NCBI RefSeq assembly: GCF_020525925.1
Contig: NZ_CP084876.1
Location: forward strand, 2,728,001 to 2,792,000
Reading direction: 5' to 3'
DNA from: Klebsiella quasipneumoniae subsp. quasipneumoniae
GTDB lineage: Bacteria; Pseudomonadota; Gammaproteobacteria; Enterobacterales; Enterobacteriaceae
Length of the DNA stretch: 64,000 bases
Below, in pieces: positions 1 to 64,000 of the stretch. Position numbers and translations under genes: made by a program. The stretch's first letter is position 1. Each line of letters opens with the position of its first letter. The notes under the pieces are model-generated. The model was not told the origin of the DNA. It searched no databases and worked only from the letters and a program-made list of their open reading frames with translations.

Positions 1-306
1 GTGATCCTCAAGATGCTGCATATGTTTGAGATCCCCTTCCTGCTGGTCGGGACCTTTAAATATATCTCCTCCGCCTTTAACCCGCGGCTCTCAGCCACCC
101 TGTTTCTGATCGGCTTTAACCTGTCGAAACAGTTGTCCGGGGTGGTACTTTCCGCCTGGGTGGGCCGGATGTACGACACCGTCGGCTTCCATCAGGCCTA
201 TCTGATCCTCGGCTGCATCACCCTGAGCTTTACCCTGCTCTCGTTCATCACCTTGCGCGGCGGCAAAAGCCTGCTGCCGACAGCGGAGACGCAGACCCCC
301 GCCTGA
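1..306 (+). CDS. lacY: Lactose permease LacY, C-terminal fragment (gene cut by window start)
   Basis: Only the last 101 codons are in the window; the reading frame is open at base 1 and ends at TGA 304-306. The fragment holds the Lys-x-x-His-x-x-Glu pattern (ILKMLHMFE) that matches the charged residues Lys319, His322 and Glu325 of E. coli LacY helix X, followed by two further hydrophobic segments and a short polar tail. LacY is the inner-membrane lactose/proton symporter. A lacY gene next to the chromosomal beta-lactamase is the known arrangement in the K. pneumoniae complex. Confident as LacY family; the sugar preference cannot be told from this piece. Confidence 0.85.
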   Translation: MILKMLHMFEIPFLLVGTFKYISSAFNPRLSATLFLIGFNLSKQLSGVVLSAWVGRMYDTVGFHQAYLILGCITLSFTLLSFITLRGGKSLLPTAETQTPA

Positions 307-335
307 CCGGGCGCGCCCGTCAGGGATGACGGGGT

Positions 336-1424
336 TCACTCCACAATGCACGTCTCTCCGCCGCTATTCTCCAGCGCATAGCGCTGGCAGGCAGCCCCGG
401 CGGCGATAAGATCCGCCAGCTCTGCCGAGTGGCTGGTCAGCCAGATCTGGCTGTAGCGGGAGGCCTCGACGATCAGCCTGGCCAGCGCCGGGAGCATGTC
501 GCGATGCAGGCTGTTCTCCGGTTCATTGATCGCCAGAAAGGCCGGCGGGCGCGGGCTGAGCAGCGCGACGGCGAGGCAGAGAAAACGCAGCGTGCCGTCG
601 GACATCTCCGCCGCCAGCAGCGGGCGGCGGATCCCCTCCCGGCGCATTTTCAGCGCGAAACGCGAGTGCTCGTTTTCACAGTAAAACTGGCAGCCGGGAA
701 AGGCGTCGGCGAGGATCTCGTGCAAAATCTCCTCCGCGCCGATCTCGACAATGGTCTGAAAGGCGGCCGCCAGATTATGGCCGTCGCTGTCGAGCACCGG
801 CGAACGGTAGCCGACGGCCGGCTGGCGCAGCGGTGAGTGGCGGCCGATAGCGAATTCATGGTAAAACCGCCAGCGGCGCAGGGTCTCGCGCACCCGCGAG
901 ACCTCAGGAAAGCGGTGTGGCTCGCCAAGCTGACCGAACACCGACTCGTTTTCATAAATACTCTCGGTGAAGGTGCTTTTCTCCCCGGCGACATCGACGA
1001 GGAACGCCGCCTGATTCTTACGCTGCAGTACGCGAGAGGAAGGCCGACGGGAATAGCCCGCCAGCCAGATGTTCTCTTCTTTAACGATGGGATCGAGCAT
1101 GAACTGCGTCGGATAGGGCAATTTTTCCGGGAAACCAACCTGCAGTTCATAATCAAAGCTCTCCGTCCGACAGGCGATTTGCAGCCGGCGGGGATGGCGA
1201 TCGAGGGGGGAACGATCTCCGGACCACATCATATTTTCAAGGCCCCCCTCTTCGCTGATAAATCCCGACAGCCTGCCGTCGGCAGCCGCGGTCAACAGAT
1301 GGATAGCGTTGTAAATATTGGATTTGCCGCAGCCGTTAGGGCCGAAGACAATGTTCAGCGGCCCCAGCTCCAGCGCGATATCCCTGACTGAGCGAAAGTT
1401 TTGAATACGGATGTACTGAATCAT
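336..1424 (-). CDS. ABC/RecF-like AAA family ATPase
   Basis: A 362-residue cytoplasmic ATPase of the SMC/RecF/OLD-like AAA type. Visible are the Walker A motif GPNGCGKS at residues 28-35, an ABC-like signature MSDGTLRF around residue 275, a Walker B with catalytic Glu (FLAINEPEN) and a switch His (LTSHSAEL) near the end. The longer frame starts at 1466, but the homologous N-terminus IQYIRIQNFRS begins at ATG 1424, preceded by AGGACG, so I chose 1424. This is the gene often annotated recF-like next to blaSHV in Klebsiella; it is not the replication recF. Its substrate and role are unknown. It is transcribed toward lacY and is probably monocistronic. Confidence 0.85.
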   Translation of the reverse strand: MIQYIRIQNFRSVRDIALELGPLNIVFGPNGCGKSNIYNAIHLLTAAADGRLSGFISEEGGLENMMWSGDRSPLDRHPRRLQIACRTESFDYELQVGFPEKLPYPTQFMLDPIVKEENIWLAGYSRRPSSRVLQRKNQAAFLVDVAGEKSTFTESIYENESVFGQLGEPHRFPEVSRVRETLRRWRFYHEFAIGRHSPLRQPAVGYRSPVLDSDGHNLAAAFQTIVEIGAEEILHEILADAFPGCQFYCENEHSRFALKMRREGIRRPLLAAEMSDGTLRFLCLAVALLSPRPPAFLAINEPENSLHRDMLPALARLIVEASRYSQIWLTSHSAELADLIAAGAACQRYALENSGGETCIVE

Positions 1425-1508
1425 GATGCGTCCTGGCCCGGAGAGAGAAGGCTGCCACAGTAGCAAAGCCGCGGCAGGGATACTATCGCCCCCTCTCTTC
1501 GACCGGGT

Positions 1509-1790
1509 TTAACAGAACATTTTTTTCATTCCGCGGGTCAGCGCCACCCGCGTCAGCTTGTCGCTATCCTGATGGGCGTCACTGAAAACGCCAAAGAAAT
1601 AGCGTTCATCGTCAATGGTTTGACTCACGATACGATAGCTGAGCGGCTGGCCGGACGGCGCACCGTATTGCGCAGGGGTCACTGAGACCTCGGTCGCATC
1701 GTCGGCGACGCTGACCAGCAGTCCATCCGCCTTACCGCCCACCAGCATGACCTTAATTATCGGGTGCACCAGTTCCTCCCGGGATGGCAT
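1509..1790 (-). CDS. Hypothetical protein, possibly the 3' part of a frameshifted gene
   Basis: A 93-residue frame with no family I recognise. It is moderately acidic, has no membrane segment, and ends in MKKMFC. A TGA lies immediately before its ATG, and the ATG has no good ribosome site of its own. A second frame (1753-1884) overlaps its start and supplies a signal-peptide-like N-terminus. The two together look like one exported protein split by a +1/-1 shift near 1753-1790. It could instead be a real short gene. Confidence 0.45.
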   Translation of the reverse strand: MPSREELVHPIIKVMLVGGKADGLLVSVADDATEVSVTPAQYGAPSGQPLSYRIVSQTIDDERYFFGVFSDAHQDSDKLTRVALTRGMKKMFC

Positions 1791-1884
1791 AGATCATTGG
1801 CAAACCGCGCAGCGCGGCGGGCGTATCGTCAGCAAACAGCGGCGCCAGCCAGAGTGCGGTCTTAAGTACTTTCTTATAGTTCAT
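1753..1884 (-). pseudogene. Short ORF with signal-like N-terminus, possible 5' part of the frameshifted gene at 1509-1790
   Basis: A 43-codon frame starting at ATG 1884. It encodes a basic start (MNYKKVLK), a hydrophobic run (TALWLAPLFA) and then DDTPAALRG, as in a Sec signal peptide. It stops at TAA 1753-1755 after overlapping the start of the next frame by 38 bases. Alone it would be an orphan signal peptide; joined to the downstream frame it would give a secreted protein of about 125 residues. I infer a frameshift but cannot exclude a sequencing error or a different true start. Confidence 0.35.
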
Positions 1885-2065
1885 TGCGGCCTTGAGTCAA
1901 AAAATAGCGTGCTTAGGCTGAGCTAAATATTGATTATTCGAAATAAAAGATGACAAATGATGAAGGAAAAAAGAGGAATTGTGAATCAGCAAAACGCCAG
2001 GTTATTCTATTTTATCACTCCTCTCCTCGCCTTTAATGGCCCTGATTCAAGGAAGTATTGCGGTT

Positions 2066-2926
2066 ATGCGTTATGTTCGCCTGTGCCTTATCTCCCTGAT
2101 TGCCGCCCTGCCACTGGCGGTATTCGCCAGCCCTCCGCCGCTTGAGCAAATTACACGCAGCGAAAGTCAGCTGGCGGGCCGCGTGGGCTATGTTGAAATG
2201 GATCTGGCGAGCGGCCGCACGCTGGCCGCCTGGCGCGCCAGTGAGCGCTTTCCGCTGATGAGCACCTTTAAAGTGCTGCTCTGCGGCGCGGTGCTGGCCC
2301 GGGTGGATGCCGGAGACGAACAGCTGGATCGGCGGATCCGCTACCGCCAGCAGGATCTGGTGGACTACTCCCCGGTCAGCGAAAAACACCTTGCCGACGG
2401 GATGACCGTTGGCGAACTCTGCGCCGCCGCCATCACCATGAGCGACAACAGCGCCGGCAATCTGCTGTTGAAGAGCGTTGGCGGCCCCGCGGGATTGACC
2501 GCTTTTCTGCGCCAGATCGGTGACAACGTCACCCGCCTTGACCGCTGGGAAACGGAGCTCAATGAAGCGCTTCCCGGCGACGTGCGCGACACCACCACCC
2601 CAGCCAGCATGGCCGCCACCCTGCGCAAGCTGCTAACCAGCCACGCGCTGAGCGACCGTTCGCAGCAGCAGCTGCTGCAGTGGATGGTGGACGACCAGGT
2701 GGCCGGTCCGCTGATCCGCGCCGTGCTGCCGGCGGGCTGGTTTATCGCCGATAAAACCGGGGCCGGCGAGCGGGGCTCACGCGGCATTGTCGCCCTGCTC
2801 GGCCCGAACGGCAAAGCGGAGCGCATCGTGGTGATCTATCTGCGGGATACGCCGGCGACCATGGCCGAGCGTAACCAGCAGATCGCCAAAATAGGCGCGG
2901 CGCTGATCGAGCACTGGCAGCGCTAG
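2066..2926 (+). CDS. blaOKP: Chromosomal class A beta-lactamase, OKP-like (SHV/LEN/OKP family)
   Basis: A 286-residue periplasmic serine beta-lactamase hydrolysing penicillins. The signal peptide covers about residues 1-21. Catalytic motifs are intact: STFK (Ser70 in Ambler numbering), SDN130, Glu166 in the omega loop ([13 protein letters not shown]) and KTG234-236. Gly238 and Glu240 are the narrow-spectrum residues, so no classical extended-spectrum change is seen there. Sequence blocks such as [20 protein letters not shown] and LLLKSVGG differ from SHV and from my memory of LEN, and fit OKP. The start at 2066 gives the family length; AAGGAAG at 2049-2055 is the ribosome site. The exact allele cannot be named without a database. 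Confidence 0.93.
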
Positions 2927-2946
2927 CCCGGCGAAGGCCGCGCGCC

Positions 2947-3708
2947 TTACCCGGCGCGCAGCACCTCGCAAGCGTGCCGGGCGATATGTGTGGCGGCAGC
3001 ATCGGAGAGATGCCGGTCGGTAATGATGGTGGTAAAGCGGGTCAAGGGTAACGCCATAAACGTTGCCACCTGATTGTATTTCGAACTGTCGCACAGCAGG
3101 ATGCTTCTGGCGCTGACCTGGCTGACGGTCTCCTTGACGGTGACCTTGTTCTCATCAGGGGTGAAAATCCCGCGGCTGTCCCAGCCGCTGGCGGAGATAA
3201 AGGCCGTATCGATAGCCAGGTGGCGCAAGGTCCGCGCCGCCGACTCGCCGACGCAGGAGCGGTTCTCCCGGCACAGGGTGCCGCCGGTGTGGATCACGCC
3301 GCACTGGCTGGCATCGATCAGCAGTTGGGTTATCTCAAAATCGTTGGTGACCACCTGCAGGTCGTCCCGGTCGAGGATCGCCCGCGCCAGCGCCAGAGTG
3401 GTGGTGCCGGCATCGAGATAGATGCAGCTGTTTTTGGCGATGTGACTGGCCGCCAGCGCGCCGATGGCCTGTTTCTCTTCACTCTGTAGAGTGCTTTTCA
3501 CCAGATGACTGGGCTCTGCGGCCAGCCGGCTGACGGCGCGCACGCCGCCCGAGACGCTGACCAGCAGCCCCTGTTCTTCCAGCTTACTGACGTCGCGACG
3601 GATAGTCATATGGGACACGCCGAGGATCTCCGTCAGCTCATTAATGCTCACCGCCCCGCGCTGCTCCACCAGGGCTAAAATACGCTGATGACGTTCTATT
3701 GGAATCAC
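2947..3708 (-). CDS. ygbI: DeoR-family repressor (YgbI-like) of the threonate/tetronate operon
   Basis: A 253-residue regulator. The N-terminal DeoR helix-turn-helix lies at about residues 6-60 (RHQRILALVEQRGAVSINEL, then SHMTIRRDVSKLEEQG). The C-terminal sugar-phosphate-binding DeoRC domain includes the YLDAGTTT and VVTNDFE motifs. It is divergent from ltnD with 261 bases between, the E. coli ygbI-ygbJ arrangement, so it very likely represses the ltnD-otnKCI-ygbN operon and answers to a phosphorylated intermediate. Its 3' end abuts bla, which is transcribed toward it. Confidence 0.85.
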   Translation of the reverse strand: MIPIERHQRILALVEQRGAVSINELTEILGVSHMTIRRDVSKLEEQGLLVSVSGGVRAVSRLAAEPSHLVKSTLQSEEKQAIGALAASHIAKNSCIYLDAGTTTLALARAILDRDDLQVVTNDFEITQLLIDASQCGVIHTGGTLCRENRSCVGESAARTLRHLAIDTAFISASGWDSRGIFTPDENKVTVKETVSQVSARSILLCDSSKYNQVATFMALPLTRFTTIITDRHLSDAAATHIARHACEVLRAG

Positions 3709-3881
3709 CGCTCTCCCCTTACCATTTTTTCACACCAGAGCTTACCACTCACGCCGGGAACCTGAAGATCCCCTGTGCTGTTATCGCTGCTTGACCGCTG
3801 TTTTTACGCTATTTTAGGGCAAGAATCGCCGTCGCGCAGCCACTTTCCGTCTGTGAATTTTTTATATTCATGTGGGCTATT

Positions 3882-3897
3882 CGTGATAGCTCTCACA
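3882..3897 (+). promoter_or_regulatory. CRP-like site and repeated TCACATAA boxes before ltnD
   Basis: The sequence CGTGA-N6-TCACA at 3882-3897 matches the CRP consensus TGTGA-N6-TCACA at 9 of 10 positions. TCACATAA at 3893-3900 and again at 3902-3909, and TCACATTAA near 3935, form direct repeats that could be DeoR-type operator units. This suggests catabolite control plus YgbI repression of the tetronate operon. Seen in sequence; the function is inferred. Confidence 0.5.
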
Positions 3898-3969
3898 TAA
3901 TTTCACATAACAACGCTTTATTCTATCATTAAATCACATTAATTAACGAATATTCACAAGGAGACCGTC

Positions 3970-4872
3970 ATGACTGCACACACTAACGTCTGCGTGATTG
4001 GACTGGGTTCGATGGGCATGGGCGCCGCCCGCGCCTGCCTGCAGGCGGGCCTGAACACCTGGGGGGTGGACATCAATCCCGACAACTGCCGCGCGCTGCT
4101 GGAGGCGGGCGCCAAAGGCGCAGGCCCCAGCGCGGTGCCTTTCGCCGCTGAGCTGGATGCGGTCGTGCTGCTGGTGGTCAATGCCGCCCAGGTTCGGGGG
4201 ATCCTGTTCGGCGAGAGCGGCCTCGCCGCCCATCTGAAGCCGGGTACCGCGGTGATGGTGTCGTCAACCATCGCCTCCGCCGATGCCCAGGCGATTGCCG
4301 CGGCGCTGGCGGAATACCAGCTATTGATGCTTGACGCGCCGGTATCGGGCGGCGCGGTGAAAGCGGCCGCCGGCGACATGACGGTGATGGCCTCCGGGAG
4401 CGATGCCGTCTTCGCCCGCCTCGCGCCAGTGCTGGACGCGGTGGCCGGCAAAGTCTATCGCATCGGGAGCGACATTGGCCTCGGTTCGACGGTAAAAATC
4501 ATCCATCAGCTGCTGGCCGGGGTGCATATCGCCGTCGCCGCCGAAGCGATGGCCCTCGCCGCCCGCGCCGGCATCCCGCTGGAGACGATGTACGACGTGG
4601 TGACCCACGCGGCGGGTAATTCGTGGATGTTTGAGAATCGTATGCAGCACGTCCTGGATGGCGATTACTCGCCAAAATCCGCCGTCGATATTTTTGTCAA
4701 AGATCTCGGCCTGGTGAATGACACCGCCCGGGCGCTGACCTTCCCGCTGCCGCTCGCCACCACCGCGCTGAATATGTTCACCTCCGCCAGCAACGCCGGA
4801 TTCGGCCGGGAAGATGACAGCGCGGTGATCAAGATCTTCAACGGCATTACGCTGCCGGGCCATAAACAGTGA
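3970..4872 (+). CDS. ltnD: L-threonate dehydrogenase (beta-hydroxyacid dehydrogenase family)
   Basis: A 300-residue NAD-dependent oxidoreductase. The Rossmann motif GLGSMGMGAA is at about residues 12-21, the substrate-binding DAPVSGG signature at about 119-125, and the catalytic Lys lies in GSTVKIIHQ near residue 177. In the otn pathway it oxidises L-threonate to 2-oxo-tetronate. First gene of a five-gene operon; AAGGAG precedes the ATG by 6 bases. The gene after it begins 11 bases beyond the stop. Family and context are both strong. Confidence 0.92.
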   Translation: MTAHTNVCVIGLGSMGMGAARACLQAGLNTWGVDINPDNCRALLEAGAKGAGPSAVPFAAELDAVVLLVVNAAQVRGILFGESGLAAHLKPGTAVMVSSTIASADAQAIAAALAEYQLLMLDAPVSGGAVKAAAGDMTVMASGSDAVFARLAPVLDAVAGKVYRIGSDIGLGSTVKIIHQLLAGVHIAVAAEAMALAARAGIPLETMYDVVTHAAGNSWMFENRMQHVLDGDYSPKSAVDIFVKDLGLVNDTARALTFPLPLATTALNMFTSASNAGFGREDDSAVIKIFNGITLPGHKQ

Positions 4873-4883
4873 GGAGAGACAAG

Positions 4884-6149
4884 ATGCAGCTTGGTGTCAT
4901 TGCCGATGACTTTACCGGCGCCACGGATATTGCCAGCTTCCTCGTACGCAATGGCATGCCGACGGTGCAGCTAAACGGCGTACCGCCCCACGAACTGCCG
5001 CTGACCAGCGAAGCGGTGGTGATCAGCCTGAAAACGCGCTCCTGCCCGGTGGAAACCGCCGTCAGCCAGTCGCTGGCGGCCCTGCGCTGGCTGCAGGCCC
5101 GGGGCTGTCAGCAATTTTATTTTAAGTATTGTTCCACTTTCGACAGCACCGCGCAGGGCAACATTGGCCCGGTACTGGATGCTCTACTGGCAGAGCTGGG
5201 CGAGACCCGGACGGTGATTTCCCCGGCGCTGCCGGTAAACGGCCGCACGGTCTATCAGGGGTATCTGTTTGTCGGCCAGCAGTTACTCAATGAGTCCGGG
5301 ATGCGCCACCATCCGGTGACGCCGATGGAGGATGCCCACCTCGGCCGCTTAATCGAGCGCCAGGGTGGCGGAAAAGCGGTGCTGATCGCCTGGCCGATTA
5401 TCGATCAGGGGCCGGAGGCGGTCGCTGCATCGCTGGACGCAATCAGCGACCCGGCGGTGCGCTATGTGGTGCTCGACGCCCTCAGTGAACAGCATTTGCT
5501 GACCCAGGGGGCGGCGCTGCGGGAGATGAAGCTGGTCTCCGGCGGCTCTGGTCTCGCCATCGGCCTCGCCCGCGACTGGGCGCAGCGCCACGGAACCCAG
5601 GGTGAAGGATCCCAGGCGGGCATGCCGCTGCCCGGCCCGGCGGTAGTGCTCTCGGGCTCCTGTTCGCTGATGACCAACAGCCAGGTGGCGGCCTATCGTG
5701 AACAGGCTCCCGCCCGCGCCGTCGACTTAAGCGCCTGCTTTACCGATCTGGAGGGCTATGCCGGGACGCTGGCGGCCTGGGTGGACGCAAACCGCGATTC
5801 GCCGCTGGCGCCGATGGTCTATGCCACGACTGAGCCGCAAACGCTGCAGCGGATCCAGGCGCAGTATGGCGACAAGGCCAGCAGCGAACGGGTGGAACAG
5901 CTGTTCGCCGCCCTCGCCGCCGCGCTGAAGGAGAAAGGATTCACCCGGTTTATTGTGGCCGGAGGGGAAACGTCGAGCATCGTGGCGCAGACGCTGGGGG
6001 TCGAGGCGTTCCATATCGGGCCGACGATCTCCCCTGGGGTTCCCTGGGTGCGTGACACCCGCCAGCCGCTCTCCCTGGCGCTGAAGTCAGGTAATTTCGG
6101 CGATATCCAGTTCTTTGCCCGTGCCCAGCAGGAGTTTTGTCATGACTGA
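4884..6149 (+). CDS. otnK: 3-oxo-tetronate kinase
   Basis: A 421-residue DUF1537-type four-carbon acid sugar kinase, YgbK in E. coli. The N-terminal substrate domain opens with IADDFTGATD, and the C-terminal nucleotide-binding domain contains VAGGETSS and the later LALKSGNFG motif. It phosphorylates 3-oxo-tetronate at C4 using ATP. The start at 4884 was preferred to an ATG-like codon at 4869 because GAGGAGAG lies just before it and the family N-terminus begins MQLGVIADD. It overlaps otnC by 8 bases, so the two are translationally coupled. Confidence 0.92.
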   Translation: MQLGVIADDFTGATDIASFLVRNGMPTVQLNGVPPHELPLTSEAVVISLKTRSCPVETAVSQSLAALRWLQARGCQQFYFKYCSTFDSTAQGNIGPVLDALLAELGETRTVISPALPVNGRTVYQGYLFVGQQLLNESGMRHHPVTPMEDAHLGRLIERQGGGKAVLIAWPIIDQGPEAVAASLDAISDPAVRYVVLDALSEQHLLTQGAALREMKLVSGGSGLAIGLARDWAQRHGTQGEGSQAGMPLPGPAVVLSGSCSLMTNSQVAAYREQAPARAVDLSACFTDLEGYAGTLAAWVDANRDSPLAPMVYATTEPQTLQRIQAQYGDKASSERVEQLFAALAAALKEKGFTRFIVAGGETSSIVAQTLGVEAFHIGPTISPGVPWVRDTRQPLSLALKSGNFGDIQFFARAQQEFCHD

Positions 6150-6762
6150 GCAACAGCTGCGAGATGAGATGGTGCAGATTGGCGCCTCGTTGTTTAACCG
6201 CGGTTATGCCACCGGCTCCGCCGGCAATCTGTCGCTCCTGCTGCCGGACGGCAACCTGCTGGCGACGCCGACCGGCTCCTGCTTGGGCGAGCTGCAGGCC
6301 CAGCGGTTGTCGGTGGTCACCCTGCAAGGCGAATGGGTCGCCGGCGACAAACCGTCGAAAGAGATCGCTTTTCACCGGGCGGTCTATTTGCATAACCCGG
6401 CCTGCAAGGCGATCGTCCACTTGCATAGCCACTATCTGACCGCGCTCTCCTGCCTGCAGGGGCTCGATCCGCAGAATTGTATTCGCCCCTTTACTCCCTA
6501 CGTGGTGATGCGGGTCGGCGACGTCCCGGTGGTTCCCTACTACCGACCGGGCGACGACCGCATTGCCGAGGCGCTGGCCGGCCTGGCGCCGCGCCATAAC
6601 GCCTTTTTACTGGCCAACCATGGTCCGGTGGTCACCGGCTCATCGCTGCGCGAAGCCACCAATAATACCGAAGAGCTGGAAGAGACCGCGCGGCTGATGT
6701 TTACCCTCGGCAATCGCGAGATCCGTTACCTGACCGCTGACGAAGTGGATGAACTGAGATAA
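6142..6762 (+). CDS. otnC: 3-oxo-tetronate 4-phosphate decarboxylase (class II aldolase family)
   Basis: A 206-residue aldolase/adducin-fold enzyme, YgbL in E. coli, that decarboxylates 3-oxo-tetronate 4-phosphate to dihydroxyacetone phosphate. The zinc-ligand pattern HLHSHY (about residues 93-98) and the later NHGPVVTG are visible, as is the AGNLS phosphate loop near residue 24. The start overlaps the last codons of otnK; GGAG lies 9 bases upstream. Confidence 0.92.
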
Positions 6763-6766
6763 AACC

Positions 6767-7549
6767 ATGCCAAAATTCGCTGCAAATTTATCCATGCTGT
6801 TTACCGAACTGCCGTTCCTGGACCGCTTTGCCGCCGCCGCCCGCGCCGGTTTCGAAGCCGTGGAGTTTCTGTTCCCCTATGAGTATGCCGCCGGGGAAAT
6901 TAAACAGCGCCTGCAGGAAAACCAGCTGCAGCTGGTGCTGTTCAATACCCCGCCCGGCGACGTTAACGCCGGGGAATGGGGCCTCGCCGCCCTACCGGGC
7001 AGGAGCGCCGAGGCCCGGCGTGATATCGAGCTGGCGCTGGAGTACGCCTGCCAGCTCGATTGTCCGCAGGTGCATATTATGGCCGGCGTGGTGCAGCCGG
7101 GGATGGATCGCGCGGCCTGCGAGGCGGAGCTTTTCGATAACCTGCGCTACGCCGCCGAGCGCTTTGCCCGCCACGGCAAGCGGGCGCTTATTGAAGCCCT
7201 GAATCCGCAGACCAAACCGGGCTATTTCTATCACAGTCAATATCAGACGCTGGAGATAGCGCAGCGGGTCGACCGGCCAAACATCGCCGTGCAGTTAGAT
7301 CTGTTTCATGCGCAGAAAGTGGACGGCAATTTAAGCCATCTTATTACCGAGTATGCCGGTCAGTACCGCCATATTCAGATAGCCTCCCTGCCCGACCGCC
7401 ATGAACCGGACGAGGGCGAGATTAATTATTCATGGATCTATGCGTTGCTGGATAACGTCGGCTATGACGGTTGGATCGGCTGCGAATATATCCCCAGGGC
7501 GGATACCCTTTCCGGACTGGAATGGTTCTCGCCCTACCGGAAAAAATAA
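6767..7549 (+). CDS. otnI: 2-oxo-tetronate isomerase (hydroxypyruvate isomerase-like)
   Basis: A 260-residue TIM-barrel enzyme of the xylose isomerase-like/Hyi family, YgbM in E. coli. The N-terminus [10 protein letters not shown] and the barrel metal-ligand regions [15 protein letters not shown] and [18 protein letters not shown] are typical. It interconverts 2-oxo- and 3-oxo-tetronate, linking LtnD to OtnK. It begins 4 bases after the otnC stop and so sits in the same transcript. Confidence 0.92.
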
Positions 7550-7605
7550 AGCGCGGTTCTAAAAATATAACTCTCTGTACACCTGTTAATACCCGAGGCA
7601 AAACT

Positions 7606-8970
7606 ATGTCGACATCGGCGCTGTTACTTATTGCGTTAGCCAGCGTAGTGCTGTTGCTCCTGCTGGTGATCAAAGCGAAAGCGCATCCTTTTGTGGCGCT
7701 CCTGATCGTCAGCCTGCTGGTGGCGTTCGCCACCGGCATTCCGGCGGATAAAATCATTACCACCATTGAAAAAGGCATGGGCGGCCTGCTCGGCCACATC
7801 GCCAGCATAATTATTTTGGGATCAATGCTGGGGGTGCTTATTGAAATATCCGGCGGCGCCGAATCGCTGGCGAAAACGCTGACCAGCGTGCTGGGTTCTA
7901 AACGGACTATTGCCGCCTTAACCATCGTGGCTTTTATTCTCGGCACGCCAGTCTTCTTTGAAGTCGGCTTTATTATCATCATTCCGTTAATTTACGGCTT
8001 CAGTAAAGTCGCCCATCTGTCGCCGCTGAAATTTGGCCTACCGATGGCCGGAGTGATGTTAACCGTCCATGTGGCATTGCCAACCCACCCTGGCGCAGCG
8101 GCGGCGGCAGGTATTCTGCATAGCGATGTCGGCTGGTTGATGCTGGCGGGAATTGGAGTGTCGATCGTCGTGGGTATCGTGGGCTATTTTGTCGCCCGGT
8201 CTATCAATCAGCGCCATTATCATCTGTCGATTAACGTGCTGGAACAGCAGCAAACGGCCGAGGTGCCCGACCTCTCCGTCAACGCCCAGCAGACCCGACT
8301 GGCGCCGCCGAATGCGCTGGTTATCGGCGGGCTGATCGTGGTGCCCATCGTGCTGATTGTTTCCGGAACGCTGTGTCAGGCCCTGCTGCTGCCGGATAAC
8401 GCGATTCGCCAGCTGATGACCGTCATTGGCACCCCGCCCGTCGCCCTGCTGATCTCCCTGGGGCTGGCCAGCTGGACGCTGGGCATCCGGCGGGGGATGA
8501 ACCTGAAAAAGTTGGGAGAAGTCACCGGCAGCGCGATCCCCTCCTCGGCGGACGTGATCCTCGTCGCCGGCGCCGGCGGCGCCTTTGGCGGGGTGCTGGT
8601 CGCCTCCGGCATCGGCAATGCCTTAGCCGAGGCGCTGGAGACGATTCATCTGCCGCTGATGCCCGCCGCTTTCCTGCTGTCGCTGGTGCTTCGGGCCTCG
8701 CAGGGCTCGGCCACCGTGGCGATCCTTACCACCTCCGGCCTGTTGTCACAGGCGGTCGTCGGGCTGGAGCCGCTGCAGCTGGTGCTGGTGACGCTGGCGA
8801 CCTGTTTCGGCTCGCTCGGGTTATCGCACGTTAACGACGCCGGGTTCTGGGTGGTCACGCGCTATCTCGGGCTCTCGGTGCCGGACGGACTCAAAACCTG
8901 GACCGTACTGACCACCATCATGGGGGTGACGGGCTTCCTGATCACCTGGCTGTTGTGGTTTGTACTGTAA
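7606..8970 (+). CDS. ygbN: GntP-family permease, probable threonate/tetronate importer
   Basis: A 454-residue inner-membrane protein of the gluconate:H+ symporter family with about 12-14 hydrophobic segments. It carries the family motifs HPFVALL, GTPVFFEVGF, HPGAAAAAG and HVNDAGFW. The frame is open upstream to 7471, but the hydrophobic N-terminus MSTSALLLIALA begins at 7606 with a weak GAGG site, 56 bases after otnI. Last gene of the operon, so the substrate is most likely the acid consumed by LtnD/OtnI; this is inferred from context. Confidence 0.88.
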   Translation: MSTSALLLIALASVVLLLLLVIKAKAHPFVALLIVSLLVAFATGIPADKIITTIEKGMGGLLGHIASIIILGSMLGVLIEISGGAESLAKTLTSVLGSKRTIAALTIVAFILGTPVFFEVGFIIIIPLIYGFSKVAHLSPLKFGLPMAGVMLTVHVALPTHPGAAAAAGILHSDVGWLMLAGIGVSIVVGIVGYFVARSINQRHYHLSINVLEQQQTAEVPDLSVNAQQTRLAPPNALVIGGLIVVPIVLIVSGTLCQALLLPDNAIRQLMTVIGTPPVALLISLGLASWTLGIRRGMNLKKLGEVTGSAIPSSADVILVAGAGGAFGGVLVASGIGNALAEALETIHLPLMPAAFLLSLVLRASQGSATVAILTTSGLLSQAVVGLEPLQLVLVTLATCFGSLGLSHVNDAGFWVVTRYLGLSVPDGLKTWTVLTTIMGVTGFLITWLLWFVL

Positions 8971-8980
8971 TATTTACCTG

Positions 8981-8996
8981 GGTGGCTCCGGCCACC
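8981..8996. terminator. Short hairpin between ygbN and the AraC-type gene
   Basis: GGTGGC-TCCG-GCCACC, a perfect 6-base-pair stem with a 4-base loop. It lies 11 bases after the ygbN stop and directly before the end of the convergent gene. There is no strong T run on either side, so termination may be weak. Confidence 0.45.
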
Positions 8997-9911
8997 TTAT
9001 CGTGTCCCCTTCGCGGGGACTAACTCATTATCGCTGCCCGGCAGCTGGCCTCCCGCTGACAGCGTCACCGGTATAAAATAGCGTACGTGATAGCGCTTCT
9101 CCTCTGCCTCTCCTCCTTCCGCATGACGGGTCATGAAGCATTCAATGTCATGCCCATCCCGACGGCTTACCCCCAGCGTTGGCAACTGTTCCAGATAGAG
9201 ATCGCTGGACAAACGGGCATAGCGTGACCAGCTGCCGTAGAATTCAACCCCCACATACAGCCCCGACCGGGTGGTCAACGCGGACGACGGCTTTCGCGCC
9301 TCGTGACAACCGACAAAGGCGTTAACCTCGACGTTAAGCTCATTTTGACTCGCTGCCGCGTAATCGGAGAGTATGGAAAGCGAACCGCCTCCAGCGGCGA
9401 AAAAACGGTCAACCTTTTGTCTGATAGCCGTCTTGGCGGTACTTTGCAACACCATATCCGACAGGCGCAGTTCATACTTCATCGGGTAGCCATAATAGAC
9501 CCGCTCCGGCAGGGAACAGATCCGAGCCAAAGGCAGGCTCTCATCATCCGTGGGGAATTTTTTTAACAGTTTTGCCGTGTCCCAGTGCGCCGCGCAGCGG
9601 TACTCCCGTGGCGAAAGCGAGAAACGTTTCTTAAACTCCCGGGAGAAGGTCTGCGGCGAATCGTAACTTAACTGCCAGGCTATGGCGGCGATCGGTTGCC
9701 GCGTTAAACGCAGACTGACCGCTGCGATGGTCAGCCGCCGCAGGCGAATATACTGCCCGATGGGTAACCGGCCATATTGATAAAACACCTCGTACACAAA
9801 CCGACGCGAATAGCCCATATACTGCGCCAGGTCATCGATCGCCGGGTTACAGTAGATATTATCCTCCAGCCACGCCAGCATTTTTAAATAGAGCATTTGC
9901 TTCATAAGCAC
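8997..9911 (-). CDS. AraC/XylS regulator, Rob-like architecture
   Basis: A 304-residue protein with its DNA-binding domain at the N-terminus (two helix-turn-helix motifs within residues 10-110, with the second helix region SPQTFSREFKKRFSLSPREYR). A GyrI/Rob-like effector-binding domain follows at about residues 125-295. This is the layout of Rob, not of classical AraC with C-terminal DNA binding. Several Met codons lie within the first six residues, so the start is uncertain by up to 15 bases. Targets are unknown. It is followed by the convergent otn operon. Confidence 0.8.
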   Translation of the reverse strand: MLMKQMLYLKMLAWLEDNIYCNPAIDDLAQYMGYSRRFVYEVFYQYGRLPIGQYIRLRRLTIAAVSLRLTRQPIAAIAWQLSYDSPQTFSREFKKRFSLSPREYRCAAHWDTAKLLKKFPTDDESLPLARICSLPERVYYGYPMKYELRLSDMVLQSTAKTAIRQKVDRFFAAGGGSLSILSDYAAASQNELNVEVNAFVGCHEARKPSSALTTRSGLYVGVEFYGSWSRYARLSSDLYLEQLPTLGVSRRDGHDIECFMTRHAEGGEAEEKRYHVRYFIPVTLSAGGQLPGSDNELVPAKGTR

Positions 9912-10215
9912 CGCATACTTCCTGTAATCTTGTCCTCCGCTAATTTTAGCAACAGATACTGGCTACCACTAAGCTTTTTATGCATCGCAAAAATAAAAAA
10001 TTATTAAAGTGCTTAAAACGCCATCTAATATAGGCTTATCATTTTGTTTATTAGGAACTTTCGCATACCAACACACCGTTATCTCACTTTTCCTGGCAGA
10101 TATTGCATTAACGAAAAACATCCCTTAGATTACCCCAGCTAAAAAAGACCTGCGCATCACCATTATATTCTTTAATTTATTCTGACACCTTTTTCATACC
10201 CCACTGGGAAGTTAT
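9912..10215. other. AT-rich intergenic region between the Rob-like gene and the first LuxR-type gene
   Basis: About 300 bases of AT-rich sequence that must hold divergent promoters for the genes at 9911 and 10216. I see no convincing ORF, hairpin terminator or recognisable operator in it. Confidence 0.6.
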
Positions 10216-10827
10216 ATGACGAATTTTTTGATCAATATAAAAAATCACTATTTGCGAGTCGCTATTGCGGAGCTGGTGGATGAAGCGATGAAGACCTACG
10301 GGGGATCAGCATATCAGTTTTCTGAACAATGGGACCTGGAGTCGATAGCGCAATCTCAGGTGTTCTTCACGGAAATGGTGGCGGGAGAATGGTACCTGTG
10401 TCATGACCTGTTTCAGCATGCCCCAGAGCAATACACGCTTTTTATTTTCCAGGACAATGAACAAGCTACCGTCGAAGAGGGCTTACCCAACTGTCTGCGG
10501 CAGGCGGTGTTTATACCTCCCCATGCTCCCGTTCAGCGTCTTAAAGATGAGATACTCAGCGCGATTCAGCGCCCCTTATCTCCTCAGCATGACCCGGCCT
10601 TCAATCGGCTGCGGCGTTGTATCAATTGCGCCTGCAAGTCGGTCAGCGATGCGCAAACCAAAGTCATTTACGCGTTCAGTATTGGTCTGAGTCCGCATGA
10701 AGTTGCCGCGGCGCTAAAAATTAGCCACAAAACCATTCACTCGCATAAAAAGAATATTATGAACAAGTTCAATTTGCACAGCCGCCAGCAATTTAACAAC
10801 CTCGTAAAACTACTCGCCAGACGTTAA
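10216..10827 (+). CDS. LuxR-type HTH regulator (copy 1 of a paralogous pair)
   Basis: A 203-residue protein. The C-terminal LuxR/NarL helix-turn-helix spans about residues 138-195 (SDAQTKVIYAFSIGLSPHEV, then ISHKTIHSHKKNIMNKF). The N-terminal half has no response-regulator Asp pattern; it is a domain of unknown kind containing LFQHAPEQYTLFIFQ. A Cys-x-x-Cys (RRCINCACKS) precedes the HTH. The paralogue at 14776-15405 shares the start (MTN-IN), the FFTEM/LFTEM-GE-YLCH block, the CxxC and the HTH, but is only distantly similar overall. Its base composition is more AT-rich than its neighbours. Function unknown; similar Klebsiella and E. coli proteins control fimbriae or stress genes, but I do not assign that here. 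Confidence 0.8.
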   Translation: MTNFLINIKNHYLRVAIAELVDEAMKTYGGSAYQFSEQWDLESIAQSQVFFTEMVAGEWYLCHDLFQHAPEQYTLFIFQDNEQATVEEGLPNCLRQAVFIPPHAPVQRLKDEILSAIQRPLSPQHDPAFNRLRRCINCACKSVSDAQTKVIYAFSIGLSPHEVAAALKISHKTIHSHKKNIMNKFNLHSRQQFNNLVKLLARR

Positions 10828-10856
10828 TACAATCGTCATTATATTACCTCTGCAGA

Positions 10857-10976
10857 TTATCTTCTGGAACGGAAGACGTAGCGTCTTTTGCGTCTTTCCT
10901 GAATATAAGAAAGACCACTCCACAAAGAAATGACGGGACAAAAAATCAAACACAAAATAATAAATAAGTCGCTCAT
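10857..10976 (-). CDS. 39-residue single-span membrane protein, convergent partner of LuxR copy 1
   Basis: A short ORF starting at ATG 10976 and ending at TAA 10857-10859. It encodes an N-terminal hydrophobic stretch (residues 4-19, including LFIILCLIFCPVISLW), then SGLSYIQERRKRR and a strongly basic tail. A partial ribosome site (CAGG) lies 6 bases before the start. A homologue with the same plan and the same GLSY-(I/V)-x-x-RRK core lies at the same position beside the second LuxR paralogue (15402-15524). That conservation of sequence and of placement is the main evidence that both are real. The positive-inside rule suggests the N-terminus outside and the basic tail in the cytoplasm. Function unknown. 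Confidence 0.65.
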   Translation of the reverse strand: MSDLFIILCLIFCPVISLWSGLSYIQERRKRRYVFRSRR

Positions 10977-11374
10977 ATCAGACCTGAAAAAAGGAATTTA
11001 ACTTACGTTGATAATATGCATTTGCTTTTAATCAGGCAAGACCAGCATCTCTTTTTGAGAGCGGGCAATATAATGGCAGGATAATTCCTGGTGGCGAATG
11101 TTAACCGATAATTTAAGGCGGTAGACCAATACCGCAGGAGGAATGAGCGGCCTGTTTGCCCTTTTTTGCATTGGGAATGAGAAAATGATAGCTAAACCTC
11201 AGATTCCCTGTAGAGTGAAGGTAATCACAAAGTGAAGCTCCCGTTCCGCGTAGCGGACATCACGGTTGGTTAAATGTCATAAAAAACAGCCTCCCTTCTC
11301 CGAGGGTCTGGCCATACCTCCCTAAATACGCGCTGTGCGGACCATTACGCGCTGCCGCAGCGACCGGAATGATT
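10977..11374. other. Intergenic region upstream of blrP1
   Basis: About 400 bases that should hold the promoter of blrP1 and that of the small membrane gene. GCAGGAGGAATG near 11135-11145 looks like a ribosome site plus start but opens only a 30-codon frame with no recognisable feature. No clear terminator or operator was seen. Confidence 0.5.
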
Positions 11375-12592
11375 ATGCTAACCACCCTGATATACCGCAG
11401 CCAGGTTAATCCTGCCCGCCCGCCCACCGATCTCGACGCTTTAATTCATCGCGCCAGCGGGAAAAACATGCCTCTTGGCATCACCGGTATTCTGCTGTTT
11501 AACGGCCTGCAGTTCTTCCAGGTGCTGGAGGGAAGCGAGGAAGATCTTGAGTCGTTATTCCACGAGATACAGAGCGATCCGCGCCATCGCGACGTGGTGG
11601 AACTGATGCGCGACTATTCGGCCTACCGTCGTTTTCACGACACCGGGATGCGCCTGCTGGATCTTCGTCTTTTCGAAGCCGACAGCGCGCTGGAGGAGCT
11701 CCTGCGCTTTAGCTCGTTTGGGGTCACCGAGCCGGTCAACGACCGGATGTTCCGCCTGATTAGCGCCTTTATCGCCGACGGTGGGCGCTATTGTCTACCC
11801 GAGCCGCTGCAGCCTTCTCGCTGGACGATGATGCCTGCCCCGGCCACTGCTACGGCGCGCCACCTGCCCGATCAACCTTGCCAGTTTGCCCTGCAGGCCA
11901 TCGTCGAGCCGGCCACAAAGCGGGTCTCTTCCTTTGAAGCGCTGATCCGCAGCCCCACCGGCGGATCTCCTGTAGAGATGTTTGCCGCCATCCCGGCGGA
12001 GGATCGCTACCGTTTCGACCTTGAGAGCAAAGCGTATGCCTTCTCTCTCGCCGGTCAGTTACCGCTTGGTAAACACCAGCTGGCCATTAACCTGCTGCCC
12101 GGTTCGCTGTATAACCACCCTGACGCCGTAGGCTGGCTGATGAACAGCCTGCTGGCGGCCGGCCTCAGACCTGACCAGGTGCTGATAGAGGTTACCGAAA
12201 CGGAGGTGATCACCTGCTTTGACCAGTTCCGCAAGGTGCTCAAAGCGCTGCGCGTCGCGGGCATGAAGCTGGCCATCGACGACTTTGGCGCGGGTTACTC
12301 CGGCCTGTCGTTACTGACCCGCTTTCAGCCCGATAAAATCAAAGTGGATGCAGAGCTGGTGCGCAATATTCATATCAGCGGCGCCAAGCAGGCGATTGTC
12401 GCCTCGGTCGTGCGCTGCTGCGAGGATTTGGGCATCACGGTGGTGGCGGAAGGCGTCGAAACCCTGGAAGAGTGGTGCTGGCTGCAGTCGGTGGGCATTC
12501 GCCTGTTTCAGGGGTTCCTTTTCTCCCGACCGTGCCTGAACGGCATCGGGGAAATTTGCTGGCCGATAGCGCGTCAGGCCACGGATCTGTAA
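11375..12592 (+). CDS. blrP1: Blue-light-activated cyclic-di-GMP phosphodiesterase BlrP1 (BLUF-EAL)
   Basis: A 405-residue protein, the length of K. pneumoniae BlrP1. The N-terminal BLUF flavin photosensor covers residues 1-95, with Tyr7 (TLIYRSQ), Asn31 and Gln49 in the expected places. The C-terminal EAL domain covers about residues 165-400 with FEALIRS, NLLPGSL, EVTETEV, DDFGAGYSG, DKIKVD and EGVETLEEW, all consistent with active c-di-GMP hydrolysis. FAD captures blue light and activates the EAL dimer. I start at 11375, which gives the known N-terminus MLTTLIYRSQ, rather than at the ATG two codons earlier. It sits between the two LuxR paralogues, which is unlike the E. coli bluF-bluR setting. 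Confidence 0.95.
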   Translation: MLTTLIYRSQVNPARPPTDLDALIHRASGKNMPLGITGILLFNGLQFFQVLEGSEEDLESLFHEIQSDPRHRDVVELMRDYSAYRRFHDTGMRLLDLRLFEADSALEELLRFSSFGVTEPVNDRMFRLISAFIADGGRYCLPEPLQPSRWTMMPAPATATARHLPDQPCQFALQAIVEPATKRVSSFEALIRSPTGGSPVEMFAAIPAEDRYRFDLESKAYAFSLAGQLPLGKHQLAINLLPGSLYNHPDAVGWLMNSLLAAGLRPDQVLIEVTETEVITCFDQFRKVLKALRVAGMKLAIDDFGAGYSGLSLLTRFQPDKIKVDAELVRNIHISGAKQAIVASVVRCCEDLGITVVAEGVETLEEWCWLQSVGIRLFQGFLFSRPCLNGIGEICWPIARQATDL

Positions 12593-12612
12593 GGCCGCGG
12601 TAGGCGGCAGCG

Positions 12613-13125
12613 TCACTGCCAGTGGGGGAGCTTTTCGCCCAGCGCCGCCAGGGCGAAGCGCACCGCTTTCGCCACCACTGTCTCGCAGTCACCGGTAAAG
12701 CGCAGCCGTTGGGTTTCGATCTGGCCGCGAAAGTTCCAGGCAAACCATACCGTGCCGGCGGGGGTACCATCCTCTCCCCCCTCCGGTCCCGCATAGCCGC
12801 TGATGGCGATGGCGATGTCGGCCCCGGCTATCGCCAGCATACCGCTGGACATCTCCTTCACGCACGCTTCGCTGACAGCGCTGTGTTCCGCCAGGGTTTC
12901 CGCGCGCACCTGCAGCACATTGCGCTTGGCTTCATCGCTGAAGGTAACCACGCCGGTATCATAAAAGGCCGCGGTATCAGCCTGAGCGCAGAGCGCTGCC
13001 GCCAGATTGCCGCCGGTGCAGGATTCCGCAGTGGTGAGCCGCCAGCCGCGCGCGATAAGCGCGCGGGCCACCTCGGCGGTCAGTTGATGAGTATGTTGTG
13101 CGTCTTTATCGATCTCGTCAGCCAT
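12613..13125 (-). CDS. ydeJ: CinA C-terminal/PncC-like family protein, YdeJ type
   Basis: A 170-residue stand-alone CinA-C domain. The AESCTGGNLAAAL motif (about residues 33-45), the YDTGVVTFSDEAK block and the SGYAGPEGGEDGTPAGTV loop are visible. PncC members deamidate NMN; to my knowledge the E. coli YdeJ paralogue has not shown that activity, so the role here is open. It is convergent with blrP1 and 168 bases downstream of agsA with a terminator between, so it probably has its own promoter. Confidence 0.82.
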   Translation of the reverse strand: MADEIDKDAQHTHQLTAEVARALIARGWRLTTAESCTGGNLAAALCAQADTAAFYDTGVVTFSDEAKRNVLQVRAETLAEHSAVSEACVKEMSSGMLAIAGADIAIAISGYAGPEGGEDGTPAGTVWFAWNFRGQIETQRLRFTGDCETVVAKAVRFALAALGEKLPHWQ

Positions 13126-13243
13126 TCTGACTCCTCGCCGAATTTGAAAAGTATCACCGCCTCACTGCCCTGTTAACAGGATAGCATAGTGATTTCTCTC
13201 GTCGCCTGGAGGCCGTTTACGCCACCTTGAGTGGATAAAATAA

Positions 13244-13263
13244 AGGCCCGCAGCGCGGGCCTT
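13244..13263 (-). terminator. Rho-independent terminator of agsA
   Basis: On the minus strand AAGGCCCGCGCTGCGGGCCTTTATTTTA forms a 7-8 base-pair GC-rich stem with a short loop and a T-rich tail. It begins 30 bases after the agsA stop codon, on the expected strand. Confidence 0.8.
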
Positions 13264-13293
13264 GAAAGGAACTCCCTCGGCACAGAAGCGGAA

Positions 13294-13767
13294 TCACACT
13301 TTGTGTTCGATCACCCGCCCCTGGTTCTCAATGGCAATTTTGCGCGGTTTTTCGCTCTCGGGGATCTCCTGATGGATAGCGATTTTTAAGATCCCGCTCT
13401 CCAGCTGCGCCTGATTAATCTGGGCGTGTTCGGGAAGCGAAAAACTAAGCTGGAAATCAGCCCGGCGAATGCCTTTATAAATCCAGCCCTGGCTGTTTCC
13501 GGAATGATTGTCGGTTTGCGCGCGTTTACCGGTAATATGCAGATTACCGCCTACGGTCTCTATTTCCAGTTCATCATCTTTCCAGCCAGGCACGCTGACG
13601 CTGAGCAGGAAATTACTGTCATCCACTTTCTGTAAATCGTAGGCTGGTAAGGTCCCCACCGGCGTATCGCCCGTTAACTGGCTGAAAAGACGGTCGATAC
13701 GGTTAAAGCGATCGGCAAAAAGGGAATCAGCAAATACCGGGAGTGCTGACAAGGTTTTGAGTGCCAT
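13294..13767 (-). CDS. agsA: Small heat shock protein AgsA (Hsp20 family)
   Basis: A 157-residue ATP-independent holdase chaperone. The alpha-crystallin domain runs from about residue 40 to 140 (PAYDLQKVDDSNFLLSVSVP, then GGNLHITGKR), and the oligomerisation I-x-I motif is present in PRKIAIE near residue 145. The N-terminus MALKTLSALPVFADSLF resembles Salmonella AgsA more than IbpA/IbpB. AGGAGG lies 6 bases before ATG. That ribosome site is sequestered by a hairpin (13775-13796), and a sigma-32-like -35 box lies further upstream, so heat control at two levels is likely. Confidence 0.88.
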   Translation of the reverse strand: MALKTLSALPVFADSLFADRFNRIDRLFSQLTGDTPVGTLPAYDLQKVDDSNFLLSVSVPGWKDDELEIETVGGNLHITGKRAQTDNHSGNSQGWIYKGIRRADFQLSFSLPEHAQINQAQLESGILKIAIHQEIPESEKPRKIAIENQGRVIEHKV

Positions 13768-13774
13768 AATTAAC

Positions 13775-13796
13775 CTCCTGAATATCCATTCAAAAG
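13775..13796 (-). promoter_or_regulatory. fourU-type RNA thermometer in the agsA 5' leader
   Basis: In the minus-strand leader, CUUUUGAAU (13796-13788) pairs with AUUCAGGAG (13783-13775) across a GGAU loop, giving nine pairs. The UUUU run faces AGGA of the Shine-Dalgarno AGGAGG, including two U-G wobbles. This is the defining feature of fourU thermometers such as that of Salmonella agsA, which melt near 37-42 C. The pairing is read directly; the function is inferred from the family. Confidence 0.75.
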
Positions 13797-13854
13797 CTCA
13801 ACATGAAGGCAAGCATTGCTTGTCCGCTTTATAAAATAATAGCTAAAGCGCGTT

Positions 13855-13861
13855 TTTCAAG
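13855..13861 (-). promoter_or_regulatory. Sigma-32-like -35 element of agsA
   Basis: CTTGAAA on the minus strand matches the sigma-32 -35 consensus and lies 88 bases before the start codon. The expected -10 (CCCCATNT) is not well matched; the region at the proper spacing reads ATTATTTTAT, which could also serve sigma-70. Confidence 0.5.
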
Positions 13862-13925
13862 ACCTGAAATAAAAAATTTCTTCGTCAGTCACAGAAAGAA
13901 ATAACCAGGTCAGGTGGCAAAGTGA

Positions 13926-13945
13926 CCCCCGCCAGACGGCGGGGG
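13926..13945. other. GC-rich hairpin upstream of agsA
   Basis: CCCCCGCC-AGAC-GGCGGGGG, a perfect 8-base-pair stem in otherwise AT-rich sequence between agsA and the small ORF at 14254. No T run follows on either strand. It may be the 3' end of an unrecognised transcript or a structural element. Apart from this, 13862-14253 shows no gene I can support. Confidence 0.4.
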
Positions 13946-14253
13946 CTGGGGTGCTTCTGAGTCCCATAACTGATGCTGTTTAACATTCAATAAACAGAAG
14001 CGTCATGTATATATTACTTGTTCAAGGGGATGTCAACGCCCGAATCGCGCCCCCTCCCCCGTCGCCCTGCAATAGCGCCACGAGAAACGCGGTTCCCCTG
14101 CGGTCGTTTCGCCAACTGCGGCAGCCTCGACATCACTTTGGCCTCGCTGGCGCCAGCCGGAAGACCCTGGCGAAAATTTACGCCGCCAGGGAAGGAACCT
14201 TTCACCTCCCTCCGTGCCTAATAACCTGCATACGCACTTTCTGAGGCATCACT

Positions 14254-14358
14254 ATGACCGGCATTTTTATCTCCACCACCCTGTTCGCCCTCTTCGCGTC
14301 GATGTTGATCGGTCTGGGGATGGTATGGAAAGGCATCTCCAACAACCCGGATAACTAA
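14254..14358 (+). CDS. 34-residue predicted membrane protein
   Basis: ATG 14254 is preceded by GAGG at a spacing of 8 and opens a 34-codon frame ending at TAA 14356-14358. The peptide is one hydrophobic span (residues 4-25, with TTLFALFASMLIGLGMVW) followed by a short polar tail KGISNNPDN. A good ribosome site, a single clean span and a polar end argue for a real small membrane protein. I do not recognise the family, and it is not related to the two GLSY-type peptides nearby. Confidence 0.55.
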   Translation: MTGIFISTTLFALFASMLIGLGMVWKGISNNPDN

Positions 14359-14775
14359 TCCTTTTTGGACGCCGTTGCCAGTCACCTGAGGCAGCGGCGT
14401 GATAGCGCCCTCTACCGACATCCGGTCAGGACCACTTCTGCTTCCGCTCAGGCATTATTGACAAGAGTATGCCCTTGCCGAACCGTTTTTGAACAAATGA
14501 TTCATGCAATAAATACATCACTTGAATTAATACATTCCAATCCAGAATTAATGTTTGTTATATGTACAATTTAAGCAGTTTGTGCCAAATCACCGGCTAC
14601 ATCAGGGCAAAGCCCAAAATCAACACATTGATTTATATGCTTTTTAAAGTCTTTTCCAGATAAAGTCTCAAAAATGGATTTATTGATTTTATTAGCTATT
14701 AGAAATATCCTAATCCCATATACTGTAAATGCTCTCCCCCTTAAAAATATTAATATTTTGACAATCGGCATTACT
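14359..14775. other. Intergenic region before LuxR copy 2
   Basis: An imperfect inverted repeat with 10-base arms (14370-14399) follows the small ORF and could end its transcript, though no T run follows it. The rest is AT-rich and should hold the promoter of the gene at 14776. No ORF with a credible ribosome site was seen. Confidence 0.5.
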
Positions 14776-15405
14776 ATGACTAATATTTTTATTAATACTG
14801 AAAACATATTTCTTAATCGAGGTGTTTGTGAACTTCTTATCGAGATCGCAAAGGAAGAAAACATCTGTACACCTTTTTCCATTTTGCAATACTCACCAGA
14901 TACTCTCGGTCAGATAGATATGCTGTTTACGGAAATGACGACCGGTGAACATTACCTATGCCACCCGGTTTTCAAAAAAATCCCCGAACAAACGTCTATT
15001 TTTATTTTCGTTCCCACCGATAGTGCTGTGCAAGTTGATCGGATACCGTATTGTCTACGTGATGCTACTTTTATTAGTATCAACACCGGATTGCACCGTA
15101 TAAAAAATCAGATTGCGAAACATCTCATGGAGTCAACAGCGTCAATTGATGGTCGCCAGGTAAAAGACAGCAGACGCTGTGTAAAATGCCCTCGATTAAC
15201 ATTGACCAAATCACAACTTTATATTATCGATGCGATCAGAACGGGAATGAATAATCAGCAGATAGCGCAAGAACTGGGTATCAGCCATAAAACGGTCTTT
15301 TCCCATAAAATCAATATCATGAAAAAATTCCAAATAGCCACCAAACAAGAGTTAACGAAATTCTCATCCGTTGCTCTTGCGCTGTCCTCAGGAAGGATCG
15401 GTTAA
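14776..15405 (+). CDS. LuxR-type HTH regulator (copy 2 of a paralogous pair)
   Basis: A 209-residue protein if started at ATG 14776. The frame is open to 14674, but the paralogue begins with the same MTN-(F/I)-x-IN, so I chose 14776. The C-terminal LuxR-type HTH covers about residues 135-195 (KSQLYIIDAIRTGMNNQQIA, then ISHKTVFSHKINIMKKF). A Cys-x-x-Cys (RRCVKCPR) precedes it as in copy 1. The N-terminal domain lacks a receiver signature. Markedly AT-rich codon use compared with yedK and blrP1 suggests acquisition or relaxed selection. Its 3' end overlaps the convergent tiny gene by 4 bases. Confidence 0.8.
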   Translation: MTNIFINTENIFLNRGVCELLIEIAKEENICTPFSILQYSPDTLGQIDMLFTEMTTGEHYLCHPVFKKIPEQTSIFIFVPTDSAVQVDRIPYCLRDATFISINTGLHRIKNQIAKHLMESTASIDGRQVKDSRRCVKCPRLTLTKSQLYIIDAIRTGMNNQQIAQELGISHKTVFSHKINIMKKFQIATKQELTKFSSVALALSSGRIG

Positions 15406-15524
15406 CGTCGAGTTTTGTTAAATCGCATCTTCATTTTTCTTCGATCTTTAACATAGGAGAGACCAAAAATTAATGATGTCAATAATAATACTACCGCCAG
15501 GGATAATAATAGCCAGTTACTCAT
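15402..15524 (-). CDS. 40-residue single-span membrane protein, convergent partner of LuxR copy 2
   Basis: ATG 15524 to TAA 15402-15404. The peptide starts MSNWLLLSLAVVLLLTSLIF (one membrane span), then GLSYVKDRRKMK and a basic tail ending in TRR. AAGG lies 6-7 bases before the start. It matches the 39-residue peptide at 10857-10976 in length, topology and the GLSY-x-x-x-RRK core. Its stop codon overlaps that of the LuxR gene on the other strand, so the two transcripts are complementary at their 3' ends. Function unknown. Confidence 0.65.
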   Translation of the reverse strand: MSNWLLLSLAVVLLLTSLIFGLSYVKDRRKMKMRFNKTRR

Positions 15525-15871
15525 AAACAACCTTGTCAAAGTAAAAGATGATTTTTAAATAATAAGGGGTAAAAGTTTTCGAACACAACTAAACGCCAAC
15601 CATTTCAGACAAAGGTAAAGCCACATACGATAATTCTGAAAAGCAATAAAAGAGAAGAAGCCTTCTCTCTAGCCCCGGTTATTAGGGTAATAAAGATTAC
15701 TCGTAAAGAGAAAAAGCCAGGTACCACACCGAACGGTTATTGCAGAGACGTCTGGCAATATGATGGCCTGAAATTATAGCCTCTTCCAGTGGAATGATTG
15801 TGGTTTTTGGTAAGGCGTCCCTTTTTTCTGCTGTTCTATACTTCTAGTCAGACATCTGGCTGGAGGTGGCG
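15525..15871. other. Intergenic region upstream of yedK
   Basis: AT-rich sequence holding a 7-base-pair hairpin AGAGAAG-AAGC-CTTCTCT at 15651-15668 without a T run. Promoters for the tiny membrane gene (minus) and for yedK (plus) must lie here. No further ORF is supported. Confidence 0.5.
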
Positions 15872-16543
15872 ATGTGCGGACGTTTTGCGCAAGCACAGAC
15901 GCGGGAAGCATACCTGGCGTTTCTCGCAGAAGAGGCCGAACGCAATATCCCCTGGGACCCGGAGCCCATTGGGCGGTATAACGTCGCGCCCGGGACAAAA
16001 GTGTTACTCCTGAGTGAAAGGAATGAGCAACTCCACCTCGATCCCGTTCACTGGGGCTATGCGCCGGGATGGCGGGATAAATCACCGCTGATTAATGCCC
16101 GGGTTGAAACCGCTGCCACCAGCAGGATGTTCAAACCGCTGTGGCAGCACGGGCGGGCGATCTGCTTCGCCGATGGCTGGTTTGAATGGAAAAAGGTCGG
16201 AGACAAAAAGCAGCCCTACTTCATCCAGCGGAAGGATGGCCAGCCGATATTTATGGCCGCTATTGGCAGCACCCCCTTCGAACGCGGGGACGGCGCCGAA
16301 GGATTTTTGCTGGTGACCGCTGCCGCCGATCGCGGTCTTGTCGATATACATGACCGCCGGCCGCTGGTCCTGACGCCGGAAGCCGCCCGGGAATGGATGA
16401 GGCAGGATCTCACCGCCGCAGAAGCGGCGGAGATTGCCAGGGACGGAAGCGTCTCCGCCGACGATTTCACCTGGCACGCGGTATCGCGGGCGGTCGGCAA
16501 TGTGAACAATCAGGGGCCAGCGTTAATTGAGCCAGTGGAGTGA
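15872..16543 (+). CDS. yedK: SRAP-domain abasic-site processing protein (YedK/HMCES family)
   Basis: A 223-residue protein that forms a thiazolidine crosslink with abasic sites in single-stranded DNA through Cys2. After removal of Met1 the catalytic Cys is exposed (MCGRFA), so the start must be 15872 and not the ATG two codons earlier. Further SRAP residues are visible: RYNVAPG with catalytic Asn, NARVET with Glu, and RPLVL preceded by the active His (IHDRRPLV). GGAGG lies 8 bases before the start. Length matches E. coli YedK. Confidence 0.9.
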   Translation: MCGRFAQAQTREAYLAFLAEEAERNIPWDPEPIGRYNVAPGTKVLLLSERNEQLHLDPVHWGYAPGWRDKSPLINARVETAATSRMFKPLWQHGRAICFADGWFEWKKVGDKKQPYFIQRKDGQPIFMAAIGSTPFERGDGAEGFLLVTAAADRGLVDIHDRRPLVLTPEAAREWMRQDLTAAEAAEIARDGSVSADDFTWHAVSRAVGNVNNQGPALIEPVE

Positions 16544-16622
16544 GCGCATAACTCTGTGGCCGATCCCCCGCCTGATGCGCCGGCTGCGGTGCGATCCAGC
16601 CTTGCCAATAAGCCCCCGCGAG

Positions 16623-17159
16623 TTACCCCGACTGGCTTAACCACTCGCTTAAGGTCAACGAATAAAGCAGACTCGGCGGCGCATTTTCTATATCGGCAAT
16701 CTCGTTGATGAACCTCAAGCCTGCTTTCTCGAGCACTTTTCGCGAAGCCAGGTGATTCGCCCTCACCACCGCTGAAATCTCCGTGAGTTTGATCGCCTCG
16801 AAGCCATATCTTACCGCCGAGGTCGCGAGGTCGGTGGCCAGCCCTTTTCCCCATGCCTCTGTTGCGAATCGATAGCCAAGATTGTTGAGGATGACATCGT
16901 TATAGCGGCGAATACTTAAGCCGCCAAAGCCAATAATTTTTTCCGGGGCATCACGCGCCGATATGGCCCAGTTGCCAAACCCGCGATCGTGCCAGTGGGC
17001 AAGCCAGCGCTGGAGAACCGTACTGGCATAGTCAATATCCGGGTAGGGTCCTGCGGGGTTAAAGGTATTGGTCGCCGGATCGCCATAAATTCGGTAGAGA
17101 TCGGCGACATCTTCAGCCATGACAGGGCGAAGACGCAGGCGATGAGTCTCAATATGCAA
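16623..17159 (-). CDS. GNAT acetyltransferase, RimJ/RimL-like
   Basis: A 178-residue acetyl-CoA-dependent N-acetyltransferase. The fold is recognisable from ETHRLRLRPVMAEDV at the start, the IIGFGGLSIRRY strand, the acetyl-CoA loop EAWGKGLATD, and NHLASRKVLEKAGLRF. The open frame continues to 17474, but homology starts at about 17159. There TTG is preceded by AAGGAG at a 6-base spacing (17166-17171), so I choose a TTG start. The substrate is unknown. Confidence 0.78.
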   Translation of the reverse strand: MHIETHRLRLRPVMAEDVADLYRIYGDPATNTFNPAGPYPDIDYASTVLQRWLAHWHDRGFGNWAISARDAPEKIIGFGGLSIRRYNDVILNNLGYRFATEAWGKGLATDLATSAVRYGFEAIKLTEISAVVRANHLASRKVLEKAGLRFINEIADIENAPPSLLYSLTLSEWLSQSG

Positions 17160-17365
17160 ACGTATCTCCTTGACGAGTGAGGTGGCCCGCGACGCTTCGC
17201 GAACCCTCCCTGCCGTTGTGAATGCCTGGTACTCGTTCAAGCGGAACTGAGAAGCGCGATTAAACAGATACTTCCGGCAATAAAAATAGGATATGGTAAT
17301 CCGGAAACGGGATCCCTTTTTATCGGCGCCACGCATATCGTTACCGCGTGAACACAGGACTGTAA

Positions 17366-18259
17366 ATGATCGATGACATCCGCTACCTGATAGTCTTTGC
17401 CAAAATTGTCGAGAGCGGTTCTGTTTCAGGCGGCGCCGCGGCGTTAGGGTTGTCGACCGCAACAGCAAGCGCACATTTATCCAGGCTTGAGAAAAACCTT
17501 AACAGCGCTTTGCTCTACAGAAATACCCGAAAGCTTTCTCTAACACAAGATGGCGAAAGTGTGCTGGAGACCGCCAGATCGATGCTCGAGCTCTATGAAA
17601 AAGGCGTCATTGAGTTTAAGCAACGTTCGGTATCCACAGCCGGTAAGCTGCGTATCTCCATACCTGCCGTTTTTTTAAACAGCCCATTCACTCACCATCT
17701 TGCAAATTTCATTAAAGAGAACCCGGATATTGCTCTGAGCATTTCTTATAGTGACCTGCGCGAGGACATTATTGCCGACAGTATTGATGTCGCCTTTCGC
17801 ATTGGCGAGCTCCCCGATAGCGCTCTCAAGGCCCGGCACCTGTTTGTTCTGCCGCGAAAGCTGGTGGCAGCAAAGGGCTTTCTCCTGCGCTATCCTCCCG
17901 TTGATCATCCCGCTATGCTTGAATCAATGCCGTGGATTGGGCTGACGATGAGGGAGAATGTGCGCGAGTTCAGACATCGCAACGGCGAACGGGCGATAAT
18001 AAAGTATACACCCGGCGTGTATGTCGATAGTGTTGAGGCCGCCTATGCCCTTGCCAGACAACAAATTGGCCTGGCCGCTCCGCCGCGTTTTCTCTGCGAA
18101 GAGGATATCCGCCGCGGCGACATGCAGGAACTACTTCCTGACTGGTCATTAGCCCCGCTAAAAGTGTATGCCCTATGGCCTGGCAATATTTCAGTTAGCG
18201 GCGCGGCCTATAAACTGATTAATTATATCTATAATGCCGTTGAACATCAGCCGCTATGA
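17366..18259 (+). CDS. LysR-family transcriptional regulator
   Basis: A 297-residue protein. The N-terminal winged HTH covers residues 1-60 (VSGGAAALGLSTATASAHLS, then RLEKNLNSALLYRNTRKLSL), and the type 2 periplasmic-binding-like effector domain runs from about residue 90. AGGA lies 6 bases before ATG. It is convergent with the LysE-type exporter and overlaps its end by 6 bases; the upstream GNAT gene is divergent. Control of either neighbour is plausible but not shown. Confidence 0.85.
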   Translation: MIDDIRYLIVFAKIVESGSVSGGAAALGLSTATASAHLSRLEKNLNSALLYRNTRKLSLTQDGESVLETARSMLELYEKGVIEFKQRSVSTAGKLRISIPAVFLNSPFTHHLANFIKENPDIALSISYSDLREDIIADSIDVAFRIGELPDSALKARHLFVLPRKLVAAKGFLLRYPPVDHPAMLESMPWIGLTMRENVREFRHRNGERAIIKYTPGVYVDSVEAAYALARQQIGLAAPPRFLCEEDIRRGDMQELLPDWSLAPLKVYALWPGNISVSGAAYKLINYIYNAVEHQPL

Positions 18260-18856
18260 ATAGGTAATAGACTGCGAATACAGTATGTAACCCGCAGTCA
18301 TGCACAATAATCCGCCCATCACCAGATTAAACAGGCGGATCTGTGCTCTGCTTTTGAGAATCGCTGACATTTTATCACCGAATATCGCCCAGGCCGCCAG
18401 GGACAGATAGCAGACAAAAAAGTAGATGATAATAAATAGCGATATACTCAGGCGCGACGAGGGTTCAGAAAACAAGGCGACGCCAGAGGCACAGGCAGCC
18501 CAGGCTTTAGGATTGAGCCATTGCATTAAAAAACCCTGCGCAAACCCCGGCGCCTGTGCTTTTTTCAGTGACCATTCCGGATGTGAAGTGGCAATTTTAT
18601 AGCCCTGAAACAATATAAATAACGAACCAACGATATTCAGATAGCTAAAAAACCAAGGGTGCGTTGCGATGGCCGCGTAGAGTCCAAAACTAATAAAAAC
18701 CAGTAACAATGTAAAACCAATAGTGGCGCCCGAGACGAAAGAAAATGTTTTTCTGAATCCATGCGCAGCGCCGGAAGAGATAATAACCATATTAACCGGA
18801 CCTGGCGAAAATGACAGGGCCAGCGCAAACATAAGCATAGTAACGATCAAAACCAT
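18254..18856 (-). CDS. LysE/RhtB-family amino acid exporter
   Basis: A 200-residue inner-membrane protein with five to six hydrophobic segments. The conserved LysE N-terminal signature SPGPVNMVIISSGAAHGFRK is at about residues 17-36, with a GATIGF segment next. Members export amino acids such as homoserine, threonine or lysine; the substrate cannot be told. Start at ATG 18856. Confidence 0.85.
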   Translation of the reverse strand: MVLIVTMLMFALALSFSPGPVNMVIISSGAAHGFRKTFSFVSGATIGFTLLLVFISFGLYAAIATHPWFFSYLNIVGSLFILFQGYKIATSHPEWSLKKAQAPGFAQGFLMQWLNPKAWAACASGVALFSEPSSRLSISLFIIIYFFVCYLSLAAWAIFGDKMSAILKSRAQIRLFNLVMGGLLCMTAGYILYSQSITYS

Positions 18857-18886
18857 TTATTTATCCGTTTTCCAGGGAGAGATATC

Positions 18887-19051
18887 GTGGCAGGTGGTTT
18901 TATTACCACCTGCATGACGTTATTGAAAGACTACCTCGATATCGCAACGGGATTAAGTGGCTTTTATCTAAATGTGTATTTGATTATTTTCGCGCTATTT
19001 CTTCTGACCGGCGCCTGGCGCAATCCCCTGCGATCAAAGCATGGCCAGTGA
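18887..19051 (+). CDS. Possible 54-residue membrane protein
   Basis: GTG 18887 with GGGAGA 5 bases upstream opens a 54-codon frame ending at TGA 19049-19051; an internal ATG at 18914 would give 45 residues. One clear span (YLNVYLIIFALFLLTGAW) is followed by a basic tail WRNPLRSKHGQ. A perfect 9-base-pair inverted repeat GCAGGTGGT/ACCACCTGC (18890-18913) lies between the two possible starts. Divergent from the LysE exporter. Unrecognised; moderate doubt. Confidence 0.4.
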   Translation: MAGGFITTCMTLLKDYLDIATGLSGFYLNVYLIIFALFLLTGAWRNPLRSKHGQ

Positions 19052-19104
19052 AAAGCGCCTGATAAGGAAAACACCCAATCGATCGCTTCTCACCGCCCGA
19101 TGGC

Positions 19105-21150
19105 CTATGCGCTCAACCCGCGATTTTTCAGCATCGGCTCAATCTTTGGATCGTGTCCGCGCCACTGGCGATACAGTTCAGCTAAATCAGCGCTATTGCC
19201 GCGAGATAAAATCGCCTCGCGGAAGCGCTGACCGTTCTCACGGGTCAAACCGCCCTGCTCCACGAACCACTGATAGCCGTCGTCGGCCAGCATCTGGGTC
19301 CACAGATAGGCGTAATAGCCTGCCGCATAGCCGCCGCCGAAGATATGGGAGAAGTAGCTGCTGCGATAGCGCGGGGGAACGGCCGCCAGATCGAGGTGTT
19401 CTTCCCGGAGTACCCTCTGCTCAAATGCGTCCACCTCGTCCGGAAATGCGGTGGTCGACAGCGTGTGCCAGCGCATATCGAGCAGCGCAGCAGCCAGCAA
19501 CTCGCTCATGTCGTACCCTTTATTGAAGGTTGCCGCACGCAACATATTGTCGCGCAGCGCCTCCGGCATCGGCTCTCCGGAGCGATAGTGCTTCGCATAG
19601 TGGGCGAATACCTGCGGATGGCTGGCCCAGTGTTCGAAGATTTGCGACGGAAACTCGACAAAATCCCGCGGGGTATTGGTACCGGAGAGGCTGGCATAGC
19701 GCTGGCTGGCGAACAGTCCGTGCAGGGCGTGGCCAAACTCATGGAACAGGGTGATCACCTCATCCCATGACAACAGCGCGCTCTGTCCGCTCTGCGGCCG
19801 GCTATAATTGCAGACGTTATAGATAACCGGGCGCTGCTCCCGCAGGGTCGACTGTTCGACAAACACGTCCATCCAGGCGCCGCCGCTCTTTGAATCGCGC
19901 GCGAAATAATCACCGTAAAACAGCGCCATCCCTTCGCCATTGTGGTCGAAGATCTCCCAAACCCGCACATCCGGGTGGTACACCGGGATGTCAAAGCGTT
20001 CCACGAAGCGGAGCCCAAAGAGCTGCGATGCCGTCCAGAAGACGCCGTCCTGCAGCACGCGCTCGAGGGCAAAATAGGGTTTGAGCTGCGCGTCATCAAT
20101 GGCATAGGCAGCCCGCCGCACCTGCTCGCTGTAGTAGAGCCAGTCCCATGCTTGCGCGCGAAACTCCCCGCCTTCGTTGTCGATCACCTGCTGGATGTCC
20201 GCCAGCTCACGTTCCGCCCTCGCCCGCGCCGCCGGCGCAATCTGGCGCATAAAGCCCAATGCCTCCGCCGGAGAAGCCGCCATTTGATCGGTCAGCGCCC
20301 AGCTGGCGTAGTTTGCCGCCCCCAGCAGTTCCGCTTGCTGCGCGCGGATCGCCGCCAGCCGCAGCACCAGACTACGGGTATCATGCTCATCGCCCTGTTG
20401 ATTGCGCGTCCAGCCGGCGGCGAAGAGATTCTCCCGCGTTTGCCGATCGCGCAGCGCAAGCAGCTGCGGCTGCTGGGTGGTGTTGGTCAGCGTCAGCAGC
20501 CAGCGATCGCCGAGCCCTTTTTCGCGCGCCGCGTCGGCCGCAGCCGCTATCTCCTCATCGGTCAGGCCATCCAGTTGATGCCGGTCATCGACCACCAGGC
20601 CACCGCTTTTCGCCGCCCCCAGCAGCCGCTGCTGGAACTGACTTTGCAAAGTGGCCGCTTCGGTGTTCAGGGCGCGCAGCACCGCCTTCTGCGCCGGGGC
20701 CAGCGTTGCCCCGGCGTGAACAAAGCGTTGCCATGTCAGGGTCAGAAGACGCCGGGATTCGCCGTCAAGCGAGAGCGTCTCGCGCTGCTCGTAGACGCTG
20801 TTCACCCGCTGGAATAAAGCCTCGTTGAGCCAGATGTCATTCCCCAGCCCGGCGAGCTCGGCGGAAAATTGTTCATCCAGTGATTGCAGATAAGGGTTGG
20901 TATGGGCGCTGGCCATGGCGAAAAAGACCCGCGTCACCCGCGCCAGCAGCTGTCCGCTCTGCTCCAGCGCCTCGAGCGTGTTGGCGAAACTGGCCGGCTG
21001 CGGATTGTCGATAATGGCGCGGATCTCCTCGTGCTGCTGCCGGACGCCCTCATCAAACGCCGGCCGATAGTGACTGTCTTCAATCAGATCAAACCGCGGC
21101 GCCTGGTAAGGCAACAGACTGACGCTAAAAAAGGGGTTTTGTTCGGACAT
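19105..21150 (-). CDS. dcp: Peptidyl-dipeptidase Dcp
   Basis: A 681-residue cytoplasmic M3 zinc metallopeptidase removing C-terminal dipeptides. The zinc-binding HEFGH (in TLFHEFGHALHGLF, about residue 470) is intact, and the third ligand Glu lies in FVEFPSQIFEHW. No signal peptide. Length fits the E. coli enzyme (681). Transcribed away from ydfG as in E. coli, with the two start codons 130 bases apart. Confidence 0.95.
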   Translation of the reverse strand: MSEQNPFFSVSLLPYQAPRFDLIEDSHYRPAFDEGVRQQHEEIRAIIDNPQPASFANTLEALEQSGQLLARVTRVFFAMASAHTNPYLQSLDEQFSAELAGLGNDIWLNEALFQRVNSVYEQRETLSLDGESRRLLTLTWQRFVHAGATLAPAQKAVLRALNTEAATLQSQFQQRLLGAAKSGGLVVDDRHQLDGLTDEEIAAAADAAREKGLGDRWLLTLTNTTQQPQLLALRDRQTRENLFAAGWTRNQQGDEHDTRSLVLRLAAIRAQQAELLGAANYASWALTDQMAASPAEALGFMRQIAPAARARAERELADIQQVIDNEGGEFRAQAWDWLYYSEQVRRAAYAIDDAQLKPYFALERVLQDGVFWTASQLFGLRFVERFDIPVYHPDVRVWEIFDHNGEGMALFYGDYFARDSKSGGAWMDVFVEQSTLREQRPVIYNVCNYSRPQSGQSALLSWDEVITLFHEFGHALHGLFASQRYASLSGTNTPRDFVEFPSQIFEHWASHPQVFAHYAKHYRSGEPMPEALRDNMLRAATFNKGYDMSELLAAALLDMRWHTLSTTAFPDEVDAFEQRVLREEHLDLAAVPPRYRSSYFSHIFGGGYAAGYYAYLWTQMLADDGYQWFVEQGGLTRENGQRFREAILSRGNSADLAELYRQWRGHDPKIEPMLKNRGLSA

Positions 21151-21280
21151 CTTTCTCTCCTGTACAGGCTTATCCTGTAAGATTAGGCTTCTCCTTAAGG
21201 GGTCGCAATGATTTCCGTTACCGGTCGCCGCCTGTGCGTGCTATGGTATGAAAACACAAAAAGCGTTGAGGAACAGTAAG

Positions 21281-22030
21281 ATGATTATCATGGTCACCGG
21301 CGCCACTGCCGGTTTTGGTGAAAGTATTACTCGCCGTTTTGTCGCTAACGGTCATAAAGTGATTGCGACCGGACGTCGCGAAGAGCGCCTGAAGACGCTG
21401 AAAGACGAGCTGGGCGATAATCTTTATATCGCGCAACTGGACGTTCGCAACCGCGCCGCTATTGAGACGCTGATTGCCGACCTGCCCGCCGAGTGGCAGG
21501 CAATCGATGTGCTGGTGAACAACGCGGGTCTGGCGCTCGGTCTGGAGCCGGCGCACCGCGCCAGCGTGGAAGACTGGGAAGATATGATCGACACCAATAA
21601 TAAAGGGCTGGTGTACATGACCCGCGCCGTCCTGCCGGGCATGGTGGCGCGCAATCGCGGCCACATCATCAACATCGGCTCCACGGCAGGCTGCTGGCCT
21701 TACGCCGGCGGTAACGTCTATGGGGCGACCAAAGCCTTCGTCCGTCAGTTCAGCCTCAATCTTCGCACCGACCTGCACGGCACCGCGGTGCGCGTCACCG
21801 ACATCGAGCCGGGTCTGGTGGGCGGCACCGAGTTCTCGAACGTCCGCTTTAAAGGCGATGACGCCAAAGCCGGTAAAACCTACGAGAACACCGAAGCCCT
21901 GACGCCGGAAGATGTGACCGAGGCGGTCTGGTGGGTGGCCACCCTGCCGAAACACGTCAACATCAACACCCTGGAGATGATGCCGGTGAGCCAGAGCTTT
22001 GCCGGACTCAGCGTTCACCGCCAGGGCTAA
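21281..22030 (+). CDS. ydfG: NADP-dependent 3-hydroxy acid dehydrogenase YdfG (SDR family)
   Basis: A 249-residue short-chain dehydrogenase that oxidises L-allo-threonine, L-serine and 3-hydroxypropionate-type substrates, and reduces malonic semialdehyde. The cofactor motif TGATAGFGE starts at about residue 7; NNAGLALG and the catalytic Ser-Tyr-Lys (GSTAGCWPYAGGNVYGATKA) are intact. The start at 21281 gives the family N-terminus MIIMVTGATAG; an upstream start at 21248 is unlikely. GAGGAA precedes it. Confidence 0.93.
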   Translation: MIIMVTGATAGFGESITRRFVANGHKVIATGRREERLKTLKDELGDNLYIAQLDVRNRAAIETLIADLPAEWQAIDVLVNNAGLALGLEPAHRASVEDWEDMIDTNNKGLVYMTRAVLPGMVARNRGHIINIGSTAGCWPYAGGNVYGATKAFVRQFSLNLRTDLHGTAVRVTDIEPGLVGGTEFSNVRFKGDDAKAGKTYENTEALTPEDVTEAVWWVATLPKHVNINTLEMMPVSQSFAGLSVHRQG

Positions 22031-22121
22031 CCGTCAGCCACCCGGCCTGCTGGCCGGGTATGGGCGGAACCGCAAAAAACGCGTAAAATAGTGCGCATAA
22101 CCCCATAAAAAGTAACCATCA

Positions 22122-22808
22122 ATGGCCGCAGAATCGCAACTGAATCCGACGCAACCCGTCAATCAGCAAATTTATCGCATCCTCCGCCGGGATATCGTTC
22201 ACTGCCTGATCCCGCCTGGCACGCCGCTGTCGGAGAAAGAAGTCTCCGTGCGTTTTGCGGTATCTCGTCAGCCGGTGCGCGAGGCCTTTATTAAGCTGGC
22301 GGAGAATGGACTTATCCAGATCCGTCCCCAGCGCGGCAGCTACGTCAACAAAATTTCACTGTCTCAGGTGCGCAATGGTTGCTTTGTCCGCCAGGCGATT
22401 GAATGCGCGGTGGTCCGCCGTGCCGCTGGTATGATTAACGATGAGCAAGTCTATCAGCTGGAGCAGAATCTTCATCAGCAGCGTATTGCCGTCGACCGTC
22501 AGCAGTTAAACGACTTTTTCCTGCTTGATGATGAATTTCACCAGAAGTTGTCAGTTATTGCCGATTGTCAGCTGGCCTGGGATACGGTGGAAAACATCAA
22601 AGCCGCTATTGACCGCGTGCGCTACATGAGCCTCGACCATGTCTCCTCCCCGGAGATGCTGCTGCGCCAGCATCATGAAATTTTCACCGCGCTGGAAAAA
22701 CGCGACGCCGAGGCGGTCGAGAAAGCCATGAGTATTCATTTGCATGAAATCAGCGAATCCGTGCTGTTGATCCGCCAGGAGAATCGCGACTGGTTTAGCG
22801 AAGAGTAA
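22122..22808 (+). CDS. rspR: GntR/FadR-type regulator RspR (YdfH)
   Basis: A 228-residue repressor. The winged HTH at residues 15-80 is seen as [37 protein letters not shown] and [10 protein letters not shown]. The FCD effector domain follows with the metal-binding Asp/His pattern (LDDEFHQKL and later RQHHEI). In E. coli RspR (YdfH) follows ydfG and represses rspAB. Here the nearest metabolic genes are the dehydrogenase at 23560-25023 and the transporter at 25293-26576, the probable targets. Confidence 0.88.
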
Positions 22809-22814
22809 GGATCA

Positions 22815-22846
22815 GACGGCTGCGAAATAAGGCAGACGCAGCCGTC
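22815..22846. terminator. Bidirectional hairpin between rspR and uspG-like gene
   Basis: GACGGCTGCG (22815-22824) pairs perfectly with CGCAGCCGTC (22837-22846). It sits between two convergent genes, 7 bases after the rspR stop and 14 before the other, the place of a shared terminator. The T run is weak. Confidence 0.6.
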
Positions 22847-22859
22847 GTAATGGAAAGGA

Positions 22860-23291
22860 TTATCTGACCACCAGCACCGGCGTTTTGGCGTAGCGCAAAA
22901 TGGATTCGGCGTTGGAGCCCAGCAGATGGGTGGAGATCCCCGGTTTGCGGGAGCCAATCACTATCACATCGAACGCTTCGTTGTTACTGATAGCCAGAAT
23001 TTCATCGCGCACGTTACCAAAGACGACCCGGGTATGGATCCGCGACATCGGCATGTCGAACAGTCGCGCCACTTCGCGCATCTTTTTCTCCGACTCTTCC
23101 TGCATATAGGCTTCGAATTTACGAATATCCGCCGTAAACCCGCGTAATAACGAACGACTGCTGTTCGGCAGAACGTTGAGCAAGGTGATTTCGCCATTTT
23201 CCGCCGACGCGAGAAATGCCGCGTGACGCACTGCCTTATCGCTTAAATCCATTTCAAAAACATCAACAGGCAATAAAATCTTTTTATACAT
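22860..23291 (-). CDS. Universal stress protein, UspG-like
   Basis: A 143-residue UspA-fold protein. The N-terminal KILLPVDVFEMDLSDKAVRH is very close to UspG. The ATP-binding loop G-x2-G-x9-G-(S/T) is present near the C-terminus (GSRKPG to LLGSNAES). UspG-type proteins bind and hydrolyse or transfer phosphate from ATP and respond to stress. I start at ATG 23291 (MYKKILLP) rather than three codons earlier. It may be a paralogue rather than UspG itself. Confidence 0.85.
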   Translation of the reverse strand: MYKKILLPVDVFEMDLSDKAVRHAAFLASAENGEITLLNVLPNSSRSLLRGFTADIRKFEAYMQEESEKKMREVARLFDMPMSRIHTRVVFGNVRDEILAISNNEAFDVIVIGSRKPGISTHLLGSNAESILRYAKTPVLVVR

Positions 23292-23559
23292 GGCCCGCAC
23301 TCCTTTTCCAGAGAAAGTGATATTTCAATAACTTAACTATGCCATTTTTGCGGTGAATGACCAGCCTTTATTCGGAAAAATAACAGCTAATTATCTTTAG
23401 TAAATCAGGGAAATATAGAGTTATGTAAGGACATTGCGTTCGATCATATTTTTAGTCTGCTAAAAGCGAACGACAGCAAAAAAAGAAATATCGGCGGAAC
23501 CGTGCGGAAACAGCAGAAGAGCCGGTGTCGACCTCATGACCGACACCGGAAATAAACGA

Positions 23560-25023
23560 TTATTGCGCCTCAGCCCATGCGGCAACGGTGGCTTTGGCCC
23601 CCTGACGCTGCAGCGCAACATAGGCGCGGGTCACCGCCGAAACGAACCGCGCTTCCTGCGGCAGCTCACGGCCGAAGATGGCCTCAATGCCCAACAGCGC
23701 TTTGACGCGCGCTTCGCCATCGGCGCTGGCGGCTACCGCCTCCTTGATCACCGGCAGCAGCGGATCGCAAATTTCGATCGCCTGGCCGGCGTCGTCAACA
23801 CCGCCGACATAGCGCATCCAGCCCGCCACGCCCAGCGCTAGCAGCGTGAAGTCATGCTGGTGCGCCAGGTGCCAGCGTACCGAGTCCAGCATGCGCTGCG
23901 GCAGCTTCTGGCTACCGTCCATGGCAATCTGCCAGGTACGGTGTTTGAGCGCCGGATTGCAGTAGCGGTCAATCAGCAGACTGGCATAGTGTGACAGATC
24001 CACCCCCTGCACTTTTAAGGTCGGAGCCTGCTCGTCCAGCATCAGCGCCAGCGCCGCGCGGCGGTAGTTGTCATCCTGCATACAGTCGTTGATATGCTGA
24101 TAACCGGCCAGATAGCCGAGATAGGCGAGGAACGAATGGCTGCCGTTGAGCATCCTCAGCTTCATCTCTCCGAAAGGCACCACATCGGCGACCAGCTCCG
24201 CCCCCGCGTTCTCCCACTGTGGACGTCCGGCGACAAAGTTATCCTCAATCACCCACTGGCGGAAAGGCTCACAGGCCACGCCAGCCGGGTCGCGCACGCC
24301 GGTCAGCTGTTCAATTTTATCGAGGGTTTCCGCCGTCACCGCCGGGACAATACGGTCCACCATGGTCGACGGAAAGGTGACATTCTGTTCTATCCATGCG
24401 GCGAGGTCCGCGTCCAGCGCCCGGGCGTAGGCGCAGACGACGTTGCGCATCACATGACCGTTTTCCGGCATGTTATCGCAGGACATCACGGTAAAGGCCG
24501 ACAGCCCTGCCGCCCGGCGACGCGCTAAGGCCGCCACCACCACGCCCACTGCCGATTTCGGCTGGCGCGGGTTAGCGAGATCGGCGACGATCAGCGGGTG
24601 ATCGAGCTGCAGTTCGCCACTGGCTGGCGAATGGCAATAGCCTTTCTCGGTAATGGTCAGGGAGACAATGGCCACCTGTGGCTCACACATCGCCGAAAGC
24701 ACGGCCTCGAGACCATCGACCTGGGCGTGCAGCGCCTGCTTCACCACCCCGACCACGCGCGCGGTCCACGCGTCGGCGGACATTTCTGCCACGGTGTACA
24801 GCAGATCCTGCTGCCGGAGATCGGCGATCTGCTGCTCGCCGCCAATCAGGTTGACTTCAGTGTAGCCCCAGTCGCTGCCGTGCTCGCTGGCCAGTATATC
24901 GGCGTAGACCGCCTGATGGGCGCGGTGGAACGCGCCAAAACCCAGATGGACGATACGGGGGACCAGCGCGCGGCGATCGTAGTCCGGCTGTATGGCGTTA
25001 GCGGTTAAGAGGGTGTTTTCCAT
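23560..25023 (-). CDS. ydfI: Mannitol dehydrogenase/mannonate-fructuronate oxidoreductase family protein (YdfI-like)
   Basis: A 487-residue NAD-dependent long-chain polyol/hexonate dehydrogenase. The Rossmann start [19 protein letters not shown] is at about residues 24-42. The catalytic Lys region [20 protein letters not shown] and the Cys-Asn block [11 protein letters not shown] are typical. The length matches E. coli YdfI (486), and its place after ydfG-rspR agrees. The longer frame to 25146 is not supported; ATG 25023 begins MENTLLTAN. The exact hexonate is unknown. A 15-base motif shared with the next transporter gene lies 116 bases upstream. Confidence 0.88.
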
Positions 25024-25138
25024 GATGACTCTCGTTGTTATGTGGCTCATCAACCATTCTCTGGGAGAACTCTCGAGGAGAATGCCTTTGTGCCTCAACC
25101 ATCTCACGCAATTGGTATAACATCTTTGATTTCTGTCA

Positions 25139-25153
25139 ACTACCATACAAGAA
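25139..25153 (-). promoter_or_regulatory. Putative operator, copy 1 (ACTACCATACAAGAA)
   Basis: This 15-base sequence is repeated exactly at 26636-26650. Each copy lies upstream of a minus-strand gene: the dehydrogenase here, 116 bases from its start. With the preceding bases GTC-A/G the match extends to 18 with one difference. TTGACA lies immediately downstream on the minus strand. Likely a regulator site, with RspR the nearest candidate. Confidence 0.55.
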
Positions 25154-25292
25154 GCTTTTAGCGGGTTGTGGTCGCTGGCGAGGGATCACAAAATCTCTGG
25201 GATGGCAGGAGAAAATCCGCCGCGAAGCGGTAAGAGAAGATGGAGCATGGCACAGGCCGCGCCTCCCTGCGGGCCTGTTGCTTCCTGGTCGG

Positions 25293-26576
25293 TTAATCGA
25301 TGCGGGTTTTGACGATAAAGAAGTAGCACAGCGCCCCGGCGAAGGTCACCCCGGCGGCGATCACCAACGCCAGATTGAAAGAATGGGTGGTATCCACGAC
25401 CCAGCCGGTGACTATCGGCGCGAAGGAGGCAAACACAAAGCTGCCAAAGTTCTGGATCGCCGCCACCGACGCCACTTTATGCTCTGCCACCAGCACCTGT
25501 ACCAATCCCCAGGCCGAGGTGCCAGCGAAATGGACGCAGAACAGCGCCATGGAGATAAACGCCACCGCCTGGGTCGGCGTGGACGATTGCACCACCAGCA
25601 GCGTTCCCAGCGCCGACAGCACCAGACCGGCAACGATCGCCGTTTTGCGGGTTTTCGCCAGATCGTAGCCTCTGCGCGCCAGGGCGTCGACCACCAGACC
25701 ATTGACCCACATCCCCACCGCCGCGGCGAGGAACGGGATCGCCGCCACCCAGCCGGTGCGGGCCAGGCTTAACCCCTGCTGAGCCTGCAAATAGCCGGGC
25801 AGCCAGGCGATATACAGCCAGCCGGTATAGTTCACCCCGGAGAAGCCGAGGATCATCCCCCAGGTGGTACGCCGTTTAAACAGCGCCAGCCATTCGCTCA
25901 GTTTCAGCGCCGGCCGGGCCGCCTCCTCGCTGGCCAGATAGCGTTGCTCCTCCTCCTGGAGGGTAAATTGCCGCCGGTTACGGTATCCCACATACCAGCA
26001 CAGGCCGACCAGAATACCGGCCAAACCAATCACCACAAACATTGTCCGCCAGCCCCAGGCCAGCTGCATGATGACCAGGGCCGGAGGGGCAATGGCTTGC
26101 CCCAGCACCGTCGAGGAGTTAAATATCCCCACCGCCGTGCCGCGCTCTCTTTGCGCATACCAGTCGTTGATCGATTTCACGCCGGCGGGCATAAACGGCG
26201 CTTCACCGATCCCGAGGCCAATGCGCAGCAGAATAAAATGCGAGAATGAATTGACCATCCCGGTCAGGGCCTGCATCGCAGACCAGAATATCAGCCCGGC
26301 GCCCAGCACAACCCGCGGTCCGAGGCGATCCAGCAAAATGCCCGAGGGCAGTTGCGCGAAGCCATAGGAGAGCGAAAAAGCGGAGAGCAGCACCCCGAAC
26401 TCGGTGGCGCTCAGACCCAGATCGGCGCGTATCGCCTCCCCGGCGACGCTCAGGGAAGAGCGGTCAAGAAAGTTAACGATCCCGGCGATAAACAGCAGCG
26501 TCAGGGTGATCTTCTGCACCCGACGGATGCGCAGCGGCGTCGCGCCCGCCTGTGGGGCAAATGTCTCAATAGCCAT
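25293..26576 (-). CDS. MFS transporter, anion:cation symporter (hexuronate/hexonate) family
   Basis: A 427-residue protein with 12 predicted membrane spans. Family marks include NFLDRSSLSVAG in span 1, SGILLDRLGPR in loop 2-3, and GIGEAPFMPAGVKSINDWYA. It resembles E. coli YdfJ/GudP-type carriers that import sugar acids with protons. It is 269 bases upstream of the dehydrogenase on the same strand, each with its own copy of the 15-base motif, so the two probably handle one substrate. Confidence 0.85.
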   Translation of the reverse strand: MAIETFAPQAGATPLRIRRVQKITLTLLFIAGIVNFLDRSSLSVAGEAIRADLGLSATEFGVLLSAFSLSYGFAQLPSGILLDRLGPRVVLGAGLIFWSAMQALTGMVNSFSHFILLRIGLGIGEAPFMPAGVKSINDWYAQRERGTAVGIFNSSTVLGQAIAPPALVIMQLAWGWRTMFVVIGLAGILVGLCWYVGYRNRRQFTLQEEEQRYLASEEAARPALKLSEWLALFKRRTTWGMILGFSGVNYTGWLYIAWLPGYLQAQQGLSLARTGWVAAIPFLAAAVGMWVNGLVVDALARRGYDLAKTRKTAIVAGLVLSALGTLLVVQSSTPTQAVAFISMALFCVHFAGTSAWGLVQVLVAEHKVASVAAIQNFGSFVFASFAPIVTGWVVDTTHSFNLALVIAAGVTFAGALCYFFIVKTRID

Positions 26577-26635
26577 CGTGATTCCTTACAGAGTCATAAC
26601 CCAATATGATGTCTGATAAGTAAGGCAACAGGTCG

Positions 26636-26650
26636 ACTACCATACAAGAA
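26636..26650 (-). promoter_or_regulatory. Putative operator, copy 2 (ACTACCATACAAGAA)
   Basis: Exact second copy of the 15-base motif, 60 bases upstream of the MFS transporter start, in the same orientation as copy 1 relative to its gene. Confidence 0.55.
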
Positions 26651-26690
26651 TTAGGGTTTAAAAAAGTGGCAGGGATCACACAAGACGGGT

Positions 26691-27017
26691 TTACGCTCGT
26701 CCCCAGCCCGCCACGATGATCAGCATGCCGCACAGGGCGATGGCCGCGCCCGCCCAGTCATAATGGGTTAATTTGACCCCATCAACGACCCGCAGCCAGA
26801 GCAATGCGGTACAAACGTAGACGCCACCGTAGGCGGCATATACCCGCCCGCTGGCGGTCGGATGGAGCGTCAGGAGCCAGACAAACAGCCCCAGAGCCAG
26901 GCCGGCGGGGATCAGCAGCAGCGGCGTGGCCCCGCGCTTTAACCATAGCCACGGCAGATAGCAGCCGACGATTTCACACAGGGCGGTGGCAAAGAACAGC
27001 AGCGTTGTTTTGAGCAT
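26691..27017 (-). CDS. ynfA: Inner-membrane protein YnfA (SMR-like)
   Basis: A 108-residue protein with four hydrophobic segments ([20 protein letters not shown] first). It belongs to the UPF0060 family, an SMR-like fold linked in Klebsiella to multidrug efflux. It is divergent from ynfB, the E. coli order. Confidence 0.9.
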
Positions 27018-27161
27018 TAAAAGATTCGTAAAAGAGACAAAGCGTTGAACTATTCTACGCGATAATAGCCCTTTCCCTACGCTGTTTTGTCGGCTATGCC
27101 CGGCAAAATAGCTGTAGTAAACTTAACCTGAGGGTTAACCCATCACTTAAAGGAAATCGTG

Positions 27162-27503
27162 ATGAACATGACACTGAACAAACGCTGGTGCCTGACCGCC
27201 ATTCTGGCGTTAAGCGCCGTCGTCTATACCTCCAGCTCGTTCGCGGCCACCGACCGGCTGGTGATTGAGTCCGGCGACAGCGCGCAAAGCCGTCAGCAGG
27301 CGTCGATGGAAAAAGAGCAATGGAACGACACCCGCAGCCTGCGCCAGAAGGTGAACAAACGGGCGGAAAAAGAGTGGGACAAAACCGATGTCGCCTTTGA
27401 CGCGCAGGATAACTGCCAGAAGAGCGCCAACGTCAATGCCTACTGGGAACCAAACACCCTGCGCTGCCTTGACCGCCGCACCGGCCGGGCGATCAATCCC
27501 TGA
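27162..27503 (+). CDS. ynfB: UPF0482 periplasmic protein YnfB
   Basis: A 113-residue secreted protein of unknown function. The signal peptide is at about residues 1-28 (cleavage near SSSFA-ATD). The mature part contains [14 protein letters not shown] and the conserved tail [16 protein letters not shown], including two Cys. ATG 27162 is used rather than GTG 27159 because it gives the family length and AAGGAAA lies 7 bases before. Confidence 0.9.
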
Positions 27504-27569
27504 GCACGCTGGCGCCTGCGGGCGCCGCCTTTCAGTCCCCTCTTTTCCGCTTTGACCACAGGAATTCCC

Positions 27570-28130
27570 ATGACCGACGCGCTACACGTCAGACTCCGCC
27601 CCCTTGAGCGCGAAGATTTGCGCTTTGTTCACCAGCTCGACAACAACGCCAGCGTGATGCGCTACTGGTTTGAAGAGCCCTATGAAGCCTTCGTTGAGCT
27701 TTCCGATCTGTACGATAAGCATATTCACGATCAAAGCGAGCGTCGCTTTGTGATCGAATGCAATGGCGATAAAGCCGGACTGGTGGAGCTGGTGGAAATC
27801 AACCATGTGCACCGCCGGGCCGAATTTCAGATCATCATCTCACCCGACTTCCAGGGAAAAGGCCTCGCCACCCGCGCCGCGCGGCTGGCGATGGACTATG
27901 GCTTTACCGTGCTCAATCTGTATAAGCTGTATCTGATTGTGGATAAAGAGAATGAAAAAGCGATCCATATTTACCGCAAGCTCGGCTTTATGGTCGAGGG
28001 TGAACTGATCCATGAGTTTTTCATTAACGGCGAGTACCGCAACACCATCCGCATGTGTCTGTTCCAGCATCAGTATCTGGCGGAACACAAAACGCCGGGC
28101 CCGTCTCTGCTGAAGCCGACGGCTCAGTAA
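27570..28130 (+). CDS. speG: Spermidine N1-acetyltransferase SpeG
   Basis: A 186-residue GNAT enzyme, the E. coli length, acetylating spermidine and spermine at high polyamine levels. Visible are the polyamine-contact segment [14 protein letters not shown], the acetyl-CoA loop [10 protein letters not shown] and the Tyr-bearing [13 protein letters not shown]. An upstream in-frame ATG at 27552 is not supported; AGGAATT precedes 27570. Its 3' end overlaps ynfC on the other strand by 7 bases. Functionally linked to mdtJI, spermidine export, further along. Confidence 0.93.
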
Positions 28131-28834
28131 TAATCAATGCGGTTTTTAATCGTGTAGTGACGGGTCAGCGGCGGCTGGACGCTTTCATCGATCACCTGCA
28201 GCTCACAGCTCAGCGGATTGTCATGGCGATCGTAGTCGCAGGTCTGGCGCACCGTGCCCAGCGTGCGGTCGTTGAAGGTGCTGATGGCGGTATAGTCCAT
28301 TTTCTTGCGCGGATCCTTCGACGGCGTGGAGGCGACGGTAAATCGCTCCTCTTTGGCGGTGGTGGTTTTCCCCAGCGGATAGCCATCGCTGTCGTAACGG
28401 TAGGTGGCGGTAGTCTCTTTGCCGCGGGCGCTGATAATAAAGCCGTTATCATCCGTTTCCCAGCTCACGCCGGTGGCGGGCATCTCCGCCAGCTGACATT
28501 TCCCCTGCAGACGCAGCCGCTTTTCATGGGTGCGGCCATCGACGTAATAGTTGGCGTCCAGCAGCAGCGTGGCGCCGGTGTTATTCTCCACATCCTCCAG
28601 CGTCAGCAGATCGAAACATCCCTCTTTTGACAGCTGCGCGCTCACCTTCTTGACCACCACATCGTGTTCGTCCAGTAACGTCTGGCTAAAATCCTTCACC
28701 GGACCGCGCAGCGGATCGAACTCAAACTCATTGGAAAAACTCGCCATCTCCGGGGTGAAGGCTTCCGGGGCGCTTTCGCGGTCGCACGCCGTCAGCAGCA
28801 GCGCTGCCGGGATCAGCCAATACAGTCTTTTCAC
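28124..28834 (-). CDS. ynfC: Lipoprotein YnfC (UPF0257)
   Basis: A 236-residue predicted lipoprotein. The lipobox LLTAC ends at residue 17 after a short basic/hydrophobic signal. The conserved block [20 protein letters not shown] follows. GTG at 28834 gives the family start (MKRLYWL) and the E. coli length; AAAAGGAA precedes it by about 6 bases. The frame extends to 28864 without homology. Function unknown. Confidence 0.9.
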
Positions 28835-28935
28835 AGATGATTCCTTTTGTGTACATCCAATCATATTAGCAAATACAATTGTTTACACCAGTTCTGCTAT
28901 GCTTAAATCTGGATACCATCGATAAGGAGCGTAAG

Positions 28936-29205
28936 ATGAAACTATCTCTCTGGACAGGCGCCGCGCTGCTGCTGTGCTCCTCGACCGTGCTGGCGGCCCC
29001 CGACTCCTGTGAACGGGTCAAAAATGATATTCAACAGAAGATCATTAACAATGGCGTACCGGAAACGGCCTTCAGTCTAGCCATCGTGCCAAACGACCAG
29101 GCGGACCAGCCCGGCGCTCAGGTGGTGGGTCATTGCGCCAACGACACCTTCAAAATCACCTACACCCGTAACAGCGACACTCCCGCCGAAAACGACGCTC
29201 AGTAA
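28936..29205 (+). CDS. ynfD: DUF1161 periplasmic protein YnfD
   Basis: An 89-residue secreted protein. The signal peptide MKLSLWTGAALLLCSSTVLA is followed by APDSCERVKNDIQQKI with one Cys, and a second Cys lies in VGHCAND, as in the DUF1161 family. ATG 28936 with AAGGAGCG upstream. Function unknown. Confidence 0.88.
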   Translation: MKLSLWTGAALLLCSSTVLAAPDSCERVKNDIQQKIINNGVPETAFSLAIVPNDQADQPGAQVVGHCANDTFKITYTRNSDTPAENDAQ

Positions 29206-29227
29206 ACCCGCCTCGCTTTCAAACGAA

Positions 29228-29262
29228 AGATCTTATCCCTGCATTGACCAGGGATAAGATCT
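29228..29262. repeat. Perfect 14-base inverted repeat between ynfD and ynfE
   Basis: AGATCTTATCCCTG (29228-29241), a 7-base spacer, then CAGGGATAAGATCT (29249-29262). The stem is perfect and long, but no T run follows on the plus strand. It could be a ynfD terminator, or an operator or mRNA structure before the ynfEGH operon. Confidence 0.65.
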
Positions 29263-29355
29263 GCCGGCTACCCATAACGTATTATCGCTCACCCCGGCGT
29301 CTGTTAATGACGCGGCGGCCCTTCTCCGCCCAGCATAACTATCATGGAGTGAGCA

Positions 29356-31788
29356 ATGTCGAATCAGGAATCTTCCGGCGGCGTCACCCGACGCGCGCTA
29401 CTTAAATCCACAGCCCTCGGTTCTCTGGCGCTGGCCGCCGGCGGGCTTCCCCTGCCCTTTACGCTGCGCAGCGCCGCGGCGGCGGTCCAGCAGGCTGCCG
29501 GCGACAACACCCGGATTGTCTGGGGCGCCTGTTCGGTCAACTGCGGCAGCCGCTGCGCCCTGCGGCTGCACGTGCGTGATGATGAAGTGGTCTACGTGGA
29601 AACGGATAACACCGGCGACGACCGCTACGGCGATCATCAGGTCCGCGCCTGCCTGCGCGGGCGTTCGATTCGCCGACGCATCAACCACCCGGATCGCCTT
29701 AACTATCCTATGAAGCGCGTCGGCAAACGCGGAGAAGGCAAATTTGAGCGTATCAGCTGGCAGGAAGCGCTGGATACCCTTGCTGACCGTCTGAAACGCG
29801 TCGTCGCGCAATATGGCAACGAAGCCGTGTACATTAACTACTCATCAGGAATCGTCGGCGGGAACATGACCCGCTCCTCGCCTTCCGCTTCGCCGGTGGC
29901 GCGGCTGATGAACTGCTACGGCGGCTCGCTTAACCAGTACGGTACCTACAGCACCGCGCAGATCGCCTGCGCCATGCCCTACACCTACGGCAGTAACGAC
30001 GGCAACAGCACCTCGGATATTGAAAACAGTAAGCTGGTGGTGATGTTCGGCAACAACCCGGCGGAAACCCGCATGAGCGGCGGCGGCATTACCTGGTATC
30101 TGGAACAGGCCCGCGAGCGCTCCAACGCGCGGATGATCGTTATCGATCCGCGCTACACCGATACCGCCGCCGGTCGCGAAGATGAGTGGATCCCCATTCG
30201 CCCCGGCACAGACGCCGCGCTGGTCGCCGGTATCGCCTGGGTGTTGATTAACGAAAATCTGGTGGATCAGCCGTTCCTTGATAAATACTGCGTCGGCTAC
30301 GATGAGAAGACGCTGCCGGCCGGGGCGCCTGAGAATGGCCACTATAAAGCCTATATCCTCGGCGAGGGCGACGACGGCGTCGCCAAAACGCCGCAGTGGG
30401 CTTCGCGTATCACCGGCATCCCCGCCGATCGCATCATTAAGCTGGCGCGCGACATCGGCATGAGCAAACCGGCCTACATCTGCCAGGGCTGGGGGCCGCA
30501 GCGCCAGGCCAACGGCGAACTCTCCGCCCGGGCGATCGCCATGCTGCCGATCTTAACCGGCAACGTCGGCATCAACGGCGGCAACAGCGGCGCCCGAGAA
30601 TCGACCTACACCATCACCATCGAGCGTCTGCCGGTGCTGGAAAACCCGGTGAAAACCGCCATCTCCTGCTTCACCTGGACCGACGCCATCGCTCGAGGCC
30701 CGGAGATGACCGCCACCCGCGACGGCGTGCGCGGCAAAGAGAAGCTGGATGTGCCGATCAAGTTCCTGTGGAACTACGCGGGCAATACCCTCATCAACCA
30801 GCACTCCGACATCAATAAGACCCACGAGATCCTGCAGGACGAAAGCAAGTGCGAAACCATCGTGGTCATAGACAACTTTATGACCTCGTCGGCGAAATAC
30901 GCCGACCTGCTGCTGCCCGACCTGATGACCGTTGAGCAGGAAGATATTATTCCCAACGATTACGCCGGCAATATGGGCTATCTGATTTTCATCCAGCCCG
31001 CCACCTCGGCGAAGTTTGAACGCAAACCGATTTACTGGATAAGCGAAGTGGCGAAACGGCTCGGCGACGATGTCTACCAGCGTTTTACCGAGGGACGCAC
31101 TCAGGCGCAGTGGCTGCAGCATCTGTACGCCAAAATGGTGGCGAAAGATCCGGCGCTGCCGGCCTACGATGAGCTGAAGCGAATGGGCATCTACAAGCGC
31201 AAGGACCCGAACGGCCACTTCGTCGCCTATCGCGACTTCCGCCGCGATCCTGAAGCGCATCCGCTCAAAACCCCGTCCGGCAAAATTGAGATCTACTCCA
31301 GCCGGCTCGCCGAAATTGCCGCCCGCTGGCAGCTGGAGAAGGACGAAGTCATCAGCCCGCTGCCGGTCTATGCCTCCACATTTGAAGGCTGGGACGATCC
31401 GCTGCGCAGCCAGTATCCGCTGCAGCTGTTTGGATTTCACTATAAGGCGCGCACCCATTCCAGCTACGGCAACGTGGACGTGCTGCAGGCCGCCTGCCGT
31501 CAGGAAGTGTGGATCAACCCGCTGGACGCGGAAAAACGCGGGATTAAAAACGGCGATCTGGTGCGGGTGTTCAACCAGCGCGGCGAAGTCCGGCTGCCGG
31601 CGAAGGTGACGCCACGCATCATGCCGGGCGTGTCGGCGATGGGCCAGGGCGCGTGGCACGACGCCAATATGGCCGGGGACCGGGTTGACCATGGCGCCTG
31701 CATGAATACCCTGACCACCCATCGCCCGTCGCCGCTGGCGAAAGGGAATCCGCAGCATACCAACCTGGTCGACATCGAGAAGGTTTAA
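29356..31788 (+). CDS. ynfE: Molybdopterin-dependent reductase catalytic subunit YnfE (DmsA paralogue)
   Basis: An 810-residue Tat-exported molybdoenzyme, DMSO/selenate reductase type. The twin-arginine motif TRRALLKS is at residues 11-18, followed by a hydrophobic stretch. An N-terminal [4Fe-4S] site is shown by CSVNCGSRC plus the later RACLRG Cys. A molybdenum ligand Ser is likely in GTYSTAQ. The C-terminal molybdopterin dinucleotide-binding domain ends with HRPSPLAKGNPQHTNLVDIE. E. coli has tandem ynfE-ynfF; here there is a single copy. First gene of ynfEGH-dmsD; GGAGTGAGC precedes ATG. Confidence 0.92.
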   Translation: MSNQESSGGVTRRALLKSTALGSLALAAGGLPLPFTLRSAAAAVQQAAGDNTRIVWGACSVNCGSRCALRLHVRDDEVVYVETDNTGDDRYGDHQVRACLRGRSIRRRINHPDRLNYPMKRVGKRGEGKFERISWQEALDTLADRLKRVVAQYGNEAVYINYSSGIVGGNMTRSSPSASPVARLMNCYGGSLNQYGTYSTAQIACAMPYTYGSNDGNSTSDIENSKLVVMFGNNPAETRMSGGGITWYLEQARERSNARMIVIDPRYTDTAAGREDEWIPIRPGTDAALVAGIAWVLINENLVDQPFLDKYCVGYDEKTLPAGAPENGHYKAYILGEGDDGVAKTPQWASRITGIPADRIIKLARDIGMSKPAYICQGWGPQRQANGELSARAIAMLPILTGNVGINGGNSGARESTYTITIERLPVLENPVKTAISCFTWTDAIARGPEMTATRDGVRGKEKLDVPIKFLWNYAGNTLINQHSDINKTHEILQDESKCETIVVIDNFMTSSAKYADLLLPDLMTVEQEDIIPNDYAGNMGYLIFIQPATSAKFERKPIYWISEVAKRLGDDVYQRFTEGRTQAQWLQHLYAKMVAKDPALPAYDELKRMGIYKRKDPNGHFVAYRDFRRDPEAHPLKTPSGKIEIYSSRLAEIAARWQLEKDEVISPLPVYASTFEGWDDPLRSQYPLQLFGFHYKARTHSSYGNVDVLQAACRQEVWINPLDAEKRGIKNGDLVRVFNQRGEVRLPAKVTPRIMPGVSAMGQGAWHDANMAGDRVDHGACMNTLTTHRPSPLAKGNPQHTNLVDIEKV

Positions 31789-31798
31789 GGAGTAAACC

Positions 31799-32416
31799 AT
31801 GAGCACGCAATATGGATTCTTTATCGACTCCGCTCGCTGTACCGGGTGCAAAACCTGCGAGCTGGCCTGTAAGGACTATAAGAACCTGACTCCGGAGGTC
31901 AGCTTCCGTCGCATCTATGAGTACGCCGGCGGCGACTGGCAGGAGGACAACGGCATCTGGCAGCAGAACGTGTTCGCCTATTACCTCTCCATCGCCTGTA
32001 ACCACTGCGCCGATCCGGCCTGCACCAAGGTCTGCCCGAGCGGAGCGATGCACAAGCGCGAAGACGGTTTTGTGGTGGTGGATGAAGAGGTGTGCATCGG
32101 CTGCCGCTACTGTCATATGGCCTGCCCGTACGGCGCGCCGCAATACAACGCCGACAAAGGCCATATGACCAAGTGCGACGGCTGTTATCAGCGCGTCGCC
32201 GAGGGGAAAAAGCCGATCTGCGTCGAGTCCTGCCCGCTGCGGGCGCTCGATTTCGGCCCCATTGCCGAACTGCGCGCTAAGCACGGCCAGCTGGCGGCGG
32301 TGGCCCCGCTGCCCTCCGCGCACTTCACTCAGCCGAGCATCGCGATCAAACCTAACCGCAACGCCCGGCCGTGTGGCGATACCACCGGTTATCTGGCAAA
32401 TCCGAAGGAGGTGTGA
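31799..32416 (+). CDS. ynfG: Iron-sulfur electron-transfer subunit YnfG (DmsB-like)
   Basis: A 205-residue protein with four ferredoxin-type Cys clusters: CTGCKTCELAC, CNHCADPACTKVC, CIGCRYCHMAC and CDGCYQ followed by CVESC. It relays electrons from the membrane anchor YnfH to YnfE and is carried out with it by the Tat system. It starts 10 bases after ynfE (AAGGAG before ATG). Confidence 0.92.
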   Translation: MSTQYGFFIDSARCTGCKTCELACKDYKNLTPEVSFRRIYEYAGGDWQEDNGIWQQNVFAYYLSIACNHCADPACTKVCPSGAMHKREDGFVVVDEEVCIGCRYCHMACPYGAPQYNADKGHMTKCDGCYQRVAEGKKPICVESCPLRALDFGPIAELRAKHGQLAAVAPLPSAHFTQPSIAIKPNRNARPCGDTTGYLANPKEV

Positions 32417-32417
32417 G

Positions 32418-33275
32418 ATGGGAAGCGGATGGCAGGAATGGCCGCTGGTGCTGTTTACGGTACTGGGGCAATGCGTGGTCGGCGCGACCCTCGTCAGCGG
32501 TCTGGTCTGGCTGGCGCTGGCGGACCAGCGCGAAGCGCGGCAGCGGCTGGTGCGCAGCATGTTTTTTATCTGGCTGCTGATGGGGATCGGTTTTCTCGCC
32601 TCAGTGATGCATCTCGGTTCGCCGCTGCGGGCGTTTAATTCGCTGAACCGCGTCGGCGCCTCGGCGCTGAGCAACGAAATCGCCAGCGGCGCCTTGTTTT
32701 TCGTCGTGGGCGGATTCTGGTGGCTGCTGGCCGTGCTGGAAAAAATGCCGGCGGCGCTGGGGAAAGTCTGGCTGGCGATCGCCCTGCTGTTGGGGCTGGT
32801 GTTTGTGCTGGCGATGACCCGGGTTTATCAAATCGATACCGTGCCGACATGGTACACTGGCTACACCACCAGCGCCTTCTTCCTGACGGTACTCCTCAGC
32901 GGGCCGCTGTTCGCCGCCCTGCTGCTGCGAATGGCGAAAGTCGACGTTAACGTCTGGTTTATTGCCGGGCTGAGCGTGGCCGCGCTGGTCATCAGCGCCG
33001 CGATTATCGTGATGCAAAGCGCCGGGCTCGGCGCCATTCACAGCGCCGTTCAGCAGGCGGCCACCCTGCTGCCGGATTACGGCAGACTGCAGGCCTTACG
33101 TCTGATCCTGCTGGCGCTGGGACTTGGCTGCTGGCTGTGTCCGCTGATCCGCCGTCAGCCGCCGCGCGCTGCGGGGCTGTTGGCCGGTCTGTTGCTGGTC
33201 CTGATCGCGGAATGTATTGGCCGCGGCCTGTTTTATGGGCTCCATATGACCGTCGGTATGGCGGTTGCCCGTTAA
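32418..33275 (+). CDS. ynfH: Membrane anchor and quinol-oxidising subunit YnfH (DmsC-like)
   Basis: A 285-residue protein with about eight hydrophobic segments of the DmsC family (MGSGWQEWPLVLFTVLGQCV at the start, SVMHLGSPLRAFNSL in the first loop). It anchors YnfEG and oxidises menaquinol. The start at 32418 overlaps the ynfG stop region (GAAGGAGGTG precedes it); the longer frame from 32262 is an artefact. Confidence 0.92.
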   Translation: MGSGWQEWPLVLFTVLGQCVVGATLVSGLVWLALADQREARQRLVRSMFFIWLLMGIGFLASVMHLGSPLRAFNSLNRVGASALSNEIASGALFFVVGGFWWLLAVLEKMPAALGKVWLAIALLLGLVFVLAMTRVYQIDTVPTWYTGYTTSAFFLTVLLSGPLFAALLLRMAKVDVNVWFIAGLSVAALVISAAIIVMQSAGLGAIHSAVQQAATLLPDYGRLQALRLILLALGLGCWLCPLIRRQPPRAAGLLAGLLLVLIAECIGRGLFYGLHMTVGMAVAR

Positions 33276-33316
33276 TGAGACGGCGCGCCGGCGCGCGCCG
33301 CAGAAAGGAATAAGTG

Positions 33317-33925
33317 ATGATGCCGTTCCCTCACCGCGACGCTGTCGCCTTAAGCGCCCGTACCCTGGGCGCGTTGTTCTCTTATGCGCCGAATAGCCCG
33401 CAAATCGCGCCGCTGGTGGCCGCCTTCCAGGACGGCAGCTGGCAGCAACAGTGGCCCTTCCCGGTTGCCGCCCCGCTGGCATCGGGGTTTGCCGCGTCGG
33501 TTGAAGAGTCGTTGCCGGAAGCCTGGCAGCGCCTGTTTATCGGACCGTGGGCCCTGCCGGCGCCGCCATGGGGATCCGTCTGGCTGGATAAAGAGTCGGT
33601 GCTGTTCGGCGAATCCACACTGGCCCTGCGCGAATGGATGCGCGCGAACGGCATCGCACTGGACGCCGAACGCAACGAGCCGGAAGACCATTTCGGCACC
33701 CTGCTGCTGCTGGCGGCGTGGCTGTGCGAAACGGAACAGGAGGCGCTGTTTGCCCAGCTGCTGGCCTGGCATCTGCTGCCGTGGTCCGGGCGCTTCCTGA
33801 GCGTCTTTGTCGAACATGCCGCCCACCCCTTCTACCAGGCGCTGGGCCAGCTGGCGCAGGCGACCCTGGCGCAGTGGCAGGCAGGTCTGCCCCTCGCGGT
33901 GGCGGAAAAGCCGCTCTATCGCTAA
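33317..33925 (+). CDS. dmsD: Tat proofreading chaperone DmsD (YnfI)
   Basis: A 202-residue cytoplasmic TorD/DmsD-family chaperone that binds the twin-arginine leader of DmsA/YnfE. Signature residues are in WQRLFIGPWALPAPPWGSVW and EPEDHFGTLL. AAAGGAA lies before a GTGATGATG cluster; I start at ATG 33317. The last gene of the ynfEGH-dmsD operon. Confidence 0.92.
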   Translation: MMPFPHRDAVALSARTLGALFSYAPNSPQIAPLVAAFQDGSWQQQWPFPVAAPLASGFAASVEESLPEAWQRLFIGPWALPAPPWGSVWLDKESVLFGESTLALREWMRANGIALDAERNEPEDHFGTLLLLAAWLCETEQEALFAQLLAWHLLPWSGRFLSVFVEHAAHPFYQALGQLAQATLAQWQAGLPLAVAEKPLYR

Positions 33926-34094
33926 TCCCTTTGCCGCGCCGGGAGTCGGCGCGGTTTCCTTGCTGGCTCCCCTCTCCGTAACCCGCACTTATCGCTTTTG
34001 CATATAAGTTTATTCCCTATCACAATAAGGCCATGTTTTCCCAATCTCGCTGTGACCGATGCATCGTCTTCATCCCTATCCTGATGTGCAGGTG

Positions 34095-35354
34095 ATGTTT
34101 CGTCGCCTGCTGATCGCCACGCTGATTGGCCTTCTCGCCGCCCTGGCGGTGGCCCTGTTTCGCCATGCCATGGTGGTGCTGGAAACGCTGTTTCTCGGTA
34201 ACGACAGCGGGAGCCTGGTCAACGCCGCGCAGTCGCTGCCGGCGTGGCGACGGCTGATTACCCCGGCGCTGGGGGGACTGGCGGCAGGGGCACTTCTCTG
34301 GCTGTGGCAACGACGCCGCGTTGCCCGTCCGCACGCCGCCACCGATTATATGGAAGCCCTGGAGACCGGAGACGGTTGCTTCGATACGCCGGCAAGCCTG
34401 GTGAAGTCGCTGGCCTCGCTGCTGGTGGTGGTCACCGGCAGCGCGATTGGCCGGGAAGGCGCCATGATCCTGCTGGCCGCGCTGGCGGCCTCGCTGTTCG
34501 CCCGCCGCTTCACGCCGCAGGCCGAATGGAAACTGTGGGTCGCCTGCGGCGCCGCCGCCGGGATGGCCAGCGCCTATCATGCTCCACTGGCCGGCAGCCT
34601 GTTTATCGCTGAAATTCTGTTTGGCACGCTGATGCTGGCCTCGCTTGGGCCGGTAGTGATCTCGGCAGTGATCGCCCTGCTGCTGACCCAGTTTCTCAAC
34701 GGCGGCGCCGCGCCGTTGTACCATGTCGTTCTGCAGCAGGATCTCAGCGCGCTGCACTATGGCCTGATGCTCGCCACCGGACTGCTGGCCGGACTGTGCG
34801 GGCCGCTGTTTATCTGGCTGATGGAATACAGCCACCGCGGGTTCGTCAGGCTGAAACTGGCGCCGCCGTGGCAGCTGGCGCTGGGCGGTCTGATCGTCGG
34901 CGGCTTATCGCTCATCACGCCGGCGGTGTGGGGCAACGGCTACAGCGTGGTGCAAAGCTATCTGCTGCTGCCGCCGCCCGGCGCGCTGCTGGTGGCGGTA
35001 TTCCTGTGCAAACTGCTGGCAGTGCTGGCCAGCAGTGGCTCCGGCGCGCCGGGCGGGGTGTTTACCCCCACGCTGTTTGTCGGCCTGGCGATGGGCATGC
35101 TATTGGCCCGCTTTGGCGGGCTGTGGCTACCGGGGGAGCAGGAGATGGCTATGATGATGGGACTGACCGGCATGGCGGCCTTTCTTGCCGCCACTACCCA
35201 TGCGCCAATCATGTCGACTCTGATGATTTGTGAGATGACCGGGCAGTATGTGCTGCTGCCCGGCCTGCTGATCACCTGCGTGGTGGCGTCGGTGCTGTCG
35301 CGGACGTTACGCCGGGATTCGATCTATCGCCATCACGTTGCCGAGCATGTCTAA
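34095..35354 (+). CDS. clcB: ClC-family chloride channel/antiporter ClcB
   Basis: A 419-residue membrane protein. ClC selectivity signatures are visible as [11 protein letters not shown] (GxxxREGP-like, here with Ala after Gly), [13 protein letters not shown] and [14 protein letters not shown]. It is thought to act as an electrical shunt for extreme acid resistance. ATG 34095 gives the E. coli N-terminus MFRRLLIAT. Its 3' end overlaps bioD2 on the opposite strand by 48 bases. Confidence 0.92.
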
Positions 35355-36002
35355 GTCGACGTAGCGGCTTAGCTCACGCTGTTCGGCGCGCGGCAGATAC
35401 GGCAGCTCGCCAATGAGCGGCGCCGGCAGCTTTTTGCTGAGCACATCGATGATTTCGGCGTAGTGCGCCAGACCGGGGTTGATGCGGTTGGCCACCCAGC
35501 CGATCAGCGGCAGCCCGTCATTGGCGATCGCCTGGGCCGTCAGCAGCGCATGGTTGATGCACCCTTCCTGGATCCCCACCACCATCAGCACCGGGAGCTG
35601 CTCCTGTACCACCCATTCGGAGAGCGGTCGCAGGTCGTTCATCAGGCTGCGCCAGCCGCCGGTGCCTTCAACCACCACGTGTTCAACCTGCCCGGCCAGC
35701 CGCTGCAAACCATCCGACAGCAAACCGTAGTTGATCGGGCAGCTGTGCGCCACGCTGCTTTCGTCTTCGCTTAAGGCGATGGGATTGACAGCCTCATAGG
35801 GTAACGCCAGCGTGGAGACGCTCTGCAGCACCAGCGCGTCTTTATTACGCAAACCGTCCGGCGTCTCTTTGCTGCCCTTCGCCACAGGCTTGTACCCGGC
35901 CACGCTTTTGCCTCTGGCAGCAAGTGCCTGCAACAGCGCACGGGAAACCACTGTCTTCCCGACAGAGGTGTCTGTACCTGTAATAAAGAAACGCTTAAAC
36001 AT
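35307..36002 (-). CDS. bioD2: Dethiobiotin synthetase paralogue BioD2 (YnfK)
   Basis: A 231-residue ATP-dependent enzyme of the BioD family. The P-loop [12 protein letters not shown] is at about residues 8-19, with substrate-binding GYKPVAKGS and [10 protein letters not shown]. It would convert 7,8-diaminopelargonate to dethiobiotin, but lies outside the bio operon. Start at ATG 36002 (MFKRFFITG); the extended frame to 36062 is unlikely. Confidence 0.9.
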
Positions 36003-36129
36003 CACTAACCCCACAGTTTTGTCGATGAAATATACGGGAGAGAAATAATCAACAGTGGGCAAAGTCTACGTGAAGCCGCTGGGGGTCAGCTTGAGATAGC
36101 GCAATTTTTGGTGTGACTATGAAAAAATG

Positions 36130-37353
36130 TTAACCCTGTAACAGTCGTATGAGTAAGGATCCGTTATAGAGCGCATCCTTGACCAGCGCCGCGCCAGCCA
36201 TCGTTCCGCGGTTGGAGAACTGGGTGCTTTCAACCGCGATATGCTGGCTGTAGGCCGGGAGTGATTGTTGCCGAATGCAGCTGGAAATTGCCGGAAAAAG
36301 AATGTCTGCCGCCAGGTTAAACGGCGAGCCGATCAGGATTTTCTGCGGGTTAAACAGATTGACCATGATCGCCAGAATGCGACCGACGTGATGACCGACG
36401 CCGCTAATAATGTCCCGGGCCAGCAGGTCGCCCTGCAGCGCCGCCTGGCACAGCCACTCCACGCTCAGCGGACGCTGATGCAGCAGCGAGCTCATCGACT
36501 GCGCCATCCGCATCTGCGCCAGCTCCAGCACGCTCTCCACGCTGGCGATCGTTTCCAGACAGCCATGGTTGCCGCAGTAGCAGCGTTTGCCATAGGGGTC
36601 GACCTGGGTATGACCGATCTCCACGAGGCTGCTGCTGCCGGCGTGCAGCAGACGTCCGTCGGTGATAACCCCGGCGCCGACGTTATGATCGATCACCACC
36701 TGAATGACGTCCCGGGCGCCGCGCGAGGCGCCAAACAGCGATTCCGCCATGGTCCAGGCGCTAATGTCATGCTGAATATAAACCGGCACCCCGGTATGGT
36801 TGGCCAGCGTTTCGCCCAACGGGACGTCTTTGACCTCTTCATAAAACGGCATGCGATGAATAATGCCGTTTTCGGTATCAATGATACCCGGCATCGTTAT
36901 GGCGATGGAGGTGAGGCGTTCCAGCTTCTTCTGGTGGCGAATAAAGAAGCGATCGATATGGTCGATAATCCGCGTCAGAAACGGCGAGCTGTCGGTAAGC
37001 GCCAGCTCCAGCTGCTCCTCCACCACCAGCTGGCTGCTTAAATCGCGCAGCGAAAGGTGGATCTCGCCGCGGCTGATGCGCACCGCCAGATAGTGCCAGG
37101 CCTCGGTTTCCACCATCAGACCCACCGCCGGGCGCCCGCGGCTGCCGGGCTCCTGAATCTCGGTCTCCTGCACCAGATGCGCTTCCAGCATCTCGCGGAC
37201 AATTTTGGTGATGCTGGCGGGCGCCAGTTGCGCAAATCGGGAGAGGTCGATACGCGATACCGGGCCGAGCTGATCAATCAGGCGATAGACGGCGCCCGCA
37301 TTGGTCTGCTTAATTTGATCGATATGGCCTGGTTGACTATCCGCTACCACCAT
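36130..37353 (-). CDS. mlc: Glucose-responsive repressor Mlc (ROK family)
   Basis: A 407-residue repressor of ptsG, manXYZ, malT and other sugar-uptake genes, inactivated when dephosphorylated PtsG sequesters it at the membrane. HTH at about residues 25-60 (SRIDLSRFAQLAPASITKIV). ROK domain with VVIDHNVGAGVI, and zinc-binding GHTQVDPYGKRCYCGNHGC intact with three Cys and one His. Nearly the E. coli length (406). A Mlc-type operator lies just upstream, pointing to autoregulation. Confidence 0.95.
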   Translation of the reverse strand: MVVADSQPGHIDQIKQTNAGAVYRLIDQLGPVSRIDLSRFAQLAPASITKIVREMLEAHLVQETEIQEPGSRGRPAVGLMVETEAWHYLAVRISRGEIHLSLRDLSSQLVVEEQLELALTDSSPFLTRIIDHIDRFFIRHQKKLERLTSIAITMPGIIDTENGIIHRMPFYEEVKDVPLGETLANHTGVPVYIQHDISAWTMAESLFGASRGARDVIQVVIDHNVGAGVITDGRLLHAGSSSLVEIGHTQVDPYGKRCYCGNHGCLETIASVESVLELAQMRMAQSMSSLLHQRPLSVEWLCQAALQGDLLARDIISGVGHHVGRILAIMVNLFNPQKILIGSPFNLAADILFPAISSCIRQQSLPAYSQHIAVESTQFSNRGTMAGAALVKDALYNGSLLIRLLQG

Positions 37354-37362
37354 TGACTCCCT

Positions 37363-37384
37363 TTATTTTCGCGCTTCGAAATAA
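37363..37384 (-). promoter_or_regulatory. Mlc operator upstream of mlc
   Basis: TTATTTT (37363-37369), 8 bases, then GAAATAA (37378-37384). This fits the Mlc consensus of inverted TTATTT(T/C) half-sites with that spacing, 10 bases upstream of the start codon. Autoregulation of mlc is known in E. coli. Confidence 0.75.
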
Positions 37385-37474
37385 ACTTTCGGCTATGGTG
37401 AAGCACTTCGATGGTGAACGTCAAATTTTTGCTTAGCCTTGTGATTTACCGCACATTTCCAGCCCCTTTTTGCC

Positions 37475-38377
37475 TCAATTGCGCTCGTTTTTCCAGGCCA
37501 GCAGCGTGTCACGAAAGCGTTTTGCCAGCGCCCCCTGCTCATGGTGTTTCGACCACACCAGCCACATCTCCGACACCGCATCCTGTTCGTCAATCGGCAG
37601 CCAGCGCATTTCGCTGAGCTGCACGCGCTGAAAGGAGGCCGGCAGGATCGACACCCCCAGCCCGGCGGCCACCAGGCCAATAATGGTCATCGCCTCCCCC
37701 ACCTCCTGGGCAATCACCGGCGTATGGCCGTAGCGGCGCAGCAGGCCAAGGATATCGTCATACAGGCCGGTACCGACGTGCGGGTCGAAAAAGACGAACG
37801 GCTCCCGCGCCAGCGCCGCCAGGCTGACCGAGGGCTGGCGGGCCAGCGAATGGTCCGCCGGGACCATCGCCAGCAGCGGCTCGCGCAGCACTCGCTGCCA
37901 CGCCAGGGTGTCCGGCAGTTGGGTATTGCGCAACAGGCCGAGGTCGAGGGCTCCCTCGCTCAGCGGGACAATCTGTTCGCGGGTATTGGTCTCGCGGGTG
38001 AGAATATGCACATCCGGGTAGCGCTGACGAAACAGGGACAGCGTATCGGATACCGCCTTGATAAAAGGGGCCGAGGAGGTAAAGCCGATACGCAGCTCGC
38101 CCGTTTCCCCATGGTGCAGACGGGCGGCGCGGGCGGCCGCGTCCTCCACCTGGGCGAGAATTTGTCGGCTGTCGGCGAGAAACTGTTTCCCCGCCGCCGT
38201 CAGGCTGACGCTGCGGTTGGTGCGGGCGAACAGGCGGGCGCCGGTCTGCTGCTCGAGGATCTGAATTTGCTGGCTTAACGGCGGTTGAGAGATGTTCAGT
38301 CGCGCCGCGGCGCGGCCAAAATGCAGCTCCTCGGCGACGGCGACAAAGTAGCGCAAATGACGCAACTCGATATTCAT
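37475..38377 (-). CDS. ynfL: LysR-family regulator YnfL
   Basis: A 300-residue protein. The LysR HTH starts MNIELRHLRYFVAVAEELHF, with NISQPPLSQQIQILEQQTGA; the effector domain contains RIGFTSSAPFI and VGTGLYDDILGLLRRYGHTP. It is divergent from ynfM with 130 bases between, and probably regulates that transporter. Confidence 0.9.
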   Translation of the reverse strand: MNIELRHLRYFVAVAEELHFGRAAARLNISQPPLSQQIQILEQQTGARLFARTNRSVSLTAAGKQFLADSRQILAQVEDAAARAARLHHGETGELRIGFTSSAPFIKAVSDTLSLFRQRYPDVHILTRETNTREQIVPLSEGALDLGLLRNTQLPDTLAWQRVLREPLLAMVPADHSLARQPSVSLAALAREPFVFFDPHVGTGLYDDILGLLRRYGHTPVIAQEVGEAMTIIGLVAAGLGVSILPASFQRVQLSEMRWLPIDEQDAVSEMWLVWSKHHEQGALAKRFRDTLLAWKNERN

Positions 38378-38425
38378 ATTTAAAACGTCTTATTTGAGAT
38401 TATTAATATATTAGACAGAATATTT

Positions 38426-38448
38426 ACATTTTCATACCCTAAAAATGT
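38426..38448. promoter_or_regulatory. Putative YnfL-binding inverted repeat
   Basis: ACATTTT (38426-38432), 9 bases, then AAAATGT (38442-38448), in the divergent ynfL-ynfM promoter region. The size and spacing suit a LysR-type site. Confidence 0.45.
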
Positions 38449-38507
38449 GAGCTGAATGGTCACAACACTCTGTTGGTAAGCAGCAACGTCTACCCAAGGA
38501 ATTCTCT

Positions 38508-39758
38508 GTGAGTCGTACAACAACCGTTGACACCGAGCCGGCGGGCGAGGTCAGCGTCGCTGGTGCATCCCGCCCGGATCCGTTTATTAAGCGCGGCACC
38601 CCGCAGTTTATGCGCGTCACGCTCGCGCTGTTCTCCGCCGGTCTGGCCACCTTCGCCCTGCTCTACTGCGTACAGCCGATCCTGCCGGTGCTGTCGAACG
38701 AGTTCGGCGTATCGCCGGCCAGCAGCAGTATCTCTCTCTCCATTTCCACGGCGATGCTGGCGGTGGGCCTGCTGTTTACCGGCCCGCTGTCGGACGCCAT
38801 AGGCCGCAAGCCGGTGATGGTCACCGCGCTGCTGCTGGCCGCCTGCTGCTCGCTGTTGTCGACCATGATGACCAGCTGGCACGGCATCCTGATTATGCGC
38901 GCCCTGATTGGCCTGTCGCTGAGCGGCGTGGCGGCGGTCGGTATGACCTACCTGAGCGAGGAGATCCACCCCAGCTTTGTGGCCTTCTCTATGGGACTTT
39001 ATATCAGCGGCAACTCCATCGGCGGCATGAGCGGCCGCTTGCTCACCGGGGTCTTTACCGATTTTTTCGGCTGGCGCGTGGCGCTAGCGGTGATCAGCGG
39101 CTTCGCCCTGGCCGCGGCGATTATGTTCTGGCGAATCCTGCCCGAGTCGCGCCATTTCCGCCCGACCTCGCTGCGGCCAAAAACGCTGCTGATTAATTTC
39201 CGCCTGCACTGGCGCGATCGCGGCCTGCCGCTGCTGTTCGTCGAGGGTTTCCTGCTGATGGGGGCCTTTGTCACCCTGTTTAACTATATTGGCTACCGTC
39301 TGATGATGTCGCCGTGGTCGTTAAGCCAGGCGGTGGTGGGTCTGCTGTCGGTGGCGTATCTCACCGGGACCTGGAGCTCGCCGAAAGCGGGCGCCATGAC
39401 CGTACGCTATGGCCGCGGTCCGGTGATGCTCGGCTTTACCGGCGTGATGCTCTGCGGCCTGCTGATGACGCTCTTTTCTTCCCTGTGGCTTATTTTCCTC
39501 GGCATGCTGCTGTTCTCCGCCGGCTTCTTCGCCGCGCACTCCGTCGCCAGCAGCTGGATTGGCCCGCGCGCGCGCCGCGCCCGCGGTCAGGCGTCATCGC
39601 TGTATCTGTTCAGCTATTATCTTGGCTCAAGCCTGGCGGGGACATTAGGCGGGGTGTTCTGGCATCGCTACGGCTGGAACGGCGTCGGCGGATTTATCGC
39701 GCTGCTGCTCCTTGCCGCGCTGTTGACCGGCACTTGCCTGTATCGGCGACTCAAATAA
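38508..39758 (+). CDS. ynfM: MFS transporter YnfM
   Basis: A 416-residue 12-span transporter of the DHA1 type; SDAIGRKPVMVTALLLAACC is the loop 2-3 motif. GTG 38508 gives the family start MSRTTTVD, with AAGGA 8 bases upstream. Substrate unknown. A hairpin terminator lies just after the stop. Confidence 0.88.
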   Translation: MSRTTTVDTEPAGEVSVAGASRPDPFIKRGTPQFMRVTLALFSAGLATFALLYCVQPILPVLSNEFGVSPASSSISLSISTAMLAVGLLFTGPLSDAIGRKPVMVTALLLAACCSLLSTMMTSWHGILIMRALIGLSLSGVAAVGMTYLSEEIHPSFVAFSMGLYISGNSIGGMSGRLLTGVFTDFFGWRVALAVISGFALAAAIMFWRILPESRHFRPTSLRPKTLLINFRLHWRDRGLPLLFVEGFLLMGAFVTLFNYIGYRLMMSPWSLSQAVVGLLSVAYLTGTWSSPKAGAMTVRYGRGPVMLGFTGVMLCGLLMTLFSSLWLIFLGMLLFSAGFFAAHSVASSWIGPRARRARGQASSLYLFSYYLGSSLAGTLGGVFWHRYGWNGVGGFIALLLLAALLTGTCLYRRLK

Positions 39759-39767
39759 TCGCGCGTG

Positions 39768-39787
39768 ACGTGGCCTGCGGGCCACGT
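39768..39787. terminator. ynfM terminator (bidirectional stem)
   Basis: ACGTGGCC-TGCG-GGCCACGT, an 8-base-pair perfect stem followed by TT on the plus strand. It lies between ynfM and the convergent small ORF. Confidence 0.6.
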
Positions 39788-39788
39788 T

Positions 39789-39881
39789 TCACCACATGCC
39801 CATGATAGATGACAAGCCCATCAGCTCTCTGACGGCATCAACGGACAGTAAGGCAATAAACAGCCAGGTGAACGGATTCAT
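39789..39881 (-). CDS. 30-residue hydrophobic peptide ORF
   Basis: ATG 39881 to TGA 39789-39791. The peptide begins MNPFTWLFIALLSVDAVREL and ends GLSSIMGMW: one amphipathic or short membrane segment. A GGGGGTGG purine stretch 4-6 bases before the start may serve as ribosome site, and the stop is set against the shared hairpin at 39768-39787. I do not recognise it. Candidate small membrane protein. Confidence 0.45.
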   Translation of the reverse strand: MNPFTWLFIALLSVDAVRELMGLSSIMGMW

Positions 39882-40108
39882 AAACCACCCCCGAACCTCC
39901 AGACTTGCGTTATCGATCACAGTTTAGTCACGATAGGTTACCAATTTCTGCAATACTGCTCACAGAGCCACGCTTTTTTTCCTGCTATCACGCGGCTAAT
40001 GCTTTACCCCGCCCTCTGCGCGCCACGCTCGACCCGCCAGGCGTATCAGGATAGTGTAGAGGCATACCGATAATCTGTTCATTCACCTGTCACGGACCGA
40101 ACGCTACT

Positions 40109-41596
40109 ATGACTGAAAATACGCCTTATCAGCAGCTTACCCGCACCTTTCAGCGCCTGTCGCGCTTTTCGCATCTCTCCGCCATCGCCGGCTGGGATAT
40201 GTTCGCCATGATGCCTCCGGGCGGTAGCGCCGCCCGCGGCGAAGCGCTGGCGGAACTCGGCGTGCTACAGCATCAGATCCTGACCGATAAAAAAGTGGGT
40301 CAATGGCTGCAGGCGGCCCGCCAGCAGGATCTCAACGACCTCGAACAGGCCAACCTGCGGGAAATGCAGCGCCAGTACGATCAGGCGGCGCTGCTGCCGG
40401 AGAGCCTGGTGGAGGCCAAATCGCTGGCCGGTAGCCGTTGCGAACATGCCTGGCGCAGTCAGCGGCCGGCTAATGACTGGGCTGGCTTTGCCGATAATTT
40501 GCGCGAGGTGGTCAGGCTGAGCCGCGAGGAAGCGCAGATCCGCGCCGACGCCCGGGGCGGCTCACGCTATGACGCGCTGCTGGATATTTTCGAACCGGAT
40601 ATGACCAGCGCCCGGCTGGACAGCCTGTTTGCCGATCTCAAGTCCTGGCTGCCTTCCCTGCTGCGACAAGCGGTCGATAAGCAGGCGACGCGAACCTTGA
40701 TCGCCCCGCAGGGGCCGTTCCCGATCCCTGAGCAGCGCGAACTGGGTCTGCAGGCGATGCGCATCCTCGGCTTTGACTTTGACGGCGGGCGTCTGGACAT
40801 CAGCGCCCACCCGTTTTGCGGCGGCGTCCCTCAGGATGTGCGCATCACCACCCGCTACAACGAAAACGACCTGCTCAGCGCTCTGTTCGGCGTGATCCAC
40901 GAGACCGGCCACGCCCGCTATGAGCAGAATCTGCCTCGCCCGTGGGTCGACCAGCCGGTAGGACTGGCCCGCTCTACTGCTATCCATGAGTCGCAGAGCC
41001 TGTTCTTCGAAATGCAGCTGGGACGCAGCGAGCGCTTCCTTAAACGCCTGCTGCCGGCGGTGCGCGAACGCTTTGGCGATCGGCCGGCCTTTAGCGAGGA
41101 GAATTTCATCGCCTGGAACCAGCGGGTGAAACCAGGCTTTATTCGCGTTGATGCCGATGAGGTCAGCTATCCGGCGCATGTGATCCTGCGCTATGAAATT
41201 GAACGCGCGCTGATCGACGGCGAGATAGAGGTGGAAGATATTCCGTCGCTGTGGGATGAGAAAATGCAGCACTGGCTGGGACTGTCGACCACCGGCAACT
41301 ACCGGGACGGCTGTATGCAGGATATTCACTGGACCGACGGCGGCTTCGGCTACTTCCCTTCCTACACGCTGGGGGCGATGTATGCCGCGCAGCTGATGGC
41401 CGCCGCCCGTCGCGCGCTGCCGACGTTAGACCGCGATATCGCGGAAGGGGATTTCAGCGCCCTGTTTGACTGGCTGCGGCAGAATATCTGGCAGCATGGC
41501 AGCCGCTTCACCACCTCGCAGCTGATCCAGCAGGCCACCGGCGAGGATCTTAACAGCCGCTACTTCCGCGACCACCTTACCGCCCGCTATCTGTGA
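40109..41596 (+). CDS. Thermostable-type carboxypeptidase (M32 family, Taq-like)
   Basis: A 495-residue zinc metallocarboxypeptidase. The HETGH zinc motif is in FGVIHETGHARYEQ (about residue 262), with the third ligand Glu in AIHESQSLFFE. DGRWDIS-like, GYFPSYTLGAMYAAQ and the C-terminal conserved region are present. No signal peptide, so cytoplasmic. E. coli K-12 lacks this gene at the ynfM-asr junction. Monocistronic by spacing. Confidence 0.9.
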   Translation: MTENTPYQQLTRTFQRLSRFSHLSAIAGWDMFAMMPPGGSAARGEALAELGVLQHQILTDKKVGQWLQAARQQDLNDLEQANLREMQRQYDQAALLPESLVEAKSLAGSRCEHAWRSQRPANDWAGFADNLREVVRLSREEAQIRADARGGSRYDALLDIFEPDMTSARLDSLFADLKSWLPSLLRQAVDKQATRTLIAPQGPFPIPEQRELGLQAMRILGFDFDGGRLDISAHPFCGGVPQDVRITTRYNENDLLSALFGVIHETGHARYEQNLPRPWVDQPVGLARSTAIHESQSLFFEMQLGRSERFLKRLLPAVRERFGDRPAFSEENFIAWNQRVKPGFIRVDADEVSYPAHVILRYEIERALIDGEIEVEDIPSLWDEKMQHWLGLSTTGNYRDGCMQDIHWTDGGFGYFPSYTLGAMYAAQLMAAARRALPTLDRDIAEGDFSALFDWLRQNIWQHGSRFTTSQLIQQATGEDLNSRYFRDHLTARYL

Positions 41597-41642
41597 TCGT
41601 CCGCGCCGGGCTGCCCGGCGCATCCTTCCACTCCCCGCCTTG

Positions 41643-41656
41643 TACATTCGGTTACA
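41643..41656 (+). promoter_or_regulatory. RstA box upstream of asr
   Basis: TACATTCGGTTACA matches the RstA consensus TACATNTNGTTACA at 11 of the 12 defined positions; the one difference is C where T is expected at the eighth. It lies 106 bases before the asr start. RstA activation of asr at low pH is known in E. coli. Confidence 0.75.
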
Positions 41657-41761
41657 CGCCGATACCAAACACTCACGGAAAGCCCGAAAAGACAAGCATA
41701 TAGTGATTTCACCGGCCCCGCAGTGGGGTTGAAATTAAGAAAACTTTTCGAGGATATCAGA

Positions 41762-42181
41762 ATGAAAAAAGTATTAGCTCTGGTCGTTGCCGCTGCTATG
41801 GGTCTCTCTTCCGCCGCTTTCGCTGCTGACGCAGTAAGCACCACTCAGGCGCCAGCTGCTACCCACAGCACTGCTGCCAAGACCACCCATCACAAAAAAC
41901 ACCATAAAGCCGCGGCCAAACCAGCTGCAGAGCAGAAAGCTCAGGCTGCCAAAAAACACAAGAAAGCAGAAGCTAAACCAGCCGCTGCCCAGAAAGCCCA
42001 GGCCGCTAAAAAACACAAAAAAGCAGAAGCCAAACCCGCCGCTCCGCAGAAAGCCCAGGCCGCGAAAAAGCACCACAAAGCTGCCGCTAAACCGGTAGCC
42101 CAGAAAGCTCAGGCAGCGAAAAAACACCACAAAACCACCAAACACCAGGCCGCTAAACCTGCTGCACAGCCGGCAGCCTAA
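41762..42181 (+). CDS. asr: Acid shock protein Asr
   Basis: A 139-residue periplasmic protein that is very rich in Ala, Lys, His and Gln. The signal peptide [21 protein letters not shown] is followed by degenerate repeats of about 17-18 residues built on [18 protein letters not shown]. It is processed in the periplasm and helps survival at low pH. ATG 41762 follows GAGGATATCAGA. Controlled by RstA/PhoB-type boxes and closed by a strong terminator. Confidence 0.92.
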
Positions 42182-42213
42182 TTCCTCCCGGTGAACCAAC
42201 CTTCTTAAATAAT

Positions 42214-42238
42214 CGGCGCTGCTTCAGCGCCGTTTTTT
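42214..42238 (+). terminator. Rho-independent terminator of asr
   Basis: CGGCGCTG-CTT-CAGCGCCG followed by TTTTTT. An 8-base-pair GC-rich stem with a clear U tract, 32 bases after the asr stop. Confidence 0.9.
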
Positions 42239-42250
42239 CTGGAGAGCACT

Positions 42251-42334
42251 ATGCTGCGGCGTTATCGTTTTGAGCTCATCCTGATCCTGTTAATCATTTG
42301 CGCAGTGGTTGCGACCCGCTTTTTCCTCTATTAA
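42251..42334 (+). CDS. ydgU: Small membrane protein YdgU
   Basis: A 27-residue peptide, MLRRYRFELILILLIICAVV followed by ATRFFLY. It has a basic N-terminus then a single membrane span, in the same place as E. coli ydgU just after asr. GGAGAG lies 4-9 bases before ATG. Translated from read-through past the asr terminator or from its own promoter. Function unknown. Confidence 0.75.
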   Translation: MLRRYRFELILILLIICAVVATRFFLY

Positions 42335-42536
42335 TCATTTCGTCTTTCTCTCCCGTTTTGCCGCCTGGCTCAGACTTCACGGAAGGTGAATGTCGCGCAA
42401 ATATTGTTGCCCACCCTTATCACTCTCTTTTACCCTGCCGCTGCCAGCGGCGCAAATCATGCCCGGCGCCCGAAGACGCCAGACACGTTAGCAATAAACC
42501 ATCGCGCGCCTGGCCCCCACGCGGCGGCCAGACTCA

Positions 42537-42641
42537 TCACAACGCACGTACCGCTTCCATCACCAGATAGCCGGTTGCGCCCCAGATGGCCACCGAGACC
42601 AGGGAAACATAGACCAGTGCGCGAATACCTTTTTTAGACAT
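42537..42641 (-). CDS. 34-residue predicted membrane protein
   Basis: ATG 42641 to TGA 42537-42539, preceded by GGAGGG 3 bases before the start. The peptide has a basic N-terminus MSKKGIRA, one span (LVYVSLVSVAIWGATGYLVM) and the end EAVRAL. The good ribosome site and clean topology support a real small membrane protein. I do not recognise it. Confidence 0.55.
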   Translation of the reverse strand: MSKKGIRALVYVSLVSVAIWGATGYLVMEAVRAL

Positions 42642-43123
42642 ATACCCTCCGAACGCCGGGGAAATAGAATTCAGGCTATCATCGCCGGTATTACCTCTCT
42701 ATTTACTCAACGGCCGGGTGACGGTAACAACGTTTTCGGTGAGAAAATGTTTCGCATTGAAAATAATTACGTGAGGCGTAAAGAAGTGCGAATTCTGGTG
42801 AAGTTCTGGCGGGTAAAAGTATTATTTTTGCGCATTATGCTGCCAAACCAAGAATAACCTCAAAGAGGTATTGCTGCATTATTCGCCAATTTCAGTACGT
42901 TCTGATACACGAATGTGCTTGCGCCAGACCGTGCTTTCTGCGGAAATAGCAGCAGAAGGTTAATGGTATTAACCGATTGAAATCAGAAGGTTTTACCCGC
43001 GCCAGAGCCTGTCGCGCGCAGATGAGACATGCCGTTTGGCCTGATTAGAATTATTGTTTACTTTCAAAAACTTAAATCTCCTGCTACTGTCAATAGACAT
43101 CATAGCCTCCCCCAGAGAGTGAT
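42642..43123. other. AT-rich intergenic region upstream of ydgD
   Basis: Nearly 480 bases holding the promoter of the small ORF (minus) and of ydgD (plus). A 28-codon basic frame from GTG 42771 lacks a ribosome site and is not called. No terminator or operator is clear. Confidence 0.5.
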
Positions 43124-43936
43124 ATGCGTAGAGACGTTCTGTTATTACTGTGTTCATTTTATCTGTTACCTCTGGGCGCACATGCCGAAGATAGCGGACT
43201 GAGCGCCAAAGATATTAAGACGTTGTTTTTCGGCCACGATGAGCGTAAAGCGGTGAGCCGCCCGGAGGAGAGTCCGTGGGACGCGATTGGCCAGCTGGAG
43301 ACCGCCAGCGGCAATCTGTGCACGGCGACGCTCATCTCCCCCAATCTGGCGCTGACCGCAGGCCACTGCCTGTTAACGCCCCCGCGCGGCAAGCCGGACA
43401 AAGCGGTCGCTCTGCGCTTTATTTCCCGCAAGGGCAACTGGGTGTATGAGATCCACGGCATTGACGGACGCGTGGATCCCGGGTTAGGCAAGCGTCTGAA
43501 AGCCGACGGTGACGGCTGGATCGTTCCCTCCGCCGCGGCGCCCTCGGATTTTGGCCTGATCGTGCTGCGCTATGCTCCCTCGGGCATCACGCCGATCCCG
43601 CTCTTCCCCGGCAGTAAGGCCGATTTAACCGCCGCGCTGAAGGCGGCGGACCGGAAAGTGACCCAGTCAGGTTATCCTGAAGATCATCTGGACAATCTTT
43701 ACAGCCATCAGGATTGCATCGTCACCGGCTGGGCGCAAAACAGCGTCCTGTCGCACCAGTGTGACACCCTGCCCGGCGACAGCGGCTCGCCGCTGCTGCT
43801 GAAAACCGCGGACGGCTGGCAAGTGATCGCCGTGCAAAGTTCGGCTCCCGGCCCGCAGGATCGCTGGCGGGCGGACAACCGCGCCATCGCGGTGACCGGC
43901 TTTCGCGATAAGCTGGAGGCGCTGGCCGGAGAGTAA
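43124..43936 (+). CDS. ydgD: Trypsin-like serine protease homologue YdgD
   Basis: A 270-residue secreted S1 peptidase homologue. The signal peptide covers residues 1-21 (ending GAHA-ED). The catalytic triad is present: His in LTAGHC, Asp in PSDFGLIVL, Ser in [10 protein letters not shown]. The Cys in SGNLCTATL may pair with the one in GHC. Same position as E. coli ydgD. The target is unknown. Confidence 0.88.
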
Positions 43937-46093
43937 TTACCCCTGCTGCCGACGCCGCTGCAGCAGGTCGGCGATCGGCATCGGTTTACTGAAGTAAAAG
44001 CCCTGTAGCCGGTCGCAGCCGGCCCGCCGCAGCAGCGCCAGCTGTTGCGGATCTTCAACCCCCTCCGCCACGACCGTCATCCCCAGCGCGCGGGCGATGC
44101 GCACCGTGCCGCGCACCATCTCCGCCGCCTGCGCATCGCAATCCACTCGCCCGGCGAGGGATTTGTCAATCTTCAGGCTGTCAAAGCGAAAGCGGCGTAA
44201 ATAGCCGATGCTGGAGTAACCGGTGCCAAAATCGTCCAGCGCCACGGCGATGCCCTGGGCCTTCAGATTCTCCACCACCGCCTGCGAACGTTCCGGATTT
44301 TCCAGCACATAACTCTCCGTCACCTCCACCTGCAGGCGCGACGGCGGAAAGCGGCAGACAGCGACCGTTTCCATCACCCGGCTTTCAAACGCCGGATCGC
44401 GAAATTGCGCCGGCGAGATGTTCACCGACAGCAGCAGATCGCCCACCGGCTGCAGGTCGCTGCAGGCGCGTTGCAGGACGAACTGGCCGAGGGCGTCAAT
44501 CAGGCCGCTACTCTCGGCAATGGCGATAAACGCATCCGGCGCCAGCGCACCCTGCGGGCGACGCGGCCAGCGCAGCAGCGCTTCAACGCCGGTCATCGCC
44601 AGCGTATCGGCATCGACCACCGGCTGATACCAGACCTCAAATTCATCCTGCTCCAGCCCCTGACGGATGCCATTCTCAATCATCAGCTGATGACGTCGCA
44701 CGGCATCCAGCGCATCGTCATACCAGGCCGTCCGCCCCTTGCCGCTCTTCTTGGCGTGGTACATGGCGATATCCGCCCGGCGAAACAGTTCGGTACTGGA
44801 GCATTCAGCCGGAGTACCGCTGGCGATGCCGATGCTGGCGCCGATATAAATTGTGCGTTTGCTCAGCGCCACCGGCGCTTTAAGCAGCTCCAGCGCCGCC
44901 CAGGCGAACGCCGCGGCCCGGTCGATCGCCTGTTCGCCGCTCACCGCCATGGCGAACTCATCCCCGCCCATTCTTGCCAGCATGGCCCCCGCCGGCACCC
45001 GTTTTTGCAGCGCGCTGGCGATATGGCGGATCAGAGTGTCGCCCACATCGTGGCCATAGTTATCATTCACATCCTTAAAACCGTCCAGATCGATAAACAC
45101 CACGCACTGCATATCGTGCTTACTCGTGTCGCACACCTGGCTGAGCCGCAGCAGCAGCGCACGCCGGTTGGGCAGGCGGCTAAGCCAGTCAATCAGGGCG
45201 ATCTCCCGCGCCTGACGTTCGCCGCGGGCCAGCTTATACATGCCGAGGCTGCTGAACAGAATAAACAGCAGGATCAGGCTGGCGGCCACCCCGGCGATCA
45301 ACCGCATACTGCCTGACGAGGCCAGGGCCGCTTCGGCGCCGGGCAGGCGCGGCTGCCACGCCAGATAGCCCAGAATCTCGCCTCCCTGCGTGCGCAACGG
45401 GATCCGGTGTTCGCCTGGGCCGTCGCTGAGATGCAGATGGCTTATCTGGAAGGTGTCGCCTAAACGCTCCAGCAGCTGAGGGCTGATGTGCCGGGTAATG
45501 ACCAGATAGCGTCGGGTCTCGTCAGCCACCTGCAGCCGGCCGCTCGTCGGCCGTATCAGGCCGATGCCGACGAAAGCGATCCCGGCCTCGGTACGTGTGA
45601 TGCCGGCGAAGGCGTTTCTCCCCTCACGCAGAGCCTGTGCATGATAGCGGATCAGGCTGGTCAGCCCGGCGCCGAGAAATGAGAGGTCTGCCCGGGGCAT
45701 GACCTGACTCTGAAAGGCGCCCCACAGGATGTGATAATGTTCATCAAGGACAAAGGTGCCGTCATACAGGTTATTGATTTTGAAGCCGGATCCCCAGGAG
45801 TCGTACAGCCATTTTTGATCCAGGCTGGGAGCGTAAGTCTGGGTCACCGCATCGTCCCAGATAGCATTGTCCAGCACCAGCGACAGCACCCGGTTGACCG
45901 AGGTCTGCACCGCCCCTTCCACTGACAGGACCGAGCGCTGCTGGTCAATTTCATTGGATTTGCTGGCAATGAGGTGTTGCGAGAGGTAAAGCAGGGAGAT
46001 CACCGACGCGGTGAGGCCGAGCCCGGCGAGAAAAATCATTATTGACAACGTCCTGGCGGAAGGAATTTTCCGCCAGCCGAAAGCTGTGAGCAT
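43937..46093 (-). CDS. Membrane c-di-GMP protein: CHASE4-like sensor, GGDEF and EAL domains
   Basis: A 718-residue protein. A first span at about residues 15-38, a periplasmic CHASE4-type domain (about 45-240, with [12 protein letters not shown]), a second span at about 265-288, GGDEF at 376-380 ([12 protein letters not shown]), and an EAL domain from about 475 with EAL at 504-506, [25 protein letters not shown] and EGVEDPQQ. Both catalytic signatures look intact; there is no RxxD inhibitory site just before GGDEF. Dual activity or a phosphodiesterase with a GTP-binding GGDEF are both possible. It sits between ydgD and mdtI, where E. coli K-12 has nothing, and ends directly at the ydgD stop. 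Confidence 0.9.
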
Positions 46094-46197
46094 GCGCAGT
46101 CCTCATCGTCACCGGGCACAATACCTGCGGGGCCGGTCTTGAGTAAGCATACTACAGCGAACCCGTTTTGCCGCCTGGCTTTGCAGGCGGCGCGACG

Positions 46198-46527
46198 TCA
46201 GGCGAGTTTAATTAACACCATGCCGGCAACCAGCAGGATGACTCCCGCCCAGCCTTTGTTATTCAGGCGCTGGCCAAACAGCACCCAGCCGGCGGCGATG
46301 GTCGCCGCGATACCGAAGCCGCCCCACAGCGCATAGGCGACCGACAGATCGATGCCTTTCACCGCCTGCGACAGGGCGCTGAACGCGCCCAGCACCGCCG
46401 CCAGCGACAGAATGCCATAGACCTTGCGGCGGAAACCGTCGGAAAACTTCAAAAAGACGTTGGCAATAATTTCCAGAACAATGGCGAAGGCCAGCCAGGC
46501 GGCGTGGATCCACTCAAACTGCTGCAT
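46198..46527 (-). CDS. mdtI: Spermidine export protein MdtI (SMR family)
   Basis: A 109-residue four-span protein ([20 protein letters not shown] with the SMR Glu, then [11 protein letters not shown]). It works as a heteromer with MdtJ to export spermidine. It overlaps mdtJ by 14 bases, so the two are coupled. Confidence 0.93.
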
Positions 46528-46876
46528 GAGCCACCTCCTGCTTCGACGACGCTTTTTTCTGGGTGCCGAACTTAATTAAGACGATCCCCACTACCAGGGT
46601 AGTCAGACCGGCTATTTTCAGCAGCGACAGGCTTTCATCAAACAACAGTACGCTGAACAGGGTGATCAGCAGAATACCAATCCCTTCCCATAACGCGTAG
46701 GCCACGCCGAGGGCAATTTTTTTAACCGCAAAGGCGAGAAAAATATATGACAGGGCAATCATGGCCAGCATTAAAATAAAGCCGGTATGCCCACCGCTAA
46801 TGCTTGCCCATTTCATCGACAAGGTGCCGGTAATTTCAGCAATAATCGCTAAAGCTAATAAAATCCAATAAAACAT
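46514..46876 (-). CDS. mdtJ: Spermidine export protein MdtJ (SMR family)
   Basis: A 120-residue four-span SMR protein. The membrane Glu lies in [17 protein letters not shown] and the [11 protein letters not shown] motif follows. First gene of mdtJI. A 19-base perfect palindrome lies 37 bases before its start and could be an operator. Confidence 0.93.
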
Positions 46877-47318
46877 GATCCCTTCTCCTGCTTGAGGATA
46901 TAATCCATTACCGTTTACGCGACGCGTAAACAGGAAAATTTCTGACGTAGATTTCGCTGTGCGCTTGGCGCCAGCTCAGGCAGAAAGAAGGTGACTATAG
47001 CGCCGAATGCCAGTGCTGTTCGCCGGCAAAACGGGAAAAAGTGAGGGATACTGCGGGGTGATTTAAAATATACATCCTGAACTGATTGTCCATAAAATTA
47101 CAATTATCCGCGGTGTTGCTTCTCGTCCGGTGCGGATGAAAATTGTCCTCAGTAGTTAAACACAGGTAGATTTGTAGCATAGTGCTACATTTTATTCAAA
47201 GACTTTGCAATTCTTTACGCCGCGGTTTTGCTGCAATGCGTTTTTTCTGAAAAAAAACGTCATTATGCTAATGTAACGCAACCTGTTAACAGGCAAGGAA
47301 GATTGAGGACGGGATCCT
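46877..47318. promoter_or_regulatory. Divergent mdtJI-tqsA control region with two palindromes
   Basis: GTTTACGCGACGCGTAAAC (46913-46931) is a perfect 9-base-arm palindrome around a central A, placed at the -35 region of mdtJ. TGTAGCATAGTGCTACA (47173-47189) is a perfect 7-base-arm inverted repeat with spacer TAG, upstream of tqsA. A 61-codon frame on the minus strand across 46995-47180 lacks a ribosome site and is not called. Confidence 0.55.
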
Positions 47319-48353
47319 ATGGCTAAACCTATTATTACACTTAACGGATTAAAGATGGTCATCATGCTGGGCATGCTGGTGATCATCCTGACCGGCATTC
47401 GCTTTGCGGCAGACATTATTGTCCCGTTTATACTCGCGCTTTTTCTGGCGGTGATTATTAATCCGCTGGTCCAGCTGCTGGTCCGCTGCCGGGTGCCACG
47501 CGTGCTGGCGATCTCATTGCTGATCGGCCTTATCGTCATGTTAGCCGTTGTGCTGCTGGCCTCGCTGGGGACCTCGCTTAACGAGCTGGCGCGCACCCTG
47601 CCGCAGTACCGCAACTATCTCTACGAACCGATGCAAACCATCGCTCCCTGGCTGCAGCGCCTGGGCTTTACCGTCTCGGTGGTGGAGCTTAACAAATACA
47701 TCGACCCCAACGCCGTGATGACCCTGGTCACCGGTCTGCTCACTCAGCTGTCGAACGCCATGTCCTCGATTTTTCTGCTGCTGCTGACGGTGGTGTTTAT
47801 GCTGCTGGAGGTTCCGCAACTGCCCGCCAAACTGCAGCAGCTGATGTCCCGCCCGGTAGAAGGCATGGGGGCCATTCAGCGCGCCATCGACAGCGTGTCG
47901 CATTATCTGGTGCTGAAGACCGCGATTAGCCTGGTCACCGGGCTGGTGGTCTGGGGCATGCTGGTTCTGCTGGACGTGCGTTTCGCCTTTATGTGGGGGC
48001 TGCTGGCCTTCGCGCTGAACTATATTCCCAATATTGGCTCCGTGCTGGCGGCCATCCCGCCGATCCTGCAGGTCCTGGTATTCGGCGGTCTGTACGAGGC
48101 GCTGGTGGTGCTGGCCGGCTATCTGATCGTTAACCTGGTGTTCGGCAATATTCTCGAACCGCGGATCATGGGGCGCGGCCTGGGACTCTCCACCCTGGTG
48201 GTATTCCTGTCGTTGATCTTCTGGGGCTGGCTGCTGGGTCCGGTCGGTATGCTCCTGTCGGTGCCGTTGACGATCATCGTCAAAATCGCCCTCGAGCAGA
48301 CCAGCGGCGGCCAGAGCATCGCATTCTTATTAAGTGATGTGAGCAAAGAGTAA
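47319..48353 (+). CDS. tqsA: AI-2 exporter TqsA (AI-2E family)
   Basis: A 344-residue inner-membrane protein with about seven to eight spans. Family features are [23 protein letters not shown] early spans (seen as [14 protein letters not shown]) and the C-terminal [14 protein letters not shown] and [20 protein letters not shown] blocks. It exports the quorum signal autoinducer-2 and affects biofilm. Same place as E. coli tqsA after mdtJI. A GC-rich hairpin (48363-48383) follows the stop. Confidence 0.92.
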
Positions 48354-48446
48354 CCCTTCCCCGGGCCGGCGACTGGCCGGCCCCCTCTCCCTGACACCTG
48401 TGGTAGACCACTACGCCTTTCGTATTATTGATCCTCATCACAAAGA

Positions 48447-48483
48447 GCCAATCACAATTGTTACTCTCAGGCTAACGATTGGC
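48447..48483 (+). promoter_or_regulatory. Nested inverted repeats upstream of mdcA, probable MdcR operator
   Basis: Outer arms GCCAATC (48447-48453) and GATTGGC (48477-48483) enclose inner arms GTTA (48460-48463) and TAAC (48473-48476). The inner pair fits the LysR T-N11-A type. It lies 91 bases before mdcA, right for activation by the LysR regulator MdcR encoded at the other end of the cluster. Confidence 0.55.
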
Positions 48484-48573
48484 CGCCGTGCTTAATTGAT
48501 GCTCCGCGCCTCGCATCGCACACTACCCTCCACCAGGACAAACAAAACGATTTGTCGAATCAGGAGGTTAATA

Positions 48574-50229
48574 ATGAATGCCGAACAAACGACGGGGCGG
48601 GTCTGGAACCGTCGCCGGACGGAAAAGCAGCGGCGGCTGGCCGAGGCCAACATCCCGGGCAAAGTCATCCCCACTGACCAGCTGGTCAGCGTACTGGAAA
48701 ACCTGCTCGCCCCCGGCGACCGGGTGGTGCTGGAAGGCAACAACCAGAAGCAGGCCGATTTCCTCTCCCGCATGCTGGCGGAAGTCAATCCGCAGAAAAT
48801 CCACGATCTGCATATGATCATGCCGAGCGTCGGGCGCAGCGAGCATCTGGACCTGTTTGAAAAAGGTATCGCCCGCAAACTCGATTTCTCCTTCTCCGGT
48901 CCCCAAAGCCTGCGCATTTCGCAGCTGCTGGAAGATGGCCTGCTGGAAATCGGCGCCATTCATACCTATATCGAACTCTACTCCCGCCTGTACGTCGATC
49001 TGTCGCCCAACGTCGCGCTGATCGCCGGCTACAAAGCCGACCGTAAAGGTAACCTGTATACCGGGCCGAGTACCGAAGATACCCCGGCGCTGGTGGAAGC
49101 CGCCGCCTTCCACGACGGTATTGTTATCGCCCAGGTCAACGAACTGGTGGACGACGAGTGCGATCTGCCCCGCGTCGATATTCCCGGCTCGTGGATTGAT
49201 TACGTGGTGGTCGCCGACAAGCCGTTCTTTATTGAACCGCTGTTCACCCGCGACCCGCGCCTGATTAAGCAAGAACACATTCTGATGGCGATGATGGCGA
49301 TCAAGGGCATCTACGCCGAGCATCAGGTGCAGTCCCTCAACCACGGGATCGGCTTCAACACCGCCGCCATCGAACTGCTGCTGCCGACTTACGGCGAACA
49401 ACTCGGTCTGAAAGGCAAAATCTGTAAACACTGGACCCTGAACCCGCATCCGACGCTGATCCCGGCGATCGAGAGCGGCTGGGTGGAGAGCGTGCACTGC
49501 TTCGGCGGCGAGCTGGGGATGGAAGAGTACATCCGCGCCCGTCCGGATATCTTCTTTACCGGCCCGGACGGCTCCATGCGCTCTAACCGCGCCTTCTGCC
49601 AGCTGGCGGGGCAGTACGCGGTGGATATGTTTATCGGTTCGACCCTGCAGGTTGATGGTCTGGCTAACTCCTCGACCGTCACCCGCGGCCGCCTTTCCGG
49701 CTTCGGCGGCGCGCCGAACATGGGCCACGATCCGCACGGCCGCCGCCACGCCACCCCTGCCTGGCTCAATATGATCACCGAGCCAGACCCCATGCAGCGC
49801 GGTAAAAAACTGGTGGTGCAGATGGTCGAAACCTTTCAGGCCGGGGTGAAGCCGACCTTTGTTGAGACCCTCGACGCGGTCGACGTCGCCAAAACCTCCG
49901 GCATGCCGCTGGCGCCGGTGATGATTTACGGCGATGACGTCACCCACGTGCTGACCGAAGAGGGTATCGCCTACCTGTATCGTGCGGAAAGCCTGGAAGA
50001 GCGCCGGGCGATGGTCGCCGCCGTGGCCGGGATCACCGACATCGGCCTCGGAGTGGACGCGAAACGCGTGGCTGCCCTGCGTCAGAGCGGCAAAGTGGTC
50101 TACCCGGAAGATCTCGGCATTCGCCGCAGCGAGGCCACCCGTTCGCTGCTGGCCGCCGGCAGCGTCGCCGACCTGGTGGAATGGTCCGACGGACTGTACA
50201 ACCCACCGGCAAAATTCCGGAGCTGGTAA
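48574..50229 (+). CDS. mdcA: Malonate decarboxylase alpha subunit (acetyl-S-ACP:malonate ACP transferase)
   Basis: A 551-residue subunit, the known Klebsiella length, that exchanges acetyl for malonyl on the ACP MdcC. It is of the CoA-transferase type, with blocks EGNNQKQADFLSRML, VALIAGYKADRKGNLYTGPS and SGFGGAPNMGHDPHGRRHAT. The start at 48574 has AGGAGG 6-7 bases before it; the frame is open upstream to 48496 without homology. First gene of the mdc operon; its stop overlaps the mdcB start (TAATG). Confidence 0.95.
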   Translation: MNAEQTTGRVWNRRRTEKQRRLAEANIPGKVIPTDQLVSVLENLLAPGDRVVLEGNNQKQADFLSRMLAEVNPQKIHDLHMIMPSVGRSEHLDLFEKGIARKLDFSFSGPQSLRISQLLEDGLLEIGAIHTYIELYSRLYVDLSPNVALIAGYKADRKGNLYTGPSTEDTPALVEAAAFHDGIVIAQVNELVDDECDLPRVDIPGSWIDYVVVADKPFFIEPLFTRDPRLIKQEHILMAMMAIKGIYAEHQVQSLNHGIGFNTAAIELLLPTYGEQLGLKGKICKHWTLNPHPTLIPAIESGWVESVHCFGGELGMEEYIRARPDIFFTGPDGSMRSNRAFCQLAGQYAVDMFIGSTLQVDGLANSSTVTRGRLSGFGGAPNMGHDPHGRRHATPAWLNMITEPDPMQRGKKLVVQMVETFQAGVKPTFVETLDAVDVAKTSGMPLAPVMIYGDDVTHVLTEEGIAYLYRAESLEERRAMVAAVAGITDIGLGVDAKRVAALRQSGKVVYPEDLGIRRSEATRSLLAAGSVADLVEWSDGLYNPPAKFRSW

Positions 50230-51071
50230 TGAAAATTCTCTCCCCCCTGCACGCAGAAAGCCGCGTCAGCTGGCTGGCGGATACCGCCAGCGCCTGTCTG
50301 ATTGACGAAGCCCGTCTGAGCCCGAAACCGGGTCTGGTTGACAGCCGCGGCAGCGGCGCGCATCAGGACCTCACGCTGGCGCTGATGGAACGCTCCGCCC
50401 GCAGCCTGCAGCCGACCTTCCACGCGCTGGCCCAGCAAAGCTGGCGCCGCCCGGCGGATATCGCGCTGCGCGAAACCGTCGGCCGCCTCGGCCGGGAAGG
50501 CGAAGCGCAGATGATGCAGGCCACCGGCGGGGTCAATACCCACCGCGGCGCCATCTGGGCGCTGGGGCTGCTGGTCAGCGCGGTAGCGATGTTGGGGGGA
50601 GCGGGTCATTCACAGGCGATCGCCGACACCGCCGCCGCCCTCGCCCGCCTGCCCGACGGCCTGGCGCCGAAAAGCTTCAGTAAAGGGCTACGCGCCAGCC
50701 GCCGCTGGCAGGTGCCGGGCGCGCGCGAAGAGGCGCAGCGCGGTTTCCCGCATATCACCGCCCTGGCGCTGCCGCAGTTACAGCAAAGCCGCGCCCGGGG
50801 CGCCAGCGAGCCGCAGGCGCAACTTGACGCGCTGATGGCCATCATGACCTCGTTGAGCGATACCTGCGTGCTGTCGCGCGCCGGCATGACCGGCCTGCAG
50901 ACCATGCAGCAGGGCGCCCGCGCGGTGCTGGCGGCCGGCGGTTGCGCCAGCGTCGAAGGACGCGCCGCCCTGGCGCGGCTTGACGCGCAGATGCTGGCGC
51001 ACAACGCCTCGCCGGGCGGCGCCGCCGATCTCCTTGCCGCCACCCTGTTTCTCGACCGGGTTGCCGGCTAA
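50229..51071 (+). CDS. mdcB: Triphosphoribosyl-dephospho-CoA synthase MdcB
   Basis: A 280-residue CitG-family enzyme that makes the prosthetic-group precursor 2'-(5''-triphosphoribosyl)-3'-dephospho-CoA from ATP and dephospho-CoA. Motifs: EARLSPKPGLVDSRGSGAHQ, GGVNTHRGAIW and SDTCVLSRAG. Its start overlaps the mdcA stop by one base. Confidence 0.94.
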   Translation: MKILSPLHAESRVSWLADTASACLIDEARLSPKPGLVDSRGSGAHQDLTLALMERSARSLQPTFHALAQQSWRRPADIALRETVGRLGREGEAQMMQATGGVNTHRGAIWALGLLVSAVAMLGGAGHSQAIADTAAALARLPDGLAPKSFSKGLRASRRWQVPGAREEAQRGFPHITALALPQLQQSRARGASEPQAQLDALMAIMTSLSDTCVLSRAGMTGLQTMQQGARAVLAAGGCASVEGRAALARLDAQMLAHNASPGGAADLLAATLFLDRVAG

Positions 51072-51088
51072 CGCATTCAGAGGATGTT

Positions 51089-51388
51089 ATGGAACAGATT
51101 ACATTGTCATTTCCTGCCAGCCGCGCCCTCCGCGGCCGAGCGCTGGCAGGGGTTGTAGGTTCAGGCGATATGGAAGTGCTCTATACCGCCGCCGGGAGCG
51201 ATACGCTCAGCGTGCAAATTACCACCTCGGTGGATAACAGCCAGGCGCGCTGGCAGGCGCTGTTCGACCGGCTGAGCCTGATCAACGGCCTGCCCGCCGG
51301 GCAGTTGGTTATTCACGACTTCGGCGCCACGCCGGGCGTCGCCCGTATTCGTATTGAACAAGTCTTTGAGGAGGCCGCTCATGCGTAA
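51089..51388 (+). CDS. mdcC: Malonate decarboxylase acyl carrier protein (delta subunit)
   Basis: A 99-residue ACP. Ser25 in GVVGSGDMEVL is the known attachment site of the phosphoribosyl-dephospho-CoA group in Klebsiella. It carries the acetyl/malonyl thioester between MdcA and MdcDE. Overlaps mdcD by 8 bases. Confidence 0.95.
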   Translation: MEQITLSFPASRALRGRALAGVVGSGDMEVLYTAAGSDTLSVQITTSVDNSQARWQALFDRLSLINGLPAGQLVIHDFGATPGVARIRIEQVFEEAAHA

Positions 51389-52214
51389 CGATCGCAGCTT
51401 TATCGAACTGCGCGCTCGCGAACGCGCCCACGCTCTGCTGGACGACGGCAGCTACCGTGAACTGCTGGATCCGTTTGACGGCATTATGTCGCCGTGGCTC
51501 GGCGCGCAGGGCATTGTCCCGCAGTCCGACGACGGTATGGTGGTCGCCAAAGGCACTATCAACGGCCAGCCGGCGGTGGTGATTGCTATCGAAGGCACCT
51601 TCCAGGGCGGCAGTATGGGCGAGGTCTCCGGCGCCAAAATGGCCGCCGCGCTGGAGCTGGCGGCGGAGGATAACCGCAACGGTATTCCGACGCAGGCGGT
51701 CCTGTGCCTCGAAACCGGTGGCGTACGTCTGCAGGAGGCCAACCTTGGCCTGGCCGCCATCGCCGATATCCACGCCGCGATTGTCGATCTGCGCCGCTAC
51801 ACCCCGGTAGTCGGCATCATCGCTGGCACCGTCGGCTGCTTCGGCGGCATGTCCATCGCCGCCGCGCTGTGCAGCTATCTCATCGTCACCCGAGAAGCCC
51901 GTCTCGGCCTCAACGGCCCGCAGGTTATCGAGCAGGAAGCCGGCATTGAAGAGTACGACTCGCGTAACCGGCCGTTTATCTGGAGCATGACCGGCGGCGA
52001 AATTCGCGCCGCCAGCGGCCTGGTCGACGCGCTGGTTAACGATGGCGTCAAGGCCGTCAAAACCGCGATGAACGAAGCGATCGCCAAAGGCGTACCGGCG
52101 CAGCACCGCAGCGACAATTATGACGACTATCTGCGCCGTTTAAGCCAGTTCGACACCCGCCAGCAGGCGGATACCGCGCAGATTAAACAGCTTTTTGCCC
52201 GGGAGGAAAAATAA
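51381..52214 (+). CDS. mdcD: Malonate decarboxylase beta subunit
   Basis: A 277-residue crotonase/carboxyltransferase-fold subunit that with MdcE decarboxylates malonyl-S-ACP. Blocks EGTFQGGSMGEVSGAKMAAA and GTVGCFGGMSIAAALCSY are typical. ATG 51381, within the end of mdcC and preceded by GAGGAGG, is chosen over the open frame from 51354. Confidence 0.95.
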   Translation: MRNDRSFIELRARERAHALLDDGSYRELLDPFDGIMSPWLGAQGIVPQSDDGMVVAKGTINGQPAVVIAIEGTFQGGSMGEVSGAKMAAALELAAEDNRNGIPTQAVLCLETGGVRLQEANLGLAAIADIHAAIVDLRRYTPVVGIIAGTVGCFGGMSIAAALCSYLIVTREARLGLNGPQVIEQEAGIEEYDSRNRPFIWSMTGGEIRAASGLVDALVNDGVKAVKTAMNEAIAKGVPAQHRSDNYDDYLRRLSQFDTRQQADTAQIKQLFAREEK

Positions 52215-53014
52215 TGAGTCAGTTCCCAAACCGCGCCGCGCTATGGCTGAACAAACTGGCGCCCGAGGCGCCGCTGATGAGCGGCCTGTGCCCTTCCGTG
52301 CAGGTGGCAGACGGCCAGCTTAATGGCGAAAAGGTGCGTTTTATCGCCGTAGTGCCTGACGCCAATAACCACTACCCGCGCGCCGCCGGCGGTGAAGTCG
52401 GCCTGCTGGAAGGCTGGACGCTGGCGAAAGTGGTCAATGAAACCATCGCCGCCGACGCCGACCAGGCCCGCAAACGGCCGATCGTCGCCGTGATCGATGT
52501 GCCGAGCCAGGCCTATGGCCGTCGCGAAGAAGCCTTTGGTATTCACCAGGCGCTGGCCGGAGCGGCAGGCGCCTACGCCAAAGCCCGTCTGGCCGGCCAC
52601 CCGGTGATTGGCCTGATCGTCGGCAAAGCGATGTCCGGCGCGTTTCTGGCCCACGGCTACCAGGCCAACCGTCTGATCGCCTTTAACGACAGCGGCGTGC
52701 TGGTTCACGCGATGGGTAAAGCGTCGGCCGCGCGCATTACCCTGCGCAGCGTGGAGGCGCTGGAGAAACTGGCGGCGACCATCCCGCCGATGGCCTATGA
52801 CGTCAGCAACTACGCCACGCTCGGCCTGCTCTCCGCTCTGCTTGACATCAGCCATCCGGACGCCCCTGACGACCACGATCTGGCGCTGGTCAGCCACACC
52901 CTGCGCGACGCCATCGCTGACGCGCGCCAGGATCCCTCGCTGAAGTGCCGCCTGGGTGCGGAAAACCGCCGCAGCTCGCAGCGGGTCCGCGACCTGATGC
53001 GCGCCAGCTGGTAG
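52214..53014 (+). CDS. mdcE: Malonate decarboxylase gamma subunit
   Basis: A 266-residue partner of MdcD (acetyl-CoA carboxylase alpha-like), with DVPSQAYGRREEAFGIHQAL and GLIVGKAMSGAFLAHGYQAN. The start overlaps the mdcD stop by one base with GGGAGGAAAA upstream. A terminator-like hairpin follows before mdcF. Confidence 0.95.
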   Translation: MSQFPNRAALWLNKLAPEAPLMSGLCPSVQVADGQLNGEKVRFIAVVPDANNHYPRAAGGEVGLLEGWTLAKVVNETIAADADQARKRPIVAVIDVPSQAYGRREEAFGIHQALAGAAGAYAKARLAGHPVIGLIVGKAMSGAFLAHGYQANRLIAFNDSGVLVHAMGKASAARITLRSVEALEKLAATIPPMAYDVSNYATLGLLSALLDISHPDAPDDHDLALVSHTLRDAIADARQDPSLKCRLGAENRRSSQRVRDLMRASW

Positions 53015-53051
53015 CACGTTCGTACGTAAGTAGTAGAAGAAAACCTGCCGG

Positions 53052-53102
53052 AAGCCGTCCCCCGGAGCGCGTCATAACCGCGCCGGGTAGGGACGGCTTT
53101 TA
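53052..53102 (+). terminator. Terminator-like hairpin between mdcE and mdcF
   Basis: AAGCCGTCCC (53052-53061) pairs perfectly with GGGACGGCTT (53090-53099), enclosing further GC-rich pairing, and is followed by TTTT. It may lower expression of the transporter and cofactor genes relative to the five genes before it, or mark a second transcription unit starting at mdcF. Confidence 0.65.
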
Positions 53103-53150
53103 GAAAAAATAACAATCGCGCCAGTACTCTATTTTATTTACAGGTGATTT

Positions 53151-54110
53151 ATGACTTATGTGATTATTCATGCTCTTGCCCCGATTTTCGTCATTATGCT
53201 GCTGGGCTTCTGGGCCGGTAAGGCCGGGATGGTAGATAACAAAAATGTCTCCCTGCTCAATATCTTTGTAATGGACTTTGCCTTACCCGCTACGCTGTTC
53301 AGCGCCACGGTACAAACGCCGTGGGCCGGTATCGTCGCCCAGTCGCCGCTGGTGCTGGTGCTCACCGGCGCGATGTGGATCACCTACGCCGGGATTTACT
53401 TCCTCGCCACCAGCGTCTTCAAACGCACCCCGCAGGATGCCGCGGTGCTGACCCTCACCGTCGCGCTGCCGAACTACGCCGCGCTGGGCCTGCCGATCCT
53501 TGGCAGCGTGCTGGGTGAAGGCGCATCGACCTCGCTGTCGGTGGCGGTCTCTATCGCCTGCGGTTCGGTACTGATGACCCCCTTCTGCCTGCTGATTCTG
53601 GAACGTGAAAAAGCCCGCGCCGCGGGGGAAACCACCGGTTCTACGCTGGCGATGCTGCCGGTGCTGATGTGGCGTTCGGTGAAAAAGCCGATCGTCTGGG
53701 GCCCGCTGCTCGGGGTGGTGCTTTCCGCTATCGGCATTAAAATGCCGGACCTGCTGCTGGCCGCCATCAAACCGCTGGGCCTGGCCGCCACCGCCGCGGC
53801 GCTGTTCCTCACCGGGGTGATCCTCTCGGCGCGTAAACTGCAGCTCAATGCGCTGATCGCCACCTCCACCATCGTGAAACTGCTGGTGCAGCCGTTTATC
53901 GCCTGGGGACTGGTGATGCTGCTGGGTCTGCACGGCGCCATCGCCATCACCGCGATCCTGATGATTGCCCTGGCCGCCGGCTTCTTCGGCGTGGTCTTCG
54001 GCAACCGCTTCGGCGTGCAGTCCCCGGATGCTGAAGCCGTGCTGCTGTTGAGCTCGGTTCTGTGTATCCTGTCGCTACCGCTATTTATCTCTTTGACTTC
54101 AGGACTGTAA
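53151..54110 (+). CDS. mdcF: Malonate transporter MdcF (auxin efflux carrier family)
   Basis: A 319-residue membrane protein with about ten spans of the AEC family, starting MTYVIIHALAPIFVIMLLGF and with ALPNYAALGLPILGSVLGEG in the middle. It is the malonate importer of the Klebsiella mdc cluster. It lies 136 bases after mdcE and 3 before mdcG. Confidence 0.92.
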   Translation: MTYVIIHALAPIFVIMLLGFWAGKAGMVDNKNVSLLNIFVMDFALPATLFSATVQTPWAGIVAQSPLVLVLTGAMWITYAGIYFLATSVFKRTPQDAAVLTLTVALPNYAALGLPILGSVLGEGASTSLSVAVSIACGSVLMTPFCLLILEREKARAAGETTGSTLAMLPVLMWRSVKKPIVWGPLLGVVLSAIGIKMPDLLLAAIKPLGLAATAAALFLTGVILSARKLQLNALIATSTIVKLLVQPFIAWGLVMLLGLHGAIAITAILMIALAAGFFGVVFGNRFGVQSPDAEAVLLLSSVLCILSLPLFISLTSGL

Positions 54111-54113
54111 ACC

Positions 54114-54731
54114 ATGTCATCAACACCGCGTCCCCACGATTTAGTGTGGTTAAACCACGCCAGCGCCCTGGAAGATGTTGTCGAGCCGTGGGTGGCTCAG
54201 CAGTGGCGAGCCGCGCTGCCGGTGGTGGTGAGGCGCGATGTTGACGGTCAGGCCCGCATCCCGGTTGGGGTGCGGGGCATGAAACGCGAACAGCGCGCCG
54301 CCGGCTGGGTACAGGCGCACAATATCGTGCGCAGCGTCACCCCGGAGATGCTGGTGGAGCGCGAGCGCCTGCTGGGCTCCCCTTTTGTTTCGCAGCCGCC
54401 GGTCCAGGCGGCCATCGCCCTGACGCTGGGCGACTGGCCCTGGCGCTGGGGCGTCACCGGCAGCACCGGCTACGCGCTGGCGACCGAAATCCCGGTACTC
54501 CATGCGGCAAGCGATCTGGATCTCCTGATCCGCGCCCCGCAGCCGCTGGCCCGCGAGGCGCTGCTGGAATGGCAGTCCCGGGTGGCCCAGCTCCCGTGCC
54601 GCGCCGATACCCAGGTCGAAACGCCATACGGCGCCTTCGCCCTCAATGAGTGGCTCCGCGATGGGCGAGCGCTGCTGAAAACGTCCCGCGGCGCGCGCTT
54701 AACCGCTGCGCCGTGGCGCAGGGAGGAATGA
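54114..54731 (+). CDS. mdcG: Holo-ACP synthase MdcG (phosphoribosyl-dephospho-CoA transferase)
   Basis: A 205-residue nucleotidyltransferase-like enzyme that loads the prosthetic group onto Ser25 of MdcC. The PHDLVWLNHASAL start and the acidic pair in AASDLDLLIRAP, likely metal-binding Asp residues, are visible. Its stop overlaps the mdcH start. Confidence 0.93.
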   Translation: MSSTPRPHDLVWLNHASALEDVVEPWVAQQWRAALPVVVRRDVDGQARIPVGVRGMKREQRAAGWVQAHNIVRSVTPEMLVERERLLGSPFVSQPPVQAAIALTLGDWPWRWGVTGSTGYALATEIPVLHAASDLDLLIRAPQPLAREALLEWQSRVAQLPCRADTQVETPYGAFALNEWLRDGRALLKTSRGARLTAAPWRREE

Positions 54732-55633
54732 TGAAGATTTTGTTTACTTTTCCCGGACAGGGTGCCCAGCGTCCCGGCATGCTGGCGGCTATCCCCGACC
54801 GCGAAGCGATCCTCAGCCAGGCGCGCGCCGTGCTGGGGAATGAAGTCGAGGCCCTCGATAGCGCCGGATCGCTAAAACATACCCGTGCGGTCCAGCTCTG
54901 CCTGCTGATCGCCGGGGTAGCCTGGGCGCGCGAGCTACAGCGCCAGGGCGTCAATCCGCAGATGGTCAGCGGCCTGTCCATCGGCGCCTTTCCCGCAGCG
55001 GTGATTGCCGGCGCGCTCGATTTCGCCAGCGCGCTGCGCCTGGTGGCCCTGCGCGGCGATCTTATGGAGCAGGCCTATCCCGAAGGTTACGGACTGACGG
55101 CGATCATGGGCCTGACCCGCCCGCGGGTTGAGGCGCTGATGCAGGGCCACGAGGTCTATCTTGCCAACCTGAACGCCGAAACGCAGATCGTGATCGCCGG
55201 ACGCGATGAAGCCATGGCCGAGGTGGCGCAGCTGGCGCTGCAGGCGGGCGCCAGTAAGGCGCAGCGGCTGGCGGTCAGCGTCCCGTCGCACTGCGCGCTG
55301 CTGGATAAACCCGCCGCCGCGCTGGCAACAGCCTTTGCCGACGTGACCTTAACGCGCCCGCAGTGCGCCTATTTAAGCGGCTCGACGGCGCGCGTGCTGT
55401 GGGATCCGCAGCGGATCGCCGACGATCTGGCGATGAACATGGCGCGCACCGTCCACTGGCAGGAGGCGATGATCGCCGCCGATGAGCGCGACGCGCGCTT
55501 AGCCATTGAGATGCCCCCCGGCGGGGTATTGACCTGCCTGACCCGCCAGGCGGGCTGGCGCGGAGAGACCCTTTCGCTGGAACGCAGCGGCGTGGACGTC
55601 GCCCGCCATCTGGCGCAGCGGCTTAGCGATTAA
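54731..55633 (+). CDS. mdcH: Malonyl-CoA:ACP transacylase MdcH
   Basis: A 300-residue FabD-like acyltransferase that primes the carrier protein. FTFPGQGAQRPGM at the start, the nucleophile Ser in SGLSIGAFPA and His in VSVPSHCALL are intact. Two adjacent ATG codons (54728, 54731) lie after GGGAGGA; spacing favours 54731. The stop overlaps mdcR on the opposite strand by 11 bases. Confidence 0.93.
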   Translation: MKILFTFPGQGAQRPGMLAAIPDREAILSQARAVLGNEVEALDSAGSLKHTRAVQLCLLIAGVAWARELQRQGVNPQMVSGLSIGAFPAAVIAGALDFASALRLVALRGDLMEQAYPEGYGLTAIMGLTRPRVEALMQGHEVYLANLNAETQIVIAGRDEAMAEVAQLALQAGASKAQRLAVSVPSHCALLDKPAAALATAFADVTLTRPQCAYLSGSTARVLWDPQRIADDLAMNMARTVHWQEAMIAADERDARLAIEMPPGGVLTCLTRQAGWRGETLSLERSGVDVARHLAQRLSD

Positions 55634-56549
55634 GGCTCCGGGCGTACATTCTCCCTTCCGCCGCCAGCGCCAGCAGGTCGGCATCGCGTTCGCGATGGTG
55701 TGAATAGACAATCGAGATCAGCTGGCGCATCTGGTACGGTTCCGCCAGCTTTAACAGCTGTACATCTTTTTCATAGACTTTTTTCATCCGCCCCGGCAGC
55801 AGCGCAAACCCGACGCCCGCCTGCACCAGGCTAATCATCGAAAAGATGTCATTCACCCGGGTGACGATCGTCGGCTCGAAGCCAGCGATATGAAACGCTT
55901 CCCGGAACCCGGCATAGGTGGCGAACCCCTCCGCCAGCGAGACGAATTTCCGGTCGGCGTAATCGCGCAGGTCAGCAAGCTGTGTGCTATCCAGCTGCGC
56001 TGTCGCCGGGGCGGCGAGAAAGATATCGTCCTCAAACAGCGGCACCACGTCGAAAGCGGTATTGTTGAACTCCCCTTCATTGGTGGCGATCAGGATAGCG
56101 TCGAGAGCGTCATCTTCCAGCATATCCAGCAGCATCTGGTTAGAGCCCATGGTGAGATCCAGCTCCAGCTCCGGGCGACGCAGCTTCATACCCATGATAA
56201 TGCGCGGGACGGTTTCCAGGGTCAGGGAATAGAGGGTGCCGATGCGCAGCCGCCCCTGGCCGACGCCGGCGACTTTGCGCGTCGCCTCAAGGCCGCGGCT
56301 CATCAGACTCATCACATCCTGACAATATTCCAGCAGCGTCCACGCCGCCTGCAGCGGCAGCAGATTGCGCCCTTTATGGACAAACAGCGGGCAGCCCACC
56401 CCCTCTTCCAGGGTATGCAACGCGCGGTGAACGCTGACGCTGCTAAGCTTCATCGCTTCGGCGGTTCTGGCGATATTGCCCTTCGCCATAAACATCATAA
56501 AGACCGACAGCTTGCGGAAGGTGATCTCCTGGTTGATATCGTCTTGCAT
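55623..56549 (-). CDS. mdcR: LysR-type regulator MdcR of malonate use
   Basis: A 308-residue LysR protein. The HTH is at about residues 10-65 (MFMAKGNIARTAEAMKLSSV, then HRALHTLEEGVGCPLFVHKG). It activates the mdc operon in the presence of malonate and represses itself in K. pneumoniae. Transcribed toward mdcH; the likely operator lies upstream of mdcA (48447-48483). Confidence 0.93.
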   Translation of the reverse strand: MQDDINQEITFRKLSVFMMFMAKGNIARTAEAMKLSSVSVHRALHTLEEGVGCPLFVHKGRNLLPLQAAWTLLEYCQDVMSLMSRGLEATRKVAGVGQGRLRIGTLYSLTLETVPRIIMGMKLRRPELELDLTMGSNQMLLDMLEDDALDAILIATNEGEFNNTAFDVVPLFEDDIFLAAPATAQLDSTQLADLRDYADRKFVSLAEGFATYAGFREAFHIAGFEPTIVTRVNDIFSMISLVQAGVGFALLPGRMKKVYEKDVQLLKLAEPYQMRQLISIVYSHHRERDADLLALAAEGRMYARSLNR

Positions 56550-56654
56550 AGCCCTTCCACACTCCTGATTTGCTTTTCTTTTTTCAATTCAAATCAGTAT
56601 ATCGTTTATGACGGCAAAGTTGCAGGCAGAGAGCGGCTTAGGCCGGCAAGGAAC

Positions 56655-56687
56655 GCAAAAAAGGGAAGACCGTGGTCTTCCCTTTTG
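56655..56687 (-). terminator. Rho-independent terminator of mqo
   Basis: On the minus strand AAAAGGGAAGACC pairs with GGTCTTCCCTTTT across a 2-base centre and runs into a T tract. It begins about 20 bases after the mqo stop; the symmetry would also allow plus-strand termination. Confidence 0.8.
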
Positions 56688-56706
56688 TTCTCTATCGAGT
56701 TTGATT

Positions 56707-58353
56707 TTACAGCGCCATATCGTGCTGCGGCGAGGCGTCGCGCTGCGGCTCCGCCGGCTTCGCGGTCGCGGTGGGCGCAGCCGCTGGCATCTGGATCACC
56801 GGCGGTTTCGTCAGCTGCAGGGTCGCGGCGGTATCATCCCAAACCTGCTGGGTCAGCGCCACGTTACCGTTCAGCTTCTGACCGTAACTCGGCACGATCT
56901 GGTGGATACGGGTCTGCCACTCCGGCGAGTTAAACTGCGTCGGGAACATCTGCTTGAGCACATTGAGGGTGATCGGCGCGGCGGTGGAAGCCCCCGGCGA
57001 CGCGCCGAGCAGCGCGGAAATGGTTTTCTGCTGATCGACCACCACTTCGGTGCCCAGTTTCAGCACGCCGCCCTTCTCTGCGTCTTTCTTAATGATCTGC
57101 ACGCGCTGGCCGGCCTGGATCAACTTCCAGTCCTCTTTACGCGCGTCCGGGTAGTACTCTTTCAGCGCGGCGAAGCGGTCATCATCGCTGAGCATCACCT
57201 GGCTGACGAGATATTTCACCAGGTCGAAGTTATCGAGTCCGACGTGGGTCATCGGCAGCACGTTGTCAGTGGTGGTGGTGCTCAACAGGTCGAAGAAGGA
57301 ACCGTTTTTCAGGAACTTGGTCGAGAAGGTGGCGAACGGCCCAAACAGCACCACGCGCTTGCCATCCAGGTAGCGGGCGTCAAGGTGCGGTACCGACATC
57401 GGCGGCGCGCCGACCGAAGCCTGGCCATACACTTTCTCGAGGTGCTGCGCGGTGACCGCCGGGTTCTCGGTCATCAGGAACGAACCGCCCACCGGGAAGC
57501 CAGCATAGTTGTCCGCTTCCGGAATACCGGTTTTCTGCAGCAGCTTCAGCGCGCCGCCGCCGGCGCCGATAAAGACGTATTTCGCGTCAATAGTCTGCGC
57601 TTCCCCGCTCTGCACGTTCTTAATGGTCACGTGCCAGGAGTTATCGGCATTGCGTTTGAAATCGGTGACCTCAGAGGAGGTTTGCAGGGTGAAATGGCTG
57701 TTTTTCTTCAGGCTGCCGATCAGCTGCCGGGTGATTTCGCCATAGTTAACGTCGGTACCTACCGGCGTCCAGGTGGCAGCGACTTTCTGCTGCGGATCGC
57801 GGCCTTCCATCACCAGCGGCGCCCACTGTTTAATTTGCGCGTGGTCGGTGGAGAATTTCATCCCCTGGAATAAGGTGGTCTGCTGCAGCGCGGTATAACG
57901 CTTCTGTAGATAGTCGACATTATCGCCCCAGACGAAACTCATATGCGGCGTGGAATTAATAAAGGAATGCGGATCGTGCAAAATACCGCGCTTCACCTGT
58001 GCCGACCAGAACTGACGGGAGATCATAAACTGTTCGTTAATATCCAGCGCTTTGCTGACGTCAATCGATCCGTCGGCCCGCTCCGGCGTATAGTTCAGCT
58101 CCATATTCGCCGAGTGACCGGTACCGGCGTTATTCCAGCCGTTGGAAGATTCCAGGGCCACGCCGTCCAGTTTCTCCACCATCGTCAGGTCCCAGTCCGG
58201 CTGCAGCGCCTGCAGCCAGGTGCCAAGCGAGGCGCTCATGATCCCGCCGCCAATCAGCAGGAAGTCAGTTTTTTTAGAGGTATCCGCTTCAGCATGCGTC
58301 GCCGCGCTGACGAACATCGCTAATGCGGTAAAGGAAATAATCGTTTTTTTCAT
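56707..58353 (-). CDS. mqo: Malate:quinone oxidoreductase
   Basis: A 548-residue FAD-dependent peripheral membrane enzyme that oxidises L-malate to oxaloacetate and reduces quinone. FAD-binding [19 protein letters not shown] near residue 32; [19 protein letters not shown] and [14 protein letters not shown] are conserved. The N-terminus looks like a Sec signal ([18 protein letters not shown]), as in the E. coli homologue. The tail is Pro/Ala-rich and low in complexity. ATG 58353 gives the MKK start; ATG 58362 is an alternative. Related in function to the C4-dicarboxylate genes at 60-64 kb. Confidence 0.93.
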
Positions 58354-58590
58354 TGCAGGCATAATAGAATTATCACGTAGCACACGGTAATAAGAGGCAG
58401 CATATTAACGCACTTTTACTTTATTTTAAAATATCATTTACACTCTCGCATTTTTAATCAAATAATTATTTAACTTAAAAAATCAGAACGACGCAAAAAA
58501 TAAAAGTCGCCGTAAAATTATCGCTGAAAATTCAGCGCGATTGCCGGGGAAAATAGAAAAGAGGGATTTCTTTAGTTAATAAAGTCCAGA

Positions 58591-58611
58591 CGCGCACACC
58601 GTTGGTGCGCG
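58591..58611 (-). terminator. Probable terminator of the MurQ-like gene
   Basis: CGCGCAC (58591-58597) and GTGCGCG (58605-58611) form a 7-base-pair stem. On the minus strand the sequence after it is T-rich (TGGACTTTATT). It follows the stop at 58625 by 14 bases. Confidence 0.5.
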
Positions 58612-58624
58612 ACTGGCGACAGGC

Positions 58625-59545
58625 TTAATGGGCGGGAGTGACAGCGCTGCGCTGGGCTTCGCGCAGGGCAAGACGCAGATGATCGTGATGTTTGGTCAGC
58701 AGCTCCCGCGCGTGCCAGGCGTCCAGCCCGCTGAGCAGCATCAGGATCGCGGTGCGGCAATGGTGGTGGCAGCGGGTCAGCGCGGCTTTTGCTTCGCTGC
58801 GCGTGCAGTCGGTGGCCGCCATGACAATCGCCACCTGCCGCTCCGCCCAGTGCGGAGTGTCAGCCTGCAGATCCACCCGCAGGTTGCTGTACACCCGGCC
58901 GTCACGGATAGCGAGGCCCGTCGACACCATGTTAAGGATCTGCCGCTGGGCCAGCCGGGCCTTCGGATTGGTCAAACCCGCCACCGCTTCCGGCCCGGTC
59001 TGCGGAGCAATAACAATATCCGCCAGCTGCGCCGCCTCGCTGGCCGCCTGCTGGGTCACCACCGCGATCGGGGCCCCCAGCGACCAGGCGTGGCGCATCG
59101 CCCCCCAGACCCACGGGGTCTTGCCGCTAACGGTCAGCGCCAGCAGCATATCGTGGCTGGAAAAGTCCAGCGACTGCAGCTCGAAGGCGCCAAGATCGTA
59201 ATTATTCGCCGCCGTCTCCCGCTCGGCCATCGCCGCCGTCTGGCCACCGGCAATCAGCCCCACCAGCGCGTGTTTGCCTTCCGGAGAGTAGTCGCTGACC
59301 GCCTGGACTGCCGTGCGGCCTGATTCCCCGGCGCCGATAATGACCAGACGCCCTCCCCGGCTCATTGTCGCGGTGGCGATATCAATCAACCGGGCGATAT
59401 CCGGCAGACAGGCGCCGACCGCCTCCGATATCTGCTTATCATCCTGATGCAGCATCGCCAGCATGTCGGCGGTGGCGAGGCGATCGATGTGGGTGGTATC
59501 CGGGTGACGACGTGCCTGCATTGACGCGGTTAGCGAACTGCTCAT
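58625..59545 (-). CDS. SIS-domain protein, MurQ/GCKR-like but lacking the MurQ signature
   Basis: A 306-residue protein with the MurQ layout: ATMSRGGRLVIIGAGESGRT (SIS loop; MurQ has GAGTSGR), GLIAGG, LALTVSGKTPWVWGA, and the C-terminal helical region with LNMVSTGLAIRDGRVYSNLR. The MurQ catalytic segment DASECPPT is replaced by AVSDYSPE, and SSRMKAGTAQK by NPKARLAQRQ, so etherase activity on N-acetylmuramate 6-phosphate is doubtful. GGAGG lies 5 bases before ATG 59545; a further ATG at 59557 is in the ribosome site itself. Isolated from murP or murR. Probably a sugar-phosphate-binding isomerase or regulator. Confidence 0.75.
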   Translation of the reverse strand: MSSSLTASMQARRHPDTTHIDRLATADMLAMLHQDDKQISEAVGACLPDIARLIDIATATMSRGGRLVIIGAGESGRTAVQAVSDYSPEGKHALVGLIAGGQTAAMAERETAANNYDLGAFELQSLDFSSHDMLLALTVSGKTPWVWGAMRHAWSLGAPIAVVTQQAASEAAQLADIVIAPQTGPEAVAGLTNPKARLAQRQILNMVSTGLAIRDGRVYSNLRVDLQADTPHWAERQVAIVMAATDCTRSEAKAALTRCHHHCRTAILMLLSGLDAWHARELLTKHHDHLRLALREAQRSAVTPAH

Positions 59546-59744
59546 AACAACCTCCATTTACGACAGAAAAAGCGCATCTCGGCGAAATCAGCGGCCTGAT
59601 GCATATCCTTATATTCATCAGGACTATTTAACCTCTGTCGCCACTATAAGGGGAATCTTCCGCGCTTTACCGCCGTCGGGGTCACAGTTTACCGTCCCGA
59701 TCGCCCGTTCACGGGCAATTGCCGATTATCTGAGCAATCCTGTC

Positions 59745-60068
59745 TCAGGTCTTATCTTCGCCTTCCGCCTGCATGGCCAGCCAGAAGGATTGCTGACAGA
59801 GGTTATAAAATTGTTTGCGCATTGGCTTCACCTTCAGGCCGGCGCTATCGATAACCTGCCAGTCGATCCAGCACTCCGGGCAGGAGGCGGCATCCTGTTG
59901 CGGAAGCTCGAGCTCGTAGCGGTGCTGGATCACCACCCCGCTGCGATGCCGCCAGCGCGCGATCTCCCACTCTGCTTCCGCTTCACGGTCCTGTTCACGA
60001 TGCTGCGTCAGTCGTTCAACGTGCTGTTGCCGGAGGATATCCCGGACCAGAGATGCCAGTTCCATCAT
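59745..60068 (-). CDS. Hypothetical protein with Cys-x-x-Cys
   Basis: A 107-residue cytoplasmic protein I do not recognise. It begins with an acidic/Gln-rich helix (VERLTQHREQDREAEAEWEI), then a strand-rich part with SCPECW. AAGG lies 8 bases before the first of two adjacent ATG codons. Divergent from dcuS by 152 bases. Confidence 0.6.
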   Translation of the reverse strand: MMELASLVRDILRQQHVERLTQHREQDREAEAEWEIARWRHRSGVVIQHRYELELPQQDAASCPECWIDWQVIDSAGLKVKPMRKQFYNLCQQSFWLAMQAEGEDKT

Positions 60069-60220
60069 GTCTGCCTTAAGCCTGTGGCGAAAAGCGACAG
60101 TTTATCGTGGACGGGCCGAGGCTACCGTAGCAAAAGCGGCCTTTTGCTTTGATTACACGGCTTTATGAATGCCGCGCTATCAGCGATAATAATCGTTCAC
60201 TGAATCTATCCTGGATCGTC

Positions 60221-61837
60221 ATGAAGGCATCAGAGCACCCGCCTCGCGTTCGTCAACGCGCCTTACCGCTAAAGCTGAGCACCGCCGTCTCCTTGATGAT
60301 TGGCAGCGTGATCGGCGCCGTGCTGCTGCTGGTCTATGCCCTGTGGTATATGCAGATCAGCAATGCCACCCGCGACGGCCTGAAAGAGACCGCGCTGGCG
60401 GTGGCGCGTACCATGGCTGATATGCCGCAGGTGAAGCGCGGACTGGCGGCGCCGCCGCAGCAGCAGATTATTCAGCCGCTGGCGCAGGCCATCACCCGGC
60501 GCAACGACCTGCTGTACGCTATCGTCACCGATATGCACGGTATTCGCTATTCGCATCCGGACAGCTCAATTATTGGCAAACCCTTCATCGGCCACGATAT
60601 CCAGCCGACGCTGCAGGGAAAAGAGAACGTGGCCATTAACCACGGGGTGCTGGCCCCGGCGCTGCGGGTGTTTACCCCGGTGTTCAACGACCAGCATCAG
60701 CAGATTGGCGTGGTGGTGGTCGGCATTTCGCTGAGTAAAGTGGACGAGCAGATCGCCAACAGCCGCTGGGACGTGCTGCTGACCATCCTGTTCAGCGCGC
60801 TGGTCTGCGCCATCGGCACCTGGAGCCTGGTGCGCGGCCTGAAGCGCGTCCTGCTGGGGCTGGAGCCGCACGAAATCTCCACTCAGTTTCAGCAGCGTCA
60901 GGCCATGCTTCACGCCCTCAAGGAGGGGGTGGTGGCGGTCGATGTCCATGGTGAGGTTAACCTGATCAACCCGGCGGCGCGCGAGATTCTCTTTTCCGGG
61001 CCGGACAAGACCCTCGCGCATACCCCGCTGCTCGCCGACCTGCAGACGGTTTTGCACAGCGGCGAGCCGATGTACGACCGCGAGCTGGGGTGCAATGGCC
61101 TGTTGCTCATCAGCAACACGGTGCCTATCCGCAGCCAGGAGGCGGTGGTCGGCGCCATCTGTACCTTCCGCGATAAGACCGAAGTCAGCCAGCTGCTGCA
61201 GCGGCTGGACGGCATGATGAGCTATGTGGATGCCCTGCGCACCACCTCACATGAGTTTATGAACAAACTGCACGTGATCCTCGGCCTGCTGAATATGAAA
61301 AGCTATGGCAAACTCGAGGAGTACGTGCTGCAGACCGCCCACCGCTACCAGGCGGACATCGGCGATATTCAGCACCGCATTAAATCCCCGGTGGTGGCCG
61401 GCTTTCTGATAAGTAAAATGCAGCGCGCCACCGAGTGCGGCTTTACCCTTAAGCTGGCGGAAGAGAGCCTGGTGCCGGATTGCCCGAATGAGAAGCAGGT
61501 CACCGTGCTGGTGACGGTGCTGGGCAACCTTATCGAGAACGCGCTGGACGCCATGAGCGGTCAGGCGGAGGGCGAAATCGGCCTGCTGCTGCACTATCAG
61601 GACGGCTGGCTAAGCGGTGAAGTGAGCGACGACGGGCCGGGGATCCCGGAAAACAACATCGACGCTATCTTTAACAAAGGCTTCTCCACCAAAGGCGAGA
61701 ATCGCGGCGTCGGGCTGTTTCTCGCCAACCAGCAATTACGCGAGCTGGGCGGCACCCTCGCCGTCGAGTCGGAACCCGGCGTATTTACCCAATTTTTTGT
61801 TCATCTCCCCTGGGATAGTAAAAGGAAACGTGCGTGA
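60221..61837 (+). CDS. dcuS: C4-dicarboxylate sensor kinase DcuS
   Basis: A 538-residue membrane histidine kinase of the CitA/DcuS family. First span at about residues 22-42, a periplasmic PAS sensor (about 45-180, with YAIVTDMHGIRYSHPDSSII), a second span near 185-205, a cytoplasmic PAS (LKEGVVAVDVHGEVNLINPA), then the dimerisation region with phospho-acceptor His in TTSHEFMNKLHVI and an ATPase domain with NLIENALDAM and DDGPGIP. ATG 60221 begins MKASEHPP; the frame is open to 60149 without homology. It overlaps dcuR by 4 bases. Confidence 0.9.
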   Translation: MKASEHPPRVRQRALPLKLSTAVSLMIGSVIGAVLLLVYALWYMQISNATRDGLKETALAVARTMADMPQVKRGLAAPPQQQIIQPLAQAITRRNDLLYAIVTDMHGIRYSHPDSSIIGKPFIGHDIQPTLQGKENVAINHGVLAPALRVFTPVFNDQHQQIGVVVVGISLSKVDEQIANSRWDVLLTILFSALVCAIGTWSLVRGLKRVLLGLEPHEISTQFQQRQAMLHALKEGVVAVDVHGEVNLINPAAREILFSGPDKTLAHTPLLADLQTVLHSGEPMYDRELGCNGLLLISNTVPIRSQEAVVGAICTFRDKTEVSQLLQRLDGMMSYVDALRTTSHEFMNKLHVILGLLNMKSYGKLEEYVLQTAHRYQADIGDIQHRIKSPVVAGFLISKMQRATECGFTLKLAEESLVPDCPNEKQVTVLVTVLGNLIENALDAMSGQAEGEIGLLLHYQDGWLSGEVSDDGPGIPENNIDAIFNKGFSTKGENRGVGLFLANQQLRELGGTLAVESEPGVFTQFFVHLPWDSKRKRA

Positions 61838-62553
61838 TAAATGTGTTGATTGTTGACGATGATGCCATGGTGGCCGAACTGAATCGCCTGTACGTGGCAA
61901 GGGTTCCCGGCTTTCGTTGCAGCGGGAGCGCCTCGACGCTCAGTCAAGCCCGGGAGATGATTAACGATCCGCAGCTGGAGATCGATCTGGTGCTGCTGGA
62001 TGTCTATATGCAGCAGGACAGCGGGCTCGATCTGCTGCCGACTATCCGTAAATCGGGGCGCGCCATCGATGTCATCATGATCACCTCGGCGGCGGATGCC
62101 GCCACGGTGCAGACCGCCATGCATTACGGAGTGGTCGATTACCTGATTAAACCTTTCCAGTTTCCCCGTTTTGAAGAGGCGCTCACCACCTGGCGGGAGA
62201 AGCGCAAGCTGATAACCGGTCAACCCTATTACGAGCAGGCCGACGTTGACCGCCTGCTGCACGGCGGCGCGCCGGAGGCCAGCGACGCGCGCAAGCTGCC
62301 CAAGGGGCTCACCGCGCAAACCCTGCGCACCCTGTGCCAGTGGATTGACGCTCACCCGAACGTTGAATTCTCTACCGATGAGCTGGCGGCGGCGGTGAAT
62401 ATCTCCCGTGTTTCCTGCCGCAAGTATCTGATCTGGCTGGCGCAGATCAATATTCTCTATACCACTATCCACTACGGCGCCACCGGGCGGCCGGTCTATC
62501 GCTACCGCCTGGTGGCCGAACAGTACAGTTTGCTTAAGCAGTACAGTCAGTAA
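61834..62553 (+). CDS. dcuR: C4-dicarboxylate response regulator DcuR
   Basis: A 239-residue CitB-type response regulator. The receiver has INVLIVDDDAMVAEL and phospho-acceptor Asp in LVLLDVYMQ; the C-terminal HTH is in STDELAAAVNISRVSCRKYL. GTG 61834 start overlaps the dcuS stop. It activates fumarate respiration and transport genes; the fumarate-reductase-like operon that converges on it is a probable target. Its 3' end overlaps apbE by 20 bases. Confidence 0.92.
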   Translation: MINVLIVDDDAMVAELNRLYVARVPGFRCSGSASTLSQAREMINDPQLEIDLVLLDVYMQQDSGLDLLPTIRKSGRAIDVIMITSAADAATVQTAMHYGVVDYLIKPFQFPRFEEALTTWREKRKLITGQPYYEQADVDRLLHGGAPEASDARKLPKGLTAQTLRTLCQWIDAHPNVEFSTDELAAAVNISRVSCRKYLIWLAQINILYTTIHYGATGRPVYRYRLVAEQYSLLKQYSQ

Positions 62554-63484
62554 CGCGGTAGCCGCTGTCCAGCGACGCAAAGCGCAAGCGCTGCGGCGAT
62601 GACAGTATAATGTCGCGATTTTTGGTGACGAAAATCGCGTCGATATCCTGCCGCTGACGCAACGCTGCGCAGCCTTTCTCGACGCCGAGGCCGAACAGCA
62701 GCGTGGTCCAGATATCGCCGTCTAAAGAATCGCTGGAAATCACCGTGACGCTGTCGAGTTCGTTGTCCAGCGGGTAACCGCTGCGCGGGTCGAGAATATG
62801 GTGCCAGCGCTTGCCGTCCTGCTCGAAATAACGTTCGTAGGTGCCCGAGGTGACTACCGACTGTCCGTTGACCGTCAGGGAGCCGATCAGCGCCTGCGCA
62901 TCGGCAAACGGTTTTTTCAGGCCAATAGCCCATTCGCCGAGGGTATGCACATTGCCGCCGAGGTTGATCAGCGCCCTTTCCACCTGCTGCTGACGCAGAT
63001 AATCACGCACCCGGTCAGCGATATAGCCTTTGGCGATCGCCCCAAGATCCAGCTCCATCCCCGGCTGCTGAAGAAACACGCTGCAGGTTGCCTCATCAAG
63101 GATCACCTCCTGCGGGCGGGTCAGCGCCAGCCGGGCCCTGATTTCGCCGGCGTCAGGCACGCTGTGTCCCTGAAAGCCAATCCGCCACAGCTTCACCAGC
63201 GGCCCAATCGCGAGGTTAAAGGCGCTGTCGCGCACCATGCTGGCGGCTTTGGCGCACTGAATGAGCTGAAAGACCGGGCGGCTGACGGTCACCGGGTGAC
63301 GTCCGGCGGCGTGGTTGATATCCATCACCTGGGACTCGGCGCGGTTAACGGTAAGCAGATCTTCGTAGCGCTTGATTAACTGAAATACGCGGGAGGCCAG
63401 CGCCTCATCATGGGAGCAGAGTTTGAGCAGGATGGGAGAACCCATCAGAACGGCGGAGTAGCTATAGACGCGGTTATCAGACAT
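62534..63484 (-). CDS. apbE: FAD:protein FMN transferase ApbE, cytoplasmic type
   Basis: A 316-residue flavin transferase that links FMN covalently to a Thr/Ser of target proteins. Conserved blocks NHAAGRHPVTV, LDLGAIAKGYIADRV, NLGGNVHTLGEW and the HHILDPRSGYPLD metal/FAD region are present. There is no signal peptide or lipobox, unlike periplasmic ApbE, so the target is cytoplasmic. It lies 65 bases downstream of the fumarate-reductase-like gene on the same strand. A cytoplasmic NADH:fumarate reductase with covalent FMN paired with ApbE has been described in Klebsiella. Confidence 0.9.
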   Translation of the reverse strand: MSDNRVYSYSAVLMGSPILLKLCSHDEALASRVFQLIKRYEDLLTVNRAESQVMDINHAAGRHPVTVSRPVFQLIQCAKAASMVRDSAFNLAIGPLVKLWRIGFQGHSVPDAGEIRARLALTRPQEVILDEATCSVFLQQPGMELDLGAIAKGYIADRVRDYLRQQQVERALINLGGNVHTLGEWAIGLKKPFADAQALIGSLTVNGQSVVTSGTYERYFEQDGKRWHHILDPRSGYPLDNELDSVTVISSDSLDGDIWTTLLFGLGVEKGCAALRQRQDIDAIFVTKNRDIILSSPQRLRFASLDSGYRVTDCTA

Positions 63485-63549
63485 CGGGCTCTCCTTAGTA
63501 GGGGTAAGCCGGGCGGCGACAGCGCCGGCCCGGCATCAACAATGGCGTG

Positions 63550-64000
63550 TTATCCTCTGGCGCGTTTCGCCGCCTGGTGGCCCGCGAGGGTGCCGAAGAT
63601 GATGATATCCGCCACCGCGTTACCCCCGATACGGTTGCCGCCGTGGATCCCGCCAACCACCTCACCGGCGGCGTAGGCGCCGCGGATCGGCTGCCGGGCA
63701 ACGTTCAGCACTTCGCCATCGGTGTTAATGGTCACGCCGCCCATGGTGTGGTGCACCCCCGGGGCGATACGAATGGCGTGGAACGGACCTTCGTTAATCG
63801 GCGCGCGCAGCGCGGTGGTACGGCCAAACTGTTCATCATGCTGTTTTTCCACCGCCCCGTTGTAGCACTCGAGGGTGGCGAGGAAGGCATGGTAATCCAT
63901 CCCCAGTTTCTCCGCCAGTTCACGCGGCGAGCTGGCGCTGGTGACGAAGCCTTTGGCGATGTACTCATCGGCGGCTTTGTTTTTCGCCCGTACATGTTCG
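63550..64000 (-). CDS. Fumarate reductase-type flavoprotein, C-terminal part (cut by window end)
   Basis: The frame is open to base 64000 and ends at TAA 63550-63552: 149 visible residues. They contain GPFHAIRIAPGVHHTMGGV and AYAAGEVVGGIHGGNRIGGN, the C-terminal FAD-binding and active-site His/Arg region of the FrdA/flavocytochrome c fumarate reductase family. With apbE next in the operon, it is probably the soluble fumarate reductase carrying a covalently bound FMN domain upstream of the visible part. Confidence 0.85.
   Translation of the reverse strand, partial: EHVRAKNKAADEYIAKGFVTSASSPRELAEKLGMDYHAFLATLECYNGAVEKQHDEQFGRTTALRAPINEGPFHAIRIAPGVHHTMGGVTINTDGEVLNVARQPIRGAYAAGEVVGGIHGGNRIGGNAVADIIIFGTLAGHQAAKRARG

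What the first reader, a model, noticed from the sequence alone, without database searches (positions are those of the whole stretch)
10216..15524. Duplicated module: LuxR-type regulator plus convergent 39-40 residue membrane peptide, bracketing blrP1 and agsA
Two paralogous LuxR-type genes (10216-10827 and 14776-15405) are each followed on the opposite strand by a tiny gene (10857-10976 and 15402-15524). The peptides share one N-terminal span, the core GLSY-(I/V)-x-x-RRK and a basic C-terminus. Finding the same pair twice, in the same geometry, argues that the tiny genes are real and work with the regulators, for example as a membrane partner or an inhibitor, or through complementary 3' mRNA ends. 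The two modules enclose a blue-light c-di-GMP phosphodiesterase and a thermosensed chaperone, so the whole may be one environment-sensing island.
Basis: partly seen in the sequence, partly recalled or inferred. Interest (0 to 1): 0.75.

Follow-up and report, generated by a model that had tools for sequence, protein, structure and literature searches.

The report
Chromosomal RmpD-family peptides beside Klebsiella regulators
Two tiny membrane-protein genes beside two gene-control proteins of Klebsiella are real genes of the same family as RmpD, a small protein known to lengthen the sugar capsule, so relatives of that capsule switch sit in ordinary Klebsiella chromosomes.

Summary
At both places a NarL/FixJ-type "LuxR" gene faces a 39-40-codon gene on the other strand. 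The first regulator is KbvR, a published capsule and virulence regulator. Both peptides match NCBIfam NF033853 (58 bits, cut-off 33) and are constrained as proteins (dN/dS 0.07-0.17), so they are genes.

The pairing recurs but is not exclusive. In 20 Klebsiella/Raoultella genomes, 23 of 35 KbvR-like regulators have a family peptide within 200 bases (7 convergent, 16 upstream in tandem), against 0 of 25 weaker LuxR hits within 5 kb; yet 79 of 104 family peptides have no such regulator within 5 kb. A dedicated inhibitor or antisense role therefore fits poorly. The blrP1-agsA array was seen only in close relatives, and the modules are not recent duplicates.

Main new result: RmpD, which binds the capsule co-polymerase Wzc and drives hypermucoviscosity, belongs to the same family. 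Best reading: chromosomal RmpD-like membrane peptides, some kept beside a regulator as in rmpA-rmpD, probably acting on envelope polysaccharide machinery. Membership is well supported; Wzc-type action is inferred. My searches of open papers found no such link.

The parts
10216..10827 (+). kbvR: NarL/FixJ-type regulator with a receiver-like N-terminal domain and a LuxR (GerE) DNA-binding domain
   Evidence: 99% identical to P0044 and P0053, which NCBI names KbvR of K. quasipneumoniae; GerE domain; fold matches FixJ, VpsT, RcsB
10857..10976 (-). peptide 1: 39-aa small membrane protein of family NF033853, convergent with kbvR
   Evidence: 58.2 bits against cut-off 33; dN/dS 0.09-0.10
14776..15405 (+). 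LuxR2: paralogue of KbvR, 34% identical; unnamed regulator
15402..15524 (-). peptide 2: 40-aa small membrane protein of family NF033853, convergent with LuxR2, stop codons overlapping
   Evidence: 58.3 bits against cut-off 33; dN/dS 0.07-0.17
8997..9911 (-). AraC/Rob-type regulator divergent from kbvR; the neighbour that travels with the convergent LuxR-peptide module
   Evidence: HTH_18 and GyrI-like domains; also beside the LuxR gene in L149, L150, L159 and L160 at 39-41% identity
10870..10890 (+). terminator-like hairpin for kbvR that lies inside the peptide 1 gene, so the two transcripts would overlap
   Evidence: consensus match only (10 found in the region, 6.3 expected)
11369..12592 (+). 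blrP1, BLUF-EAL protein; lies between the modules, not shown to belong to them
13294..13767 (-). agsA, small heat-shock protein; lies between the modules, not shown to belong to them

Best explanation
The two tiny genes are chromosomal members of the RmpD family: single-pass inner-membrane peptides with a short N-terminal membrane helix, the core [S/A]-Y-x-x-[D/E]-R-[R/K] at the membrane edge and a basic, probably cytoplasmic tail. Like RmpD, they most likely dock on a larger envelope protein and change its activity; the first candidate is a polysaccharide co-polymerase (Wzc of the capsule, or Wzz of the O antigen). Some copies are kept beside a NarL/FixJ-type regulator, as rmpD is beside rmpA, so that regulator and effector are inherited together; KbvR, which raises capsule production, is the regulator of the first pair. 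Shown here: they are constrained protein-coding genes, they belong to one family with RmpD, and adjacency to KbvR-like regulators recurs in two geometries, with rmpA-rmpD a third. Inferred: membrane topology, control of the peptide by its neighbour, and action on Wzc or Wzz.
For: Both peptides match NF033853 and are under protein-level constraint. A peptide found by the same NF033853 search in G001 (52.9 bits; 52.7 bits) lies between two genes whose stretch is 100% identical to an annotated rmpA-rmpC locus, with the length and layout reported for RmpD; a protein NCBI names RmpD is among its 18 relatives, and 4 of those 18 carry Pfam PF28118, the same domain that peptide 1-like and peptide 2-like proteins carry. 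A profile made from the other 98 peptides gives this one 28.7 bits, against at most 12.8 for 1999 scored shuffles that keep the helix and tail compositions apart. 23 of 35 KbvR-like regulators have a family peptide within 200 bases; the tandem pairing holds for 16 of 16 regulators of one clade. One orphan class lies at ugd, the capsule-side precursor gene: 12 fetched loci in 12 genomes, 10 of them also with a nucleotide-sugar epimerase gene. KbvR is reported to raise capsule (passages); RmpD is reported to bind Wzc and lengthen capsule chains.
Against: No test of function was possible. RmpD is divergent: by pairwise alignment its best relative is an orphan peptide, and the convergent peptides score no better with it (mean z 5.9) than the rest (6.5); its place with the KbvR peptide in the tree is weak (87/74, 41 columns, long branch). 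RmpA is not a recognisable member of the KbvR subfamily. Other orphan classes lie by an aldehyde dehydrogenase (13 loci), an APC permease (12) and an AraC-type regulator (12), with no evident link to polysaccharide. RmpD's tail is longer (59 aa in L224 against 39-40). The NF033853 score of RmpD may reflect RmpD-like sequences in its seed. kbvR carries a stop codon in G001 while peptide 1 is intact there.
Confidence: 0.42

Rival explanations
1. Each peptide is a membrane partner or inhibitor of its neighbouring regulator, holding it at the membrane or relaying an envelope signal to it.
For: Recurrent closeness to one regulator subfamily (23 of 35); strict pairing in the tandem clade, 16 of 16; another class is convergent with an AraC-type regulator in 12 loci of 12 genomes.
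Against: 79 of 104 family peptides have no KbvR-like regulator within 5 kb and 10 of 35 regulators have no peptide within 5 kb; no peptide was found within 700 bases of 11 further regulator genes looked at (best 9.2 bits); kbvR is interrupted in G001 while its peptide is intact; RmpD, the studied family member, is reported to act on Wzc and suffices without rmpA.
Confidence: 0.2
2. The peptides are stand-alone envelope-stress or membrane-enzyme modulators of varied targets (MgrB- or SafA-like in style); the regulators beside some of them only control or accompany them.
For: Most family members are orphans in several unrelated but conserved places; the tandem class lies directly after a sensor-kinase and response-regulator pair; small membrane proteins of this style are common (recalled).
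Against: Does not by itself account for the closeness to one regulator subfamily; the one characterised member works on capsule assembly.
Confidence: 0.27
3. The tiny genes matter through RNA: convergent transcripts overlap and form duplexes that damp kbvR or LuxR2.
For: Stop codons of LuxR2 and peptide 2 overlap; a terminator-like hairpin of kbvR lies inside peptide 1.
Against: Constraint is on the amino acids; 16 of 23 close pairs are not convergent; Rfam found only the FourU element in the window.
Confidence: 0.05
4. The peptides are hydrophobic toxins of type I toxin-antitoxin pairs.
For: Small, single hydrophobic stretch, basic end, several copies per genome.
Against: No known antitoxin RNA in the window; the names seen on relatives say small membrane protein or RmpD, not toxin; RmpD is reported as expressed from plasmids in living cells.
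Confidence: 0.04

Closest known systems
RmpD of the rmpADC operon (hypermucoviscosity, binds Wzc)
   Same: Same family by NF033853 (52.7 bits), PF28118 on 4 of 18 relatives and a profile made without it; N-terminal membrane helix and basic tail; lies directly beside a LuxR-type regulator gene.
   Different: Longer tail (59 aa here); same strand directly after rmpA rather than convergent; mobile locus; RmpA falls outside the KbvR subfamily; Wzc binding known only for RmpD.
[quoted passage not shown]
   Same: The first regulator is KbvR (99% to named K. quasipneumoniae proteins).
   Different: The passages seen of two KbvR papers do not mention the convergent peptide; the founding paper is not held. 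LuxR2 is a separate paralogue.
NCBIfam NF033853 (KPN_two_small) / Pfam PF28118
   Same: Both peptides are members, well over the cut-off.
   Different: The entry's line here says only 'small membrane protein'; its link to KbvR-like regulators and to RmpD is worked out here.
MgrB and SafA type regulators of sensor kinases (recalled; MgrB in a search listing)
   Same: Single-pass membrane peptides under 70 residues that tune a larger membrane protein.
   Different: No sequence relation was tested.

Membership tests
NF033853 / PF28118 small membrane protein family | Profile score over the curated cut-off (33 bits) | tested here: met
   58.2 and 58.3 bits; RmpD-locus peptide 52.7 bits. The local Pfam copy listed no match over a cut-off for the peptides; PF28118 is seen only as precomputed labels.
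NF033853 / PF28118 small membrane protein family | Core motif [S/A/T]-[Y/F]-x-x-[D/E/N]-x-[R/K] after the membrane helix | tested here: met
   95 of 99 peptides fit this pattern, which I chose after seeing them.
RmpD-like function | Binds Wzc and lengthens capsule chains | not testable with these tools
   Known for RmpD only.
RmpD-like function | Lies beside a LuxR-type regulator gene | tested here: met
   Both window peptides; 23 of 35 KbvR-like regulators have one within 200 bases, but only 25 of 104 peptides have such a regulator within 5 kb.
RmpD-like function | Regulator belongs to the RmpA lineage | tested here: not met
   RmpA of L224 did not reach E 1e-5 with the KbvR-subfamily profile and stands on a very long branch.
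KbvR | Orthology by sequence and neighbourhood | tested here: met
Acyl-homoserine-lactone LuxR receptors | Autoinducer-binding N-terminal domain | tested here: not met
   Pfam shows only the GerE domain; the model (mean pLDDT 75, 14 sequences) matches FixJ, VpsT and RcsB.
Type I toxins | Antisense RNA antitoxin | tested here: inconclusive
   No Rfam antitoxin in the window, but an undescribed RNA would be missed.

The most novel reading that the evidence does not exclude
Klebsiella chromosomes carry a whole set (2 to 7 per genome surveyed) of RmpD-like membrane peptides that, under different regulators, tune chain length of capsule and O antigen by binding co-polymerases; rmpADC is a mobile offshoot of this native system, and the native copies could account for mucoid isolates without rmp genes.
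Probability: 0.25. Interest if true: 0.85.

Novelty: new variant of a known kind. Interest (0 to 1): 0.6.

Why it matters
RmpD is reported as the driver of hypermucoviscosity, and its paper states that the rmpADC locus had been found only in K. pneumoniae (passage). If RmpD is one branch of a native Klebsiella family, the origin of a major virulence trait and the normal job of its chromosomal relatives become testable. Mucoid isolates with no rmp genes are an open puzzle; in one such study BLASTn and tBLASTx searches with rmpD found nothing (passages), and whether such searches would notice peptides of about 40 residues this divergent is doubtful. It also gives KbvR, known as a capsule and outer-membrane regulator, a candidate partner gene that the passages seen of its papers do not mention.

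Tried and rejected
Dedicated regulator partner: weakened by 79 orphan peptides of 104 and 10 of 35 regulators without a peptide within 5 kb. Antisense or 3'-end pairing as the essence: weakened by the tandem geometry and amino-acid constraint. Island with blrP1 and agsA: not kept in the stretches of the more distant loci. Recent tandem duplication: rejected on divergence and the regulator tree; the tree's join of LuxR2 with the G009 regulator is flagged as a possible long-branch effect, so the exact history is open. A closer tie of RmpD to regulator-linked peptides than to orphans: not shown (against, weakly for). LuxR2 looks frameshifted in CP125156.1, but the AraC and AgsA genes are split there too, so it may be assembly error. 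The first genome-contig scan found nothing. No own genome was held. Exact-coordinate control: the small-ORF search of 101 sources returned 99 hits, the number expected from the earlier place lists.

Full report
What is there. The window is most likely from Klebsiella quasipneumoniae: its first regulator is 99% identical to proteins NCBI names KbvR of that species. Two regulators of the NarL/FixJ kind, 34% identical, each face a gene of 39 or 40 codons on the opposite strand. The gap is 29 bases at kbvR; at LuxR2 the two stop codons overlap by four bases. Both peptides score 58 bits with NCBIfam NF033853, 'small membrane protein', cut-off 33.

Are the peptides genes? Yes. Among orthologues, dN/dS (Nei-Gojobori, start codon left out) is 0.09-0.10 for peptide 1 (4 sequences, one identical pair undefined), 0.07-0.17 for peptide 2 (4 sequences) and 0.05-0.18 for a third, tandem-class peptide (3 sequences); most differences are at third codon positions.

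How general is the pairing? In 20 genomes of the genus as grouped by the tool (one is Raoultella ornithinolytica by its contig title; the others are mostly unnamed) there are 104 family peptides, 2 to 7 per genome, and 60 hits to a profile of KbvR-like regulators at E 1e-8. 35 of the hits score 128 bits or more. Of these, 23 have a family peptide within 200 bases: 7 convergent (gap 24-57) and 16 with the peptide upstream on the same strand (gap 140-197). Two more have one at 1.0 and 1.9 kb, and 10 have none within 5 kb. Of the 25 weaker LuxR hits, none has a peptide within 5 kb. From the other side, 25 of 104 peptides are near such a regulator and 79 are not. The 16 tandem regulators form one fully supported clade; the convergent ones are scattered through a sister group with losses. 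A direct search within 700 bases of 11 regulators without a close peptide found none (best 9.2 bits). Outside the genus the family is rare: of 295 genomes of the taxonomic family, 16 have a match at E 0.001 and 10 exceed the cut-off, 4 of each being genus members; the 12 other genomes have no KbvR-like regulator over 68 bits. In 14 control genomes nothing reached E 0.001; at the lax limit of E 10, 13 of 14 gave some match, none over the cut-off.

What do the other peptides sit beside? I fetched 69 of the 79 unpaired places in the genus and 11 places outside it. Recurrent neighbours, by crude ORF calling: ugd in 12 loci of 12 genomes, 10 of them also with a nucleotide-sugar epimerase gene; an aldehyde dehydrogenase (annotated patD in one record) in 13; an APC permease in 12; and, convergent with the peptide, an AraC-type regulator in 12 loci of 12 genomes, three of them outside the genus. 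So regulators are frequent neighbours but not the rule.

The RmpD link. One of the 104 peptides (G001, contig C3, 52.9 bits) lies between two LuxR-type genes in a stretch 100% identical to a plasmid record annotated rmpA and rmpC. Its position, its 59 residues with an N-terminal hydrophobic part and its basic tail are those reported for RmpD, 49 to 58 residues. NCBIfam gives it 52.7 bits for the same family. A profile made from the other 98 peptides gives it 28.7 bits; 1999 scored shuffles with helix and tail shuffled apart reach at most 12.8. In a protein search its 18 relatives include one that NCBI names RmpD and 14 named small membrane protein; 4 of the 18 carry PF28118, as do peptide 1-like and peptide 2-like proteins. 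Hence RmpD and the KbvR and LuxR2 peptides are one family. Against over-reading: RmpD is not closer to regulator-linked peptides than to orphans by pairwise alignment; a tree places it with the KbvR peptide, but weakly (87/74, 41 columns); RmpA is not in the KbvR subfamily.

Mechanism. RmpD is reported to have a cytoplasmic C terminus, to bind Wzc in two-hybrid and co-purification tests, preferentially the non-phosphorylated octamer, and to give longer, more uniform capsule chains (passages and one section of PMC10294653); rmpD lies in an operon regulated by RmpA and is reported to restore hypermucoviscosity when expressed without rmpA (passages of PMC7512549). KbvR is reported to raise capsule (passages of PMC12435677 and PMC11649230) and to regulate outer-membrane proteins including OmpK36 directly (introduction of PMC9241633). 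The simplest joint reading is that the KbvR peptide and its kin are native RmpD-like modulators of envelope polysaccharide machinery, some inherited with their regulator. The step from family to target is inference: shared family does not prove shared target, and several orphan classes have no visible polysaccharide link.

The regulators. Pfam shows only the GerE domain. The KbvR model (mean pLDDT 75, 14 sequences) matches FixJ, VpsT and RcsB (TM-scores on the query mostly 0.3-0.6), so the N-terminal half is receiver-like and not an autoinducer-binding domain; the place where receivers carry the phosphorylated aspartate (recalled) reads FTEM, which suggests a pseudo-receiver (inference).

The island idea. 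The full array AraC, kbvR, peptide, blrP1, pncC-like, agsA, ynaM, LuxR2, peptide is present in the window, L001, G001 and G020. G014 keeps the right part with LuxR2 and its peptide, and no kbvR was found in it at E 1e-8. G009 and G017 keep AraC, LuxR and a convergent peptide; G011 and G012 keep AraC and LuxR without a peptide; none of these four shows blrP1 or agsA in the stretch examined.

Literature. No paper was found that holds KPN_two_small; two papers hold both RmpD and KbvR, and the passages seen draw no link between the two; one holds RmpD with 'small membrane protein', in the sense of describing RmpD; a search for the family accessions and for RmpD relatives gave two papers, of which PMC12435677 speaks of the plasmid copy RmpD2 and PMC10269444 was seen only in the listing. 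The library holds open-licence papers only, and the founding KbvR paper is not in it.

Noticed in passing
window 13761-13825 (-): FourU thermometer RNA upstream of agsA, 93 bits against a gathering score of 60.
   Followed up: no
window 14254-14358 (+): 34-residue YnaM/YnfT-family membrane peptide between agsA and LuxR2, 65 bits with NF041477; also present in L001, L146, L147 and L148.
   Followed up: partly
L197, L201, L211, L214, L215, L217, L220, L221, L222, L235, L241, L244: Another class of family peptides is convergent with an AraC-type regulator, in most loci with a gap of some 30 bases or less, a second recurrent regulator-peptide arrangement that also occurs outside Klebsiella.
   Followed up: partly
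G001 C1 2238716-2239324: kbvR of the K. pneumoniae type-strain genome carries an in-frame TAG while its convergent peptide is intact.
   Followed up: no
L154 and L155: In two genomes, one of them Raoultella, a KbvR-like regulator lies 1.0 and 1.9 kb downstream of a peptide whose counterparts in other genomes (L186, L189, L192) have no such regulator.
   Followed up: partly
L002 4001-4612: A KbvR-like regulator on a K. quasipneumoniae plasmid with phoH, YafO-type toxin and integrase genes, perhaps a phage-plasmid, groups with KbvR (100/99) and has no peptide.
   Followed up: partly
L243 3449-3571: In G304 a family peptide is followed at 45 bases by a gene with an EAL domain.
   Followed up: no
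CP125156.1: A 5.37-Mb K. pneumoniae record deposited as a plasmid looks like a chromosome; several genes are split, which suggests assembly errors.
   Followed up: no
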